Shown here in pieces: positions 1 to 64,000 of a stretch of 64,000 nucleotides of DNA. Origin of the DNA: Hypericibacter terrae (GTDB taxonomy: Bacteria > Pseudomonadota > Alphaproteobacteria > Dongiales > Dongiaceae); contig NZ_CP042906.1 in NCBI RefSeq assembly GCF_008728855.1, positions 372,001 through 436,000 on the forward strand, in the 5' to 3' direction. Position 1 is the first letter of the stretch. Every line of letters begins with the position of its first letter. A program made the translations under genes and the position numbers. The notes beneath the pieces were generated by a model. It was not told the origin of the DNA. It ran no database searches and saw nothing but the letters and a program-made list of their open reading frames with translations.

Positions 1-1
1 C

Positions 2-793
2 GACATGTTCGGCCTCGACATCGACCGGCTCGAAGCCGCCATCGGCCCTCGCACCAGGGCCATCGTCCCGGTGCAGCTGACCGGCGATGTGGTCGACATG
101 CCGCGGATCATGGAGATCGCGCGCGCCCACAAGCTGCCGGTCATCGAGGATGCCTGCCAGAGCCTGCTGGGCGAGTGGGAGGGTCGCAAGGCCGGGACCT
201 TCGGGCTGGCCGGCGCCTTCTCGATGCACCCGCTCAAGATCATCAATGTCTGGGGCGATGCCGGCGTCGTCGTGACCGACGACGACGCGATCGACCGGCG
301 CTGCCGGCTCTTGCGCAATCACGGGCTGCGCAATCGCAACGAGATGGAGATCCTGGGCTACAACACGCGCCTGGACTCGCTCCAGGCCGTGGTGGGCAAG
401 CATATGCTGCCTCAGGTCCCGGGCTGGGTCGAAGGGCGCGCGGCCGCGGCCGCCTATTACGACCGCGCGTTCGCCGACATTCCCCAGCTCCGGATTCCAC
501 ACCGCGATCCGCGCAGCAAGAACGTCTATCTGCTCTATGTGCTGTTCGCCGAGCACCGGGACGAGCTGCATGCGCATTGCGTGGCCGAGGGCATCGAGGC
601 CAAGGTGCATTACCCGATCCCGGTCTATCGCCAGCAGGCCCTCCGCTATCTCGGCCATAAGGAAGGCGATTTCCCGGTGGCCGATCGCCATGCGCGGGAA
701 GTGATCACTTTCCCGGTCGATCAGTATCTCAGCCATGCGGAGCAGGACCGGGTTGTCGATGTGGTCCGTTCGTTCTATCAAAAGCGCCGCTGA
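2..793 (+). CDS. DegT/DnrJ/EryC1/StrS-family aminotransferase (5' part outside window)
   Basis: PLP-dependent aminotransferase of the sugar-aminating family, which transfers an amino group (usually from glutamate) to a nucleotide-linked keto-sugar. Only about 263 residues are in the window, against about 370 for the family, so the N-terminal third lies upstream. Visible family marks are the PLP-binding stretch IEDACQS and the Schiff-base lysine in SMHPLK (about residue 79 of the visible part), followed by the usual GDAGVVVTDD. The first ATG (position 5) is an internal methionine, not a start. The next gene, an epimerase, follows after 50 bp on the same strand, which suggests an operon. Substrate is unknown; a 3- or 4-amino sugar is inferred from the family. 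Confidence 0.9.
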   Translation, partial: DMFGLDIDRLEAAIGPRTRAIVPVQLTGDVVDMPRIMEIARAHKLPVIEDACQSLLGEWEGRKAGTFGLAGAFSMHPLKIINVWGDAGVVVTDDDAIDRRCRLLRNHGLRNRNEMEILGYNTRLDSLQAVVGKHMLPQVPGWVEGRAAAAAYYDRAFADIPQLRIPHRDPRSKNVYLLYVLFAEHRDELHAHCVAEGIEAKVHYPIPVYRQQALRYLGHKEGDFPVADRHAREVITFPVDQYLSHAEQDRVVDVVRSFYQKRR

Positions 794-843
794 GCCTTCC
801 CGCGCAGGGATCGCCCAGGCGATGACGAGGAGCTGAGAGACCG

Positions 844-1830
844 ATGAGGACCTATATTCTCTTGGGCGGCGGTGGCGTGTTCGCGGTCCATTTCGCGAAA
901 TATCTGCTCGAGAAGACCGACCCCCGGAAGGTGATCTGCGTCGGCCGCAATCCGCCGGCAGCCCCTCCCTTCACGCTCGAAGTCGGCAAGGGCGATGCGC
1001 GCTATCGCTACGAGCAGATCCATGTCGTGTTCGAGCAGGACCGGCTGTTCGAGCTGTTCGACCGCGAGAAGCCCGAGGTGATCGTCAATTTCGCAGCACT
1101 CGCCTACGCCACCTCCTGGGAGAAGTCGTTCCGCTATTACGAGACCAATGTCGTCGCCCTGGCGAAGATGTGCGAGGATCTCATGAAGCGCGACTATCTC
1201 GAGCGCTTCGTTCAGATCGGAACCTCGGAGCTGTACGGCCCGGTCGAGAAGCCGGCGGCCGAGGATGCGCCGCTGCACCCGACCAGCCCCTATGCCGTCT
1301 CGAAGCTGGCGGGCGACATGCATCTCGACACGCTGTGGGCGGTCCGCAAGTTCCCGATGAACATCATCCGCCCGTCCAACGCCTATGGGCCGGGCCAGCT
1401 GCTCTATCGCATCCTGCCGCGCGCGGTCTATTGCGCGCTGACCGGCCAGAAGCTGCCCCTGCAGGGCGGCGGTAACGTCAAGAAATCCTACATGCATGCC
1501 CAGGACCTGGCGCATGCGATCTGGCTGATGACGGAGAAGGCGCCGTTCGGCCGCCTCTACAATGTCGGGCCCGAGCAGCCCTCGAGCATCCGCCATCTGG
1601 TCGAGCTGGTGGCGGAAGAAACCGGCGTTCCGTTCGAGACGCTGGTCGACATCACCCCCGGCCGCGTCGGCGAGGACGCGCAATACTGGCTCGACAGCAC
1701 CCGGATCAAGACCGAGCTGGGCTATCAGGAGCGCATCAGCTTGCGCGAAGGCGTCCGCGACATGGTCGCGTGGGGCCGCCACTATCTCAAGCAGCTGCCG
1801 CCGCCCGCCGAGTTTGTCCTGCGCGCCTGA
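844..1830 (+). CDS. NAD-dependent sugar epimerase/dehydratase (extended SDR)
   Basis: 328-residue extended short-chain dehydrogenase/reductase acting on a nucleotide sugar. The N-terminal glycine-rich NAD loop is LLGGGGVFA (residues 6-14), slightly unlike the canonical GxxGxxG. The active site shows GTSELYG (126-132) and Y150-x3-K154 in SPYAVSKLAGD, as in GDP-mannose 4,6-dehydratase and UDP-glucose 4-epimerase relatives. C-terminal SDR landmarks such as RPSNAYGPGQ are present. It follows the DegT aminotransferase by 50 bp, with 'gaggagctgagagaccg' just before the ATG serving as the ribosome-binding region. Whether it acts as 4-epimerase, 4,6-dehydratase or reductase cannot be decided from the sequence. 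Confidence 0.9.
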   Translation: MRTYILLGGGGVFAVHFAKYLLEKTDPRKVICVGRNPPAAPPFTLEVGKGDARYRYEQIHVVFEQDRLFELFDREKPEVIVNFAALAYATSWEKSFRYYETNVVALAKMCEDLMKRDYLERFVQIGTSELYGPVEKPAAEDAPLHPTSPYAVSKLAGDMHLDTLWAVRKFPMNIIRPSNAYGPGQLLYRILPRAVYCALTGQKLPLQGGGNVKKSYMHAQDLAHAIWLMTEKAPFGRLYNVGPEQPSSIRHLVELVAEETGVPFETLVDITPGRVGEDAQYWLDSTRIKTELGYQERISLREGVRDMVAWGRHYLKQLPPPAEFVLRA

Positions 1831-1843
1831 TGGCGCGCCGCGT

Positions 1844-2494
1844 TCAGTCCAGCTCGCGCAGCACCATGAAGGCCTCGGCGGCGGCCATGCCGACCGAATG
1901 GCCGCGGTTATGCGCAAGGGCGATCACGCCCTCGCGCGATCGCGCATGGGGCGTGGGCCTCATCTCGGCCGCATAGCAGTCGAGTGCCCGCATCTTGCGA
2001 TCGAGGGTCCGCTCGATGTCGGTGAAGCGGGTCGGCGAGAAGGGTTCGCCCAGCGCCCTTGGCGCCCATTCCGTGCTCGAGACGATTTCATAGGCATAGA
2101 TCGCCCGCACCGGATGCTTGGGCACGGGACGAATCGCGGTCATCGCCGCCCGGAAGGTGGTCTGGTGGTCGATATGCAGGCTGCCGCCGTGAGGCACATA
2201 GACGATCTCGGGCGCGGATTCGGCGATCGCCCGCTCGATCGCGCCGACCACCTCGACCAGGGGCAGGGTGTCGCTGCGGTTCTCGGGCAACCCGACGAAG
2301 CGCGGCGCATTCGTACCTAGCGCCGCCGCCGCTTTCGGCGCGGCTTCATGCCGTAACAGGCCACGGCTGGAATCGTCACCGAAGAGGATCAGCGTATCGA
2401 CCCGGCGTCCGTCTTCGGCATGGCGCGCCATCGTGCCGCCGCAGCCGAGCACTTCATCCAGCGCATGCGGGGCGATGACCAGGATGCCGGCCAT
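1844..2494 (-). CDS. PIG-L/LmbE-family deacetylase with altered metal motif
   Basis: 216-residue protein of the PIG-L (LmbE, GlcNAc-PI/mycothiol deacetylase) family, zinc enzymes that remove acetyl groups from N-acetylated sugars. The N-terminal Rossmann-like start MAGILVIAPH leads into HALDEVLGCGG (10-20). In characterised members this is HPDDE; here the first Asp, the proposed general base, is Leu, while the metal-binding His and second Asp remain. The second motif HIDH (107-110) is intact. The ATG lies 8 bp downstream of the preceding aminotransferase stop, so it is the last gene of a five-gene minus-strand operon. It converges on the epimerase with 13 bp between stops. The frame stays open far upstream, but that part is only an alternative reading of the aminotransferase. 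Confidence 0.88.
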   Translation of the reverse strand: MAGILVIAPHALDEVLGCGGTMARHAEDGRRVDTLILFGDDSSRGLLRHEAAPKAAAALGTNAPRFVGLPENRSDTLPLVEVVGAIERAIAESAPEIVYVPHGGSLHIDHQTTFRAAMTAIRPVPKHPVRAIYAYEIVSSTEWAPRALGEPFSPTRFTDIERTLDRKMRALDCYAAEMRPTPHARSREGVIALAHNRGHSVGMAAAEAFMVLRELD

Positions 2495-2502
2495 GTCCGG
2501 GC

Positions 2503-3612
2503 TCACACGCCGTAGAACTTGTTCACCAGCTCGGCGGCGTAGGCCACCTGATCCTCGGAGAGATACTGCATGTGGGGCAGCGCCAGCACGCGGTCGCATT
2601 GCCGCTCCGCCATCGGGAAATCGCCGCGCTTGTAGCCGAGGCTGGCCGCGGCCTTGTGCAGATGCAGGGCCGTTCCGTAATAGACCAGGGTCTGCACGCC
2701 GCGCTCCGCCAGGAATTTCTGCAGCCGGTCGCGATCGTCGGCCTGGGTGATGAACATCACATAGGACACGACCTCGTGCGACTTCTCTTCGGGAATCTGC
2801 ACGTGACCCGGCTTGATGATCTTGCGATAGATGTTGGCGTTGCGCCGCCGCTGGTCGATGACGCCCTTGAGGCGCGTCAGGCGGAACTTCAGGACCTCGG
2901 CGTTGAGCACGTCGAGCCGCGAATTGACGCCGTAAAAGGCGCAATTGTCGCGGCTCTCGAGCCCATGGTTGCGATAGAGCCGCGCCTTGTGGGCGATCTC
3001 GTCGTCGTCGGTCAGCAGGAAGCCGCCGTCGCCCAGCGCGTTGAGGTTCTTGAGCGGATGCGCGGACACGGCGCCGGCATCGCCGAAGGTGCCGCCATGC
3101 TTGCCCTTGTAATAGGCGCCCATGGACTGGGCGGCGTCCTCGATGATCTTGATATTGTGGCGCTTGGCGATGTCGCGAATCGCATCCATGTCGGCGATGC
3201 GGCCGACCCAATGGACCGGCATGATCGCCCGGGTGCGCGGCGTGATCCGCTTCTCGATCTCGGCCGGATCGATGGTCTGGTCGTCCTTGACGTCGGCATA
3301 GACCGGGACGGCGCCGATATGGGCGATCGAGCCCGTCGAGGCCACGAACGAGACCGGCGGCGTGATCACCTCGTCGCCCTTGCCGATCCCCATCGCCCAC
3401 ATGCCGATCATCAGCGCGTCGGTGCCCGAGTTCATCGAGATGCAATGCCTGGCGCCCGTGTACCGGACGACATCGGCCTCGAACTCGTTGACCTCCTCGG
3501 TCAGGACCAGATGTCCCTTTGACAGGACCCGGTCGATGCAAGCGAGGATCTCTTCGCGCTCCTCTTGGTAGCGCAATGCCAGATCGATAAAGGGCACCTT
3601 GAAATCGGTCAC
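2503..3612 (-). CDS. DegT/DnrJ/EryC1/StrS-family aminotransferase
   Basis: Full-length (369 aa) PLP aminotransferase for nucleotide keto-sugars. Landmarks in order: SGTDAL (62-67, phosphate binding), IEDAAQSMGA (157-166), Schiff-base lysine K188 in SAHPLKNL and GDGGFLLTDDDE. It is a paralogue of the truncated aminotransferase at the left edge; both carry HPLK rather than the commoner HPSK/HPTK around the lysine. It lies 141 bp downstream of the methyltransferase and 8 bp upstream of the PIG-L deacetylase on the same strand. Amination beside a deacetylase suggests that the amino group, once acetylated, could be freed again; this is inference. Confidence 0.93.
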   Translation of the reverse strand: MTDFKVPFIDLALRYQEEREEILACIDRVLSKGHLVLTEEVNEFEADVVRYTGARHCISMNSGTDALMIGMWAMGIGKGDEVITPPVSFVASTGSIAHIGAVPVYADVKDDQTIDPAEIEKRITPRTRAIMPVHWVGRIADMDAIRDIAKRHNIKIIEDAAQSMGAYYKGKHGGTFGDAGAVSAHPLKNLNALGDGGFLLTDDDEIAHKARLYRNHGLESRDNCAFYGVNSRLDVLNAEVLKFRLTRLKGVIDQRRRNANIYRKIIKPGHVQIPEEKSHEVVSYVMFITQADDRDRLQKFLAERGVQTLVYYGTALHLHKAAASLGYKRGDFPMAERQCDRVLALPHMQYLSEDQVAYAAELVNKFYGV

Positions 3613-3753
3613 GAAACGGTTCCTGACATGTCGCGGTGGAGGGAGGGATGGGGCAAGGAAATGGCCCGGTCTTCGAGGCCTTTCCCTAGCACAGGGGCCC
3701 GGTCACTTCAAATTCAGGCCCGATCGGGGAAACCGGGCGATCGCAGGCGGGGG

Positions 3754-4917
3754 CTAATTCCCCGGCCATTCGGGAGGCGGCACGAAGCGCGCGCCATGGC
3801 CGGCCAGCCGCGCCACGACCTTGGTCGAGACCGCTGGTGTCAGCGGAACATAGACGGTCGAGCCGGCGGGCGCGTCCTGAGGCGCCAGGATCGGCTTGCC
3901 CTCATAGTCGCGCCCGATCCGTGATCGATCTTCATCCACGAAAAAGTCGATCCGGCCCTCGAGCGCACCATAGAGCCACATGCCGGAGATGGAGGTGCCA
4001 AAGATTCCGAGCGGCCCCTCCTTCGACAACGTCCGGGCCCGGTCGATCACCGATTGCAACCAGGTCACGGTCGCCCGGGCGGCGCGAAAGCCCGCTGCCG
4101 CGGCGGGTCTCGGCAGAGAGGTCTGACCGCTTCGCCCGATGAAGGTGATCTCCTTGCCCAGGACCGACGTCGTTGCCGTGACGGCGGTCAAGCCGGCCCG
4201 GCTCGCCAGATAGCGCAGCGTGTCGAGGGAGAAGTGACTGAGGTGATCCGCCACCACGAGATCGAAAGGCGAGGTCTCGATGTCGGGGACCTCGATGAAG
4301 ACGCTGCCCCGGTCCTCCAGCAGTCTCGTGGCCGCGGTCACGGTCGACAGGGGTGCCGGCATATGCTCCAGCGAGTGAATCATCGACACCAGGTCATACC
4401 GGCCCGGGATCGCCTTCACATCGTCGACGGTATAGAGCGCGACGAAGTTCGGGATTTTCTCGAGAGCCGGCAGCACGCGATCGGAAAGCTCGTTTCCGTA
4501 GAGTTCCCATTGCGGCAGGATTTTCGAGAAACCGGCCAGCGCGGCGCCGTTGCCACAGCCGATGTCGATCAGCTTGCCCGTGGGCGGAAGCGCGATCGTC
4601 TTGGCGACGAAATCCACCAGCATATGAGACCGCGGCGATGCTTCGCCGCCGGCGCCGGCGAAGATGACCTGCTCGGCGCCGTCCGACAAATGATAGATCT
4701 CGTAAGCGCCATAGATCCGCCGGATCTCGTTCTGCCATTGCGCGTCGGGGATCTTCTGGATGGCGCCGCAGTCGCTGCATACGGCAAGGCTGCCGCCGGC
4801 CGGCCAGGGCTTGCAGTCCGACGTGACGCGCGGCAATGCGGTGAAGGCGCTCTGCCGTTCGAGGCCCTTCGAGCCGCAAACCTGACAAGGAAATCCGGTG
4901 TCGGTGGGATCGGTCAT
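3754..4917 (-). CDS. class I SAM-dependent methyltransferase, sugar C-methyltransferase-like
   Basis: 387-residue protein with three recognisable parts. An N-terminal zinc-type motif has C11-x2-C14 and C47-x2-C50. A class I methyltransferase fold has SAM motif I LIDIGCGNG (116-124). A C-terminal domain starts LGIFGTSISG and contains FFVDEDRSRIG, resembling the C-terminal domain of NDP-sugar C-methyltransferases. Those enzymes add a methyl branch to a 3-keto sugar. The gene sits between the transketolase pair (61 bp upstream) and an aminotransferase, which fits a nucleotide-sugar pathway. A small-molecule O-methyltransferase cannot be excluded. Confidence 0.85.
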   Translation of the reverse strand: MTDPTDTGFPCQVCGSKGLERQSAFTALPRVTSDCKPWPAGGSLAVCSDCGAIQKIPDAQWQNEIRRIYGAYEIYHLSDGAEQVIFAGAGGEASPRSHMLVDFVAKTIALPPTGKLIDIGCGNGAALAGFSKILPQWELYGNELSDRVLPALEKIPNFVALYTVDDVKAIPGRYDLVSMIHSLEHMPAPLSTVTAATRLLEDRGSVFIEVPDIETSPFDLVVADHLSHFSLDTLRYLASRAGLTAVTATTSVLGKEITFIGRSGQTSLPRPAAAAGFRAARATVTWLQSVIDRARTLSKEGPLGIFGTSISGMWLYGALEGRIDFFVDEDRSRIGRDYEGKPILAPQDAPAGSTVYVPLTPAVSTKVVARLAGHGARFVPPPEWPGN

Positions 4918-4978
4918 CGCGCCTTTCCGCCAGCCGCGCGGCCCGCCGCAACAACCGGACCCGGCGCGTCGGCCTGCT

Positions 4979-5899
4979 TCACGTCAGCCCGAGCTGCGCA
5001 CAGATGGCGCCGACGGCCAACCCATGCTCGTCCAGCAGGTCGTCATGGCTGCCATAGCAATGCTTGAACTCATCCTGCAGCGTGAAGGTGTCGAGCCGGC
5101 AATGGGCGCGGGATGTCCAGGCGATCTGCTGGACGCGCATGGAAAGGCTGCCGTTGGGTGCGCATTCCTCGATCACCACGACATGCTTGAAGCCGGCGAG
5201 GATCTGCTCGATCCGCTCCCGGTCCAGCGGCTTCAGGGTGTGAGCGGAGGCGATGGCGACGCTTTTACCGGCCGCCTCGAACCGATCCGCCACGGCAAAG
5301 GCCCGCTTCATGATCGGACCGTAGGAGAGGATGCAGACATCGCTGCCGGGCTTGATCATGCGGATTCTGCCGAATTCCCAGGGCTCGGGCGCCTTCGCGG
5401 TGAAGTCCGGCTCGCCGGCCTTGCCGAGTCTCAGATAGACCGGACCCTTCTCCTGCGCTGCGCACCAGCGCGTGGCGGCGGCCGCTTCCGAAGGATCGCA
5501 GGGCGCCACGACCGAGAGATTGGGGATCGAGCAGGCGATGCTGACATCCTCCTGCGCATGGTGGGTGGCGCCCAGGGTCGAGTAGGTGACGCCCCCGCCG
5601 ATGCCGACCACCGTCACCGGCAGGTTCTGGTAGCAGAGATCGTCGCGCACCATCTCGAAGGGACGGTAGAGCGAGAAGGTCGCGATGGTGTAGGCGAAGG
5701 GCCGCAAGCCCCGCTGCGCCATGCCGGCGGTCATGCCGATCATGATCTGCTCGGCCACGCCCGTATTGATGAAGCGCTCGGGGAAGTCCTGTCGGAACTT
5801 CGCGATCGAACCTGCCGGCGAAATGTCGGCGACAACGATGCAGAGCCGCGGATCGGCTTTGCCCAGTTCGTAGAATACGTCGGCGAACTTGTTTCTCAC
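4979..5899 (-). CDS. transketolase-like protein, C-terminal subunit
   Basis: 306-residue C-terminal half of a split transketolase: pyrimidine-binding and C-terminal domains of a thiamine-diphosphate enzyme. The cofactor-activating glutamate is E50 in NTGVAEQ, preceded by VVADISPAGS. A GTG start at 5899 is chosen because it overlaps the stop of the N-terminal half as GTGA, and because the frame upstream encodes only an alternative reading of that gene. Split two-gene transketolases move a two-carbon ketol unit; in sugar clusters such pairs can act on activated sugars rather than in central metabolism. Placement between N-half and methyltransferase genes favours the specialised role, by inference. 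Confidence 0.9.
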   Translation of the reverse strand: MRNKFADVFYELGKADPRLCIVVADISPAGSIAKFRQDFPERFINTGVAEQIMIGMTAGMAQRGLRPFAYTIATFSLYRPFEMVRDDLCYQNLPVTVVGIGGGVTYSTLGATHHAQEDVSIACSIPNLSVVAPCDPSEAAAATRWCAAQEKGPVYLRLGKAGEPDFTAKAPEPWEFGRIRMIKPGSDVCILSYGPIMKRAFAVADRFEAAGKSVAIASAHTLKPLDRERIEQILAGFKHVVVIEECAPNGSLSMRVQQIAWTSRAHCRLDTFTLQDEFKHCYGSHDDLLDEHGLAVGAICAQLGLT

Positions 5900-6747
5900 G
5901 CCTCGTCCTTCTCGAGTTCTGCGATGGCCTGCTTGAGCTCGGCGGCGTTGGGCGAGCGGTAATGCCAGACCGGCACATGCTCCATGAACGAGACGCCCTT
6001 GCCCTTGACCGTATGACAAACCACGAGCAGCGGCCGGTCGCCGCGCCGCCCGGTCACCGCATTGAAAATGTCGGTTCCGTTATGCCCGTCGACCTCGGCG
6101 GTCTCCCAGCCGAAGGCATCGATCTTCTCGATCAGGGGATAGAAGGCCTGATGGCCCTCGCTCATCCGCTCGAGGCCGGAAAAGTCGTTGTTGTCCATGA
6201 AGGCGATCAGATTCGGCAACTTCAGGTTCGCCGCCATCATCATGGCCTCCCAGGTGGAGCCTTCCTGGAACTCGCCGTCTGACAGCACACAATAGATCAG
6301 CACATCGGAGCCCTTCATCCGCTCCGCGCAGGCCTGGCCGGTGGCGATGCCCAGCCCATGGCCCAGGGAGCCGGTGGAGGCGGCGATGCCCGGCGTGCCG
6401 AAATCCGGATGCGCGCCCAGGCGTCCCCGCGGCGTGCAATAAAGGTCGAGATCCTCGCGCGTCAGGATCCCCAGCTCCTCGAGGATCACATACTGGATCA
6501 TGCAGCCGTGGCCCTTCGACATCAGGAACACGTCCTGAAAACTGCCGTCCGGCGCCCGCCGCATGAGTCCGTGATAGATCGCATCGGTGATCTCGGTGCA
6601 GGAAAAGGCCGGCGCCACATGGAGGGCGCTCACCTGCTGCGAGATATCCAGGATGCGCCGCCGGTAGCGCCGGCAGCGCTGCCGGGCCGACGACAGGTCG
6701 AAGCTGTTGGAACGACGCGGATTCGGCATTGGACTCGGTTGATTCAT
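5896..6747 (-). CDS. transketolase-like protein, N-terminal subunit
   Basis: 283-residue N-terminal (pyrophosphate-binding) half of a split thiamine-diphosphate transketolase. Motifs: FLMSKGHG (75-81), STGSLGHGL (124-132), and the cofactor/Mg motif LSDGEFQEGS ending in FMDNND (155-189). The usual GDGE reads SDGE here. ATG at 6747 is preceded by GTGGAAAAT, and earlier in-frame sequence looks non-coding. It is the first gene of a minus-strand operon of five (N half, C half, methyltransferase, aminotransferase, deacetylase). It is transcribed away from the dioxygenase gene at 7138, so the 390 bp between them should hold promoters for both directions. Confidence 0.9.
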   Translation of the reverse strand: MNQPSPMPNPRRSNSFDLSSARQRCRRYRRRILDISQQVSALHVAPAFSCTEITDAIYHGLMRRAPDGSFQDVFLMSKGHGCMIQYVILEELGILTREDLDLYCTPRGRLGAHPDFGTPGIAASTGSLGHGLGIATGQACAERMKGSDVLIYCVLSDGEFQEGSTWEAMMMAANLKLPNLIAFMDNNDFSGLERMSEGHQAFYPLIEKIDAFGWETAEVDGHNGTDIFNAVTGRRGDRPLLVVCHTVKGKGVSFMEHVPVWHYRSPNAAELKQAIAELEKDEA

Positions 6748-7137
6748 ATTTTCCACATCATGACGGCCATGGCGCGCCGAACCGGACTCCGCCGATCCGC
6801 GCCGGAGATCGATCCCCGCTGCGATCCAGGTTCGCAAGAAAATGCGACGAATCCCGTCGCCCATCCGGGGACGCCGACGGGCGTCGGTTCCGGGCCGGAG
6901 CATAGCGCACCCGGCCTGTCGTTGTTACGGTTTCCTGCGCCCTTTTCAAGGCTATGTGCCTCGCCGGGAAGGCGAAATATCGAAAGAGGGCCGCGGCGAG
7001 GGGTCGCGCCCATCCTGGGCGCCGCCTCGACCTGAACGATCACGGGCCCATTGCACTGCTGGTCCTTACCGGCTCAAATGCCGGACCATCGGTCCGGGTC
7101 CATTCGGCCGGAAAGACAACAGGAAATTGCGACGCGC
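6748..7137. other. 390-bp divergent intergenic region
   Basis: Gap between the start codons of the transketolase N-half (minus) and the dioxygenase (plus). It should carry divergent promoters. No convincing sigma-70 boxes or strong dyad were seen. Several frames stay open through it because of high GC, but none resembles a protein. Confidence 0.5.
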
Positions 7138-7917
7138 ATGACATCGAGGGCAGTCGATTTCTTTGCTGCGCAGGGCTATTTCATTGCGAGAAACCTGATT
7201 CCGGCGGATGTCATCGCGCGGCTGCGGGATTACCTGGAACGGAGCCTCGAAGCGGCCAATCTCGAACTGCGGCGGCTGGGCGTCGACATCGATTCGCCGG
7301 ATGCGATCGCGAGCATCAAGACGGTCATGTCGAATCCAGACGTGCCCGAAGCCGAGCTGACCCTGAGAAGGGTCGCCGCCGGCCATTACCCGCTGCAGGT
7401 GCGTCTCGACCGGAGATTGTGGGCGATCGCGCAGCAACCGGCGGTCCAGGCCCTGGTCAGGTCCCTCCTGGATGTCACGTCGCTCCGCATGCATATGCCG
7501 CCGATGGCGCGCTTCATCCTGCCCGGCAATGACGATGCGGGCGTTCCCGCGCACCAGGATATATCCTACAACACCCACATGGCCGACTTCGTGACCGTGT
7601 GGGTCCCCCTCGTGGAAATCGACGAGGCCTGCGGCGGTATTACCGTGTTTCCGGGCAGCGACAAGCAGGTCTGGCCGACCGCGTCCATGCATCACGGCGT
7701 GTGGCTCGAGGGCATCGACACCTCGAATCGACGGCCGGTCGATTGCAGCCCGATGTCGCCCGGCGACGCCCTGCTGTTCAAGCCGCTGCTGGTCCACCGG
7801 TCGATGCCGAACCGGTCGGATCACATCCGCTACAGCATGGATTGCCGCTTCTTCGGCGGCGACAAGACGTCGAAGCATTATCTCGACATGGATCGATGGG
7901 AGGTTATCGCGCCGTGA
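7138..7917 (+). CDS. phytanoyl-CoA dioxygenase (PhyH)-family 2OG-Fe(II) oxygenase
   Basis: 259-residue 2-oxoglutarate/Fe(II) oxygenase. Iron ligands fit H139-x-D141 in VPAHQDISYN and H220 in LLVHRSMPNRS, with R231 as likely 2-oxoglutarate anchor. ATG at 7138 is used because GACAACAGGAAA lies just upstream and the family fold begins at VDFFAAQGYFI; an in-frame ATG 87 bp earlier would add unrelated residues. The stop overlaps the start of a TylF-type methyltransferase (GTGA), so the two are translationally coupled. Family members hydroxylate, epimerise or halogenate small molecules and sugars in specialised pathways. The substrate is unknown; a glycan or nucleotide sugar is inferred from context. 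Confidence 0.9.
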   Translation: MTSRAVDFFAAQGYFIARNLIPADVIARLRDYLERSLEAANLELRRLGVDIDSPDAIASIKTVMSNPDVPEAELTLRRVAAGHYPLQVRLDRRLWAIAQQPAVQALVRSLLDVTSLRMHMPPMARFILPGNDDAGVPAHQDISYNTHMADFVTVWVPLVEIDEACGGITVFPGSDKQVWPTASMHHGVWLEGIDTSNRRPVDCSPMSPGDALLFKPLLVHRSMPNRSDHIRYSMDCRFFGGDKTSKHYLDMDRWEVIAP

Positions 7918-8687
7918 CAGAACGTTTCGACCCGGCGAGCGGGTTCAAGACATCCGGCACGGATGCCGATATCGAGGCGGCGATCGCCGACCATTGTCAG
8001 CGTTACGGGATCGCTCCGCTCGACGCGGTCAAGAATTTTGCGATCTTGTCGAGGCGCCAGGCCCTGAAGCGATTCCTTGCTCACACCGAGCTGTTCAAGC
8101 AGACGCTCGAGGTGCCGGGGGACATCGCGGAGCTCGGCGTTTATCGGGGCCTGGGGCTCATGACCTGGGCCAATCTGCTGGAGGCCTATTGCATCGGCAA
8201 CCGGACCAAGACGGTCTATGGCTTCGACAATTGGGCGGGCTTCAAGGGATTCGCGAATGAAGACGGCGCCTTGAAGGAACGGGCCGGCAAGGTGCAGGGC
8301 GGATACAATCCGTCGTCATTCCGCCAGGAGCTCGAGGATGCCATCGCCATCTTCGATCGCGACCGCTTCGTTCCCTGGAAGCCGCGCATCAAGCTCATCG
8401 ACGGCGACGTCGAGGAAACGGCGCCGCGTTTTGTCGCCGAGAATCCGGGCGTTCGGTTCTCGCTGATCCATTTCGACTGCGATCTCTACAAGCCGACCAA
8501 GGCGGGACTCGAAGCGTTCTGGCCTCGCGTCAGCCGCGGCGGTGTCGTGATGTTCGACGAGTACGGCATTCCCGATTGGCCCGGCGAGACGGCGGCCGTC
8601 GACGAGTTCATGGCCGACAAGCCCGAACTCAAGCTCAAGACCTTCACCTGGACCAACACGCCGACGGCCTGGATCGTGAAGCCCTGA
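7914..8687 (+). CDS. TylF/macrocin-type O-methyltransferase
   Basis: 257-residue SAM-dependent methyltransferase of the TylF family, which O-methylates deoxysugars on macrolides and related glycans. SAM motif AELGVYRG is at 72-79, with VYGFDNWAGF and the metal-site region LIHFDCDLYKPT further on. GTG at 7914 overlaps the upstream stop as GTGA and has GGGAGG about 11 nt before it. An in-frame ATG at 7896 is an alternative that would add six residues. Coupling to a dioxygenase suggests sequential hydroxylation and O-methylation of the same substrate (inference). It converges with the next gene, 10 bp away. Confidence 0.9.
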   Translation: MTERFDPASGFKTSGTDADIEAAIADHCQRYGIAPLDAVKNFAILSRRQALKRFLAHTELFKQTLEVPGDIAELGVYRGLGLMTWANLLEAYCIGNRTKTVYGFDNWAGFKGFANEDGALKERAGKVQGGYNPSSFRQELEDAIAIFDRDRFVPWKPRIKLIDGDVEETAPRFVAENPGVRFSLIHFDCDLYKPTKAGLEAFWPRVSRGGVVMFDEYGIPDWPGETAAVDEFMADKPELKLKTFTWTNTPTAWIVKP

Positions 8688-8697
8688 ACCCTGCCGG

Positions 8698-9873
8698 TCA
8701 CTCGCCGAAGAAGCGCATGTTTTCGTGCGTCGGCAAGGGCCAGGTGAGGCGGTTGGGCCGCACGCGCTGCGGCCGCCGATGAGGCGAGCGCCACCCGGTG
8801 ATGTCGCTCGTGCGGTCGAACAGATGGCGCGCCACCGCCGCCATTTCCTCGCTGCTGTTCTTGCGGATCCGGTGGCTCACGCCCTCCCGGATCTGTCTCT
8901 TGAGCTCGACCTGGTCGAGCAGGCCGGACTCGAGAAGCGCGCGGTTCATCAGGACCGCGCCGTCGGGCGTCGTGACTTCATGGGTGAGGATGACTTGCTC
9001 GCTGTCGCCCCAACCGCCATAGCCGTCGGTCGCGTCGACGACGCCCAGGGGCACCTCGAAGGCGAAGCCGAGCGTGACCGGACCGGAGGGACCCGCGATC
9101 AGGAATCGCGAATGGCACACGGCGTAGGCCTGCAACATGAACCCGTCCTTGATCCGGCTGAGATCGACAAGGCCGGGCCGTGGCGGAAAGGGCTCCATTT
9201 CCGGATGACCGAGCTGCACCACCTGCCCGCCGAGCTCGTCGATGATGTAGTCGATGAGCTGGCGATAGTTCTCGGGCTCGCTGTTGCGTAAGGGAGCCTT
9301 GTCCAGCTTGGGACCATAACTGCCGGTCCGGTAATGGACGGTCGCGTACCAGCGGCCGGGATCGAGTCCCAATCCGACGAGCTGGCGCTGGAGTGCGGCC
9401 TCCTTCTCGGGTGGGATGCGCAGCGGAACCGGCTGCGCCAGGCCATGCATGTTTCGGATGTCCATCATCGATTCGATCACGACGAAGTCGTAGAACGCGG
9501 CCTGCATCTTCTCGCGACCGAGCGTCCAGCGGCCCAGCGGCAGCCAGGGGCGCATGTCGGGAAACCATTCGGCCAGCCATCGCGGCCGCTCGCCCCTGAG
9601 CGGGGTCGCATGATCGATGTTGGGGGAGAGCGAGATGACCTCGGCGCTGTAGGGCCGGATATCGCTGTAGCGCACGATCAGGCGCGCATGATCGAACTGG
9701 TCCTTGAGCGTCGAGAGAAATGCGGTCTTCGCGATCAGATCGCCCAGCGACGTCTCGAGCAGGGTCGCGAGAATCATGAAGGGCCGCTCGGCGCTCCGGC
9801 CGATATCCCGATAGAGATGACTCGGACGAACGCTCTTGCGGTGGAAGTAGGGCGGCTGCTTGTCGTGTGGCAA
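8698..9873 (-). CDS. TIGR04372-like putative glycosyltransferase
   Basis: About 391 residues. Overall pattern resembles the TIGR04372 group of putative glycosyltransferases seen in polysaccharide loci: an N-terminal ILATLLETSLGDLIAKT, a central WYATVHYRTGSYG (likely donor-binding lobe) and a late FLIAGPSGPVTLGFAF that recalls GT-B donor sites. A TTG at 9873 is proposed as start because GGAG lies about 5 nt upstream and residues further upstream look like read-through of a GC-rich leader. The first ATG within the conserved part is at 9777, so the start is uncertain. It is a single minus-strand gene between two plus-strand blocks. Confidence 0.7.
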   Translation of the reverse strand: MPHDKQPPYFHRKSVRPSHLYRDIGRSAERPFMILATLLETSLGDLIAKTAFLSTLKDQFDHARLIVRYSDIRPYSAEVISLSPNIDHATPLRGERPRWLAEWFPDMRPWLPLGRWTLGREKMQAAFYDFVVIESMMDIRNMHGLAQPVPLRIPPEKEAALQRQLVGLGLDPGRWYATVHYRTGSYGPKLDKAPLRNSEPENYRQLIDYIIDELGGQVVQLGHPEMEPFPPRPGLVDLSRIKDGFMLQAYAVCHSRFLIAGPSGPVTLGFAFEVPLGVVDATDGYGGWGDSEQVILTHEVTTPDGAVLMNRALLESGLLDQVELKRQIREGVSHRIRKNSSEEMAAVARHLFDRTSDITGWRSPHRRPQRVRPNRLTWPLPTHENMRFFGE

Positions 9874-10306
9874 TATGGCTCCGTGTCGCGAGGTTGCTGG
9901 ACCTCGCGCCCTGGCGTCAGGACGGGCGCATCCTATCCAATCGAGGTCGCGCCGCAATACGGCCCGGACCGTCGCCATGACGTGACCATTGGTCGCCCTG
10001 CCGCCAACTGGGGATGAAATCTTGGCAATCGTGGGGCCGTCGGAAGGGCGCGGATCGGGACGACGAAGCCGCCGCGCGGCGCGGATCCGACCGATCCTCG
10101 GAGGCGGCCGGCGCTCCTCGGGAGCTGCGGATTCCATTCCCGAGCGGGGCCCGCGGATGGCGGCATTTTACCGCCTTGCCAAAGGCTTGCTTGATGGTCA
10201 CGCTGCGCCGGCCTATTCTGCGGTGGCGAGGCGGTTCGTGCGATCGAGAGCCCCGGCACCACCCCTCAAGTGTTTGAACGGCCCCGGGAATCCGGCAGGA
10301 GCAAGT
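9874..10306. other. 433-bp divergent intergenic region
   Basis: Gap between the start codons of the minus-strand glycosyltransferase and the plus-strand sulfotransferase. Frames are open on both strands, but codon use and composition do not resemble a protein family. It presumably holds two promoters; no clear boxes were seen. Confidence 0.45.
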
Positions 10307-11266
10307 GTGATCGATTCGGTTGTGAACCGGGTGGTGCGCGAGATCGTGGTCACGGCCGCACGGCTGCTGCCGGCCTCGGAACGCGTCCGTGTCCGCCGCC
10401 GCGCCCGCGGCCGGGAAGACAGCCGCAATCTGGCGCAGGCCGATTATGCCGTGGTCTCGCATGGCAAGAGCGGGCGGACTTGGCTCAGCGTGATGCTGTC
10501 GCGCTTTTTCCAGCTTCGCTACGGCCTCTCCGAGCGCAGCCTCCTGATCTTCGACAATCTGCACCGCAAGAACCGGGCGATCCCCAAGATCCTCTTCACC
10601 CACGACAACTACATCCGCGACTACCTCGGCAACGGGACCCGCAAGACCGCCTTCTACGAGACGCCGACGGCGCTCCTGGTGCGCAACCCGGCCGACGTCG
10701 CGGTGTCGCAGTATTTCCAGTGGCGGCATCGGATGCTGCCGCACAAGAAGGAGCTCAACGGCTATCCGGCGCACGGCGCCGAGGTGGCGATCTTCGATTT
10801 CGTGATGAACGAGGAGCAGGGACTGAAGCGCGTCGTCGGTTTCATGAACGAGTGGGCCCGGGAACTGCCGAAGCTGCGCGACAAGCTGATCATCCGCTAC
10901 GAAGACATGCGCGCCCAGCCGCAGGCCGAGCTGCGCCGCCTGCTGACCTGGATGGCCCTCGATCCGACTGATGCCGAGATCGAGCAGTCGGTCGAGTTCG
11001 CCGCCTTCGAAAATCTGAAGAAGCTCGAGCAGAAGCGGGTGTTCTGGTGGTCGGGCACCCGGATGGTGCCGGGCCAGAAGGGCAATCCGGATTCCTTCAA
11101 GGTGCGGCGGGCCAAGGTCGGCGGCTATCGCGATTATTTCGACGACGATCAGGTCCGGCAGATCGACAGCTATGTCCGCGCCCATCTGGATCCGATGTTC
11201 GGCTATGACGGCGCGGAGACGCCGGCGCCGGTCGTGACCGAGATGCGGCGCGCGGCCGGGCAATAG
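10307..11266 (+). CDS. sulfotransferase (PAPS-dependent)
   Basis: 319-residue sulfotransferase that would move sulfate from PAPS to a hydroxyl or amino group. The 5'-phosphosulfate loop is SHGKSGRTWL (51-60). The 3'-phosphate motif is LVRNPADVAVSQYFQW, with R126 and S134. GTG at 10307 is chosen because AGGAG sits 5 nt upstream; earlier in-frame residues are low-complexity and Arg-rich. It is followed after 62 bp by a GT8-like glycosyltransferase in the same direction. In this setting the acceptor is most likely a surface glycan, but lipid or small-molecule acceptors are possible. Confidence 0.88.
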   Translation: MIDSVVNRVVREIVVTAARLLPASERVRVRRRARGREDSRNLAQADYAVVSHGKSGRTWLSVMLSRFFQLRYGLSERSLLIFDNLHRKNRAIPKILFTHDNYIRDYLGNGTRKTAFYETPTALLVRNPADVAVSQYFQWRHRMLPHKKELNGYPAHGAEVAIFDFVMNEEQGLKRVVGFMNEWARELPKLRDKLIIRYEDMRAQPQAELRRLLTWMALDPTDAEIEQSVEFAAFENLKKLEQKRVFWWSGTRMVPGQKGNPDSFKVRRAKVGGYRDYFDDDQVRQIDSYVRAHLDPMFGYDGAETPAPVVTEMRRAAGQ

Positions 11267-11328
11267 GCGTCCCAAGAATTCGGTCGGGGGTTTCACGCCC
11301 CATGCGTGATGGTGACGAGGTGACAAGG

Positions 11329-12255
11329 ATGAGCGAGACGGTGATGCAGAAGAAGCCCTGCGTGTTCATTCAGACCAACGGAAAGCAGCTGGTGGGCGCG
11401 CTGGTCGCGGCCCATTCGCTGAAGCGCAATTCGAAGAACCCCGATGCGTTCGACGTCCGGATCATGCACCAGGAGGACCACGAGTTCTTCCGCGCGAAGG
11501 AGGGGAAACCCTATCTGCGCGATGGCTTGAAGCGCGTCTGGCACAATGACGACCTGCAGTCCTTCACGCCGCTGCGCTTCATGCCGCCCGAGCTGATGGG
11601 CTATGAGGGCCGCGCGGTCGTGATCGATCCGGATGTGTTCGCCCAAGGCGACATCTGGGAACTCATCTCCCGCGACATGCAGGGCAACGCGATCATGTGC
11701 CGGCGCCGCGGCGCGCGGAAGCTGCATGCCACCAGCGTGATGCTGCTCGACTGCGCCAAGCTCAAGCACTGGAACGTGCCGAAGCAGTTCAACGAGCTGT
11801 TCGAGTTCAAGCGCGACTATATCGAATGGACCAGCCTGATCACCGAGCCGCAGGAGACGATCGGACTCCTGGAGAACGAGTGGAACGATTTCGACAATCT
11901 CACGCCGGCGACCAAGCTGGTGCACAACACCAAGCGCAAGACCCAGCCCTGGAAGACCGGCCTCAAGGTCGATTTCCAGCCGGTGGACCGGGTCTATTTC
12001 TTCCCGCCCTGGGCCTGGGTCATGATCGCGCGGCGCAAGCTGTTCGGCGATTACGGCCTGATGGGCCGCTACAATCCCCATCCAGATCCGAAGCAGGAGG
12101 CCTTCTTCTATGGCCTGTTGCGCGAATGTCTCGATGCCGGCACCGTGACCGAGGCGCAGCTGCGCGAGGAGATGCGCCACAATCACATCCGTCACGATTC
12201 GCTCGATCTGCTGCGGCGCGTGCCGCCGCTGGAATCGCGGCCGCTCGCGGCCTGA
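11329..12255 (+). CDS. glycosyltransferase, GT8-like
   Basis: 308-residue protein with the layout of GT-A nucleotide-sugar transferases of the GT8 type: an N-terminal strand CVFIQTNGKQLVGALVAAHS and a metal-site-like D100-P-D102 in RAVVIDPDVFAQGDIW. A C-terminal half with conserved aromatic and His residues follows (VHNTKRKTQPW, WAWVMIARRK). ATG at 11329 has GAGGTG upstream; an earlier ATG at 11302 would add nine residues. It sits between sulfotransferase and GST genes. Sugar and acceptor are not predictable. Confidence 0.72.
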   Translation: MSETVMQKKPCVFIQTNGKQLVGALVAAHSLKRNSKNPDAFDVRIMHQEDHEFFRAKEGKPYLRDGLKRVWHNDDLQSFTPLRFMPPELMGYEGRAVVIDPDVFAQGDIWELISRDMQGNAIMCRRRGARKLHATSVMLLDCAKLKHWNVPKQFNELFEFKRDYIEWTSLITEPQETIGLLENEWNDFDNLTPATKLVHNTKRKTQPWKTGLKVDFQPVDRVYFFPPWAWVMIARRKLFGDYGLMGRYNPHPDPKQEAFFYGLLRECLDAGTVTEAQLREEMRHNHIRHDSLDLLRRVPPLESRPLAA

Positions 12256-12268
12256 TCCGATCCTGTCC

Positions 12269-12304
12269 CGCGACGGTGGGGCTCTCCCGGGCCCGACCGT
12301 CGCG
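12269..12304 (+). terminator. inverted repeat after the glycosyltransferase
   Basis: Perfect 9-bp arms CGCGACGGT and ACCGTCGCG around an 18-nt GC-rich loop, just 14 bp after the glycosyltransferase stop and ahead of the GST gene. There is no U-tract directly after it (aggacgtttcc follows), so it may be an attenuating or stabilising hairpin rather than a full intrinsic terminator. Confidence 0.4.
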
Positions 12305-12331
12305 AGGACGTTTCCTTTGCAGAGGGATCCG

Positions 12332-12952
12332 ATGCTCAAGCTGTTCTACGCGCCCAACAGCTGCGCGATGGCCTCGCACATCGCCCTTGAGGAAGCGGGC
12401 GCCGCCTATGAGGCGGTGAAGGTCGATCTGGTCGCCGGCGACCAGCGCAAGCCCGACTATCTCGCCATCAATCCCAAGGGCCGCGTGCCGGCGCTCGTCA
12501 CCGACCGCGGCATTCTCACCGAGAATCCGGCCATCCTCGCCTTCGTGGCGCAGACCCATCCCGGCGCCGGACTGGCGCCGCTGGACGATGCCTATGAGTT
12601 CGGGCGGATCCAGTCTTTCAACAGCTATCTCTGCTCGACGGTCCATGTGGCCCATGCCCATCGCATGCGGGCCTATCGCTGGGCCGACGATCCCGCCGCC
12701 ATGGCCGAGATGCGGCGCAAGGTGCCGCAGAATGTCGGCGAATGCTTCGACCTGATCGAGAACGAGTTGTTCAAGGGGCCCTGGGTGATGGGCGAGCGCT
12801 ATTCGATCAGCGATCCCTATCTCTTCACGCTGTCGGGCTGGCTCAAGGGCGACGACGTCGAGTTGGCGCGCTTCCCGAAGATTCACGACCATTACAGGCG
12901 CATGCAGCAGCGCCCGGCCGTCGCCAGCGTCCTGCCGCTCCACCAGCGTTAG
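12332..12952 (+). CDS. glutathione S-transferase
   Basis: 206-residue cytosolic GST. The thioredoxin-like N-terminal domain starts MLKLFYAPNSCAMASHIAL, where C11 matches the cysteine of beta-class bacterial GSTs. NPKGRVPALV carries the cis-proline, and ENPAIL occupies the gamma-glutamyl-binding position. The all-helical domain follows from about residue 90. ATG at 12332 is preferred over one 15 bp earlier because it gives the standard N-terminus. Its stop overlaps the convergent stop of the next gene by three bases. Its relation to the glycan genes is unclear; it may simply be a detoxification gene. Confidence 0.9.
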   Translation: MLKLFYAPNSCAMASHIALEEAGAAYEAVKVDLVAGDQRKPDYLAINPKGRVPALVTDRGILTENPAILAFVAQTHPGAGLAPLDDAYEFGRIQSFNSYLCSTVHVAHAHRMRAYRWADDPAAMAEMRRKVPQNVGECFDLIENELFKGPWVMGERYSISDPYLFTLSGWLKGDDVELARFPKIHDHYRRMQQRPAVASVLPLHQR

Positions 12953-14085
12953 CGCGGGCGCGCAAACAGCGCGCGGACCCGGGCCACGGCGGCCGCCCTA
13001 TCGTCCGGCGCCGGTTTCCCGGCCGCGGGGGCGGGATCGCCGAGCCAGGCCGCATGGCCTTCCTCGACCAGGCGCCGGAGGATCACCCTGACATCGCGCC
13101 GGACCCGTTCCGGCAGCAGATGGGCCAGCGCCCAATGTTTCAGACGCTGCGGCGCCAGCGCTTCGCCGATCCCCCGCGACGCGGCGAGGCCGGGATGACC
13201 CGGCGGCCGCATCGCGCTCCAACCCCAGCCCATATCGAAGAGATGGACCGGCTTGCCGGTGCTGCAGGCTTCGGCCGCCATCGACATGCTTTCGCCGGTC
13301 ACGATGAACTCATCGGCCAGCGCCAGCAGCCCGAGATAGGGATTGGCGTCGGGATCGGGCGTCCAATCGTGGAAGAAGGCGGGCTGGGCGATGGCGTCGC
13401 GCAAGGCCGCCGCCGCTTCGGGGCGGGTGCGCGGGCTGGTGGTGACCAGGAGCGCGGCGCCGCGCTGGCGGGCAAGCGCGTTGGCCTGCCGCGCCAGATC
13501 GCGCGCCATGGCCGCGTCGAAGACATAAGGCGGGCTGCTGCCGCCGACGAGGATCGCGATCCAGGGACGGGGCAGGGCGGCGAGTACCGGTGCCCATTTC
13601 CGAGCGGCCGCGGCCAGTCCCGCGGCCGTGACGCGATGCAGGGGCGCGCCGATGGTGAGCACGTTGGCGCGGGCCGGCACCCGATATTGCGGCGTGGTGA
13701 CGATCAGATCGAAATGGCGAGGGTCGGCCCAGGGCCGGCCGAGATGAACCAGCCGCGTCCGCTGCGGTGGCGAGGCGCGCCGGGCCTGCGCCTGGATCCA
13801 GCGCGCCACCGGCTCGTTGCGGCGTCCGGCCGAGATGACGAGATCGGGCCAGGGCGGCGCCAGCGCGCTCGCGCCCGGGTCGATCACGCCGGCAAGCGTG
13901 CTGCCGAGGAGCCGGTTGGTGATGAACTCGGTTTTGCGGAAGCGAAGCGATTTGATCGCGAAGCGCCAGCCCAGCGCTTCGGCCAGGCCCAGCACCTGCG
14001 CATTGTCGCCGGCACGGTAGCTCGTCAGCAGCCAGACGCCAGCGGGGGGCTCGAGCGCCTGGGGCTCGGATGGCGCCGTTGGCAT
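12949..14085 (-). CDS. ELM1/GtrOC1-family putative glycosyltransferase
   Basis: 378-residue protein matching the ELM1-like family (mitochondrial fission ELM1 in plants, DUF1022 in bacteria), regarded as GT-B-like transferases. Features: VWLLTSYRAGDNAQVLGLAE near the N-terminus, VISAGRRNEPVARW, VHLGRPWADPRHFDLIVTTPQ, WIAILVGGSSPPY and the donor-site-like EFIVTGESMSMAAEACSTGKP. ATG at 14085 follows the upstream oxygenase stop by 14 bp. The frame remains open upstream, but only as an alternative reading of that gene. It ends in overlap with the convergent GST. Confidence 0.82.
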   Translation of the reverse strand: MPTAPSEPQALEPPAGVWLLTSYRAGDNAQVLGLAEALGWRFAIKSLRFRKTEFITNRLLGSTLAGVIDPGASALAPPWPDLVISAGRRNEPVARWIQAQARRASPPQRTRLVHLGRPWADPRHFDLIVTTPQYRVPARANVLTIGAPLHRVTAAGLAAAARKWAPVLAALPRPWIAILVGGSSPPYVFDAAMARDLARQANALARQRGAALLVTTSPRTRPEAAAALRDAIAQPAFFHDWTPDPDANPYLGLLALADEFIVTGESMSMAAEACSTGKPVHLFDMGWGWSAMRPPGHPGLAASRGIGEALAPQRLKHWALAHLLPERVRRDVRVILRRLVEEGHAAWLGDPAPAAGKPAPDDRAAAVARVRALFARPR

Positions 14086-14099
14086 GTCGGGCGGGGGGG

Positions 14100-14951
14100 T
14101 CAGTAGCGGTCCGCGCCCACCGAGCGCCGGCTGATCTGGCGGATCTGGGGCCAATGCAGCAGCCGGGCCGGGATGCTCATGCCGCGCGTGGCAAAGGCCT
14201 TGAAGGGCAGTTCGGCGATGAAATTGATGTAGCGGCGGGGCTGCACCGAAGGTCCGCGCGGTGTCACCCCATGGACCGACTGCGCCGAATTGACGAAACA
14301 GGCAAGCGTGTTCGGGCCGTAAGGCACCGCCTCGATCGGCGTCACGTCCTCGGGCAGAATCATGCGGTAATTGAGGAAGCGCGGGCTGCGCTGCCAGCGA
14401 TAGAATTCGAGATCGCCACCCTCCGACCGGTCGGCCGGATCGCGGAAATAATAGAGCGCCGCGAACAGGGTCTGGCGCTTGTCGACATGGGGGGTCTTGA
14501 CCGACGAGACCCGGGTGCCCGGGGTGTTGATGACGAACTGGCATTCGAGCCGAATGTCGACGCCGGGCTCAGCACCCCGCACGCCCACCCGGAAATCCTC
14601 GAGCCGGCGGCCGACGCGTTCCTCGAGATGGGGAAAGGTCGCGCGCAGGCTGTCTCCGAAAACGCGGACGATGTCGTTCCAGAATATCGTCGAGGTGTGG
14701 ATCTTGAAGAACTCGCGCCATTCGGGCGCGATCGCCGCGTTGTCGAGCACCTTGAAGGCGGGCAAGCGCGCCGCAGCGTTCTCGATCGCCGCCGCCCGGC
14801 CGCCGAGGATCGTCTCGGCCGAGGGGAAGGAGGTATCCAGCTGCCGATAGCGGTCGGGGGGCAGTGCCGCCCTGCTCACAAAATGGGCAAAGGGCTCGCG
14901 CACCACGTTCGACGCGGAGGTCGAGGCCAGAAGGCTGCCATTCATCGTCAT
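14100..14951 (-). CDS. 2OG-Fe(II) oxygenase-like protein
   Basis: 283-residue protein whose C-terminal half carries a double-stranded beta-helix iron site: H155-x-D157 in KTPHVDKRQT, H227 in SVHGVTPR and an arginine (239 or 240) in RRYINF for 2-oxoglutarate. The layout recalls prolyl-4-hydroxylase-type oxygenases. The N-terminal 140 residues are not recognised. ATG at 14951 follows GGAGCATGGACGAG. It forms a two-gene unit with the ELM1-like glycosyltransferase, suggesting that it hydroxylates or otherwise oxidises a glycan (inference). Confidence 0.78.
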   Translation of the reverse strand: MTMNGSLLASTSASNVVREPFAHFVSRAALPPDRYRQLDTSFPSAETILGGRAAAIENAAARLPAFKVLDNAAIAPEWREFFKIHTSTIFWNDIVRVFGDSLRATFPHLEERVGRRLEDFRVGVRGAEPGVDIRLECQFVINTPGTRVSSVKTPHVDKRQTLFAALYYFRDPADRSEGGDLEFYRWQRSPRFLNYRMILPEDVTPIEAVPYGPNTLACFVNSAQSVHGVTPRGPSVQPRRYINFIAELPFKAFATRGMSIPARLLHWPQIRQISRRSVGADRY

Positions 14952-15161
14952 GCCGCTCGTCCATGCTCCCGGCAGAGGCGCCGAGCCTCTGCCGCATGCG
15001 TTGCGTTGATAGTCCAATTCCCCACTGATTGCATGGCAAAAGCAAGTCATCGCGATGTCACGGGGGGCGGGCTGGCCCGAGGGAGTCGGCCGGCATGCCG
15101 CAACCGCCAGTGTAACGGTGCAATTTGAATCTAACGCGATGATTTGACCGGCGTTCTCGGC

Positions 15162-15195
15162 GAATGTTATTCATTCTGCCGTATCGGACAGAATG
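15162..15195. promoter_or_regulatory. nested inverted repeats in divergent promoter region
   Basis: GAATG (15162-15166), CATTC (15172-15176) and GAATG (15191-15195) form two alternative dyads sharing the middle element. The larger is CATTCTG-CCG-TAT-CGG-A-CAGAATG, nearly perfect. It lies between the minus-strand oxygenase (start 14951) and the plus-strand sensor kinase (start 15283). It could be an operator for a dimeric regulator or a switchable hairpin in the kinase leader. Confidence 0.45.
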
Positions 15196-15282
15196 TTGCC
15201 GGACCCGCCTTGAGATCGATCCGATCGGAATCGAGTGCCGATTCTCGCCGTCCCCCCATGGACCAGCAGGCAGGCAAGATTG

Positions 15283-17088
15283 ATGTTTCGGGCAAAAGCG
15301 AGTGCCGGCCTGCTGCGCCGAGCCGCGCTCATTTTCCTGCCCCTGGCGCTGGCGTCGGTCGGGATCATGGTGCTGCTCTATCGCGCCCAGTCCGAGACCT
15401 CCCTTTCGATCACTCAGGCCACGGAGCAGAAGAGCGTCGAGGTCGCGCAGCAGCGCTTCGTCGCCACCCTGGCCACGGTCATTTCCGATATCCGCTATCT
15501 GTCGCACGATCCGACCCTGAGGCGATGGCTCGCGGATGACAACGCTGTCACATGGCGGGATGTCGGCGACGAGTATCTCGCCTTCGTCGCGACCAAGGGC
15601 CTCTATGACAAGGTCCGCTTCATCGACCTCACGGGACGCGAACGAGTCCGCGCGAACTGGAACGGAGGGGACCCGATCCGCGTGCCGGTCGAGGAACTGC
15701 AGGACAAGGGTGTCCGCTATTTCGTCCGGGAGACGCTGAAACTCCAGGCGGGCGACATTTATGTCTCGCCCTTCGATCTCAATGTCGAGCATGACAAGGT
15801 CGAGGAGCCGCTCAATCCGGCGATCCGCGTCTCCACGCTGGTCTATGATCCGAGCGGGCTCCCGCGCGGCATGATCGTGTTGAACTATCTGGGTCGACGC
15901 ATTCTCGATCGCATCCAGCTCATGGCCACGCCCGGCCGCGACGAAATCTGGCTGCTCAACGACGCGGGCTACTGGCTGCTGGGACCCAGCCGCGACGTCG
16001 AATGGAGCTTCATGTATCCCGACCGCGAGCAGCACCGGCTGGAGACCCTTTATCCCGATGCCTGGACGCAGCTGCAGAACGGCCCAGCAAGCGGGCAGTT
16101 CGCGACCCCCGCCGGTCTCTTCACCTATGCCAAGCTGACACGCGAACTGAGCGGCGCTGCTTCCGGTGGCGCGATCGACGCGGACAGTCGCCCGCTGCGG
16201 CTGCCGGGCTGGACCCTGGTCGCCTTCATGTCCCAGGCAGCGCTGGATGCCGATCTGGCGCCGCTGAGGCAGCGGCTGAGCCTGGCCGGGGCGGTGTTGC
16301 TGATGTTGTTCGCCGTCGCCAGCTGGTTCCTGGCGCTCTATTGGGAAGAGCGGCGCGCCGCGGAAGAACAGACGACGGCGCTCAATCAGCGCCTCGCGCG
16401 GGACAATGCGGAACTCGACGCGGTGAACCGCGAGCTGGAATCCTTCAGCTACTCCGTCTCGCACGACCTGCGGGCGCCCTTGCGGGCCATCGACGGTTTC
16501 AGCCAGGCTCTCAACGAGGACTATGCGGACCGCCTCGATGCGGAGGGCCTGGGCTATCTCAGGCGCGTTCGCCAGGCCGCCCAGCGCATGGGCATGCTGA
16601 TCGACGATCTGCTGCGCCTCGCCCATGTGACGCGCAGCGAGGTGGTGCGCGAAGAGGTCGATCTCACGGACATGGCGGACAAGGTGCTGCAGGAGTTGCA
16701 ACGGATGCAGCCGGAGCGCCATGTCGACGCGACCATTGCGCCGGGGCTGAAAGTTCAGGCCGATGGCCGTCTGATGCGGGTCGTGCTCGACAATCTCCTG
16801 GGGAATGCCTGGAAATTCACCGGCCGCCGCGATCCCGCCCGGATCGAGCTCGGGATCGAGACCGTCGATGGCGAGCGGGCCTATTTCGTGCGCGACAACG
16901 GGGCCGGCTTCGACATGGCCTATGCGAGCAAGCTTTTCGGCGCCTTCCAACGGCTGCATGATGCGACCGACTTTCCCGGCACCGGAGTCGGCCTGGCGAC
17001 GGTCCAGCGCGTGATCCGCAAGCATGGCGGGCGGATCTGGGCGCATGCCAGGCCGGACCAGGGCGCCACCTTCTATTTCACGCTGTGA
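15283..17088 (+). CDS. membrane sensor histidine kinase
   Basis: 601-residue kinase. One membrane segment lies at about 10-33 (ALIFLPLALASVGIMVLLY) and a second at about 330-355 (LAGAVLLMLFAVASWFLALY). Between them is an extracytoplasmic sensor of about 290 residues with Cache/PAS-like features (DKVRFIDLTGRERVRANW). The cytoplasmic part has a phospho-accepting H394 in SYSVSHDLRAPLRAIDGF, N-box DNLLGNAWKFT, VRDNGAGFDM and TGVGLATVQR. This kinase style is related to bacteriophytochrome kinases. It partners with the single-domain regulator that begins 14 bp after its stop. ATG at 15283 avoids a charged leader; the stimulus is unknown. Confidence 0.9.
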   Translation: MFRAKASAGLLRRAALIFLPLALASVGIMVLLYRAQSETSLSITQATEQKSVEVAQQRFVATLATVISDIRYLSHDPTLRRWLADDNAVTWRDVGDEYLAFVATKGLYDKVRFIDLTGRERVRANWNGGDPIRVPVEELQDKGVRYFVRETLKLQAGDIYVSPFDLNVEHDKVEEPLNPAIRVSTLVYDPSGLPRGMIVLNYLGRRILDRIQLMATPGRDEIWLLNDAGYWLLGPSRDVEWSFMYPDREQHRLETLYPDAWTQLQNGPASGQFATPAGLFTYAKLTRELSGAASGGAIDADSRPLRLPGWTLVAFMSQAALDADLAPLRQRLSLAGAVLLMLFAVASWFLALYWEERRAAEEQTTALNQRLARDNAELDAVNRELESFSYSVSHDLRAPLRAIDGFSQALNEDYADRLDAEGLGYLRRVRQAAQRMGMLIDDLLRLAHVTRSEVVREEVDLTDMADKVLQELQRMQPERHVDATIAPGLKVQADGRLMRVVLDNLLGNAWKFTGRRDPARIELGIETVDGERAYFVRDNGAGFDMAYASKLFGAFQRLHDATDFPGTGVGLATVQRVIRKHGGRIWAHARPDQGATFYFTL

Positions 17089-17102
17089 GCGAGGTTCGAA
17101 CG

Positions 17103-17540
17103 ATGCGGAATGCGGCAATCCTTCTGGTCGAGGACAATGACGACGACGTCGCCCTGACGCTTCGAGCCTTCAAGAAGAACAACATCAAGAACACGATCGT
17201 GGTGGCCCGCGACGGCGTCGAGGCGCTCGACTATCTCTTTGCCACGGGGACTCACAGCGGCCGGGACCGGAGCGACTTGCCGCAGGTGGTGCTGCTGGAT
17301 CTCAAGCTGCCCCGGCTCGAGGGCCTCGAGGTGCTGCGCCGGATCCGGGCGGACGAAGCGACCAAGACATTGCCGATCGTGGTTCTGACCTCCTCCAAGG
17401 AGGAGCAGGATCTGATCTCCAGCTATCGGTTGGGCTGCAACAGCTATGTGCGCAAGCCGGTCGATTTCGACGAGTTCGTGGAGGCCGCGCGTCAGCTCGG
17501 CCTCTATTGGCTGCTCTTGAACGAAGCACCGCCGCGCTGA
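17103..17540 (+). CDS. single-domain response regulator, Rcp1-like
   Basis: 145-residue CheY-like receiver with no output domain. Acidic triad region LLVEDNDDD (8-15), phosphorylated D66 in VVLLDLKLPRLEG, T/S in VVLTSSKEE and lysine in YVRKPVDFDEF. Such Rcp1-type regulators pair with phytochrome-like kinases. ATG at 17103 has GAGG 8 nt upstream; a GTG at 17085 overlapping the kinase stop is an alternative. It lies between the membrane kinase and the hybrid kinase, so it may relay phosphate between them (inference). Confidence 0.93.
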   Translation: MRNAAILLVEDNDDDVALTLRAFKKNNIKNTIVVARDGVEALDYLFATGTHSGRDRSDLPQVVLLDLKLPRLEGLEVLRRIRADEATKTLPIVVLTSSKEEQDLISSYRLGCNSYVRKPVDFDEFVEAARQLGLYWLLLNEAPPR

Positions 17541-17554
17541 CGAGGATCATTCCC

Positions 17555-19501
17555 ATGGCCGTGCCGCTTCAACTCCTGATCGTCGAGGACTCGAACGACG
17601 ATGTCGAGCTCCTCCTCCTGGAGGTCAGACGCGCGGGGTTTGCTCCCGATTGCGAGCATGTGGATACGGCCGAGGGCCTGAAAGCCGCGCTCGATCGGCA
17701 GCCCTGGGACATCATCCTGGCCGATTTCTCCCTCCCGCGCTTCAGCGGCACGGATGCCTTGAAGATCCTGCGCGAACGCGACCTCGATACGCCTTTCATC
17801 TTCGTTTCGGGCAGCATCGGCGAGGACACGGCGGTCACGGCGATGAAGGCCGGCGCTCAGGACTACCTGATCAAGGGCAATCTGCGCCGCCTGGGACCGG
17901 CGATCGAGCGTGAGCTCCGCGACAGCGAACTGCGCCGCGACCGGGCCCGCGAGCTGGCGGAACGCAAGCGCGCGGAGGAACGGCTGCGCATCCTGTCGCG
18001 CGCGGTCGAGCAGAGCGCCAATCTTGTGGTCATCACCGACGTTTCGGGCACCATCCAGTATGTGAATCCGAAGCTGCTCGAGGTGACCGGCTTCGCGCTT
18101 TCCGATCTGATCGGAAAGACCCCCACCATGTGGAAGCCGGTCGGCGTCGCGGAGAACGATTGCGCCGCTGCCTGGAGCAGCGGTGCCGACAGCCGCGACA
18201 TGCAGGGCGAGTTCGAGATGGTGCGCAAGGATGGAACCCGCGCCTCGGTCTATGCGACCATCTCGCCGATCCGCGACGAGGCCGGCAAGGTCACCCATCT
18301 GGTCGGCATCGCGGAGGACATCACCCGGCGCAAGGAGATCGAGGAGCAGCTGCGGCGCTCGCAGCGGCTCGAGGCGATCGGTCAGCTGACCGGCGGCCTG
18401 GCGCATGATTTCAACAATCTGCTGGCGGTGGTCATCGGCAATCTCGATATCCTCTGCGAGCAACTCGAACCCGAGAGCCGGACCCGCAAGATGGCGCAGC
18501 AGGCGCTCGAGGCGGGCTTGCGCGGCGCCGACCTGACGCGCCAGCTGCTGGCCTTCGCACGGCGACAGCCGCTGGAAACCCGTTTCGTCAACCTCAACGA
18601 GCTGGTCACGAGCATCACGCGGCTGTTGCAGCGGACCCTCGGCGAACAGGTCGAGGTCGAGATGAAGCTGGCGGAGGATTTATGGCCGGCCCAGACCGAT
18701 CCGACGCTGGTGGAAGCGGCCCTCGCCAATCTGGCGATCAACGCTCGCGATGCCATGCCCCGGGGCGGCCGCCTCACCATCGAGACCGGCAACAAGCGGC
18801 TCGATGAGCGCTACGCGGCGGAGAATTTGGACGTCGCCCCCGGCGATTACGCCATGATTGCGGTGACGGATACGGGCAGCGGCATCGCACCTGAGAACAT
18901 GAGCCGGGTGTTCGAGCCCTTCTTCACGACCAAGCCGCAGGGGCGGGGAACCGGGCTGGGCCTCAGCATGGTCTATGGCTTCGTGAAGCAGTCGAAAGGC
19001 CATGTGAAGATCTACAGCGAGGTCGACCATGGGACGACCATCCGCATCTATCTGCCCCGGATCATGACGGGGCCGGTGCCGGCGCCGGAAATCGCGGCGC
19101 TCGAGAACGCCGGCGATCTGAAGGGCGTGCGGGTGCTCCTGGTCGAGGACCATCCGGGCGTGCGCGAGGTGGCCGTGAAGCAGCTCGAGGAATTCGGCTG
19201 CCAGGTGATCCAGGCGCAGGACGGGCATGCGGCGCTGGCGCTCCTGAGGCAGTCCGTGCCGGTCGATCTGCTCTTCACCGATATCGTCATGCCGGGCGGC
19301 ATGACCGGTGTCGATCTGGCGCGACATGCGACCGAGCTGCGACCGGACCTCAAGATCCTGTTTACCTCGGGCTTCGCGGAAAACGCGCTGCAGGGCGACC
19401 AGGACCGGCTGGGCGGCCGGAGCTTCCTCAGCAAGCCCTATCGCAAGCAGGATCTGGCCCGCCGGATCCGGGAAGTCCTTTCCAACCGCGAATCCCGCTG
19501 A
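17555..19501 (+). CDS. hybrid sensor kinase: receiver-PAS-kinase-receiver
   Basis: 648-residue soluble hybrid kinase. Order: receiver (about 5-120, D57 in IILADFSLPRF), PAS/PAC (about 145-265, ITDVSGTIQYVNPK), HisKA with H284 in GGLAHDFNNLLAVV, HATPase (NLAINARDAMP, DTGSGIAPE, GTGLGLSMVYG) and a C-terminal receiver (about 530-645, D576 in LLFTDIVMPGG). No membrane segment is visible. ATG at 17555 has GAGG 9 nt upstream. It lies 14 bp after the single-domain regulator. The N-terminal receiver suggests input from the neighbouring kinase; the C-terminal receiver could feed another regulator. No DNA-binding output gene is encoded nearby. Confidence 0.92.
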   Translation: MAVPLQLLIVEDSNDDVELLLLEVRRAGFAPDCEHVDTAEGLKAALDRQPWDIILADFSLPRFSGTDALKILRERDLDTPFIFVSGSIGEDTAVTAMKAGAQDYLIKGNLRRLGPAIERELRDSELRRDRARELAERKRAEERLRILSRAVEQSANLVVITDVSGTIQYVNPKLLEVTGFALSDLIGKTPTMWKPVGVAENDCAAAWSSGADSRDMQGEFEMVRKDGTRASVYATISPIRDEAGKVTHLVGIAEDITRRKEIEEQLRRSQRLEAIGQLTGGLAHDFNNLLAVVIGNLDILCEQLEPESRTRKMAQQALEAGLRGADLTRQLLAFARRQPLETRFVNLNELVTSITRLLQRTLGEQVEVEMKLAEDLWPAQTDPTLVEAALANLAINARDAMPRGGRLTIETGNKRLDERYAAENLDVAPGDYAMIAVTDTGSGIAPENMSRVFEPFFTTKPQGRGTGLGLSMVYGFVKQSKGHVKIYSEVDHGTTIRIYLPRIMTGPVPAPEIAALENAGDLKGVRVLLVEDHPGVREVAVKQLEEFGCQVIQAQDGHAALALLRQSVPVDLLFTDIVMPGGMTGVDLARHATELRPDLKILFTSGFAENALQGDQDRLGGRSFLSKPYRKQDLARRIREVLSNRESR

Positions 19502-19559
19502 GCCTTCCCGGGCGCCCGGATCCTGCCGGCGCTCAATCCCCGCATCGGAGACCCATCCC

Positions 19560-20369
19560 ATGAAGTTCAAGAATCGGACCGTTCTGGTCACCGGCGGCAA
19601 TTCGGGGATCGGCAGGGCCATCGCCTTGCGGGCGGCGGCCGAGGGCGCGCGGCTCGCCATCTGCGGGCGCGACAGCGAGAAGGGCGCTTCGACCCTGGCC
19701 GAACTGCGCGCGACAGGGGCGGAGGCCGAGTTCTTCCAGACCAACGTCGCCGATGAGGGCCAGGCCAAGGCACTGGTCGCCTCGGTCCTGGCGCGCTTCG
19801 GCGAGCTCCATGTGCTGATCAACAATGCCGGCGCCGGCGCGCGCCGGTCGGGGATCGAGCGCTCGGACTCGCCAGGCGAGCGCTGGCGCAAGATCGTCGG
19901 ACCCAATCTCGAGGGTGCCTATTACATCGCCGCCTATGCGCTCCCGGCGCTGAAGGCGGCCGGGGGCGGCGCCATCGTCAACATCTCCTCGACCGCGACC
20001 TTTCACGGCAATTGGGGAACCTACGGTGTCGCCAAGGCGGGGCTCGAGGCCCTGACCCGCTCGCTCGCCGTCGAAGGCGCTCCCCATCGCATCCGGGCCA
20101 ACGCCGTCTCGCCGGGCTGGATCAAAACCGACGTCACCAAGAACGCGGCCGCGGACGCCGGTTGGGAGAAGGGCGCCTCGCTGCTCGGCCGCATGGGTGC
20201 CCCGGACGAGATCGCGCGCGCGGTCATGTTCCTTGCCTCCGACGAGGCCTCCTTCGTGACCGGGGCGACGCTGATCGTCGACGGCGGTCTCACCATCACC
20301 GACTATCCCTCGCTGCCCTGGCTCGAGGTCGCCGGCACCTGGAAGCTCTTCGCCGGCACTTTGTCCTGA
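19560..20369 (+). CDS. short-chain dehydrogenase/reductase (SDR)
   Basis: 269-residue classical SDR, an NAD(P)-dependent oxidoreductase. Cofactor loop TGGNSGIG (11-18), NNAG structural motif and catalytic Y155-x3-K159 in TYGVAKAG, with the serine in VNISSTATF. The C-terminal SPGWIKTDV and FVTGATLIVDGG are typical. ATG at 19560 follows CGGAGACCCATCCC. The substrate is unknown. It lies 58 bp after the hybrid kinase but is probably not functionally tied to it. Confidence 0.9.
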   Translation: MKFKNRTVLVTGGNSGIGRAIALRAAAEGARLAICGRDSEKGASTLAELRATGAEAEFFQTNVADEGQAKALVASVLARFGELHVLINNAGAGARRSGIERSDSPGERWRKIVGPNLEGAYYIAAYALPALKAAGGGAIVNISSTATFHGNWGTYGVAKAGLEALTRSLAVEGAPHRIRANAVSPGWIKTDVTKNAAADAGWEKGASLLGRMGAPDEIARAVMFLASDEASFVTGATLIVDGGLTITDYPSLPWLEVAGTWKLFAGTLS

Positions 20370-20447
20370 TCGGAAGGGGGCGTAGCATCGTCGGGGCAGG
20401 CGCCCGCATTGCGTTCCGAAACTGGTTCCAGTCGAAGGAGATCAGGC

Positions 20448-20987
20448 ATGACCGGTTATAGGGGGCGACAGCCCCGGGAATCCCTGGCCGTCATCGTGGT
20501 TCTCGGCATGTTGCTTGCGGGTGCATTCACACCGACGGCGAATGCCGCCGATGGGCTCTATGAGGCGCTGCTCAAGGCGACGCCGCGGCAATTGCCGCCG
20601 GGATTCCAGGTCAGGCAGGTGGCGCCCGGACCGATCGACCAGGAGGATCGGAATGCCGGCATGATGGGCAACGCGCAGATCACGCTCCTGGCCTCCGATC
20701 CCGAGGCGAAGATCAATTACCTTCTGTTCCCGGACATGGCGGCCGCAAACGCCTACATTTCTCAATTCGAAAAGGCGATCGTGCAGAACAAGGCGACGCC
20801 ACGATCCTTGGCGAACTTGCCGGCGGCCAAATGCGCGGAGACCATGAACGGCGCCGTATGCGCAATCGACAGCGGCCGGATCGCGGTCTTTTCCATGGGC
20901 AGCAGAGTCGACACCAGTGCCGGTCCTCTGCTGAACGCGGCGATCGATCATTTGAACGATGTCATCAAGTCGAACGGCCAGCAGTAA
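20448..20987 (+). CDS. secreted hypothetical protein
   Basis: 179 residues, not recognised. N-terminal signal peptide: basic start, hydrophobic core LAVIVVLGMLLAGAF and likely signal-peptidase site after ANA (31-33). The mature part has two cysteines near AKCAETMNGAVCAIDSG that could form a disulphide, and an overall alpha/beta look. The ATG has a strong AAGGAG about 9 nt upstream, which supports a genuine gene. Predicted periplasmic or exported; function not predictable. Confidence 0.75.
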   Translation: MTGYRGRQPRESLAVIVVLGMLLAGAFTPTANAADGLYEALLKATPRQLPPGFQVRQVAPGPIDQEDRNAGMMGNAQITLLASDPEAKINYLLFPDMAAANAYISQFEKAIVQNKATPRSLANLPAAKCAETMNGAVCAIDSGRIAVFSMGSRVDTSAGPLLNAAIDHLNDVIKSNGQQ

Positions 20988-21039
20988 AGTCCCGAGCCGG
21001 GGTTAATTCGCCATAGCGACTCCCTCTCAGTGCCCGACA

Positions 21040-21576
21040 TTGACAACCACGCGGTTGCGGCTCCGGCCCTGGCGCGAAGCCGATCTCGCCCCGTTCGCCG
21101 CGATCAACGCCGATCCCGTGGTGATGGAACATTTTCCGTCCGTTCTCGAACGGGCCTCCAGCGACGCTCTGGCGGAGCGCATCGGCGGGCATTTCGACCG
21201 CCATGGCTATGGTCTTTGGGCCGTCGAGGTGCCCGACGTCGCCGCGTTCATCGGCTTCATCGGGTTGGCCATCCCCCGGTTCACCGCTTCATTCACACCT
21301 TGCGTCGAGGTGGGCTGGCGGCTGGCGCGCCGCTACTGGGGCCAGGGCTACGCGACCGAGGGGGCCCGCGCCGCGGTCGCGTTCGGATTCGCCGAAGCCG
21401 GCCTCGAGGAAATCGTCTCCTTCACCGTTCCGGCCAACCGGCGCTCGCTGGCGGTCATGGAACGCCTGGGCATGACGTCCGAGGCTCGCGAGGATTTCGA
21501 TCATCCGGTCCTGCCGGCCGGCCATCCGCTGCGCCGCCATCGGCTCTATCGCCTAAGGCGTTCCTCTGCGCCGTGA
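21040..21576 (+). CDS. GNAT-family N-acetyltransferase
   Basis: 178-residue acetyltransferase of the RimJ/RimL type. N-terminal TRLRLRPWREADL, acetyl-CoA motif A region CVEVGWRLARRYWGQGYATEG, then VPANRRSLAVMERLGM, all hallmarks of the family. A TTG at 21040 gives the standard N-terminus; no ATG precedes the conserved start and no strong ribosome-binding site is visible, so the start is tentative. Substrate unknown (protein N-terminus, antibiotic or small amine). Confidence 0.87.
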   Translation: MTTTRLRLRPWREADLAPFAAINADPVVMEHFPSVLERASSDALAERIGGHFDRHGYGLWAVEVPDVAAFIGFIGLAIPRFTASFTPCVEVGWRLARRYWGQGYATEGARAAVAFGFAEAGLEEIVSFTVPANRRSLAVMERLGMTSEAREDFDHPVLPAGHPLRRHRLYRLRRSSAP

Positions 21577-21726
21577 CTTGTCTGATCTTGCTATAAAAAC
21601 CCCCATAACCCTGATTTCACTGGTGGAATAGGCACCTCGGACGAAGGCCGCCCTTGCAACTCTCCGCCAATGGGCCAATCTCACCGCATCACGGTCGATG
21701 CTGGGGAAGGACGGGCCGGGGCGGGG

Positions 21727-22998
21727 ATGAGCGATACCGATCATGGACAGGAAGCGCCTCCGGCACGCCGCACGGCGTCGCCCGGCCGGACTGCTGCCGG
21801 CAGAAGCCGGCGCTGGGTCTGGTTGGGGATCGTCGTCCTGCTGCTCGCGGTCGCGGGCTTCCTGGCCTGGCATCAGGGTCTGATCGGCCCGGCGTCGACG
21901 ACCACGGCCGCGGCCGCCACGGCGGCTCCGCCACCCTCCGTCGTCGTCAGCAAGCCGCTGGTGAAGCGGATCACCGAATGGGACGAATATACCGGTCAGT
22001 TCACCGCCGTGGATTCGGTGGAGCTGCGCGCGCGCGTCAGCGGTTACCTGCAGGCGATCCATTTCGAGGACGGGCAGATCGTCCATGAAGGCGATCTGCT
22101 GTTCGAGATCGATCCGCGGCCCTTCCAGATCGCACTGGCCTCGGCCCAGGCACAACTCGAGCAGGCCCGCGCGGCCTCGGATCTCGCCATCGCCCAGGTG
22201 AAGCGTTCCGAGGCGCTGCGCAAGAACGATTTCGCCTCGGCGAGCTCCTATGACGAACGGGTGCAGCAGTCCCGCAACGCGGCGGCGTCGATCACGGTGG
22301 CCCAGGCGGCGGTCGACGAGGCGAAGCTCAATCTAGAATATACGCGGATCACGGCGCCCGTCACCGGGCGCATCAGCGCCCATACGATCAGCGTCGGCAA
22401 TCTGGTGACCGGAGGCTCGGGCGGAGGCACGACGCTCCTCACCACGATCGTATCGCTCGATCCGATCCGCCTCCTGTTCGATGTCAGCGAATCCAATCTG
22501 CTGGAATATCAGCGCGCCATCGCGGAAGGGCGCCTGAAGTCGGTGCGCGAAGGATCGGTCGAGGTCCAGGCGCAGCTGATCGACGAGCAGAAATGGAGCA
22601 TGAAGGGCACGATCGACTTCATCGACAACCAGGTCGACCGCAGTGCCGGCACGATCCGGGTCCGCGCGCTCCTGCCGAACCCGACCTTGCTGGTCACGCC
22701 CGGTCAATTCGGACGGGTCCGGATCCCGGGTTCGGAGCCCTACGATGCCATCCTGATCCCCGAGGCCGCCATCGTTTCCGATCAGGCGCGCAAGCTCGTC
22801 ATGACGGTGGCGGACGATGGGACCGTCGTGCCCAAGGTGGTGCGGCTCGGTCCCAATCGCGGACCCGATCTGCGGATCATCCGCTCGGGCCTCGATCCCA
22901 ACGACCGGATCATCATCAGCGGGCTGTTGCGGGCGCGACCGGGCGGCAAGGTGACGGTGGAAGAAGGCAAGATCGATCTGCCGGATCCGGAAGAGTAG
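21727..22998 (+). CDS. RND efflux periplasmic adaptor (AcrA/MexA type)
   Basis: 423-residue membrane-fusion protein. N-terminal anchor at about 30-48 (WVWLGIVVLLLAVAGFLAW), lipoyl half-motifs around VELRARVSGYLQAIHFEDGQ and ITAPVTGRIS, an alpha-hairpin with coiled-coil character (QAQLEQARAASDLAIAQ), then beta-barrel and membrane-proximal domains. It bridges the inner-membrane pump encoded 7 bp downstream to an outer-membrane channel. ATG at 21727 is preferred over one at 21670. No outer-membrane channel gene lies in this operon; the one at 54366 or another could serve. Confidence 0.93.
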   Translation: MSDTDHGQEAPPARRTASPGRTAAGRSRRWVWLGIVVLLLAVAGFLAWHQGLIGPASTTTAAAATAAPPPSVVVSKPLVKRITEWDEYTGQFTAVDSVELRARVSGYLQAIHFEDGQIVHEGDLLFEIDPRPFQIALASAQAQLEQARAASDLAIAQVKRSEALRKNDFASASSYDERVQQSRNAAASITVAQAAVDEAKLNLEYTRITAPVTGRISAHTISVGNLVTGGSGGGTTLLTTIVSLDPIRLLFDVSESNLLEYQRAIAEGRLKSVREGSVEVQAQLIDEQKWSMKGTIDFIDNQVDRSAGTIRVRALLPNPTLLVTPGQFGRVRIPGSEPYDAILIPEAAIVSDQARKLVMTVADDGTVVPKVVRLGPNRGPDLRIIRSGLDPNDRIIISGLLRARPGGKVTVEEGKIDLPDPEE

Positions 22999-23005
22999 AT
23001 CGATC

Positions 23006-26000
23006 ATGCGACTCTCCCATTTCTTCATCGATCGGCCGATCTTCGCGATCGTCATCGCGATCTTCATCACCATCATCGGCGCCATCGCCTATCTGACGCT
23101 GCCGGTGTCGCAATATCCCGACATCGTGCCGCCGACGATCGAGGTGCGCGCCAGCTATCCGGGCGCCTCGGCCGAAACCGTCAGCAACACGGTGGCGACG
23201 CCGCTGGAGCAGGAGATCAACGGCGTCGACAATATGCTCTATATGACGTCGCAGGCGACCAGCGACGGCAATCTGGTGCTGACGGTCACCTTCGCGCTCG
23301 GAACCAATCTCGATACCGCCCAGGTGCTCGTGCAGAATCGCGAAGCGGTGGCCGAGCCGCGATTGCCGGAGGAGGTCCGGCGCCTCGGCGTGACGGTGCG
23401 CAAGAATTCGCCCGACATGCTGATGGTCATCCATCTGAGCTCGCCCGACGGCAGCCGCGACCAGCTCTATCTCTCGAACTACGCCACGCTCCAGGTGCGC
23501 GACGTCCTCTCGCGCATTCCGGGTGTGGGCGACGTCCGCATCTTCGGCTCGCGCGACTATGCGATGCGGGTCTGGCTCGATCCCGACAAGATCGCGGCCC
23601 GCGACCTGACCGCCGGGGACGTGATCGCGGCCCTGCAGGCGCAGAACGTCCAGGTCGCCTCGGGCGTGCTGAACCAGCCGCCCATGCCGAACCAGACCGC
23701 GTTCCAGCTCAACATCGAAACCCTGGGGCGGCTGGTCGACGCGCGCCAGTTCGCTGACGTCGTGGTTCGGACCGATCCCGACGGCCGCGTGACGCGGCTG
23801 CGCGATGTCGCGCGGGTCGAGATCGGCGCCCAGGACTACAGCGCCAACGGCTATCTCGACGATCGGCAGGCGGTCCCGCTGCTGGTGTTCCAGCGACCCG
23901 GCTCGAATGCGCTTGCGACCGCCAAGCTGGTGCTCGACACGATGAAGGATCTGGCGAAAGCCTTCCCGGACGGCGTGCGCTACGACGTCGTCTACAATCC
24001 GACGGAGTTCATCGCCCAGTCGGTGGATGAGGTCGTCAAGACGATCTACGAGGCGACCGCCCTCGTCATCCTGGTCGTCATCCTGTTCCTGCAGACCTGG
24101 CGCGCCTCGATCATTCCCATCGTGGCGATCCCGGTTTCGCTGGTGGGCACCTTCGCGGTCCTCGAGGCGATCGGCTATTCGCTCAACACGCTCTCCCTGT
24201 TCGGGCTGGTGCTCGCCATCGGCATCGTGGTCGACGACGCCATCGTGGTGGTCGAGAATGTGGAGCGCAATCTGCGGCGAGGCCTGTCGCCCCGCGATGC
24301 GACACGACAAACGATGGACGAAGTCGGCACGGCGCTAGTCGCGATCGCCCTGACGCTGACGGCCGTGTTCGTGCCTGCGACCTTCATACCGGGCATCTCC
24401 GGCCAGTTCTTCCGCCAATTCGCCGTCACCATCGCCACGGCGACGATCATCTCCTGCTTTGTCTCGCTGACTTTGAGCCCGGCGCTCTGCGCCCTTTTGT
24501 TCAAGCCGCATGGCAACGCGTCGGAAGCCGACGGTCTCGTCGCCCGCCTTCTGTTCCGCCCGGTCCGCGCCTTCTTCCGCCTGTTCAACACCGGCTTCGA
24601 CCATCTGTCGCTGGGCTATGGCGGCACGGCGCGCCGGCTGATCCGGCTCTCCGTCCTGGTGCTGGTGGTCTATGCCGGCCTGGTCGCGCTCACCGGGTTC
24701 CAGTTCGCCCGCACCCCCACCGGCTTCATTCCGCAGCTCGACCAGGCCTATCTGATCGTCGTGGTGCAGCTGCCGCCGGGCTCGTCGCTGGCGCGGACCG
24801 ACAAGGTGATCCATGACGCCACCGAAATCGTCCTGAAGACTCCCGGTATCGCCCATGCCGTTCCCTTCGCCGGTTTCGACGGCGCCACCTTCACCAACGC
24901 GCCCAATGCCGGCGCCATCTTCACCCCGCTCGAACCCTTCGACGTTCGCGTTGCCAAGGGCCTTTCGGCCGACAAGATCCGCGCCTCACTGCAGCAGCGC
25001 CTCGGCGCCCTCAAGGATGCCTTCATCATCGTCATCCCGCCGCCCTCGGTGCGCGGCATCGGCACCGGCGGCGGCTTTAAGATGATGGTCCAGGACCGGC
25101 GGGGCCGGGGCTTGCAGACGCTGGAGACCGTCACCCAGGACATCATCGGGGCGGCCAACCAGGATCCCCATCTGTCCGGCGTCTTCACCCTTTTCAACAC
25201 TAAGACGCCGCGCATCTACGCCGATATCGATCGCGTTCGCGCGGAAATGCTGGGCGTCACGCCCGCCCAGGTGTTCGAGGTGCTGGAGGTCTATCTGGGC
25301 TCGGCCTTCGTCAACGACTTCAATTTCCTCGGCCGAACCTACCGGGTGACGGCGCAGGCCGACAGCAAGTTCCGCCAGACCGTCAACGACATCACCAATC
25401 TCAAGATGCGCAATGCGGCGGGAGCGATGGTCCCGCTGGGGTCCGTGGCCTCCTTCGAGGACCGCACCGGACCCTATCGCGTGACGCGCTACAATCTCTA
25501 TCCCTCGACCGAGGTCCAGGGGCAGACGGGCCCCGGGGCTTCGAGCGGCGAGGCGCTGGCGGCGATGGAGCGTATCGCCGCCGAGCGGCTGCCCGATGGC
25601 TTCGGCTATGAATGGACCGAGCTCGCCTATCAGGAGAAGCAGGTCGGCAACACCACCATCCTCATTTTCGCCGCCGCGGTGCTGTTCGTCTTCCTGGTGC
25701 TGGCCGCGCAGTATGAGAGCTGGGCCCTGCCGCTCTCGATCGTGCTGATCGTGCCGATGTGCCTGCTGGCGGCGATCACCGGCCTCACCTTGCGAGGTTT
25801 CGACATCAATATCCTGGCGCAGATCGGGTTCGTCGTGCTGGTGGGGCTTGCCGCCAAGAACGCGATTCTGATCGTCGAGTTCGCGCGACAGGCCGAGGCG
25901 ACCGGCATCGCCCGGATCGAGTCGGCCGTGAGCGCAGCCCGGACCCGCCTGCGCCCGATCCTGATGACCTCCTTCGCCTTCATCCTCGGCGTGCTGCCGC

Positions 26001-26185
26001 TGGCGATCGCGACCGGCGCCGGCGCCGAGATGCGGCAATCCCTCGGGACCACGGTGCTGTTCGGCATGCTGGGCGTGACCCTGTTCGGCCTGGTCTTCAC
26101 CCCGGTCTTCTATGTGGTGGTGCGAAATGTCGCAGACCGGATCAGAGGCCGCCCGGCCCACGCGCCCAGCGTCGATCCGGCATGA
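23006..26185 (+). CDS. RND multidrug efflux permease (HAE1 type)
   Basis: 1059-residue inner-membrane proton antiporter of the AcrB/MexB family. The start MRLSHFFIDRPIFAIVIAIF is the classic first transmembrane helix. The proton-relay aspartates D410/D411 lie in GIVVDDAIVVVEN. Two large periplasmic loops and twelve predicted membrane helices follow, with the late block GLAAKNAILIVEFARQ. Length is typical (about 1030-1060). It is directly downstream of its adaptor. Expected to export hydrophobic drugs, detergents or signalling compounds. No TetR- or MarR-type local repressor gene is adjacent. Confidence 0.96.
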   Translation: MRLSHFFIDRPIFAIVIAIFITIIGAIAYLTLPVSQYPDIVPPTIEVRASYPGASAETVSNTVATPLEQEINGVDNMLYMTSQATSDGNLVLTVTFALGTNLDTAQVLVQNREAVAEPRLPEEVRRLGVTVRKNSPDMLMVIHLSSPDGSRDQLYLSNYATLQVRDVLSRIPGVGDVRIFGSRDYAMRVWLDPDKIAARDLTAGDVIAALQAQNVQVASGVLNQPPMPNQTAFQLNIETLGRLVDARQFADVVVRTDPDGRVTRLRDVARVEIGAQDYSANGYLDDRQAVPLLVFQRPGSNALATAKLVLDTMKDLAKAFPDGVRYDVVYNPTEFIAQSVDEVVKTIYEATALVILVVILFLQTWRASIIPIVAIPVSLVGTFAVLEAIGYSLNTLSLFGLVLAIGIVVDDAIVVVENVERNLRRGLSPRDATRQTMDEVGTALVAIALTLTAVFVPATFIPGISGQFFRQFAVTIATATIISCFVSLTLSPALCALLFKPHGNASEADGLVARLLFRPVRAFFRLFNTGFDHLSLGYGGTARRLIRLSVLVLVVYAGLVALTGFQFARTPTGFIPQLDQAYLIVVVQLPPGSSLARTDKVIHDATEIVLKTPGIAHAVPFAGFDGATFTNAPNAGAIFTPLEPFDVRVAKGLSADKIRASLQQRLGALKDAFIIVIPPPSVRGIGTGGGFKMMVQDRRGRGLQTLETVTQDIIGAANQDPHLSGVFTLFNTKTPRIYADIDRVRAEMLGVTPAQVFEVLEVYLGSAFVNDFNFLGRTYRVTAQADSKFRQTVNDITNLKMRNAAGAMVPLGSVASFEDRTGPYRVTRYNLYPSTEVQGQTGPGASSGEALAAMERIAAERLPDGFGYEWTELAYQEKQVGNTTILIFAAAVLFVFLVLAAQYESWALPLSIVLIVPMCLLAAITGLTLRGFDINILAQIGFVVLVGLAAKNAILIVEFARQAEATGIARIESAVSAARTRLRPILMTSFAFILGVLPLAIATGAGAEMRQSLGTTVLFGMLGVTLFGLVFTPVFYVVVRNVADRIRGRPAHAPSVDPA

Positions 26186-26546
26186 GGGTAAGGCTTAAGC
26201 TGACCGGTCGATCAGATCGCTGGGCCGCAGGGCCTTCGTAATTTCCATACGCTCCGTAGTAGAATCGTCATCTTCCGGGGGCGCGTCCTCTTGAATAGTG
26301 CGGCAGCGTTGCCGACCTAAGGGGAGGTCGGGCCTTTGCGGATAGCCGGGGCCAGCGGCGCGACGTTCGCCCCAGCGGGAAATTCCACGCCGGGGCCGCC
26401 GATACCACGCTGGTCCCCACGGCGCCTTCAGCGCCAGCCGCCTAGAGATCTGCCCATCCGTCGACGGAACTCCCCCCGCCAGAGGGCGGCCGGCAAGGCG
26501 CTTTCGGGCGCCTGTTTCGTCGAGTCTGTCTATCGAGGAGGTTTTC
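26186..26546. other. 361-bp intergenic region with two hairpins
   Basis: No gene seen. A CCGACCT/AGGTCGG hairpin (26312-26331) is followed by gcctttgcg and may end the efflux operon. A GGCGC/GCGCC hairpin (26497-26512) followed by tgtttcg lies 35 bp before the DUF1127 start and could sit in its leader. Confidence 0.4.
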
Positions 26547-26894
26547 ATGAATCGCTTGTCTCTCGGCCTGTCACCCCTGGGGCTGAACGGCCTGTCCAAG
26601 ACCCTCGCCACCGTCGCGCAAGGGCTGCGTTCGACGCTCGGCAGCCTGCCGGCCCAGGCGCTGGCATGGCATGAGCGCCGCAAAGGCCTCGGGGCCCTGA
26701 GCGCGCTCACCGATCGTCAGCTGCGCGATATCGGCGTCTGTCGCGATGAGATCGTGATGGTGGCCTATGGCCTGAAGGATCCGCGCGATACGCCCGATAT
26801 GGTTGCGGTTTCCAGCCTCGCGACCAAAACGGTGCCGGCCGTCAAGGCGGCGGACAACGACGATCACAATCCCTGCGTAGGCTGCGCCGCCTGA
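26547..26894 (+). CDS. DUF1127 domain protein
   Basis: 115-residue basic protein with the DUF1127 (YjiS-like) motif at about 41-64: W41, RR, then LSALTDRQLRDIGV. In other alphaproteobacteria small DUF1127 proteins affect RNA turnover and phosphate or stress responses. Here the motif is flanked by a 40-residue N-terminal part and a C-terminal tail ending NPCVGCAA, a CxxC pair that is not part of the usual domain. The ATG has a strong GAGGAGG 7 nt upstream. The gene converges with the next one, 9 bp away. Confidence 0.82.
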   Translation: MNRLSLGLSPLGLNGLSKTLATVAQGLRSTLGSLPAQALAWHERRKGLGALSALTDRQLRDIGVCRDEIVMVAYGLKDPRDTPDMVAVSSLATKTVPAVKAADNDDHNPCVGCAA

Positions 26895-26903
26895 AGCGGC
26901 AGG

Positions 26904-28622
26904 TCAGGGGGCCGGACAAGCCGGCAGGAAGCCGGAGATCTCGGCCAGGAACCGGACCCACGCGGGCTCATGCTCGAGAATGATGTGGTTGCGACTCTCG
27001 AGCGGCACGAAGCGGGCGCCGCGGATGCCGCTGGCGAGCTCGCGGCCGCAATCGAACGGGACCACCGCATCGCCCCGGCTGTGCAGCACCAGGGTCGGCA
27101 CCTTCACCTGGCCCAACAGATCGCGGACATCGATATCGCTGAAGGCCTCGGTGAGGCGGTAGGCGTTCTGCGGCGAGGCCGTGATGCGCTGCAGCTCGTT
27201 CCACCAGTTCGCCTGCTCGGGCGTCGCGTCGGGCAGGTAGAGTGACGTGAAGATCTGACGATAGGCCGGACTCTCCTGGCCCCAGCCCTGCAGCGTCAGG
27301 GTCTGCAGCGCCTCGCGGCGTGCGATCTCGCCCGGCGACCCGCGCCTGCGCCAGCCGCGCGCATAGCCGCCGGCGAGAATGAGGCGTGTCACCCGCTCCG
27401 GATGGCGCACCGCGTAGGCGATCGACACCGCACAGCCTTGCGAGATCCCGAACAGGGGAAAGCGGTCGAGCCCGGCCGCATCGATCACCGTCTCCAGATC
27501 GTGGAGGAACGATTCGAAGCTCAAATCCGGGGTCGACCAGTCCGATAGCCCGTTGCCGCGCTCGTCATAGCGGACCAACTGATGGTGGCGCGCCAGCGCA
27601 TGCAGCAGATGGCGCCAGACCGGACTCTGCCAGTCGAACTCGAGATGATTGAGCCAGTTTGCGGTCTTCACCAGCGGCGGACCCTGGCCGGCCGTGCCAT
27701 AGGCGATCCGCGTGCCGTCCGGCGCGGTGCAGAAGCGGATCTCCTGCTCGATATCGCGGAGCGGCGCGATCGTCGCATCGCCGGCGGCGGGTGGATCGCT
27801 CCGCTCCATCACCGCGACCGCGCCAGGCGCAGCCGCCTTTCGGGAGATGGGGTTGTAGCCGAGGCTGGGCCCACGCCCCTCCGGACCGGATGGTGCCGGC
27901 GGCAGCTCGCGCAGTTCCTGCCAGGCCAGCGTCAACATGGCGGCGGGGGCGCCGCTCAATTCCTGGATATGCCGGCGCGCGATCTCGAATTGCTGCTCGG
28001 CCTCGTTGGCGAGACCGTTGCGCATCAGCAGCCGGACAAACGCTGTTCGCGCCTCTTCGCAGTCCGGCTCGACCTCGATCATGCGCCGCATATAGGTCAG
28101 TGCTTCCTCCGGCCGGGACTCGCCCAGCCGGTTTGCCAGCTGGAACAGGGTCCGGGCATGCAGGATGCGCGCCTGCTCGCGCTCCGCCACCATCCAGGAT
28201 TGGAAGCCGGGGCAGCGATCGAGCTCGATGCCGTCGAGGAAGGGGCCGCGGAACGCCTTCAAGGCCGCGGTCAGGACGGGCTGCGGCGCGCCGTCGAAAT
28301 CCTCGTCGATCGATTCACGGATTCTCAGCAGATCGACATCGATGTCGCGGCAATCGAGCGAAACGCTCTCGCGGTCCGCGCCGAGCCTTTCCCGTCGCTC
28401 GTCGTTGACCAGCGTGCGCAGCTTCGAGAGGCTCCAGCGCAGCGATCCGCGCGGATCGTCGGGCAGGTCCCAGAACATCTCGCAGAGCTTGTCGCGCGAA
28501 TGAGCGCGGCCCGTGACCGCCAGATAGGCGAGGAGCGCCCGCGTCTTCTTCGATTGCGGCAGCGGCAGGGTGGCGCCGTCCCGCGCCAGCTCCATCCTGC
28601 CCAAGACCCGAAGTGTCAGCAT
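26904..28622 (-). CDS. BTAD-type transcription factor fused to alpha/beta hydrolase
   Basis: 572 residues. Residues 1-95 form an OmpR/SARP-like winged-helix DNA-binding domain (LTLRVLGRMELARDG, RALLAYLAV). Residues 95-240 form a bacterial transcriptional activator (BTAD, TPR-like) domain. A linker leads into an alpha/beta hydrolase at about 292-568 that starts RFCTAPDGTRIAYGTAGQG. The catalytic triad fits S394 in FGISQGCA, D518 in HSRGDAVVP and H546 in SRNHIILE, so the hydrolase looks active. It reads away from a diiron-protein gene (start 28842), so it probably controls that operon and itself from the 219-bp shared region. A hydrolase acting as ligand sensor is inferred. Confidence 0.88.
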   Translation of the reverse strand: MLTLRVLGRMELARDGATLPLPQSKKTRALLAYLAVTGRAHSRDKLCEMFWDLPDDPRGSLRWSLSKLRTLVNDERRERLGADRESVSLDCRDIDVDLLRIRESIDEDFDGAPQPVLTAALKAFRGPFLDGIELDRCPGFQSWMVAEREQARILHARTLFQLANRLGESRPEEALTYMRRMIEVEPDCEEARTAFVRLLMRNGLANEAEQQFEIARRHIQELSGAPAAMLTLAWQELRELPPAPSGPEGRGPSLGYNPISRKAAAPGAVAVMERSDPPAAGDATIAPLRDIEQEIRFCTAPDGTRIAYGTAGQGPPLVKTANWLNHLEFDWQSPVWRHLLHALARHHQLVRYDERGNGLSDWSTPDLSFESFLHDLETVIDAAGLDRFPLFGISQGCAVSIAYAVRHPERVTRLILAGGYARGWRRRGSPGEIARREALQTLTLQGWGQESPAYRQIFTSLYLPDATPEQANWWNELQRITASPQNAYRLTEAFSDIDVRDLLGQVKVPTLVLHSRGDAVVPFDCGRELASGIRGARFVPLESRNHIILEHEPAWVRFLAEISGFLPACPAP

Positions 28623-28841
28623 GACATCTCTTTCGCGCTGCCGCGACGGGCCGGTTCCCCTGGGGGACCTGGGCGGTGGCCGATCGCCGCACGCTCCGAT
28701 GTTGCGTGATTTCCACGCCAGTTACAACGAATGGGCCTGGGATTCAACGCCTATCGCCACCGCATTTCTCACGGCCCAGGGGGAAATTCCTCCCCGACGC
28801 GAGGCCATCCTGCGGTCTCGCCTGGAACATGAGGAAAACAC

Positions 28842-29756
28842 ATGACGATCGAGGGTTTTAGCTACGAAGCCACATTGGCGGCCTCGCAGCGCGCCAATTG
28901 GCGCATCGAAGACATCATTGGCAGCGACAAGCGTCTCGACTTCTCCAGGCCCTTCCTGCCGGAGGTCCTGGCTCAGACCGAGAAGCTGACCTTCCTGAGC
29001 CCCGACGAGCGCCGGGTGCTGAACCAGATCCGGGGCCATGGCTATCTCTACATCTTCGGCCTGGTCGAGGAATTCATCCTGCCCTTCCTCATGGACCATA
29101 CCCGCGCCCGGCTCGATCGCGACGATCACCAGGTGCGCGCGCTGCTCCAGTTCGCCAGCGAGGAGGCCAAGCATATTCACCTCTTCAAGCGCTTCTGCGC
29201 CGAGTTCGAGGCGGGCTTCGGCCATGCCTGTGCGGCGATCGGGCCGGCCGATGCCGTCGCCAAGGCGGTTCTGGCCCATCATCCGCTCGGGGTGGCACTG
29301 GCGATCCTGCAGATCGAATGGATGACGCAACGCCATTATGTCGACAGCGTGAAGGACGATCTCGGGATCGACCCGCAGTTCGCGAGCCTCCTGAAGCATC
29401 ACTGGCAGGAGGAATGCCAGCACGCCAAGCTCGACACGCTCATGGTGATGGGCATGGCGGAGACCTGTTCGACGGCCGAGATCGAGAAGGGCATCGAGGA
29501 TTATCTCGCCATCGGCGGCTTCATCGATAAGGGTCTTGAGCAGCAGGTGGCGTTCGACCGCGAGAGCTTCGAGCGCGCCACCGGTCGCAGGCTGACCGCC
29601 AGCGAAGCGGAGATCTTCGGACAGCTGCAGCATCAAGCCAATCGCTGGACCTTCCTCGGTTCCGGGATGACCCATCCGCGCTTCCTGGCGACGCTGGGCG
29701 CGCTCGGACCGCAGCACCGCCAGCGCATCGAATCGATCGCGCCGGCCTTCTGCTAG
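28842..29756 (+). CDS. ferritin-like diiron protein (probable oxygenase/oxidase)
   Basis: 304-residue all-helical protein. Two ExxH-type metal motifs, EEAKH (107-111) and EECQH (190-194), together with E76/E77 and E159, fit a four-helix diiron-carboxylate site as in ferritin-like oxygenases. A precise family is not recognised; AurF-like N-oxygenases are one possibility. ATG preceded by GAGGAAAACAC. It is first in a unit with the OsmC gene 50 bp downstream and is divergent from the BTAD-hydrolase regulator. Oxidative chemistry or peroxide/metal handling is inferred from the partner. Confidence 0.75.
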   Translation: MTIEGFSYEATLAASQRANWRIEDIIGSDKRLDFSRPFLPEVLAQTEKLTFLSPDERRVLNQIRGHGYLYIFGLVEEFILPFLMDHTRARLDRDDHQVRALLQFASEEAKHIHLFKRFCAEFEAGFGHACAAIGPADAVAKAVLAHHPLGVALAILQIEWMTQRHYVDSVKDDLGIDPQFASLLKHHWQEECQHAKLDTLMVMGMAETCSTAEIEKGIEDYLAIGGFIDKGLEQQVAFDRESFERATGRRLTASEAEIFGQLQHQANRWTFLGSGMTHPRFLATLGALGPQHRQRIESIAPAFC

Positions 29757-29806
29757 GCCCGCTCCCGATCGTGCCCGCATTTCAACCCTGCGTATGGAGA
29801 CCGACA

Positions 29807-30379
29807 ATGAACGACATGACGCCCATGAAGGCCCCCACCCATGTGAACGGTTTCGATCTGGCGAAGATCGAGGCCCTCGTCGCAGGCATCCAGCGCGATC
29901 CCGGCCAGGCCCGGATCGAGTTCAAGGTGCGATCGGCCTGGAAGGGCCAGACCCGCAGCGACGGCCAAGTCGAGAGCTATCGGCTGGGCGGCCAGGAGAT
30001 CCGCCGCGACTTCCACATCGCCGCCGACGAGCCGCTGGAGCTCGACGGCAGCAACATCGCGCCCAACCCGCAGGAGCTGCTGATGGCGGCCCTCAACGCC
30101 TGCATGATCGTGGGCTATGCCGCCAATGCCGCGCTCCGGGGCGTGTCGCTCGACCGGCTCGAGATCGAGGCCGAGGGCGCCCTCGACCTGCGCGGCTTCC
30201 TCGGTCTCGATGCTTCGGTGCCGGCGGGCTACGAGACGATGCAGGTCCGGGTGCATATGAGCGGCAACGGCTCGCCCGAGCAGTTCCGCGAGATCCATGC
30301 GGCGGTGCAGGCGACCTCGCCCAACCTCTTCAATCTCACCCGCGCCATCCGGATCGAGCCCGAGCTGGTCCTGGCCTGA
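29807..30379 (+). CDS. OsmC-family protein lacking the resolving cysteine
   Basis: 190-residue OsmC/Ohr-type protein. The peroxidatic cysteine C99 is in LLMAALNACMIVGYA, preceded by GGQEIRRDFHIAADEP. The second, resolving cysteine normally found in a CPxS motif is replaced by serine S171 in QATSPNLFNL, as in OsmC relatives of unclear function. ATG at 29807 has TGGAGACC upstream. Cytoplasmic. Co-directional with the diiron gene and followed by a strong hairpin, so the pair is probably one transcript. A canonical two-cysteine peroxidase role is doubtful. Confidence 0.87.
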   Translation: MNDMTPMKAPTHVNGFDLAKIEALVAGIQRDPGQARIEFKVRSAWKGQTRSDGQVESYRLGGQEIRRDFHIAADEPLELDGSNIAPNPQELLMAALNACMIVGYAANAALRGVSLDRLEIEAEGALDLRGFLGLDASVPAGYETMQVRVHMSGNGSPEQFREIHAAVQATSPNLFNLTRAIRIEPELVLA

Positions 30380-30402
30380 GACCGGTCCCGGATCGAAAAG
30401 AC

Positions 30403-30433
30403 AGGGCCGGCGGGCACCACACCCGCCGGCCCT
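30403..30433 (+). terminator. strong hairpin after the OsmC gene
   Basis: Perfect 12-bp stem AGGGCCGGCGGG / CCCGCCGGCCCT with a 7-nt loop, 23 bp after the OsmC stop. Only a short T pair follows (tgcctcc), but position and stability make it a good candidate terminator of the diiron-OsmC transcript. Confidence 0.7.
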
Positions 30434-30571
30434 TGCCTCCTGGCCGTGCGTCGCTAGAGTCGGTTCCGACGGGCCGCCGGCGTCATGCCCGGCCGGTACC
30501 AGCTCCAAGCCGCCCTGGTAGAGGCGGCCGGAAACATTGCGAGGGAGGGCGCGGCCTCGGGGCTGCAAGCC

Positions 30572-33334
30572 ATGTGGCAATCCGATCTCAATCTGATCGG
30601 CACGAAATACCGTCTGCCGCCCTTGAACGCTGCGGCCGTCGACCGGCGACGGCTGCATGCGCTGCTGGCGCGCGCCGAGGGCAGCCGCCTCACGACCATC
30701 GCGGCTCCGGCCGGCTTCGGCAAGACCACGCTCCTGCTGCAGTGGGCCCGGCGCCTGGAGACGGAGGCGGTTCCCGTCGCCTGGCTCTCGCTCGACGAGG
30801 ATGACGACGAGGTCGGCCGCTTCCTCTGCTACCTGATCGCCGCGATCCAGGCGGCCCAGCCGCGCCTCGGCAAGGGCGCGGTGTCGCTGCTGCGCTCGAG
30901 CCCGAATCTCCCGGTGGCGCCGGCGCTGGCGAGCCTGGTCAACGATCTGTCGCGCATCGAGGGCCGGTTCACCGTCATGCTCGACGATGTCCATTGGCTG
31001 ACCCAGCCGGCCCTGCTGCAGGCCCTCGAGAGCCTCCTGACCTATGCCCCGGCCTCGGTGCATTTCGTCCTCGCCGGCCGCGGCACCCTGCCGCTGGCGG
31101 CCGCGCGGCTCAAGGTGCGCGGACAGGTGACCGAGCTCCATGAAGCCGATCTGCGCTTCGATCTCGACGAGACGCAGGAGTTCCTCAACACGCAGCGCGC
31201 GCTCGCCCTGTCCTCCGCCGATCTCGTGGTGTTGCAGCACCGCACCGAAGGCTGGGCCGCGGGCCTGCAACTGGCTTCGCTGTCGCTGGAACGCCGGGTC
31301 GAGCGCAGCGCCTTCATCGACAGCTTCTCCGGCACCGACCGCGACATCGCGGACTTTCTCGCCAGCGACGTCTTCACCCGCCAGCCCCGCGCGCTGCAGG
31401 ATTTCATGCTGCGCACGGCGTTCCTCAAACGCATGAATGCGGACCTCGCGGGCGCGCTCGCCGATCTGACGTCGTCCGAGGCGGCCGACATGCTCAAGCG
31501 CATCGAGCGCGCGGGGCTTTTCCTGGTGCCGCTCGACAGCGAGGAGCGCTGGTTCCGATATCATCATCTCTTCAGCGATTTCCTGCGCCACCAGATGGTG
31601 CGCCGGCAGCCCGAGGCGATCCCGGAACTCCATCTCAAGGCCGCCGCCTGGCTCGAAGCCGCGGGCGAAACCGCCGATTCCATCCATCACCTGCTGGCAG
31701 CCGACGCCGGCGAGGCGGCGGCCGACAAGGTCGAGGCCTGCGCCATGGATCTGATCCGTCAGAGCCACATGCTGCGCCTCAGCGACTGGCTGCGCCGCCT
31801 GCCCGAAGCCCTGGTGCAGCGCCGTCCGCGTCTGTTGCTGAGCCTGGTCTGGCTGCAGTTCCAGTTCAACCGGCCGATCGAGGCGGCGCGGGCCCTGCGC
31901 CTGGCGCGCCGCGCCATCGCCCATTCCGCGGCCGACGAAGCGCAGCGCCTGCAATGGCAGAGCGAGCTGCGGGTGCTGATGTGCGGCGTGGTCAGCGCCA
32001 GCGACCGTTCCGCCCGCGCCCGCGCTCTGGCGCGGCGCTGGATTCCGGATCTGCCGGAAGACCAGCCCTTCCTGAGCGGGGCGCTCAAGAACATCCTGGC
32101 CTATTGCGAATATTCGCTGGGCAATCTCGCCGCCGCGCGCGAGGCCGCTCATGCGGGGCGCCGCAGCCATGTCCGCTCGCAATCGCTCCTCGGTCTCGTC
32201 TACGCCGATCTCATCCTGGGATTGACCGAGAAGGCGGCGGGCGACCTCAAGGAGGCGGGTGGCCTTTTCACACGCGCCAGAAGCATCGCCGACGAATCGC
32301 TCGGCGCCGGCTCCTATGCCGCGGCCCTGGTGGGCGTGTTCCAGGGCGAGCTGCATTACGAATGGAACAATCTCGAGGTCGCCGCGCGCTCGCTCGACGA
32401 ATATCGCGACATCGTCGAGGAAAGCGCGCTGATGGCGCACGAGACCGTGGCCGCCGTGCTGGGCGCCCGGCTCGAGGCGGCGCAGGGCCGCATCGATGCC
32501 GCGCTGGCCAGTCTCGACCGCGTCGAGCGCCGTCACGGCACGCGGGTGCGCCATACGCGGCTGGGTGCCGGTCTGCTCCATGAACGGGTGCGGCTGCTGC
32601 TGAGCCGCGACGACCGCATGGGGGCGAGGCTCGCGATCCAGAATTTCGGGATCGATGCCGATAGCGGCCAGTTCTCGCGCCCGGTGGCGCCGGTGCCCTC
32701 CTCGGATCTGGAGCGGCTGGCGCTGGCGCGGCTCTGGATCGCCGAAGGCCGGTCGGGCGCGGCCGTCGCGGCGCTGGATTCGCTGGCGGCACGCCTGGTT
32801 CAGCAAGGGCGGGGCCGGCGCCTGCTCCAGGTGCGTCTGCTCTCGGCGATCGCGGGCCTCAAGGCCGGCAGCAACGATGCCGCCGAGCGCGCGCTGCTGG
32901 CGTCGATCGTCGAGGCCCGCCGGCAGAATCTGCTGCGCAGCTTCCTCGACGAAGGCGCGCCCGCGGCCGAGGTGATCGAGCGGCTGCGGCGACGCTGTGC
33001 CAGCCGGGCGGCGGCCGACCTGATCGGCAGCGAGCTTGAACCGGTGCGGCGCTATCTCGACCGGTTGGCCTCCGCCTTCGGCTCGCAGCGGTTGGGCCCG
33101 GCCCGGGCGCGGCCCGATCATCCCGCCCTCCATCTCAGCCAGCGTGAGCTCGAGGTGGTGAAGCTGCTCTGCAACGGCTTCAGCAACCATCAGCTTTCGC
33201 GCCATCTCGCCATCTCGCCGGACACGGTGAAATGGCATCTCAAGAACATCTTCGGGAAGCTCGGCGTCGACAACCGGTCCCAGGCCATCGTGGCCGCCGA
33301 GCGGCTCGGGTTGATCTCGATCCGCGAGCAGTAG
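30572..33334 (+). CDS. MalT-like STAND ATPase, LuxR-type transcriptional regulator
   Basis: About 920 residues. Order: NTPase domain with Walker A APAGFGKTT (45-53) and Walker B VMLDDVHW (D138/D139); a winged-helix/helical region (WFRYHHLFSDFLRHQM); a long TPR-like helical array (about 380-820); and a C-terminal LuxR helix-turn-helix (LSQRELEVVKLLCNGFSNHQ, TVKWHLKNIFGKLGVDN). This is the MalT/AlkS architecture: ligand binding to the TPR part and ATP control oligomerisation and activation. An in-frame ATG at 30485 would add 29 residues and the start is uncertain. Targets are unknown. It may act on the adjacent OsmC unit or on the amidohydrolase/ABC block, or on other genes elsewhere. Confidence 0.88.
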   Translation: MWQSDLNLIGTKYRLPPLNAAAVDRRRLHALLARAEGSRLTTIAAPAGFGKTTLLLQWARRLETEAVPVAWLSLDEDDDEVGRFLCYLIAAIQAAQPRLGKGAVSLLRSSPNLPVAPALASLVNDLSRIEGRFTVMLDDVHWLTQPALLQALESLLTYAPASVHFVLAGRGTLPLAAARLKVRGQVTELHEADLRFDLDETQEFLNTQRALALSSADLVVLQHRTEGWAAGLQLASLSLERRVERSAFIDSFSGTDRDIADFLASDVFTRQPRALQDFMLRTAFLKRMNADLAGALADLTSSEAADMLKRIERAGLFLVPLDSEERWFRYHHLFSDFLRHQMVRRQPEAIPELHLKAAAWLEAAGETADSIHHLLAADAGEAAADKVEACAMDLIRQSHMLRLSDWLRRLPEALVQRRPRLLLSLVWLQFQFNRPIEAARALRLARRAIAHSAADEAQRLQWQSELRVLMCGVVSASDRSARARALARRWIPDLPEDQPFLSGALKNILAYCEYSLGNLAAAREAAHAGRRSHVRSQSLLGLVYADLILGLTEKAAGDLKEAGGLFTRARSIADESLGAGSYAAALVGVFQGELHYEWNNLEVAARSLDEYRDIVEESALMAHETVAAVLGARLEAAQGRIDAALASLDRVERRHGTRVRHTRLGAGLLHERVRLLLSRDDRMGARLAIQNFGIDADSGQFSRPVAPVPSSDLERLALARLWIAEGRSGAAVAALDSLAARLVQQGRGRRLLQVRLLSAIAGLKAGSNDAAERALLASIVEARRQNLLRSFLDEGAPAAEVIERLRRRCASRAAADLIGSELEPVRRYLDRLASAFGSQRLGPARARPDHPALHLSQRELEVVKLLCNGFSNHQLSRHLAISPDTVKWHLKNIFGKLGVDNRSQAIVAAERLGLISIREQ

Positions 33335-33348
33335 TTTCTCAGCGCAGC

Positions 33349-33372
33349 GGCCCCACCCGTTCGGGTGGGGCC
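33349..33372 (+). terminator. perfect 10-bp hairpin after LuxR regulator
   Basis: GGCCCCACCC-gttc-GGGTGGGGCC with a 4-nt loop, 14 bp after the stop codon. It is followed by gaattatc rather than a U-run. Very stable; likely transcription terminator. Confidence 0.7.
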
Positions 33373-33490
33373 GAATTATCGGCTGCCCTACCTGTCCGGG
33401 GCGTTGCCGTGCGCGCTCGTGCGCCGCACAGTCGAGATCTGCGCGCGCCCCCGCGACGATCGACGGCCGAACAAGGAGACTGGGTAGACC

Positions 33491-34591
33491 ATGACCACCG
33501 GATGGGTCTTTCACGAGCTTTATCTCTGGCACGACACCGGCACCTATGCCGGCGTGTTCCAGGCGGGATTGACCATCGAGCCCGGCGAGCATGCCGAGAA
33601 TCCGGCGACCAAGCGCCGATTCCGCAACCTGCTCGAGGTTTCGGGGCTGCTGGGCCAATTGACGGCGATCAAGCCCGAGCCCTTGAGCGAAGCCGACATC
33701 GCGCTCTTCCACACGGGCGAGCATATCGAGCGGATCAAGGCCCTGAGCGCCGAGCGCGGCGGCGATGCCGGCGAGCTCACGCCCTTCGGCCAGGGCAGCT
33801 TCGAGATCGCGCTGCTGGCCGCCGGCGGGACCTATGCGGCGATCGACGCGGTGCTGAAAGGCAAGGTGCGCAACGCCTATGCGCTGGTGCGCCCGCCGGG
33901 CCACCATGCCGAGCGCGACAAGGGTCGCGGCTTCTGCATCTTCGGCAATGTCGCCGTCGCCATCATGAAGGCGCGCAAGACTCATAAGCTAGGCCGCGTC
34001 GCCACGGTCGATTGGGACGTGCATCACGGCAACGGCACCCAGCAGGCCTTCTATGCGGACCCGACGACCCTCACCATCTCGATCCATCAGGATCGTCTCT
34101 TCCCGGTCGATAGCGGCCTGGTCGAGGAGAACGGCGAAGGGGCGGGCGAGGGCTACAATCTCAACATCCCGATGCCGCCGGGCTCGGGCGTGGGCGCCTA
34201 TATCGCGGCCTTCGAGCGGGTCGTGGTCCCGGCGCTCAGGCGCTTCAAGCCCGAGCTCATCGTCGTCCCCTCCGGCTTCGACGCCGGCGGCACCGATCCC
34301 CTGGGCCGCATGATGATCCATAGCGGCGGCTATCGCGAACTGACGCGCATGCTGATGGAGGTCGCGGACGAGGTCTGCGGCGGCCGTCTGGTGCTGTCGC
34401 ATGAGGGCGGTTATTCGGCGACCAACGTGCCCTATTGCGGGCTCGCGGTCATGGAGCAGCTTTCCGGCTCGCGCACGGCGGTCGAGGATCCCTGGCTCAA
34501 GATCATGGAACGCTGGGGCTGGCAGGATCTGCAGCCGCATCAGGAGGGCGCCATCGACAAGGCCGCGCTGGCGCTGTCGCGGATCAAGTAG
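33491..34591 (+). CDS. class II histone-deacetylase-like amidohydrolase
   Basis: 366-residue zinc amidohydrolase of the arginase/HDAC fold. RPPGHHAE (134-141) carries the catalytic His pair, VDWDVHHGNGTQ (173-184) the Asp and His zinc ligands, and VPSGFDAGGTDPLG the second Asp ligand. LSHEGGYS matches the late loop. Bacterial members remove acetyl or larger acyl groups from polyamines and other amines. The gene is followed after about 80 bp by a complete branched-chain-type ABC transporter in the same direction, so its substrate is probably an imported amide or acylated amine (inference). No bacterial histone target is implied. Confidence 0.93.
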   Translation: MTTGWVFHELYLWHDTGTYAGVFQAGLTIEPGEHAENPATKRRFRNLLEVSGLLGQLTAIKPEPLSEADIALFHTGEHIERIKALSAERGGDAGELTPFGQGSFEIALLAAGGTYAAIDAVLKGKVRNAYALVRPPGHHAERDKGRGFCIFGNVAVAIMKARKTHKLGRVATVDWDVHHGNGTQQAFYADPTTLTISIHQDRLFPVDSGLVEENGEGAGEGYNLNIPMPPGSGVGAYIAAFERVVVPALRRFKPELIVVPSGFDAGGTDPLGRMMIHSGGYRELTRMLMEVADEVCGGRLVLSHEGGYSATNVPYCGLAVMEQLSGSRTAVEDPWLKIMERWGWQDLQPHQEGAIDKAALALSRIK

Positions 34592-34673
34592 CGCCCTCTC
34601 ATCGACCATCTGACCGCATCACGTCGCAGAAACCGCCGGGGCAACCGGCACCGTTAGGGAGGAATTGAAACCC

Positions 34674-36020
34674 ATGACCAAGAAGACCGAGACCGAACAA
34701 GCCACCGACTCCGGCCCGGCCATCCCGTCACGCCGCAGTTTCTTCGGCAGGACCGCCGCCATCGCCGCGGGCTCGACCGCTCTCCTGGCGTCGATCAACA
34801 ACGGCGCCAAGGCCGCGGGCGATCCGATCCCGGTCGGCCAGGCGGCGCCCCTGACGGATTTCGCCGCCGCCGACGGCGTCGAGTTCAAGAACGGGCTGAC
34901 GCTCGCCTGCGAGGAGATCAATGCCGCCGGCGGCATCCTCGGCCGGCCGCTCGAGCCCTATTTCGAAGACACCAAGCAGATGGGCGACGCGACCAACGTC
35001 CAGGCCGTGCAGCGCCTGATCGACCGGCACTCGGTCCACGCCATTCTCAACGGCTACAACATCGGTTCGGGTGCCGCGATCCAGGATCCGGTCGCCGACG
35101 CCGGCATCATCTATATCCATTACGACACCACCATCGGTCACGCCAATCTGGTGAAATCCGATCCCAAGCGCTATTTCGGCTCGTTCGAAGGCGATCCTGC
35201 CGAATATTGGTACGGGCCAGGCTTCCTCAAATTCGTGCAGGGTCTCGAAGAGACCAAGCAGTACAAGCGCACCAACAACAAGATGGCGGTGATCCTGTCG
35301 GCGGGCGTCTATGCCGCCAACATCGCCAACGCCGTCAAGGAAACGGCGAAGGACTATGGCTGGGAGATCAGCCTGTTCGAGACGGTGAACGTGCCGATCT
35401 CGGAATGGGGCCCGGTGCTCGCCAAGATCCGCCAGGACCCGCCCTCGGTCATCTGCATCACCCACTTCCTGCCGGCCGACCTGGCGCAGTTCGCGGTGCA
35501 GTTCGCGCCCAACCCGACGCCGTCGCTGGTCTATATGCAGTACGGTCCGTCGGTGCCGGCCTTCCGCGAGATCGGCAAGGAAGCGACCAACGGTGTGCTC
35601 TTCGCCACGGTTGTCGGCTGTCTCCAGGACGAGATCGGCACCGCCTTCGAGACGCGCTACAAGGCGAAGTTCGGGCCCAATGCTGGCCACAACTCCGGCG
35701 CCCAGTCCTATGACGGCGCCATGGTCTGGGCGACGGCCGCAGCACTCGCTGGCGGCTCGGGCGAGCCGGGCAACGACGCGCAGAATCGCAAGGTCGCGGA
35801 CCGGATGCGCGCGCTCATCTGGCGCGGCGTCTGCGGCGTGACCCGCTTCGATCCGGACGGGCAGTCGGCCTACACCTACCCGACGCAGACCAACGATCCG
35901 TCGCTCGGCATGCCGCACCAGTTCCTGCAGATTCAGGATTACACCAAGGGGCCGGTGCTGATCGCACCCGATCCCTACGGGACCGGCAAGTTCATGACGC
36001 CGCCCTGGATCAAATCCTAA
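34674..36020 (+). CDS. ABC transporter substrate-binding protein, LivK/amide-binding type
   Basis: 448-residue periplasmic binding protein of the type I (branched-chain amino acid/urea/amide) class. N-terminal twin-arginine signal SRRSFFGR (19-26) followed by a hydrophobic stretch, so export by Tat is likely. The mature part starts around DPIPVGQAAPLTDFAA and has the two-lobe pattern (NGLTLACEEINAAGGILGR, VGCLQDEIGTAF). Closest in look to FmdD/AmiC-like amide-binding proteins. ATG at 34674 lies 11 nt after GGGAGG. It is the first gene of a five-gene transporter operon; the preceding HDAC-like gene probably belongs with it. Confidence 0.9.
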   Translation: MTKKTETEQATDSGPAIPSRRSFFGRTAAIAAGSTALLASINNGAKAAGDPIPVGQAAPLTDFAAADGVEFKNGLTLACEEINAAGGILGRPLEPYFEDTKQMGDATNVQAVQRLIDRHSVHAILNGYNIGSGAAIQDPVADAGIIYIHYDTTIGHANLVKSDPKRYFGSFEGDPAEYWYGPGFLKFVQGLEETKQYKRTNNKMAVILSAGVYAANIANAVKETAKDYGWEISLFETVNVPISEWGPVLAKIRQDPPSVICITHFLPADLAQFAVQFAPNPTPSLVYMQYGPSVPAFREIGKEATNGVLFATVVGCLQDEIGTAFETRYKAKFGPNAGHNSGAQSYDGAMVWATAAALAGGSGEPGNDAQNRKVADRMRALIWRGVCGVTRFDPDGQSAYTYPTQTNDPSLGMPHQFLQIQDYTKGPVLIAPDPYGTGKFMTPPWIKS

Positions 36021-36044
36021 CGACCGAGGCCTGTAGCGCGGTAC

Positions 36045-36072
36045 GGTTCCCTTCCCGCCCGGGGAGGGAGCC
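36045..36072 (+). terminator. intercistronic hairpin after the binding-protein gene
   Basis: GGTTCCCTTCCC / GGGGAGGGAGCC, 12 pairs including two G-U, loop GCCC. It lies 24 bp after the binding-protein stop and 62 bp before the first ATPase gene. No U-tract follows. Such hairpins often lower downstream transcription or stabilise the mRNA so that binding protein exceeds transporter. Confidence 0.6.
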
Positions 36073-36134
36073 GGCCGCATTCTCGGTTGGACGAATCCCC
36101 GGACCTGTTGCAGGAGCGTCGGCAGCGTCATCCC

Positions 36135-36935
36135 ATGGCAGCCTCTGAACAGACCCCCCTCCTGTCGGTTCGCAATGTCAGCAAGCAGTTCGGCGCGCTG
36201 ACCGCCGTCAAGGATCTCTCCTTCGAGGTCAACGAGGGCGATGTGCTGGGCATCGGCGGGCCCAACGGCGCCGGCAAGACCACCCTGTTCGAGGTGATCT
36301 CGGGTCTCAATCCGGCGACCCGCGGCACCATCCTGTTCCGGGGCCAAGACATCACCCATTCGCCGCCGGAAGCGATCTGTCATGTGGGCGTCGCCCGCAC
36401 CTTCCAGCTGAATGCCGGCTTCGATTCCTTGAGCGTGCGCGACAACGTCCGCGTCGCGGCCTATTTCGGCCAGGACAACCGGCGGGTCCCGGGCCTCGCC
36501 ATCGGCAAGGAGGTCGAGGCCAAGGTCGATGCCGCGATTGCCGCCGTCGGGCTCAAGGGCCGCGAGCATCTGATCACCGGGCAGCTGCCGGTCCTGGATC
36601 GCAAGCTCCTGATGCTGGCGGGTGCGATCGCGACCTCGCCCAAGCTTCTCCTCATGGACGAGCCGGTGGGCGGGCTCAATCCCAAGGAGATCGACCAGAT
36701 GATGGCGCTGGTCCGCAGCCTACGTGCGAGCGGCATCACCATCATCCTGATCGAGCATGTCATGCGCTTCCTGGTGCAGCTCTCGACCCGCGTGATGATC
36801 CTGCATCACGGCGAGCGCATCTATGAGGGCTCGCCCCAGGGCCTGGTGCGCGACCGCACCGTCATCGACGTCTATCTCGGCGAGGGCGCCTCCAAGCGGC
36901 TGGGCTCCCTGCTCGCGACGCCGGCGGGGGCCTGA
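36135..36935 (+). CDS. ABC transporter ATPase, LivG-like with degenerate signature
   Basis: 266-residue ATPase of a branched-chain-type importer. Walker A GPNGAGKTT (42-50), Q-loop FQ (90-91), Walker B LLLMDEP (171-177) and H-loop H208 are intact. The ABC signature, LSxGxxR in relatives, reads LPVLDRK (151-157), so the motif that contacts ATP in the partner site is altered. ATG at 36135 is preferred to one at 36087. The stop lies 3 bp before the LivF-like gene. Paired with a canonical partner, this would give an asymmetric transporter with one weak ATP site (inference). Confidence 0.92.
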   Translation: MAASEQTPLLSVRNVSKQFGALTAVKDLSFEVNEGDVLGIGGPNGAGKTTLFEVISGLNPATRGTILFRGQDITHSPPEAICHVGVARTFQLNAGFDSLSVRDNVRVAAYFGQDNRRVPGLAIGKEVEAKVDAAIAAVGLKGREHLITGQLPVLDRKLLMLAGAIATSPKLLLMDEPVGGLNPKEIDQMMALVRSLRASGITIILIEHVMRFLVQLSTRVMILHHGERIYEGSPQGLVRDRTVIDVYLGEGASKRLGSLLATPAGA

Positions 36936-36938
36936 GCC

Positions 36939-37655
36939 ATGGCCGGCGCGCTCCTCAAGATCGACAATGTCTCGGCGGGCTATCACGGCCAGGATGTGCT
37001 GCGCGGCCTTTCGCTCACCGTCGAGGAGGGCAATCTGGTCGCCATCGTCGGCCCGAACGGCCATGGCAAAACGACGCTGCTGCGCGCGATCTCGGGCCTG
37101 CTGCGGCTGACCGGCGGCAGCATCCAGCTGGGCGAGCGCCGGATCGACCGGCTGCGTCCCGACCAGATCGTGGCCGCGGGCGTCGTGCATGTGCCGCAGG
37201 GCGACATGCTCTTCCCCGAGATGACGGTGCTCGAGAACCTGCAGATGGGCGCCTATCTGCCCTCGGCGTCGGCCGGAATGGCGCAGCGGCTGGAGGAGGT
37301 CTACACGCTCCTGCCCAAGCTGAAGGAGCGCCATCATCAGGTGGCGAGCACGCTCTCGGGCGGCGAGCGGCGCATGGTCGGCATCGGTCGCGGCCTCATG
37401 GCGGATGCGCGGCTGCTGCTGCTGGACGAGCCGTCGCTGGGACTGGCGCCGATCATCATCGACCAGATCTACGAGGTGATCTCGGCCTTGCGCGCCTCGG
37501 GCCGCACCATCCTCCTGGTCGAGGAGAGCGCTGCCCGCGTCGCCGACAAGGCCGACCGCATCCATCTCCTGGATCATGGCGAGTTCGTCTGGTCGGGGGC
37601 GGGGCCCGAACTGATGGCCCGGCCCGAAATCCTCGCGACCTATCTGGGAGGCTGA
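36939..37655 (+). CDS. ABC transporter ATPase, LivF-like
   Basis: 238-residue ATPase, second subunit of the importer. Walker A GPNGHGKTT (38-46), normal signature STLSGGERRMVGIGR, Walker B LLLLDEPSLGLAP and the typical FPEMTVLENLQMGAY stretch of LivF proteins. It lies 3 bp after the LivG-like gene and 8 bp before the first permease, in one transcript. Energises uptake with the LivG-like partner. Confidence 0.94.
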   Translation: MAGALLKIDNVSAGYHGQDVLRGLSLTVEEGNLVAIVGPNGHGKTTLLRAISGLLRLTGGSIQLGERRIDRLRPDQIVAAGVVHVPQGDMLFPEMTVLENLQMGAYLPSASAGMAQRLEEVYTLLPKLKERHHQVASTLSGGERRMVGIGRGLMADARLLLLDEPSLGLAPIIIDQIYEVISALRASGRTILLVEESAARVADKADRIHLLDHGEFVWSGAGPELMARPEILATYLGG

Positions 37656-37663
37656 GCCCGCGC

Positions 37664-38542
37664 ATGGACGTCGTCATCCAGATCATTGCCTCGGGCCTCA
37701 CGCTGGGCGCCATGTATGCGGTCTCCACCGTGGGGCTGTCGCTGGTCTATGGCTCGCTCAACATGCTGAACATGGCCCATGGCGCGCTCCTGGCGCTGGG
37801 CGGCTATATCTGCTTCTACACGATGACGGCGCTGGGCCTGCCGGCTCTCGCCGGCGTGCTGGCGGCGATCGTCGTCTGCGGGCTGGTGGGGCTGCTGATC
37901 TATATCTGCACCGCGGCGCCGATGCTGGGCTCGGCGCAGTTCGAGACCGGTGTCTTCATCGCCACCATCGGCTTCGGCGCCATCGTCGAGAACGTCATCC
38001 TGCGCATGTTCGGGCCCCAGCCCCAGCCGCAATCGCTGCAGATCCCGGGCGACATCGTCATCGGCCATGTCCATATCCCGAACCAGAACGTCATGATCCT
38101 GACGGTCGCGCTGGTCCTGATGGTCGCAATGGCGCTGCTGCTCAAGCGCTCGCGCCTGGGCCGCGCTATCCGCGCCACCGCCCAGAACCGCGACGCGGCG
38201 CAGCTGATGGGCGTGCGGGTCGGCTGGATCTACGCCACGGTGCTGGGGCTGTCGGGCGGCCTCGCCGCCGTCTCCGGCATCATGGTGAGCTCGCTCTATT
38301 CGCTCCTGCCCAATATGGGCGGCGATCCCATGCTCAAGGCCTTCATCATCTGCATCGTGGCCGGGCTCGGCAACGTGACGGGCGCCGTCATCGCCGCGAT
38401 CGCGCTCGGCCTGCTCGAGGCGACGCTGCAATATAATCTCGGCGTCCAGTACAGCTTCGCCCTGCTGCTCTTCCTCGTCATCATCGTGCTGATCTGGCGG
38501 CCCTACGGCCTGTTCGGCCGGAAGCAGGTGGTGCGCCTATGA
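37664..38542 (+). CDS. ABC transporter permease, LivH-like
   Basis: 292-residue inner-membrane permease of the LivH family, with about eight hydrophobic segments and the family start IIASGLTLGAMYAVSTVGLS. The cytoplasmic coupling region is AIRATAQNRDAAQLMGV. It overlaps the next permease by four bases (ATGA), so the two are translationally coupled and should form a heterodimeric channel. Confidence 0.94.
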   Translation: MDVVIQIIASGLTLGAMYAVSTVGLSLVYGSLNMLNMAHGALLALGGYICFYTMTALGLPALAGVLAAIVVCGLVGLLIYICTAAPMLGSAQFETGVFIATIGFGAIVENVILRMFGPQPQPQSLQIPGDIVIGHVHIPNQNVMILTVALVLMVAMALLLKRSRLGRAIRATAQNRDAAQLMGVRVGWIYATVLGLSGGLAAVSGIMVSSLYSLLPNMGGDPMLKAFIICIVAGLGNVTGAVIAAIALGLLEATLQYNLGVQYSFALLLFLVIIVLIWRPYGLFGRKQVVRL

Positions 38543-39546
38543 CGCCGCTGCGCCGCGACCTTCTCGTCACCGTCATCCTGGTCGTCCTGGCGGCGACCGT
38601 CCCCTATCTGACCTCGACGCGCTACATCGTCACCCAGACGACCTTGTTCTTCATCTGGGCGATCGTGGTGACGCAATGGAACCTGGTGCTGGGCGTGGCC
38701 GGCATCTTCTCGCTGGCGCAGATGGCGCTGTTCGCGGCCGGCGCCTATACGACGGCGATGCTGGGCTACTATTGGGGGGTGCCGATCGCGCTCGCGATGC
38801 TGGCGGCCGCCATCATCGTCGTCATCCTCAGCGTGATCATCGGCCTTGCCTGCCTGAGGCTGCGCGGCCCCTATGTCGCGCTGCTGACGCTCGCCATCGC
38901 GCAGATGCTCTATCTGCTGATCGTCAACGACACGGATTGCTTCACCAATCCGCCCTCGGGCTGCATGCCGCTGTTCGGCGGGGTTCGCGGCATCTCGCGC
39001 TTCGGCGATCTGGGATTCCGCGCGCTGCTCGGCTCGAAATGGTACATCGCCCACTATTATCTGGGGCTGGTGCTGCTGGCGCTGGCGATCATCGTCTCGA
39101 TCGTGATCATCCGCGGACCGCTCGGCCTCGCCTTCCAGGCGCTGCGCGACAATCCGGGCTATGCGATGTCGCGCGGCATCAGCAGGTTCAAGTATCAGCT
39201 CTGGGTGTTCGCGGTGTCGGCCTTCTTCACCGGGCTCGCCGGCGGCTTCTATGCGGCCCAGTTCGCCGTGGTCGGCCCCACCGTCTTCTCGCTCTCCCAG
39301 CTCCTGCTGCTGCTGTCGATGATGGTGGTGGGCGGGCTGGGCCGGATCTGGGGCCCGGTGCTCGGCGCTCTGCTGCTGATGCTGGCCGACGAAGGGGTGC
39401 GCGAGCTGGGCGACTGGCGCGACATCGGGTTGGGCCTGATCCTCATCCTCTTCGTCGTGCCGTTCCGGCGCGGCCTCACCGGGGCGTTCGAGGATCTCTG
39501 GCGCCGTCTGCGGCCGGGCAAGTCTCTGACGGCCGCCGGATCCTGA
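38539..39546 (+). CDS. ABC transporter permease, LivM-like
   Basis: 335-residue inner-membrane permease of the LivM family with about nine hydrophobic segments. The family hallmarks WNLVLGVAGIFSLAQMALFA and the coupling loop FQALRDNPGYAMSRGI are clear. It is the last gene of the importer operon and converges on the minus-strand export locus with 33 bp between stops; a 14-bp direct repeat (39530 and 39554) spans its stop. Confidence 0.94.
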   Translation: MTPLRRDLLVTVILVVLAATVPYLTSTRYIVTQTTLFFIWAIVVTQWNLVLGVAGIFSLAQMALFAAGAYTTAMLGYYWGVPIALAMLAAAIIVVILSVIIGLACLRLRGPYVALLTLAIAQMLYLLIVNDTDCFTNPPSGCMPLFGGVRGISRFGDLGFRALLGSKWYIAHYYLGLVLLALAIIVSIVIIRGPLGLAFQALRDNPGYAMSRGISRFKYQLWVFAVSAFFTGLAGGFYAAQFAVVGPTVFSLSQLLLLLSMMVVGGLGRIWGPVLGALLLMLADEGVRELGDWRDIGLGLILILFVVPFRRGLTGAFEDLWRRLRPGKSLTAAGS

Positions 39547-39579
39547 CCGGTCGCGGCCGCCGGATCCCGGGCTCGCCCT

Positions 39580-40710
39580 TCAGCCCTGGAGGGCGGCGAT
39601 GCTGCGCCGGAATCGGAGGCCCGCCAGGATCAGCAGAACGATGCCGGAAGCGGCAGCGGCGGCGAAATCCGGCCAGACCGAGTCGATCCCGGCGCCGCGA
39701 TAGAGAATCGCCTGGGAGAACCGGACGAAATGCGTCGAGGGCACGAGCTGCATGATCCGCTGCAGCGCCTCCGGCTGGCTCTCGATCGGCGTCTGTCCGC
39801 CCGACAGCAGGTTCATCGGCAGGATCACCAGGATGAACAGGAGCCCGAACTGCGGCATGGACCGCGCCAGGGTCGCGAGGAAGATCCCGATCGAGGTCGA
39901 GGAGAAGAGATAGAGGGCCACGCCCGCCAGATAGAGCGGGATCGAGCCGGCGATGGGGACCGCGAGCAGGCGTTCCACCACCAGCCACAGGGACGCCGCC
40001 GTCGCCACCACGATCACGAGCCCATTGGCCCAGATCTTGGCCATCATGATCTCGAACGAGGTCAGCGGCATCACCAGGAGATGCTCGATCGTGCCATGCT
40101 CGCGCTCCCGGATCAGGGCCGCCCCCGTCAGCACGACGGACAGCATGGTGATGCTGTTGATCAGCTGCATGACGCTGGTGAACCAGGCGCTCTCGAGGTT
40201 CGGATTGAAGGCGATGCGGGTGTGGATCTCGACCGGCTCGGATACGGCGTCGCCTTCCTGGCTCAGAAAATTGTCGGTTTCCTGGGCGACGATGTTGGCG
40301 AAGTAGGTCGCGCCGATGCCGGCCTGCATCATGGCGGTGGCGTCGATGTCGAGTTGCAGCGCCGGATGGCGGCCGGCCAGGAGGTCGGACTCGAAATCGG
40401 CGGGAATCACCAGGACGAAGGTATAGCGGTCGCTGTCCATCCCGGCATCGATCTCGTCGAACCTGATCAGCGCCGGCGGCTTGAACTGCGGCGGCAGCAT
40501 CGCGTCGCGGAAACGCATGGAAAGCTGGGAGCGGTCCTGATCCACGATCGCGACGGACGCGTTTCGGAGCTCGTGCGAGATGCCGTGCGCCGCCGTATAG
40601 ACCGAAAAGGAGAAGGCCCAGACGATGAGGACGACCATGACCCGGTCGTGGCGCAGGCTGTAGAGCTCCTTGATGCCGAGCCGGTAGATGTTGAGGAGCG
40701 AGGCCAGCAT
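39580..40710 (-). CDS. yhhJ: ABC-2 type permease, YhhJ-like
   Basis: 376-residue ABC-2 permease: one N-terminal membrane helix (MVVLIVWAFSFSVYTA), a large extracytoplasmic domain (about 45-180) and five C-terminal helices including MLSVVLTGAALIREREHGT, a conserved ABC-2 loop. The ATG shares one base with the upstream rbbA-like stop (TGATG), so translation is coupled. Order adaptor, RbbA-like, this permease matches the E. coli yhiI-rbbA-yhhJ locus. Substrate unknown; export of a small molecule or envelope component is inferred. Confidence 0.88.
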   Translation of the reverse strand: MLASLLNIYRLGIKELYSLRHDRVMVVLIVWAFSFSVYTAAHGISHELRNASVAIVDQDRSQLSMRFRDAMLPPQFKPPALIRFDEIDAGMDSDRYTFVLVIPADFESDLLAGRHPALQLDIDATAMMQAGIGATYFANIVAQETDNFLSQEGDAVSEPVEIHTRIAFNPNLESAWFTSVMQLINSITMLSVVLTGAALIREREHGTIEHLLVMPLTSFEIMMAKIWANGLVIVVATAASLWLVVERLLAVPIAGSIPLYLAGVALYLFSSTSIGIFLATLARSMPQFGLLFILVILPMNLLSGGQTPIESQPEALQRIMQLVPSTHFVRFSQAILYRGAGIDSVWPDFAAAAASGIVLLILAGLRFRRSIAALQG

Positions 40711-43454
40711 CACCGCTCCTGCTTGGGCAACAGGATGGCGCTCAGGGCGAGCAGGACCGGGAAGAAGAGCGCCAGCATCAGGGTCTGGCTCGTAAGATCG
40801 CGAAAGGACAGGGCCTTGGTGAAGACGCCGACGCTGATCTGGAGGAAGTAGGTCGTGGGAAAGATCCGGCCGATGAAGGCGGCGCTGCCTTCCAGCGAGG
40901 AAACCGGCTGCATCAGCCCGGAGAACTGGGTGGCGGGCAACAGGGTCGCGATCGCCGTCGCGAACAGCGCGGCGATCTGGCTGCGCGTGAATGCCGAGAT
41001 CAGAAGACCCAACGCGGTCGCGGCCAGGAGATAGAGAAGGGCGCCGAGCGCCAACGTCGCGAAGCTGCCCTTGATCGGCACCCCGAACACCACGAGGGCC
41101 ATGACCGTCATGAGTGCGAAGTTCGCCATGCCCAGGATCACATAGGGGATCTGCTTGCCGACCAGGAACTCCAGCCGCGTCACCGGGGTGACATAGAGGT
41201 TGGTGATCGAGCCCAGCTCCTTCTCCCGCACGATCCCCAGCGCCATGAGGATGGCCGGGATGAAGAGGAGCATCAGGGCGATGATGCCGGGCACCATCGC
41301 ATAGACGCTTCGGAAGTCCTGGTTGTAGCGGAAGCGAGGCTCGAGATCGTAGGGGGTGACCGACGGCGTCTCGCCGGTCTTCTTGCGCACCAGGTCTTGC
41401 AGATATTCGAGATGCAGGCCTTCGATATAGCCGCGGATCGTCTCGGCGCGGAACGGCATGGCGCCGTCGATCCAGACGGCGACATTGGCGCCTTCGCCCC
41501 GCAGGATGTCCCTGCCGAAGTCCGGCGCGATCTCGACCGCGAGCGCGATCTCCCCGTCCTTCAGCCGGCGGTTCAGATCGGCGTCGTCCTGCAGCGGTGG
41601 CCGCTGCGAGAAGTAGCGCGAGCCGGCATAGCTCTCGAGATAGGTCCGGCTTTCCGGCGTCCGGTCCCGGTCGAGCGTCGCATAGGAGAGATTCTCGACG
41701 TCGAAGGTGATGCCGTAGCCGAACACCAGCATCAGCAGCGCCGTGCCGAAGAGTGCCACGGCCAGCCGGACCGGATCGCGCAGGATCTCGAGCGTCTCGC
41801 GCAGTGCATAGGCGAACAGCCGGCGCGGCGTGAAGTAGGACAGACGCCGGCGCGGGGCCGCGATCGCCCCCGGGGCCGGCGGCGGCTCCGGCGCGGGCGC
41901 CCCGGCGGCCGGCCCCGCCTTCGTGGCCAGCTCGAGATAATGGATGAAGGCGCCTTCCAGATCGCCGGCGCCGGCCGCCGCGGTGAGGGCGGCGGGGGTG
42001 TCGGTCTCGAGCACGCGGCCCGCATGCATCAGCGAGATCCGGTCGCAGCGCGCCGCCTCGTTCATGAAATGGGTCGAGATGAAGATCGTGACGCCGCGGT
42101 CGCGCGCGAGGCCGATCAGGAGCTCCCAAAACTTGTCGCGGGCGATGGGATCGACGCCGGAGGTGGGTTCGTCGAGAATGAGCAGCTCCGGTTCGTGGAT
42201 CACCGCCACGGCCAGGGAGAGGCGCTGCCGCACGCCCAGCGGCAACTGCTCGGCCAGTTCGTCGGCATAGTCCTTCAGGCCGAACTCGTCGAGCAGGCGC
42301 GTGATCGACTGCGCCATCTTCTCCCGTGGCACCTGGAACAGCCGGGCATGCAGTTCCAGATTCTGCCGGACCGTCAGCTCGGCATAGAGCGAGAAGGACT
42401 GCGACATGTAGCCGACGCGCCGGCGGGTGGCGAGATCGTTCGGCCGTGGCACCTCGCCGAACAGGCGGGCGGTGCCCGAGCTGGGCGGCAGCAGGCCGGT
42501 CAGCATCTTCATCGTCGTGGTCTTGCCGCAGCCGTTCGAGCCGAGAAAGCCGAAGATCTCGCCGCGCTCGATGCGGAAGCTGACATTGTCGACCGCGGTG
42601 AAGTCGCCGAAGCGCCGGGTCAGGTGCTCGGCGAGGATCGCCGGCTCGCCGTCCTGCCGCTCCCGTGGGCGAAGCACGACCGCATGATGACCATGCCGGA
42701 CCGCTTCCGGCAGCAGCGCGACGAAGGCCGCCTCGAGCGAGGCCGTGCCCGTCCGCTCCTTGATCTCCGCCGGCGTCCCCTCGGCCAGCAGCCGGCCTTC
42801 ATTCATCGCGAGCAGATGGTCGAAGCGCTCCGCTTCGTCCATATAGGCCGTGGCGATCAGCACCGTGATGCCGGGCCTGGATTGCCGGATCGAGGCGATC
42901 AGCTCCCAGAATTGGCGGCGCGAGAGCGGGTCGACGCCGGTTGTCGGCTCGTCCAGGATCAGGAGATCGGGATCGTGGATCAGCGCGCAGCAGAGCCCGA
43001 GCTTCTGCTTCATGCCGCCCGAGAGCTTGCCGGCCGGCCGGTCCGCGAACGCCGTCAGCCCGGTCGCTTCCAGAAGCTGCCCGATGCGGGCGTCGCGCTC
43101 GCTGCGGGCCTGATCGAACAAGCGACCGAAGAACTCGAGGTTCTCGCGGACGCTCAGATCCATGTTGAGATTGCGGCCGAGGCCCTGCGGCATATAGGCG
43201 ATTCGCGGACAGACGCGCCTCCGGTGCCGGCTGTCGGCCATATCGCCGCCCAGCACCTCGATGCGGCCCTGCTGGTGCCGCCTCGCGCCGGCGATGAGAC
43301 CGAGAAAGGTGGATTTCCCGACGCCGTCGGGGCCGATCACGGCGGTCATCCGTCCCGTGGGCAGCGCGACCGACAGGTCACGGAGCGCCCACACCCGGCC
43401 GTACCGGTGCGAAACCTTGTCCAGCCGGACAGCGTCGGACGGGGCGGCGGTCAT
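40710..43454 (-). CDS. rbbA: RbbA-like ABC ATPase/permease fusion
   Basis: 914 residues, close to E. coli RbbA (about 911). Two ATPase domains come first: NBD1 with GPDGVGKST and KLSGGMKQKLG, and NBD2 with GSNGCGKTT, LPLGVRQRLS and ILDEPTSGVDP. A linker rich in Pro/Ala follows, then an ABC-2 membrane domain with one early helix and five late helices (LGIVREKELGSITNLYVTP). RbbA was described as ribosome-associated, but the membrane half and neighbours point to transport. ATG at 43454, 7 bp after the adaptor stop. Confidence 0.92.
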   Translation of the reverse strand: MTAAPSDAVRLDKVSHRYGRVWALRDLSVALPTGRMTAVIGPDGVGKSTFLGLIAGARRHQQGRIEVLGGDMADSRHRRRVCPRIAYMPQGLGRNLNMDLSVRENLEFFGRLFDQARSERDARIGQLLEATGLTAFADRPAGKLSGGMKQKLGLCCALIHDPDLLILDEPTTGVDPLSRRQFWELIASIRQSRPGITVLIATAYMDEAERFDHLLAMNEGRLLAEGTPAEIKERTGTASLEAAFVALLPEAVRHGHHAVVLRPRERQDGEPAILAEHLTRRFGDFTAVDNVSFRIERGEIFGFLGSNGCGKTTTMKMLTGLLPPSSGTARLFGEVPRPNDLATRRRVGYMSQSFSLYAELTVRQNLELHARLFQVPREKMAQSITRLLDEFGLKDYADELAEQLPLGVRQRLSLAVAVIHEPELLILDEPTSGVDPIARDKFWELLIGLARDRGVTIFISTHFMNEAARCDRISLMHAGRVLETDTPAALTAAAGAGDLEGAFIHYLELATKAGPAAGAPAPEPPPAPGAIAAPRRRLSYFTPRRLFAYALRETLEILRDPVRLAVALFGTALLMLVFGYGITFDVENLSYATLDRDRTPESRTYLESYAGSRYFSQRPPLQDDADLNRRLKDGEIALAVEIAPDFGRDILRGEGANVAVWIDGAMPFRAETIRGYIEGLHLEYLQDLVRKKTGETPSVTPYDLEPRFRYNQDFRSVYAMVPGIIALMLLFIPAILMALGIVREKELGSITNLYVTPVTRLEFLVGKQIPYVILGMANFALMTVMALVVFGVPIKGSFATLALGALLYLLAATALGLLISAFTRSQIAALFATAIATLLPATQFSGLMQPVSSLEGSAAFIGRIFPTTYFLQISVGVFTKALSFRDLTSQTLMLALFFPVLLALSAILLPKQER

Positions 43455-43461
43455 GGCGGGG

Positions 43462-44445
43462 TCAATCCGGCAGCTTGACCTCGAGGCTGGGCGGCCAGGG
43501 CCGATCCGCTTCCAGCAGGACGAACGCCTCTCCCGGGAGCCCCGTCTTGACCTTCTCTTCATTGAGCTTCAGCAGCGCGGGATCGATCTGGACCTTGACG
43601 CGAAACATCAGCTTCTCCCGCTCATTCTTGGTTTCGACCTGCTTCGGCGTGAACTGGGCTTCCGCGGCAATGAAGGAAATACTGGCCGGGATCACATATT
43701 GAGGAACGGCATCGAGAACGATCCGCGCCGACGAGCCGATCCGCACCCGTCCGACCTGATCGGTCGGCAGAAAGATCGTCATATAGACATCGGTCAAGTC
43801 GAGCAGGGTCAGGACGCGGCCGCCGGCGGCGAGGACCTCGCCCGGCTCCGCCAGGCGATGCTGGATCCGGCCATTGATGGGCGCGCGCAGGACCGAATCG
43901 TCGAGCTGCGCCTGGATACGCCGCATTTCCGCCTTCGCGGAATCGACGGCCCGCTCGCTGGTGTCGCTTTGTGCCTTGGCGCCGTCAAGCGCCGCTCGCG
44001 CGGCATCGACAACGCTGCGCCGTTGATCGACGATTTCGCGCGAAATATTGCCGGATTTGGCCAACGAGACGGCGCGCTCATATTGCTGCTGGGCGAAGGC
44101 CCGTTCCGCCTCGCGTTGCGTGATCAGGGCCTTTGCTGAAATGACCGCGTTCTCGGCCTGGGCGGCGTCGGCGCCGGCCTTGTCGAAGCTGGCCTGCAGC
44201 TCGGAGATATCCATCTGCGCCAGAACCTGGCCGGCGGTCACGAGGTCGCCCTCCTGCACCAGGATCTGCTCGATACGGCCGCCATATTTTGCCGCCACCT
44301 GCACTTCCTGAGCCTCGATGCGGCCGTTGCCGCTGGCAACATAGTCGGGCAACTGCGATTGCCGCAGTTGCCACCAATGCCAGGCCCCGGCCGCGGCCAA
44401 CGCCGTCAGCCCTATCAAGATGGCAGCCACAACCAGGCGCTTCAT
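43462..44445 (-). CDS. yhiI: HlyD-family membrane-fusion adaptor, YhiI-like
   Basis: 327-residue periplasmic adaptor. N-terminal membrane anchor at about 5-25 (LVVAAILIGLTALAAAGAW), biotinyl-lipoyl-like half-motifs (VQVAAKYGGRIEQILVQEGD and LRAPINGRIQHRLAEPGE), a coiled-coil hairpin between them and a beta-barrel domain. First gene of a three-gene minus-strand operon with rbbA-like and yhhJ-like genes. It would link the ABC exporter to an outer-membrane channel. ATG at 44445; an in-frame upstream ATG at 44478 is less likely. Confidence 0.9.
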   Translation of the reverse strand: MKRLVVAAILIGLTALAAAGAWHWWQLRQSQLPDYVASGNGRIEAQEVQVAAKYGGRIEQILVQEGDLVTAGQVLAQMDISELQASFDKAGADAAQAENAVISAKALITQREAERAFAQQQYERAVSLAKSGNISREIVDQRRSVVDAARAALDGAKAQSDTSERAVDSAKAEMRRIQAQLDDSVLRAPINGRIQHRLAEPGEVLAAGGRVLTLLDLTDVYMTIFLPTDQVGRVRIGSSARIVLDAVPQYVIPASISFIAAEAQFTPKQVETKNEREKLMFRVKVQIDPALLKLNEEKVKTGLPGEAFVLLEADRPWPPSLEVKLPD

Positions 44446-44672
44446 CGAAACCGCCGCGCAATTCGGAGGATGCCGCAAGTCATGGCCCGAGAGCCCTTAC
44501 CGAGCGAGCGGCAGATCGCAAGGTTCAAGGCGAGGCGGAGTATAGCGAAATGGCTCCCGCATAGGGGTGCGGGGCTGTCGCAGGCGGTGTGCCGGAAGGT
44601 GACGGCGAATCCTCGTCGTTCCCGGAAGCGGGAAGCCGAGAATCCCACGTTAGCGCTTCCGGGTCGAAATAG

Positions 44673-44819
44673 CTGTTCTTTCAGGACGAGGCGGCGCCGA
44701 CGCGGAGCACCGCTGGGCTCGCTTATGTCAAGCGTCTGGTCGAGATCAATGGCGGCCGGATCGCGATCGAGAGCAGGCCCGGCAACGGCACCACCGTGAC
44801 CTGCCATCTCCCGCTGGCC
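44673..44819 (+). pseudogene. C-terminal remnant of a histidine kinase
   Basis: Forty-nine codons directly after an in-frame TAG (44670) read as the end of a HATPase domain: [20 protein letters not shown] followed by [14 protein letters not shown]. This matches the final ATP-lid and strand of sensor kinases. No start, H-box, N-box or complete G-box lies upstream, and the 'GLGLA' motif has decayed to STAGLAY. The frame runs on without a stop for some distance. It is a degraded gene scrap in the 413-bp gap upstream of the adaptor gene. Confidence 0.75.
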
Positions 44820-44859
44820 GCTCGAGCCTGGAGACGCGCCGGTTCGTGGGGGCGGCGCC

Positions 44860-45336
44860 TCAGCAGCTCGGCCAGGCCAGCCACCCGATGAGATCCTTGC
44901 GGGTGGTGAAGACGGTCTCCGAACTCGTGGCGGTGCAGGCGCTGACCGGCCCGACATGGGCGGCGGGATAGAAATAGGGTCCCTTCATCACGGCCCCGTC
45001 GTCGGGCTCGTTGGTGCTGGGGGCGTCGCCGGATGCCGCCACGTCGCATTTATAGACGGCGCCGTCGGAGCCCACCGTATGGACCTCGACCATGCCGCCA
45101 TCCTGGAGCGCCACGTCACCGACATAGGCGGGCTGGGAGGGATGGGCCGCCATGCAGGCCACCAGCCCTGGATAGACCGACGGCAGATGCGCGCTCCAAT
45201 CGCCGGATTCCTCCATGCGGCTGGAGCTTTCGATCGAGGGAAGCTTCTCACCGCCACTGCTGGTCTGGGCGCACCCCCAGCCGGCCAAGGACGCGGCGAG
45301 GGCAAGAGCAGTGACGAAGATGCGGGCTCGCGACAT
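44860..45336 (-). CDS. exported hypothetical protein
   Basis: 158 residues, not recognised. A signal peptide is clear: basic MSRAR, then hydrophobic [14 protein letters not shown] before a cysteine in GWGCAQ, possibly an atypical lipobox. The mature part has several cysteines ([25 protein letters not shown]) and aromatic stretches. A very strong AGGAGG 6 nt before the ATG supports translation. It lies alone between the kinase remnant and kdpE; predicted periplasmic or lipid-anchored. Confidence 0.72.
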
Positions 45337-45463
45337 ACGATCCTCCTGTCGACGCTTGGCCATCGAGGGCGCAAGCGGCCATATCCCAACACACCGCCGG
45401 GGAGCTTAAACGGGAAGGGCGCGGGGGCCAACAGCAGGTGGCACCCAGGGAGCCGCCCTGCGC

Positions 45464-46153
45464 CTAGACCTGCAGCCGGTAGCCCACACCGGGCTCGGTG
45501 AGGATCAGCGCCGGGCGTTCGGGATCGGTCTCGATCTTCTGGCGGAGCTGGCGCACATAGACGCGCAGATACTGCACGTCCCCGCCATTCTCGTCCTTCC
45601 AGACCTCGCGCAGCAGATGGCGGTGGGTCAGCACCTTGCCGGCATGGACCACGAATTGCTGCAGCAGGTCGTATTCCTTGGGCGAGAGCTTTACCTCCTC
45701 GCCGCGCACGGTCACGATCCGGCGCACCAGATCGACGGTGAGGTCGCCGCTGCGGAAGGTCGGCCGGCCGCCCTGCTGCTGCAGCCGGTGGCGCAGCGCC
45801 GTGCGCAGCCGCGCCACCAGCTCCTCCATGCCGAAAGGCTTGGTCACGTAATCGTCGGCACCGAGATCGAGCGCTTCGACCTTGCTCTTCTCGTCGTCGC
45901 GGCTGGAGAGCACGACGATCGGCACCGGCGATTCCGCGCGGATCATGCGGATCAGCTCCAGCCCGTCGATGTCCGGCAATCCCAGATCCACGACCAGGAC
46001 GTCGGGCTTCTCATGACGGAGCAGGTTCAAGCCCTCCTGGCCGTCCGCCGCCTCGATCACGCGATAGTCCTGCGCCGTCAGGGTCGTGCGCAGCAGCCGG
46101 CGGATCGGCGGCTCGTCATCGATCACCAGCACGGTGGCGCGGTCGCTGGTCAT
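45464..46153 (-). CDS. kdpE: KdpE response regulator
   Basis: 229-residue OmpR-type regulator of potassium uptake. Receiver domain with IDDEPP, phosphorylated D56 in VLVVDLGLPDIDG and lysine in YVTKPFGMEEL. A C-terminal winged helix has KLSPKEYDLLQQFV and VYVRQLRQKIE. Its ATG overlaps the kdpD stop (ATGA). Phosphorylated by KdpD under potassium limitation or osmotic stress, it activates the kdp operon; repeats upstream of the operon are candidate sites. Confidence 0.96.
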   Translation of the reverse strand: MTSDRATVLVIDDEPPIRRLLRTTLTAQDYRVIEAADGQEGLNLLRHEKPDVLVVDLGLPDIDGLELIRMIRAESPVPIVVLSSRDDEKSKVEALDLGADDYVTKPFGMEELVARLRTALRHRLQQQGGRPTFRSGDLTVDLVRRIVTVRGEEVKLSPKEYDLLQQFVVHAGKVLTHRHLLREVWKDENGGDVQYLRVYVRQLRQKIETDPERPALILTEPGVGYRLQV

Positions 46154-48861
46154 GGCAGCGCCACCGCACCTGCAGTCTCGGCGGCGGTCGTCAGGGGGAA
46201 GGTGATACGGAAGATGGCGCCCGAGCGGTCGGTACGATTCTCGGCGACGACTGTCCCGCCCATCGCCTCGACGAAGCCGCGACAGATGGCGAGCCCGAGC
46301 CCCGTCCCGGCGCGCTGCCGGTCGGCGGCCTTGACCCGGAAGAACTTGTCGAAGATGCGCTCCAGCGCATCCTCGGGAATGCCGGAGCCTTCGTCCATGA
46401 TCTCGATCGTCACCTGGTTGTTCTCTTTTCGGGCGCGAATGCCGATCCGCGACTGGGGCGGGCCGTATTTCGCCGCATTGTCGAGCAGATTGACGAGGAC
46501 CTGCTCCATCAGGACGAAATCGAGCTTCAGCAGCGGCAGATCGGGCTCGATGGCGACATCGACCTTGCGATTGCCGATCATCGGCGCGGCGCGGCGCAGG
46601 GCGGTTCCGACCAGGTCGCCGAGATCGATCGGCTCGCGCTTGAGCTCGAGCGCGCCGGTATCGAGCCGGGTCATGTCGAGCAGATTGGCGACGAAGCGGT
46701 TGAGCCGCTCGCCCTCCTCCTGGGCCGCGGCCAGCATCTCCTCGCGCGTCGCGTCGTCATAGAGCGCGCCATAGGTGCGCAGGCTGGAGATCGTGCCCAT
46801 GATGGTCGCGAGCGGCGTGCGCAGGTCATGCGAGATCGAGGTCAGGAGGGCCGCCCGCAGCCGCTCGGTCTCCGAGAAGACGCGGGCCTCGTCGACGCTC
46901 TCGGCAAGCCTGACGCGCTCCATCGCGACCGCGATCTGATCGATCAGGGCGTCGAGCAGCCGGCGCTGCTCGGAGGTCAACAGGACGCCTTCCCGCGCGC
47001 GCGTGATCCCGACCACGCCCAGCTTGCCGCTGGCCGTCGTCATCGGCAGGAACAGCCGCTTGGCGCCGGGCAGCGTGTCGGAGCCGCGGCCGGCGGCGCG
47101 ATTGTGATCCCAGGTCCATTGCGCGGCGGCGAGGTCGGAATCGTCCAGGCGGTCCTCCGGCGGGAAGCCGGCTCTCACCACGAGCCCTTCGGTCTTGGGC
47201 GTCAACAGCACGACCTCGACCTTCAGCATGGAGGCGATCTGATGCGCCGACGCCCACAGCAGATCGTCCATGCTGGCGATGCCGGCGAGCTTGCGGCTGA
47301 AGCCGTAGAGCTCGCTGATGGCGGCGGCGCGATGGCGCGCGGCCTCCGCCTGGATCCGGGCGCGGCCGGCGAGACCGCCGGTCATGAGGGCGGTAAGCGT
47401 GAAGAAGGTGAGCGCCACCACATTCTCGGGATCGGTGACGGTAAGGGTATAAAGCGGCGGGGTGAAGAAGAAATTATAGGCGAGCGAGCTGAGCAGCGCC
47501 GTCGCCACCGCCGGCATCAACCCATCGCGGGTGGCGCTGATCAGCACCGCCGCCAGATAGATCAGCGACAGGCTCTGGATATTGACCAGCTCCTGCACCA
47601 TCTCGCCCAACGCTGTTGCTGCCGTCACCAGCAGCAAGGCCCGCGCATAGGACCAGACCCTCACCGGCTCGGACGGCCGGGCTGACGCGTCAGCAGTGGC
47701 GGTGGAGTCCTGGACTTCGCCCGGCACGATTTGAACCACGATACTGCCGGCCCTCGCGGACAGTTCGCGAACGACAGAGCCATGGAGCAGCTCGAACCAG
47801 CGCGAACGGCTCGACTTGGCGAGTACGATCTGGGTGATGTTGTTGTCGCGCGAATAGGCGAGCAGGGCGTCGGCCACCCGGGCGCCCGGCAAATAATGCG
47901 TGTCGGCGCCGAGCCGCTCGGCCAGCCGCAGGGTCTTGGCGATGCGGTCGCGATCGGCCTCGCTCAGCCGCTGATGGCGCGGTCCCTCGATATAGACGGC
48001 CTGCCAGGGTGCGCGCAGCCGGTCCGCGAGCCGCTTGCCATAGCGCACCGCGCCCTCGGCATTGGGCCGCTCATTGACGCAGACCAGGACGCGGTCGCCC
48101 GCGGCCCAGGGCCCCTGGATCGCATGGGCCCGCATGTAATCGAGCATCTGGTCGTCGACGCGCTCGGCCGTGCGGCGCAGCGCCAGCTCGCGCAGCGCGG
48201 TCAGGTTGCCCGGCTGGAAATAATGGCGGACGGCGCGCTCGGCCGCCTCGCGGACATAGACCTTGCCCTCCTTGAGCCGCTTGAGCAGCTCTTCGGGCGT
48301 GATGTCGATGATCTCGATCTCGTCGGCGCGGTCGATGACGCTGTCGGGCACGGTCTCGCGCACGCGGATGCGGGTGATGCGCGCGACCACATCGTTCAGG
48401 CTCTCGATATGCTGGATGTTGATCGTGGCATAGACGTCGATGCCGGCCGCGAGCAGATCCTCGACATCCTGGAAGCGTTTGAGATGGCGGCTGCCGGGGG
48501 CGTTGCTGTGCGCCAGCTCGTCGACCAGCGCCAGCTTCGGCCGGCGCTTCAGCAGCCCGTCGACATCCATCTCCTGCAGGGTCTTGCCCTTGTAGGCGAC
48601 CGCGCGGCGCGGCAGCACCTCAAGCCCCTCGATCATGGCCTCGGTCTCGCGCCGGCCATGGGTCTCGACCACGCCGATCACCACATCGACGCCCTCGGCG
48701 CGCTTGCGCCGGGCCGCTTGCAGCATCTCGTAGGTCTTGCCGACGCCGGGCGCGGCACCCAGGAAGATCTTCAGCCGGCCGCGCGATTCGGCCTGCGCCG
48801 CGGCCAGAAGCGCGTCGGGCGAGGGGCGCCGGTCGGCATCGGGAGGATCGGAGGCGGCCAT
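46150..48861 (-). CDS. kdpD: KdpD sensor histidine kinase
   Basis: 903-residue kinase, full length. N-terminal KdpD domain with Walker-type GAAPGVGKTYEM (about 36-47) and GRRETEAMIEGL, a Usp-like domain (RVLVCVNERPNAEGAV), four close membrane helices (about 400-500), a GAF-like domain, then HisKA with H in SISHDLRTPLATI and HATPase motifs (DNAAKYG, DEGSGIPED, GTGLGLAI). Senses potassium/turgor and controls KdpE. It is 165 bp downstream of kdpC on the same strand. Confidence 0.97.
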   Translation of the reverse strand: MAASDPPDADRRPSPDALLAAAQAESRGRLKIFLGAAPGVGKTYEMLQAARRKRAEGVDVVIGVVETHGRRETEAMIEGLEVLPRRAVAYKGKTLQEMDVDGLLKRRPKLALVDELAHSNAPGSRHLKRFQDVEDLLAAGIDVYATINIQHIESLNDVVARITRIRVRETVPDSVIDRADEIEIIDITPEELLKRLKEGKVYVREAAERAVRHYFQPGNLTALRELALRRTAERVDDQMLDYMRAHAIQGPWAAGDRVLVCVNERPNAEGAVRYGKRLADRLRAPWQAVYIEGPRHQRLSEADRDRIAKTLRLAERLGADTHYLPGARVADALLAYSRDNNITQIVLAKSSRSRWFELLHGSVVRELSARAGSIVVQIVPGEVQDSTATADASARPSEPVRVWSYARALLLVTAATALGEMVQELVNIQSLSLIYLAAVLISATRDGLMPAVATALLSSLAYNFFFTPPLYTLTVTDPENVVALTFFTLTALMTGGLAGRARIQAEAARHRAAAISELYGFSRKLAGIASMDDLLWASAHQIASMLKVEVVLLTPKTEGLVVRAGFPPEDRLDDSDLAAAQWTWDHNRAAGRGSDTLPGAKRLFLPMTTASGKLGVVGITRAREGVLLTSEQRRLLDALIDQIAVAMERVRLAESVDEARVFSETERLRAALLTSISHDLRTPLATIMGTISSLRTYGALYDDATREEMLAAAQEEGERLNRFVANLLDMTRLDTGALELKREPIDLGDLVGTALRRAAPMIGNRKVDVAIEPDLPLLKLDFVLMEQVLVNLLDNAAKYGPPQSRIGIRARKENNQVTIEIMDEGSGIPEDALERIFDKFFRVKAADRQRAGTGLGLAICRGFVEAMGGTVVAENRTDRSGAIFRITFPLTTAAETAGAVALP

Positions 48862-49026
48862 GGGGTCAGTTTAGCCGAGGCCAGCGGGCTTAAGCAGCAG
48901 TTCCGGAAGGTCTCGAAAGCAGCGGCCGAAGGTCGGCGGGCGGGGCGGGATGGCGCCCGTGCCCGGGACCTTCGGCCGTCACACGGCGCCGAGGCATCGG
49001 GGAAGGGATGGCCTCGCGCGCCGCCG

Positions 49027-49623
49027 TCATTTGCCTGCCGCGTCGAGCGCCAGGTTGAGCTTCAGAACGTTCACATGGGGCTCGCCGATCAGGCCCAGGA
49101 AACGGCCCTCGATATGGTCCTGGACCAGCTGGCGGACCTGATCCTCGCTCAAGCCTCGCGCCTTGGCGACGCGCGGGACCTGGAACAGGGCGGCGGCCGG
49201 GGTGATGTCCGGGTCGAAGCCGCTGGCCGAGGTCGTGACCAGGTCGACCGGCACCGGCACCGCGGGGTTCTCCGCCTGGAGGGCGGCGGTGTCGGCGGTG
49301 ACGCGGTCGACCAGCGCCTTCGAGGTCGGCCCGAGCTGCGAGCCGGCTGAGTTGGCGGCGTTATAGGGCTGGGCGACACTGTTGCCCTGCGCGTCGGTTC
49401 CGGTGGTGACGGACGGCCGGCCGTGGAAATACTTCTCCGAAGTGAAGTTCTGCCCGATCAGCTCGGAGCCGATGATGACCCCGTCCTTGACGATGAGGCT
49501 GCCATTGGCCTGGTAGGGGAAGAGCGCCTGCGCCAGGCCCGTGATCCCCAGCGGATAGATGACGCCGGTGATCAGGGTCAGGAGCAGCAGGAGCAGGAGG
49601 GCGGGGCGGATTTCTTTCAGCAT
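49027..49623 (-). CDS. kdpC: KdpC, potassium-transporting ATPase subunit C
   Basis: 198-residue subunit with one N-terminal membrane helix ([18 protein letters not shown]) and a periplasmic domain containing [25 protein letters not shown] and the C-terminal [11 protein letters not shown]. Assembles with KdpA and KdpB and helps ATP binding by KdpB. It follows kdpB by 16 bp. Confidence 0.97.
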
Positions 49624-49639
49624 GATGGGGATCCTCGGT

Positions 49640-51733
49640 TCAGGCGAGGCCGACGGCGGAGATCAGCATGTCGATCAGCTTGATGCCGATGAAAGGCACG
49701 ATCACGCCGCCGACGCCGTAGATCATCAGGTTGCGGAACAGCAGCCGGGTTGCGGTTTGCGCGCGGTACTTGACGCCACGCAGGGCCAGCGGGATGAGCG
49801 CGATGATGATCAGGGCATTGAAGATGATCGCCGAGAGGATCGCGCTCTGCGGCGTCTGCAGATGCATGACGTTGAGGATGTTGAGGCTCGGATAGAAGGC
49901 CGCGAACATCGCGGGGATGATGGCGAAGTACTTGGCCACGTCGTTGGCGATCGAGAAGGTCGTGAGCGCGCCGCGGGTGATCAGCAGCTGCTTGCCGATC
50001 ATGACCACCTCGATCAGCTTGGTCGGATCGGAGTCGAGATCGACCATGTTGCCGGCCTCGCGCGCGGCCTGCGTGCCGGTCTGCATGGCGACGCCGACGT
50101 CCGCCTGGGCCAGGGCCGGGGCATCGTTGGTGCCGTCGCCGCACATGGCGACGAGCTTGCCGTTGGCCTGCTCCTTGCGGATCAGGGCCAACTTGTCCTC
50201 GGGGGTCGCCTGGGCGAGGAAGTCGTCCACGCCGCTCTCGGCTGCGATCGCGGCCGCCGTCACCGGATTGTCGCCGGTGATCATGACGGTGCGGATGCCC
50301 ATCCGGCGCAGCGCCGCGAAGCGCTCGCGGATGCCGCCCTTGACGATGTCCTTGAGATGGATGACGCCGAGGAGCCTTGCCCCGCTGGCGACGACCAGCG
50401 GCGTGCCGCCGGCCAGCGCGACATCTTCCACCAGATTGTTCAGCTCCTGCGGGACGCGGATCTGCGGGTTGAGCGTCCGGACATGGGCGATCATCGCATC
50501 GGCGGCCCCCTTGCGGATCGAGGCCCCCTCGAGATCGACGCCGCTCATGCGGGTCTGGGCCGAGAAGGGGACGAAGGTCGCATGGAGCGGCGCCATCTCG
50601 CGGCCGCGCAGGCCATAGCGCTCCTTGGCCAGCACCACGATCGAACGGCCTTCCGGCGTCTCGTCGCTGAGGCTGGCGAGCTGCGCCGCATCGGCCAGCT
50701 CGCGCTCGGACACGCCGGGCAGCGGCATGAACTCGCTGGCCTGGCGGTTGCCCAGCGTGATGGTGCCGGTCTTGTCCAGGAGCAGCGTGTCGACGTCGCC
50801 CGCGGCCTCGACCGCGCGGCCCGACATGGCCAGCACGTTGAACTTCACCAACCGGTCCATGCCGGCGATGCCGATGGCCGACAGCAGCGCGCCGATGGTG
50901 GTCGGGATCAGGGTCACGAACAGGGCGACCAGTACGACGACGGGCACGGCACCGCCGGCGAAGGTCGCGAAGCTCGGGATCGTCACGGTCGCGAAGATGA
51001 AGATGATGGTCATGCCCGCGAGCAGGATGTTGAGCGCGATCTCGTTCGGGGTCTTCTGGCGCACCGCACCCTCGACCAGCGCGATCATGCGATCGAGGAA
51101 GGTCGAGCCCTGGGCCGCCGTGATGCGGATCTTGATCCAGTCCGACAGCACCCGGGTGCCGCCGGTGACGGCGGAACGGTCCCCGCCGCTTTCGCGGATC
51201 ACCGGCGCCGATTCGCCGGTGATGGCCGATTCGTCCACCGAGGCGATGCCTTCGATCACGTCGCCGTCGCTGGGGATGGTGTCGCCGGCCTCGACCAGCA
51301 CGACGTCGCCCGCCTTGAGCTTCAGCGCGGGCGTGCTCTCGAACTGGCGGCCCTTGGGGTCGGTCAGCCGCTTGGCCATCGTCTGCGTGCGGGTGCGGCG
51401 CAGATTCTCGGCCTGTGCCTTGCCGCGGCCCTCGGCCACCGCTTCCGCGAAGTTGGCGAAGAGCACGGTGAACCAGAGCCAGAAGGCGATCTGGGCGGTG
51501 AAGCCGACGTTCGGATTCCCGACCGCGATGTCGCGGACCAGGATGATCGTGGACAAGGCCGCTACGACCTCGACCACGAACATCACGGGGTTGCGGATCA
51601 GGCTGCGAGGATCGAGCTTGCGGCAGGAATCCCAGATCGCGGCCTTGAGAATCTCCGCCGAGATGCCGGCGACGGCGCGCCGGCGCGAGGCGGAGGTCGG
51701 GGTGAAGCTGTCGGGTTTGCTGTTGTCGTTCAT
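49640..51733 (-). CDS. kdpB: KdpB, potassium-transporting P-type ATPase
   Basis: 697-residue P-type ATPase. Phosphorylated aspartate near residue 320 in [14 protein letters not shown], actuator motif TGESAPV, hinge [20 protein letters not shown] and several membrane helices. Hydrolyses ATP to drive potassium uptake through KdpA. ATG at 51733 is preferred because GAGG lies 8 nt upstream; an in-frame ATG at 51739 is too close to it. kdpA ends 10 bp before. Confidence 0.98.
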
Positions 51734-51743
51734 GATCATGACC

Positions 51744-53471
51744 TCAATAGAGCGAGCCGGCCTGCAGCTGCAGGTGCTCGACGACGGGGCCCAGCGCGTC
51801 CGCAGGCAGGAACGTCAGGCCGCCGGTAATCAGGATGACGCCGATGAGAAGAGCCACGAACAGGCCGTTATCGGTGGGGAAGGTGCCGATCGAGGCAGGC
51901 ACGAGCTTCTTCCCGGCGAGCGAACCGGCGATGGCGAGCACCGGCACGATCATGCCGAACCTGCCCAGCATCATCGCAAAGCCGCCGGTCAGGTTGTAGA
52001 ACATGGTGTTGCCGGTGAGCCCACCGAAGGCGCTGCCATTGTTGGCCGTCTGTGAGCTGAAGGCGTAGAGGATCTCGCTGAAGCCATGCGGACCCGCATT
52101 GAGCGGTCCCGCCAGGCCGGCGGGCACGACGCTGGCCAGCGCCGTGAAGCCCAGGATCGAGAGCGGCAGGATCAGGATGGCGAGCATCGCCATCTTGACC
52201 TCGCGGGATTCGATCTTCTTGCCGACATATTCGGGCGTGCGCCCGACCATGAGGCCGGCAATGAAGACGGCGAGGATTGCGAAGAGCAGCATGCCGTAGA
52301 GGCCTGCACCGACGCCGCCGATGATGATCTCGCCGAGCTGCATATTGACCATGGGGATCAGCCCGCCCAGCGGCATCATGCTGTCGAGCCAGCTATTGAT
52401 AGCGCCGCAGGATGCTGCGGTCGTAATCACCGAGAACAGCGCCGAATTGGCGATGCCGAAGCGGACCTCTTTGCCCTCCATATTGCCGCCGGACTGCAGC
52501 GAGCTCGCGACCTGGTCGATGCCGAGATGAGCAAAGGCGGCATTGCCACCGGCCTCGGCCCAATAGGCAACCAGAACGCCCGCCAGAAACAAGATTCCCA
52601 TGGCGCCCAACAGTGCCCAACCCTGCTTCATGTTCCCGACCATGCGCCCGAAAGTCATGGTCAAGCCGGCCCCGAGGCAGAAGATCAGGACCATCTGGAT
52701 CAGGTTGGTGATGGCATTGGGGTTCTCGAAAGGATGCGCGGAATTGGCGTTGAAGAAACCGCCGCCGTTGGTGCCGAGCATTTTGATGACGAGCTGCGAC
52801 GCGACCGGACCCTGCGCGATTGTCTGGTGAGCGCCTTCGAGGGTCGTGGCGTCGGTGTATGAGCTCAGATTCTGCGGCATGCCCTGCCACACCATGAAGA
52901 GCGCAACCACGATGGCAATCGGCAGCAGGAGATAGAGGGTGCAGCGGGTCAGATCGACCCAGAAATTGCCGATGGTCTGCGCCGAACGGCGGGCGAAGCC
53001 GCGGATCAACGCGACCGCGACGGCGATGCCGGTCGCGGCCGAGACGAAGTTATGGACGGTCAGCCCGGCCATCTGGACGAGATAGCCCAGCGTGGTCTCG
53101 CCGCCATAGTTCTGCCAGTTGGTGTTGGTGGTGAAGCTTATTGCCGTATTGAAGGCGAGATCGGGCGCCATGGCACCCATGCCCTGCGGGTTGAACGGCA
53201 GATAGCCCTGCAGCCGGAGCAAGGCATAGAGCGAGAGGAAGCAGACCAAGTTGAAGAGCAGCATGGCAAAGGCGTAAGTCAGCCAATGCTGCTCCCTCTT
53301 GGGGTCGACGCCGGCGACGCGATAGCAGATCGCCTCGACCGGTCCGAGAATGGGGGTGAAAAAATTGCGCTCGCCCGAGAACAGGCGGGCCATATAAACG
53401 CCCAGCGGCACGGCCAGTGCGATGATGATCGCGCAGAAGATCGCGATCTGAAGAATTCCGTTTGTGGTCAT
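51744..53471 (-). CDS. kdpA: KdpA, potassium channel subunit
   Basis: 575-residue membrane protein with about ten helices and the repeated pore-loop signatures of the KtrB/TrkH superfamily, for example [29 protein letters not shown] and [13 protein letters not shown]. Forms the potassium-selective path of the Kdp pump. Starts 9 bp after the kdpF stop. Confidence 0.98.
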
Positions 53472-53480
53472 GATGGGGCC

Positions 53481-53567
53481 TCAGAATTTCTCGGGGCGCA
53501 GGAGCGCATAAACGAGATAGATGAGGATGGCGAGCGACACGGCGCCGCCGAGGAGGTAATCGAACAT
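53481..53567 (-). CDS. kdpF: KdpF small membrane subunit
   Basis: 28-residue single-helix protein starting MFDYLLGGAVSLAIL and ending ALLRPEKF, matching the KdpF pattern (E. coli KdpF is 29 residues) in length, helix and C-terminal RPE(K/R)F. It lies directly ahead of kdpA, as expected. KdpF stabilises the KdpABC complex. GGAG lies upstream of the ATG. Confidence 0.93.
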   Translation of the reverse strand: MFDYLLGGAVSLAILIYLVYALLRPEKF

Positions 53568-53588
53568 CGGGTTGCTCCGGGGGTCGGG

Positions 53589-53672
53589 TTAGAGCCTTGT
53601 GCAGATCGCGGCATAGCCGAGCATCAGGGCAAAGCCCGCCGATCCCAGCACCACCATCAAGACGTCCAGCAT
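53589..53672 (-). CDS. 27-residue membrane peptide ahead of kdpF
   Basis: Small ORF of one predicted membrane helix, starting MLDVLMVVLGSAGFALM and ending AAICTRL. GGAGATC lies 7 nt before its ATG and it precedes kdpF by 21 bp on the same strand. Similar short peptides with a central YxxxC-type end are commonly seen ahead of kdpF in other proteobacteria, so it is probably translated and may be an accessory Kdp subunit or a leader. A CCGGCCT/AGGCCGG hairpin (53682-53710) touches its ribosome-binding site. Function unproven. Confidence 0.72.
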   Translation of the reverse strand: MLDVLMVVLGSAGFALMLGYAAICTRL

Positions 53673-53973
53673 GATTGATCTCCGGCCTGACGCCGGCGAT
53701 CGGAGGCCGGCGAAACTGACATGAATGACGCCTGGGCCAGCCGGCTCGGGCGCAGCCAGAGAAATGCCCTGCTGCCGATAGGAAATCGATAGGAGCGCGG
53801 CGCGACGGCTATAGGAGCCGTATGCGGTCGGCCGGCCTCGCGCATAAAGAGCCCATAAAGAAACGCCCGCACGCTTGGTCGGGCCTGCGCCGGCGGCCCT
53901 CCAGGGAGACGCGGGGGCGAACCTCCGAACGGAGGATCGACCTGCTTTCTGTCGGTGTTATCCTGGGAACGTC
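53673..53973. promoter_or_regulatory. divergent kdp promoter region with phased repeats
   Basis: 301 bp between the kdp operon (minus) and a receiver gene (plus). Three copies of an octamer, CGATAGGA (53776), CGATAGGA (53787) and CTATAGGA (53809), are spaced 11 and 22 bp apart, so they lie on one face of the helix. They sit 104-144 bp upstream of the first kdp ORF and are candidate KdpE binding sites. No clear -35/-10 pair was seen. Confidence 0.5.
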
Positions 53974-54369
53974 ATGATCCCCGGTTCCTCAGCCGCACCG
54001 CGCCGTCTCATGGTCGTCGATGACGAGCCGCGCTTTGCGGCTTTCGTCCGCGAAGCGGCGGAGGGGGCCGGCATGCAGGTCGAGACGGCGGGGAACGGCG
54101 AGGAGGCGAAGGCCGTCTATCGGCGCTTCGATCCCGACGTGATCGTGCTCGACGTGGTGATGCCCGTCATGGACGGCGTCGAGTTCGTGCAGTGGCTGGG
54201 CGAGGAGGGCTGCCGCGCGCGTCTCGTCGTCGTCACCGGCTATAATCCCCATTATGGGCGCCTGGCGGAGAAGCTGGGCCAGGCCAAGGGCATCGGCAGC
54301 GTCACGGTCCTCAACAAGCCGGTGCGGCTGCATCAGCTCCTGGTCGCGATCGGCGTGCCCGCGGGCTAG
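53974..54369 (+). CDS. single-domain response regulator
   Basis: 131-residue CheY-like receiver without output domain. Acidic pair D16/D17 in MVVDDEPRF, phosphorylated D60 in VIVLDVVMPVMDG, threonine in VVVTGYNP and K115 in LNKPVRL. ATG at 53974; an upstream in-frame start exists but would add a low-complexity leader. Divergent from kdp and convergent with the outer-membrane channel gene (stops overlap by two bases). Cognate kinase unknown. Confidence 0.88.
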   Translation: MIPGSSAAPRRLMVVDDEPRFAAFVREAAEGAGMQVETAGNGEEAKAVYRRFDPDVIVLDVVMPVMDGVEFVQWLGEEGCRARLVVVTGYNPHYGRLAEKLGQAKGIGSVTVLNKPVRLHQLLVAIGVPAG

Positions 54370-55843
54370 ATTCCGGCGATGACCTGCTGATCCTGCCAGC
54401 CGCCGCCCATCGCCTTGGCGAGATTGGCCACGGCCTGCAGCCGGGTGAGACGCGCCTGCACCAGGCTGTTCTGGGCCTGAAGCTGGGCGCGCTGGGCGTC
54501 GAGCACCGTCAGCAGGTCGGCCGCACCTTCGCGGTAAAGCAGATTCGCCAGCGTCAGCGCCGCCTGCGCCTGATCCGCCGATTCCTGCAGCGCGGCTTCC
54601 TGCGCGGCACTGGTGCTTTGCGCCGACAGGGCCACCTCGACGTCGCGGAAGGCGGTCAGTGCCGTCTGCTGATAGGTCTCGGCCAGCTCCTTGTAGCGGG
54701 CGACGGATTGATCGTAGTTCGCTTGCCGCGCCCCGCCATCGAACAACGGCGCCAGGAGCGAGGCCGCCAGATTGTAGATCGCGCTTTCCGGCTGGAAGAA
54801 GGCCGTCAGCGCGCCGCTGGCAAGCCCGCCGCTGCCGGTGAGCTGGATCGTCGGCAGGAAATCGGCGCGCGTCACGCCGATCTCGGCATTGGCGGCCCGC
54901 AGATCGGCGTCGGCCTTGCGCAGATCGGGCCGGCGTTCGAGCAAGGTCGAGGGCAGGCCGGCCGCGATGCCGGGCAGGGTCACGGTGTCGAGGCTGGCAT
55001 TCTGGATCTTGAGCGCGGCCGGCGGCAGTCCCAGCAGCACCGCGAGCGCTGCCTGGTTCTGGTCATACTGGTTCTGCAGTGCTGGGATCGTGGCGGCGGT
55101 GCTCGCCACCTGCTGGCGCTGCTGCGCCAGATCGAGCGCCGAGGCGGCTCCCTCCTTGAAACGAATCTCGATGAGGGCCAGTGTGTCCTGCGAATCCTTG
55201 AGGTTCGACTGCGCCACTTTCAGCTGATCGCTCAGCGCCAGCAGCGTCAGGTAGGTGGTGACCACGTCATCCTGCAGCACCAGGTCGGTCGCGGCCGCGT
55301 CATAGACGCTGCCTTGGAAGCTGGCATCCGCGCTTTCGAGCGCGGCGCGGTTCTTGCCCCAGAGATCGAGCTCGTAGCCCACCGACAGCCCTGCATTGTA
55401 GGAAACCGAGACGTCCGAGGTCCCGCCATTGCCGCCCCGGCTGCTGCCGGCATCGGCCTCGACGGTCGGAAACAGCGGGGCCGCGGCGCCCTTGGCCTGC
55501 GCCCGTGCCTGGTCGATCCGGCGCATCGCCGCCAGCAGATCGTGATTGTCGTTGCGTGCCGTCGTGACCATGCGGTCGAGCTCGTCATTGCCAAAGGCGG
55601 TCCACCAATGGTCGGACAACTGGTCGGTGGCGGCGCTCGACATGACGGAAGCCGCCGCGTCGCTGGAGAGGGCGGCGGGCGTCACCGTCGCCGTCTGGTT
55701 GCGCCAGTCCGCGGGCGCCGGCACGGCCGGCTGTTCATAGTCGGGCACCAGGCTGCAGGCACCGAGCGTCAGCGCCAGGCTGAGAAAGCCCGCCTGGAGC
55801 AGGCGGCGCTTGCGTGGCGATTCGAGGGTCTGAACCATCTTCA

Positions 55844-55847
<4 letters not shown>
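54366..55847 (-). CDS. outer-membrane efflux channel lipoprotein (NodT/OprM type)
   Basis: 493-residue TolC-family channel. Signal sequence with lipobox LGAC (C31), two repeated OEP halves of long helices and strands ([40 protein letters not shown]). Its ATG overlaps the macB-like stop (ATGA), so it is the last gene of the macA-macB-channel operon and should be the exit duct. It may also serve the RND and YhiI systems, which lack their own channel here. Confidence 0.95.
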
Positions 55848-57834
<1,987 letters not shown>

Positions 57835-57838
<4 letters not shown>

Positions 57839-59103
57839 AATCCGAGCCTCGCCGGCGGCTGGGTGCGCGACGCGGTCTGGGCCGTCGCCGATGCCGTCGG
57901 CAGGACCACCATGTCGCCTTCGGCCAGACCGGCGATCACGGCCGCATTGGCGCGATCGCTGAGGCCGACCCTGATCTCGCGGGTGACGATGCCGGTCGCG
58001 GTGCGGACCTTGACCTTATAGGGGGTCCCGGCTTGCGTATCCCCGGCAATGGCGGTCACCGGCTCGAGCGCCGCCACCGGGATCAGCAGCGCGTTCTTGG
58101 CCTCGCCCAGGACGAAGAAGACCTGGGCGCTCATCTGCGTCATCAGCGCGTGATCCGGGTTGGCGACGTCGATCAGCACGTCATAGAGGATGACGTCGTT
58201 GATCACTTCGGGCGTTGGCAGGATCTGGCGGACGATGCCGGTCCACTGGCGGTCGGACATGCCGAGCGTGCTGAAATGGACGGGCATATCGGTCTTGACC
58301 TTGACGATGTCGGCCTCGGCGACCTGGGCCCACACGGTCATGGTGTTGAGGTCGGCGATCCGCAGAATCACCGGCGCCGACTGGTTGGCGTTCAGGGTCT
58401 GGCCCTGTTGCGCCGAGATCGAGACCACGGTGCCGTCGATCGGCGCATAGATCTTGGTGTATTGCAGATTGGCGAGGTCGCCATCGAGGGTCGACTGCGC
58501 CTGTTCGAGCTGGGCCTGCAGGGCCGCGATCTGGGCGCGCGCCACCGCCTCGTTGGCCTCGCCGGTCTGCAGCACGTCCTGGCTGACCGCATTCTGCTTG
58601 TAGAGACGCTGGTTGCGCCCGTTCTGCGACTGCGCCAGGGCGAGCTGGGCTTTCTGCTCGGCGATCTGCGCCTGCAGTATCCGCAGCTGCGCCTGCTCGG
58701 ACGCGACCTTGGCGCTGAAGACCGTCGGGTCGATCTCGGCCAGGAGATCGCCCTTCTTCACTTCCGATCCGTAGGTGACATGGAGCGACTGCAACTGGCC
58801 CGACACCTGGGCGCCGACATCGACATAGTTCTTCGGCTGCAGCGCGCCGACCGCGGTCAGCGAGGCCTCGAGGTCGCCCTTGGTGACGGCGACGGTGGGA
58901 ACATGGGTGGGCGAGGTCGAGGCGCGCGCGAAATGCCACGCCGCGGCACCGCCACCGGCGATCAGCACCGCCAGCAGCAACGCCAGCCAGAGCCGGCTGC
59001 GCCGCTTCGGCTTGCCGGCCGGCGACGCCAGTCGAGGCGCGGTCTGGGTGCGGGCGGGGCCTTCCGCGCGCGCGGGTTTGGTCACTTGCAGGGTGTCGTG
59101 CAT
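57835..59103 (-). CDS. macA: MacA-like periplasmic adaptor
   Basis: 422-residue membrane-fusion protein. Anchor helix at about 38-56 ([19 protein letters not shown]), lipoyl domain ([16 protein letters not shown] and [20 protein letters not shown]) and a long coiled-coil hairpin between, then barrel domains. The N-terminal 36 cytoplasmic residues are basic. ATG at 59103; the frame upstream stays open but is an alternative reading of the LuxR gene. Starts the macA-macB-channel operon, 197 bp after the regulator. Confidence 0.93.
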
Positions 59104-59300
59104 GGGGTCTTTCGGGCCATCCGCGGGTTCGAAAGGCTGTTCCTCGATCGAGCCCGCCTCGGTGGGGGACGTAGTGGAACTGTCGCCTTCGCCATCCTGT
59201 TCCAAAAAGTCACACGGAACAGGTCCCCGATTCCTGCGGCCGGGAGCCCAAGATATTGAAAAGTCTAAATTATCGGCAATGAATCGGGATAGCGCCCCGG

Positions 59301-60350
59301 TCAGCGATCGAGCAGGCCCAGGGTCCGCGCCAAATGGGCCGCCTCGGTGCGGTTCTTGCCGCCCAGCACCCGCAGGATGCGGTGGACATGGAGCTTGACG
59401 GTCGCTTCGGAGAGCTGGAGGCGGCGCGCGATTTCCTTGTTCGAGGCGCCGTTCGCGAGTAGGGCCAGGATGTCGTTCTGGCGCAGGGTGAGCGTCGGGC
59501 GCTGCAGGCCGGCGCTGTTGCTGCGATCGCTGCCGGGCCGGCCCTCGCCGCCTTCGGGCGTCGGGGTGCAGATCGCGACCACGGCGGCGCGGCCCGCGAT
59601 CCGGGTGATCGCGGAAAACCACTCGGTCGGAATGGCCTTGCCGCTGGAGCCCGTGAAGGTCACCGGCATCCGCGAGACGACCGGCTCGCCCCGCTGCCAT
59701 CCGAGGACGAGATCGCGGACCTCCTGGCGGCGCGAATCGGCGATGCGATCCCAGAACCGGATGCGCCCGATCTCGTCGTCATTCACGGCCAATATCGTCT
59801 TGGCCGTCGCATTGGCATAGACGAACCGCTCGCCCTGGATGATGAGCATCGGAACCGGCAGGTCCTCGAGCAGGAAAGAGCGCCAGCCGGCGCCGGCCAG
59901 GAGACTGCTCGGCGCGTCCCGCCGGCTGCCGACGAGAAACAGGCCCGGCGAGATGTAGCGATTGCCGGCCAGCACGAAGGCGATGGTTTCGAGGACGCTG
60001 TTGGCGGGCGTGTTGCGCTCGATCAACGCGTCGACGCCGTGACGCAGCCAGGTCTGCACCGCGAGATCGTCGAAGCTGCCATAGATGGCGATCTGCAGAC
60101 GCGGCAGGCGGAGGCGCAGCGCGCTGATCCAACCCTCGGAAGCCTCGGCGGCGGCCGAATCGAGCACGAGCAGCAGGGCCGGCGTTTCGCCCGCCTCGAC
60201 GCGGGCGGCGATCGCCGCCACCGTGTCCGCCGACTCGACCTCGCCTCCGGTCCGCAACTGTGCGAGCAAGGCACGGATGGCTTCCTGCTCAACGGAGGCC
60301 GGGCCAACGCAGACGATCGCGCTTTCTATCGGCCGTCCCTGCTTTTGCAT
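59301..60350 (-). CDS. LuxR-family regulator: pseudo-receiver, PAS, HTH
   Basis: 349 residues. The N-terminal 120 residues look like a receiver domain (LLLVLDSAAAE has the central Asp) but the usual acidic pair near the first strand is absent. A PAS domain follows (LLEDLPVPMLIIQGERFVYA), then a C-terminal LuxR helix-turn-helix (LTLRQNDILALLANGASNKE, SEATVKLHVHRILRVLG). ATG at 60350 has GGGGGTGAT upstream. It reads towards the macA operon 197 bp downstream and is the obvious candidate regulator of it (inference). Confidence 0.87.
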   Translation of the reverse strand: MQKQGRPIESAIVCVGPASVEQEAIRALLAQLRTGGEVESADTVAAIAARVEAGETPALLLVLDSAAAEASEGWISALRLRLPRLQIAIYGSFDDLAVQTWLRHGVDALIERNTPANSVLETIAFVLAGNRYISPGLFLVGSRRDAPSSLLAGAGWRSFLLEDLPVPMLIIQGERFVYANATAKTILAVNDDEIGRIRFWDRIADSRRQEVRDLVLGWQRGEPVVSRMPVTFTGSSGKAIPTEWFSAITRIAGRAAVVAICTPTPEGGEGRPGSDRSNSAGLQRPTLTLRQNDILALLANGASNKEIARRLQLSEATVKLHVHRILRVLGGKNRTEAAHLARTLGLLDR

Positions 60351-61104
60351 GTCACGGATCACCCCCTTGATTGCTGGGACCTCGATCTGCCGCGATCGGG
60401 ATCCTTCACGATGGGCACTTGCTTAGGCCAGTCCTCTGCTTCGTTTGTTCCGGCATAGGGTCTATTGCTTAGTCAATTCGATCTATGCGGAGTTTGACGG
60501 CGGCGTCAGGTGAGGTGACGGCATCGCCGGCGTGGGATTATTTTCTTATTTTCGGTCGGCACTCCAGATTGGCGGACACGGGTCCGTCACGGGGCGCACT
60601 CGGTCTGTAATGTGGGCAGGGCCGATGAGAAAAGTGAGCGCACTGACAACGGGTCCAATCGAATCGCGCGCAGTGTCGCTCTGCGCGTCGCAGCAACAAT
60701 ATGGGATCCTGTCCATGGCGCGAAGCCGATGGCGAGGCCGGACGTGGGCCAGGAAAAATTCCGACAGATTCTATACTCACGTAATCCGCTGATCGCAACT
60801 GGCGTTGCGTGCACCGCCAATACAATCCGCGTGCAGCCCGACCGACCGGCCGACGATCTGCGCCGTGCGACGCGGAAACGGGCGCGCTTTAACCATGATC
60901 GACCGCGGAGCCCGGTTTCGCCGACGCGCGGGGGCCGCATCGAGAGACGGAAATGGCCGCTCGTTGCGATCGCGATCCCCGATCTCGCGCCTGGCCGGCT
61001 CGATTCCGGGGTCTGTCGCGTCGCCTCGGGCCTGAGTTAAGCTTCGCGAGCCCGGGTAGGCGCGACGATGCGCCCCGGCGCGCGACGGGGAAGGGCAACA
61101 GCTC
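60351..61104. other. 754-bp intergenic region
   Basis: No gene could be supported; open frames here have no recognisable features. It contains an AT-rich patch (60537-60555) in an otherwise GC-rich window and two copies of TTGCTTAG (60419 and 60465, 46 bp apart) just upstream of the LuxR-type regulator. It should carry promoters for that regulator and for the TAXI gene. Confidence 0.45.
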
Positions 61105-62364
61105 TTGCGGGAATTTTTCCGAACCTACGGACTGATCCTGCTGCTGGTCGCGGTCGGATTCTATATTGCGGTGCAATACATGGCGCCGCTCCCGCCCCGG
61201 TCGATGAAGCTGGCGACCGGCGTGGCGGGCGGCGTCTATGCCGATATCGGCGAGCGCTATCGAAAGATTCTGGGCGATGAGGGAATCACGCTCGAGCTCG
61301 TTCCGACCGAGGGAACCGCGGCCAATCTCGCGCTGCTGACGGATCCGAAGGGCGAAGTCGACGCCGCGCTGATTCAGGGCGGCGTCGGCAGCGCCGATCT
61401 GCAGCCCGACCTGCGCGATCTCGGCAGCCTCTTTCTTGAACCGGTATGGGTGTTCTCGCGCGAGGGCAGCCGGGTCCGACGTTTGACCGACCTCGCCGAT
61501 CAACGCATCGCCATCGGCCAACCGGGCAGCGGAACGCAAATTGTCGCACGTCAACTCCTGTCGGCAAGCGGCGTCGGACCCGGCGAAGCGGAACTGGTCG
61601 AGGTCGGCGGCGATCAGGCCGCGGCCCAGCTCGAGACCGGCGATGTCGACGCGGCCTTCTTCGTGAGCGCGCGCATCAGCCCGCTCCTGGCCAGGCTGGC
61701 CGCCAATCACGACCTGGTCCTGATGGACTTCGACCGCGCGCCGGCCTTCCGCTATGCGCTGCCGTTCCTGTCGGTCGTGACCCTGCCGGCGGGCACGATC
61801 GACCTGCCGCGCGATCTGCCGCGAAACGACATTACGATGGTGGCGCCCGCGGCCCAGCTCGTGATCCGCAAGGAACTGCATCCCGCGCTGGTCCATCTGC
61901 TGCTGGACGCGACCGCCAAGGTACACCGGTCGCGCCAGGACTTCGCGCCGGAGGGCCGCTTCCCGTCGGCGACATTGGTCGACTATCCGCTCAATTCCGA
62001 CGCCGCCCGCTTTCTCGAGAAGGGGCCCTCCTTCTTCTATCGCTACCTGCCATTCTGGGCGGCGGTCTGGGCCGATCGCCTGCTGATCCTGCTGGTGCCG
62101 ATCCTGACCTTGATGATCCCGCTGTTCCGGCTGGGGCCGCCACTCTATCGCTGGCAGATCCAGCGCAAGCTCTTCAAGCGCTACCGCCAGCTGCGGCGCA
62201 TCGAAATGGCGGCGCGCGCCGAGGGCGCGGACCGTGAAGCCTTATCGGGCGAGCTCGACAGACTGCAACAGGAACTCAGCGGCCTGAAGATCCCGCTGGC
62301 CTACGCCGAGGATCTCTATCATCTGCGCCAGCATATTTCGTGGGTCCGCGCGCGGATGCTGTGA
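61105..62364 (+). CDS. membrane-anchored TAXI-type solute-binding protein
   Basis: 419-residue TAXI-family (TRAP-associated extracytoplasmic immunogenic) binding protein. N-terminal membrane anchor at about 8-26 (YGLILLLVAVGFYIAVQY) instead of a cleavable signal. The binding domain has KLATGVAGGVYADIGERY and ALIQGGVGSAD. A second membrane helix at about 325-345 (LLILLVPILTLMIPLF) is followed by a charged cytoplasmic tail with coiled-coil character (RRIEMAARAEGADREALSGE). No TRAP permease gene is adjacent. TTG start with GAAGGG upstream; no ATG precedes the anchor. Confidence 0.85.
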   Translation: MREFFRTYGLILLLVAVGFYIAVQYMAPLPPRSMKLATGVAGGVYADIGERYRKILGDEGITLELVPTEGTAANLALLTDPKGEVDAALIQGGVGSADLQPDLRDLGSLFLEPVWVFSREGSRVRRLTDLADQRIAIGQPGSGTQIVARQLLSASGVGPGEAELVEVGGDQAAAQLETGDVDAAFFVSARISPLLARLAANHDLVLMDFDRAPAFRYALPFLSVVTLPAGTIDLPRDLPRNDITMVAPAAQLVIRKELHPALVHLLLDATAKVHRSRQDFAPEGRFPSATLVDYPLNSDAARFLEKGPSFFYRYLPFWAAVWADRLLILLVPILTLMIPLFRLGPPLYRWQIQRKLFKRYRQLRRIEMAARAEGADREALSGELDRLQQELSGLKIPLAYAEDLYHLRQHISWVRARML

Positions 62365-62453
62365 TGCGCGAACAGGAGCCGTGACGTTGCGCCGCGGCGC
62401 GTCACGGTCGCGGGCTCGGCCCTTCGGCGTCGCCAATGTGCCCGATGACCGAA

Positions 62454-62776
62454 TGACAGGCGGCGACCCATCGTGCCGTCGAGGGCATGGGGGCGTGGGC
62501 CGCACGGTGTGTGAGGTCAACGAGATCGCGTCGACCATCGCGGCCGCCGTCGAAGAGCAGGGCGCGGCCAGCCGCGAGATCTCGGCCAGCGTCCAGCGGG
62601 CCTCGGCGAGCACGGCCGAGGTCGCCGGCAACATCCACGAGGTGACGGCCGCCGCTGCGGAGACGGGCCATGCGGCCGACACGGTGCTGGAGGATGCGAC
62701 CGAGCTGTCGGAACAGGCGGCGAAGCTCAATATCGAGGTCGCCCGGTTCTTCGAAGGCGTCCGCAAGGTGGTCTGA
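62454..62776 (+). pseudogene. C-terminal remnant of a methyl-accepting chemotaxis protein
   Basis: From about 62504 the sequence reads VNEIASTIAAAVEEQGAA, then SREISASVQRAS and ends LEVAR-type FFEGVRKVV with a stop at 62776, the normal end of an alphaproteobacterial chemoreceptor signalling domain. Just upstream, QAATHRAVEGMG continues the same pattern in another frame, so a frameshift lies near 62490, and a TGA interrupts at 62454. No sensor, HAMP or upstream signalling helix is present. It is a degraded gene followed by an intact terminator. Confidence 0.78.
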
Positions 62777-62811
62777 ACCCACCCTCCGGCTTCGAACGAT
62801 TCCAGGCCAGG

Positions 62812-62844
62812 GGCCGTCGGCGCGTGAAGCGCCGGCGGCCTTTT
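62812..62844 (+). terminator. intrinsic terminator
   Basis: 12-pair stem GGCCGTCGGCGC / GCGCCGGCGGCC (one G-U) with loop GTGAA, directly followed by TTTT. It lies 35 bp after the chemoreceptor remnant and is the clearest rho-independent terminator in the window. Confidence 0.88.
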
Positions 62845-63025
62845 CGCTCATTTCGCCCGGATTCCGGCCGGTTTCGGCGACGGGCCCATCGCGATCCCCG
62901 TTGCCGGCGCCCCGAATGCGCTCCACATTCAAGGGAGCGGTTGCGCTTGCCAGACCGCTCGTCCCGGGGCCCGACGGTGGCCGGGCGACGGGTGGCCGCC
63001 GCCGGCCTTCAAAAGGGGTATCGAT

Positions 63026-63451
63026 ATGTTTCAGGAATTCAGAACCTTCATCAGCCGCGGCAATGTCATCGACATGGCCGTGGGCATCATCATCGGCGCG
63101 GCCTTCACGGCAATCGTCGGCTCGCTGGTCAATGACCTGCTCATGCCGCCCATCGGCGTGATCCTGGGTGGGATCGATTTCTCGAATTTCTTCATCAGCC
63201 TGAAGGGCGGCGACTACGCGACCCTCAAGGCCGCGCAGGATGCCGGGGTCCCGACCATCAACTACGGGCTCTTCATCAACGCCGTGATCAAGTTCCTGAT
63301 CGTCGCCTTCGCGGTGTTCCTGCTGGTCAAGCAGGTCAACAAGCTGCAGAGCCTTGGCAAGAAGCCGGCGGCGCCCGCCGCGCCCCCGCCGCCACCGCGC
63401 GAGGAAGTGTTGCTGACCGAAATCCGCGACCTGCTGAAGGCGCGTCAGTAG
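63026..63451 (+). CDS. mscL: MscL large-conductance mechanosensitive channel
   Basis: 141-residue channel. N-terminal [19 protein letters not shown], first pore helix [20 protein letters not shown], then PPIGVILGG, periplasmic loop, second helix (about 85-105, [18 protein letters not shown]) and a Pro/Ala-rich cytoplasmic part ending in the helix [11 protein letters not shown]. Opens under membrane tension to release solutes in osmotic downshock. AGGGG lies upstream of the ATG. Confidence 0.97.
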
Positions 63452-63476
63452 CATCGGCGGCGGCAGGTTCCTGGCG

Positions 63477-63668
63477 TCACAGCCTGGTCACGCGATCCGG
63501 GGCCTGGGCGAGGTTCGTCTGACACCAGAGCCGTCCGGCAGTCTCGGCGTCCTCCGACGTCGGCGCGCCTTCGCCAAGGCCGATCCGCTTGCCGCTCCGC
63601 CAGACCGACCATAGGTAGCGGACGCTGCCATCGGGAAGATTCCATTGGTCGATCATCAGCTCGATCAT
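63477..63668 (-). CDS. small hypothetical protein
   Basis: 63 residues, not recognised. Sequence has protein-like balance (MIELMIDQWNLPDGSVRYLW, GKRIGLGEGAPTSEDAETAG) with conserved-looking Trp and Gly residues and one Cys. ATG at 63668 has AGGAAG upstream. It converges with mscL, 25 bp between stops. Soluble; function not predictable. Confidence 0.55.
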   Translation of the reverse strand: MIELMIDQWNLPDGSVRYLWSVWRSGKRIGLGEGAPTSEDAETAGRLWCQTNLAQAPDRVTRL

Positions 63669-63807
63669 CAAGCGGGACTTCCTGGGGACGGCGGCCCCGG
63701 TCTGGTGGCGGGATGGCCGCCGGATGACGTGGTTTTCCGCCAGTGCGATTGAGTAGCCGGGTACGGCGGACTAAAGTCAAACCCCTTTCCGGGCGGCGGA
63801 GCGTGGC

Positions 63808-64000
63808 ATGGTGATGAGCGAAACCCGGCGACGATTGGCGGCGATCCTTGCCGCCGACGTGGTCGGCTTCAGCCGCCTGATCGAGATCGATGAGGACGGT
63901 ACGGTGGCCGCGCTCACGCGCCATCGCCGCGACACCATCGATCCCCTGATCGTCTCCCATGGCGGGCGCGTCTTCAAGACCATGGGGGACGGGCTCCTGG
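63808..64000 (+). CDS. class III adenylate/guanylate cyclase (3' part outside window)
   Basis: First 64 residues of a class III nucleotide cyclase. AAILAADVVGFSRLIEIDED holds the first metal-binding aspartate (D17), and FKTMGDGLL holds the second (D61). The N-terminus begins directly at the catalytic domain, as in many alphaproteobacterial cyclases that continue with TPR or other domains. ATG at 63808 has GGAG 6 nt upstream; ATG at 63814 is an alternative. Cut by the window end. Confidence 0.88.
   Translation, partial: MVMSETRRRLAAILAADVVGFSRLIEIDEDGTVAALTRHRRDTIDPLIVSHGGRVFKTMGDGLL

Follow-up and report, generated by a model that had tools for sequence, protein, structure and literature searches.

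In Streptomyces, the SARP-LAL regulator PimR has a main operator of three direct repeats, which are separated by 4-bp spacers and lie in the promoter of the target (PMC5930380). For DAD2, the catalytic triad is required for signalling and turnover is slow (PMC3531792). Among hydrolases that need their triad in perception, the plant proteins D14/KAI2 are the precedent studied best. Sensor-swapped SARPs and fusions of hydrolases to cyclases are kinds of protein already known. No described BTAD-hydrolase or wHTH-hydrolase regulator was found in the open-access literature, which does not prove that there is none. Relative to the literature searched, the new element of the locus presented here is a BTAD regulator whose probable sensor is a hydrolase and for which a candidate operator is defined.

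The window (the whole stretch of 64 000 nucleotides of Hypericibacter terrae DNA that was analysed) contains the features listed in Table 1. The alpha/beta hydrolase part of the regulator is abbreviated as ABH. We hold with good confidence that the protein is a one-component activator of the SARP/BTAD type, with a ligand sensor derived from a hydrolase, acting on the diiron/OsmC operon.

Table 1. Coordinates in the window of the regulator, its predicted operator and its probable targets
Feature	Position	Strand	Remarks and basis
BTAD-ABH transcription regulator	26904..28622	-	whole gene, 572 aa, ATG start; ORF and Pfam
N-terminal winged-helix and BTAD region	27903..28622	-	residues 1-240; PF03704 and homology
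ABH module, probable sensor	26907..27767	-	residues 286-572; PF00561, PDB relatives, model and fold match
S394 codon	27441..27443	-	nucleophile in GISQG; sequence alignment
D518 codon	27069..27071	-	triad acid (RGD); sequence alignment
H546 codon	26985..26987	-	triad base (NH); sequence alignment
Predicted BTAD operator	28710..28729	+	TTTCCACG-CCAG-TTACAACG; two half-sites, 12-bp period, pointing to the diiron gene
Possible third half-site	28742..28749	+	ATTCAACG; 20 bp downstream of the second, kept in the same-genus genome
AurF-like diiron protein, probable target gene	28842..29756	+	PF11583, 28.6 bits; divergent from the regulator
OsmC-like protein, encoded second in the probable target operon	29804..30379	+	PF02566, E 1.2e-16

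An earlier note, made from the letters alone, had described the regulator as a winged helix plus BTAD domain followed by a hydrolase, and this order is borne out by the open reading frame and by Pfam, with a winged helix that is probable from layout and homology. BTAD (PF03704) was matched at residues 116-237 (E 8.6e-9, 36.3 bits for a cut-off of 22.1) and Abhydrolase_1 (PF00561) at residues 334-549 (E 5.4e-17, above the curated cut-off). A linker of about 50 aa (residues 241-288) lies between the BTAD domain and the hydrolase. None of the Pfam DNA-binding models matched the N-terminal ~100 aa, so the winged-helix label is based on homology and on the operator evidence. The layout of these ~100 aa is the one usual in BTAD/SARP winged helices, and the N-terminal region is 35-53% identical to that of other BTAD regulators adjoining the same operator motif. 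The same-genus orthologue is 91% identical in the ABH part and 79% in the BTAD part, with the gene order kept. The AlphaFold model was computed from an alignment of 24 sequences. Its pLDDT is mostly >90 in the hydrolase and <50 across much of residues 1-144; the winged helix and part of the BTAD domain are poorly modelled because few full-length relatives are usable. Both motifs quoted earlier from the opening of the hydrolase, DGTRIAYGTAGQG and RYDERGNGLSDW, are found in the protein.

A first genome scan gave 24 loci with hydrolase domains roughly 50-70% identical to that of the window. Whole-genome searches yielded 60 distinct hydrolase copies and a phylum-wide sample ten more (n = 70). Fusion to a signalling output was found in 69 of the 70 copies, the partners being an OmpR-type winged helix (22), a class III cyclase (17), a LuxR HTH (15), a BTAD domain (14) and an AraC HTH (1). 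The first 60 copies comprise 21 OmpR, 16 class III cyclase, 12 BTAD and nine C-terminal LuxR HTH fusions, one AraC fusion and one membrane-anchored protein, the last two assignments being read from the sequences. All ten copies of the phylum-wide sample are fused (six to LuxR, two to BTAD, one to a cyclase and one to OmpR). When the first 60 hydrolase domains are placed on a tree, no fewer than 12 partner changes are required, although the well-supported branches alone force fewer. The resemblance to hydrolases attached to cyclases and other DNA-binding domains, named in the earlier note, was right. Since the hydrolase sequence is kept while the outputs vary, the domain looks, from architecture, like an input domain, and it is the probable chemical sensor of the regulator. 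Hydrolase-regulators without a diiron gene adjoin varied genes, such as an OsmC-like gene alone (L022 and L136) or a distant relative of AurF (L139). The subfamily, marked by the motif NWLNHLEFDWQSP, is therefore apparently a general input module of Pseudomonadota and some others, with ligands that probably differ between regulators.

The hydrolase belongs to the alpha/beta hydrolase superfamily by its fold (PF00561, model and PDB matches) and by its Ser-Asp-His triad. The triad proposed earlier was recovered, residues 394, 518 and 546 being S, D and H. With the hydrolase model, Foldseek placed esterases, perhydrolases and enol-lactonases nearest (1va4, TMt 0.84; 2xua, 0.84), and the solved-structure matches also include D14/DAD2, KAI2 and RsbQ. 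At the oxyanion-loop region, NWLNHLEFDWQSP is near-invariant in the subfamily and replaces the usual HG; the residues of this motif and of the triad are among the most conserved columns of the subfamily alignment. The triad states of the 70 hydrolases are SDH (57), CDH (7), SEH (5) and SEN (1). The loss of the triad in orthologues, which the earlier note had named as evidence against its reading, was not observed: all 14 BTAD fusions are SDH, and the nucleophile is Ser or Cys in 70 of 70 copies. Given this conservation across the subfamily, the hydrolase domain of the window is likely to be catalytically competent. Turnover is not necessarily conserved, since Cys replaces Ser in seven of the 70 relatives.

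The hydrolases with a Cys nucleophile (GxCQG) and the Asp and His kept (L028, L029, L030, L031, L032, L036 and L191) are every one of the LuxR-HTH type and form a natural set of Ser-to-Cys variants. The cyclase-fused hydrolase of L066 has a degenerate triad (Glu at the Asp position, Asn at the His position) and a very long branch in the tree.

These data bear on what the hydrolase does with its ligand. It may be an active enzyme that, by turnover, breaks down the inducer or changes it into another compound, as feedback or trigger enzymes do, in which case the protein would be bifunctional. We consider this a real possibility, at somewhat less than an even chance. The triads intact in 57 of the 70 copies, including every BTAD fusion, argue for it, as does a fold nearest to true esterases, perhydrolases and enol-lactonases, but the members with Ser replaced by Cys (seven), Asp by Glu (five) or the His lost (one) are all still fused to an output, and the HG sequence usual in the oxyanion loop gives way to the subfamily motif. 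A receptor that uses the catalytic Ser for binding or slow covalent capture, like plant D14/KAI2, with hydrolysis resetting the switch, is an option that we retain tentatively. It is consistent with the presence of D14/DAD2, KAI2 and RsbQ among the structural matches, with the precedent of DAD2 (PMC3531792) and with a nucleophile kept in all copies; against it, D14/KAI2 are no nearer in sequence than ordinary esterases. Both alternatives are sub-cases of the activator reading, and sequence cannot separate them.

The pairing of the regulator with the diiron gene was assessed in 385 genomes of the host's class, with presence thresholds of E<1e-100 for the diiron gene and E<1e-50 for the hydrolase module. 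The diiron gene was detected in 11 genomes, the hydrolase module in 29 and both in six; in all six they lie side by side. A BTAD-ABH regulator adjoins the diiron gene in the window, in the same-genus genome G001, in G138 and in G338, and an OmpR-wHTH-ABH regulator does so in G071, G108, G011 and G012. BTAD proteins with ATPase/TPR or other C-termini take this place in G045, G002, G009, G013 and at the second copy of G108, an AraC regulator in G277 and a LysR regulator in G629. Among the loci examined, only that of G245 has no obvious regulator in the neighbourhood of the diiron gene. The OsmC gene follows the diiron gene in the window, G001, G138, G338, G002, the second copy of G108 and G277. 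The G277 locus was read by hand, and the regulator of G010 and the diiron and OsmC genes of G001 came from anchored gene calling. As regulators with exchanged DNA-binding and sensor domains adjoin the same diiron gene, the target appears constant. The pairing of OmpR-ABH regulators with it argues that the hydrolase input, beyond the BTAD domain alone, is part of this regulation.

The diiron protein belongs to a distinct AurF-like group (52-79% identity) that lies just under the Pfam AurF cut-off, its own score being marginally under the gathering value of 29.6 bits. The motifs EEF, EEAKH, EW and EExxH are invariant in 15 aligned diiron proteins. Searching PDB sequences with this protein brought up no credible match. 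In the OsmC-like protein one Cys is kept (NAC), and a Ser (TSPN) stands at the position of the second Cys of classical OsmC/Ohr proteins; the homologues that adjoin diiron genes share both features. Downstream of the OsmC gene, the window encodes a 949-aa MalT-like regulator of the LuxR family (30485-33334), whose presence at this position was otherwise observed only for the same-genus genome.

The gap between the regulator and the diiron gene contains a block conserved between the window and its same-genus relative. A scan of this gap for sigma-70-like promoters gave none. The pattern TTNCNACG-N4-TTNCNACG was defined by eye from direct repeats common to four BTAD loci, and was also found at L095 and L143, two loci outside its definition. 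It has one match in the 64-kb window, for 0.01 expected. The genome-wide search was restricted to exact matches and gave two in 5.89 Mb, with none for the reversed-pattern control; the second (C1:1031397) falls within a coding ORF and was not accepted as evidence of a regulon.

An operator matrix was built from five loci and applied to 13 other BTAD loci, one of which (G001) is the same-genus orthologue and hence dependent on the window. Seven of the 13 scored >=17, and an eighth (L180) scored 16.5 with a four-repeat array; longer arrays of three or four repeats are present at several matrix-positive BTAD loci. The array is missing at the five others (L099, L129, L144 and two tandem-regulator loci). 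Among the control loci, two of 50 (605 kb) scored >=17, one being L160, which had been fetched because of its site; without it, the count is one of 49 (about 597 kb). At L094, an OmpR-ABH/diiron control pair, a good operator match lies at the start of the regulator gene and is an unexplained exception. At each of the positive loci tested, the 12-bp period outscored the neighbouring spacings (8-11 and 13-15). Where a BTAD locus has both the operator and the diiron gene, the two point the same way (8/8 loci). The array is missing at three of the four OmpR-ABH diiron loci and at the AraC locus, and is present at BTAD loci without a diiron gene. It therefore tracks the BTAD domain and not the target, and behaves as an operator should. 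The tandem direct repeats at 28710-28729, a putative operator near the promoter of the probable target and recurring at further BTAD loci, are of the kind expected for a SARP-type regulator.

L178 and L181 each have two long BTAD regulators in tandem and no TTNCNACG array. L143 is a BTAD-ABH locus without the diiron gene; there (3757-5009), a perfect repeat pair precedes an uncharacterised ORF of 393 aa by about 50 bp. This ORF, which comes after the regulator and a gene of 225 aa, would be a distinct probable target served by the same operator.

The earlier note had proposed that the regulator governs the divergent diiron-OsmC operon, and this gains support from adjacency in unrelated genomes and from the BTAD-specific candidate operator in the shared promoter. 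On this sequence evidence, there is good support for a regulatory link from the regulator to the divergent diiron gene, and the regulator very likely switches on the neighbouring diiron and OsmC genes. It is improbable that it controls itself or the upstream RND pump and stands beside the diiron operon incidentally: RND pump and DUF1127 genes do flank its 3' side, but among the loci examined they do so in the same genus only, whereas pairing with the diiron gene is found again in different families, the regulator domains being exchanged, and the operator, which points towards the diiron gene, sits in the promoter common to both. The flanking DUF1127 gene of the window is at 26547-26894. Small DUF1127-like ORFs, read from sequence, were also seen upstream of the diiron gene at L088, L089, L090 and L099.

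In the activator reading, two or more cooperating monomers would bind the tandem TTNCNACG repeats (28710-28729, possibly to 28749) through their winged helix/BTAD regions and would recruit RNA polymerase to the AurF-like diiron/OsmC operon. Input would come through the hydrolase module: its pocket would admit a small compound (acyl, ester or lactone) that engages S394, either non-covalently or as an acyl-enzyme, and the resulting change in the hydrolase and linker would alter BTAD oligomerization or DNA binding. The computed basis of this scheme is the architecture, the triad, the near-obligatory fusion to an output, the pairing with the diiron gene and the BTAD-specific repeats. Activation itself, rather than repression, the class of the ligand and the role of catalysis are steps that we infer. 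A hydrolase that is a mere remnant or a structural (dimerization) domain without ligand sensing would fit the altered triads of a few members, but is very improbable given that the triad and subfamily-motif columns are among the most conserved and that the module has been exchanged among outputs of five types, as an input domain would be.

A wider proposal, rather speculative at present, is that of a widespread and as yet undescribed bacterial family of one-component receptors, in which a catalytically complete hydrolase with nucleophile-based perception, as in D14/KAI2, would be wired to swappable DNA-binding or cyclase domains. A testable circuit is now defined by the hydrolase sensor, the candidate operator and the target operon. 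With a single ligand and a set of triad mutants, it would become visible how bacteria perceive small molecules through a serine-hydrolase pocket, and the conserved pairing with regulators offers a way into the uncharacterised AurF-like/OsmC operon.

Several described systems share part of this organization. Like PimR, the regulator has a BTAD domain, after a probable winged helix, in its N-terminal part and a swappable C-terminal module, and the promoter of the adjacent probable target likewise carries direct repeats in tandem, spaced by 4 bp. It differs from PimR in its input, an alpha/beta hydrolase instead of a cyclase-like/large ATP-binding part, in its repeat unit (8 bp + 4, with a TTNCNACG core and a period of 12 bp, where PimR has CGGCAAG heptamers and a period of 11 bp) and in its probable target, a diiron/OsmC operon in a proteobacterium. 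With cyclases of the Rv1900c/LipJ type it shares a related hydrolase domain fused to a signalling output, which is transcription here and a cyclic nucleotide there. The NCBIfam LipJ model (NF058673) matched residues 306-547 (E 6.7e-23); assignment to LipJ was rejected, the score being 81 bits for a cut-off of 800 and the protein having no C-terminal cyclase. The nearest enzymes in sequence and fold are PcaD (3-oxoadipate enol-lactonase) and aryl esterases/perhydrolases. Assignment to PcaD (TIGR02427) was also rejected (101.9 bits for an equivalog cut-off of 255.85); unlike PcaD, the hydrolase of the window is not a stand-alone metabolic enzyme, and its oxyanion-loop sequence differs. With D14/KAI2 and RsbQ, the window hydrolase, whose sensing role is proposed, has in common the fold, an intact triad and a kept nucleophile. 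Those proteins are free-standing and act via partner proteins, whereas the hydrolase described here is fused to a DNA-binding domain.
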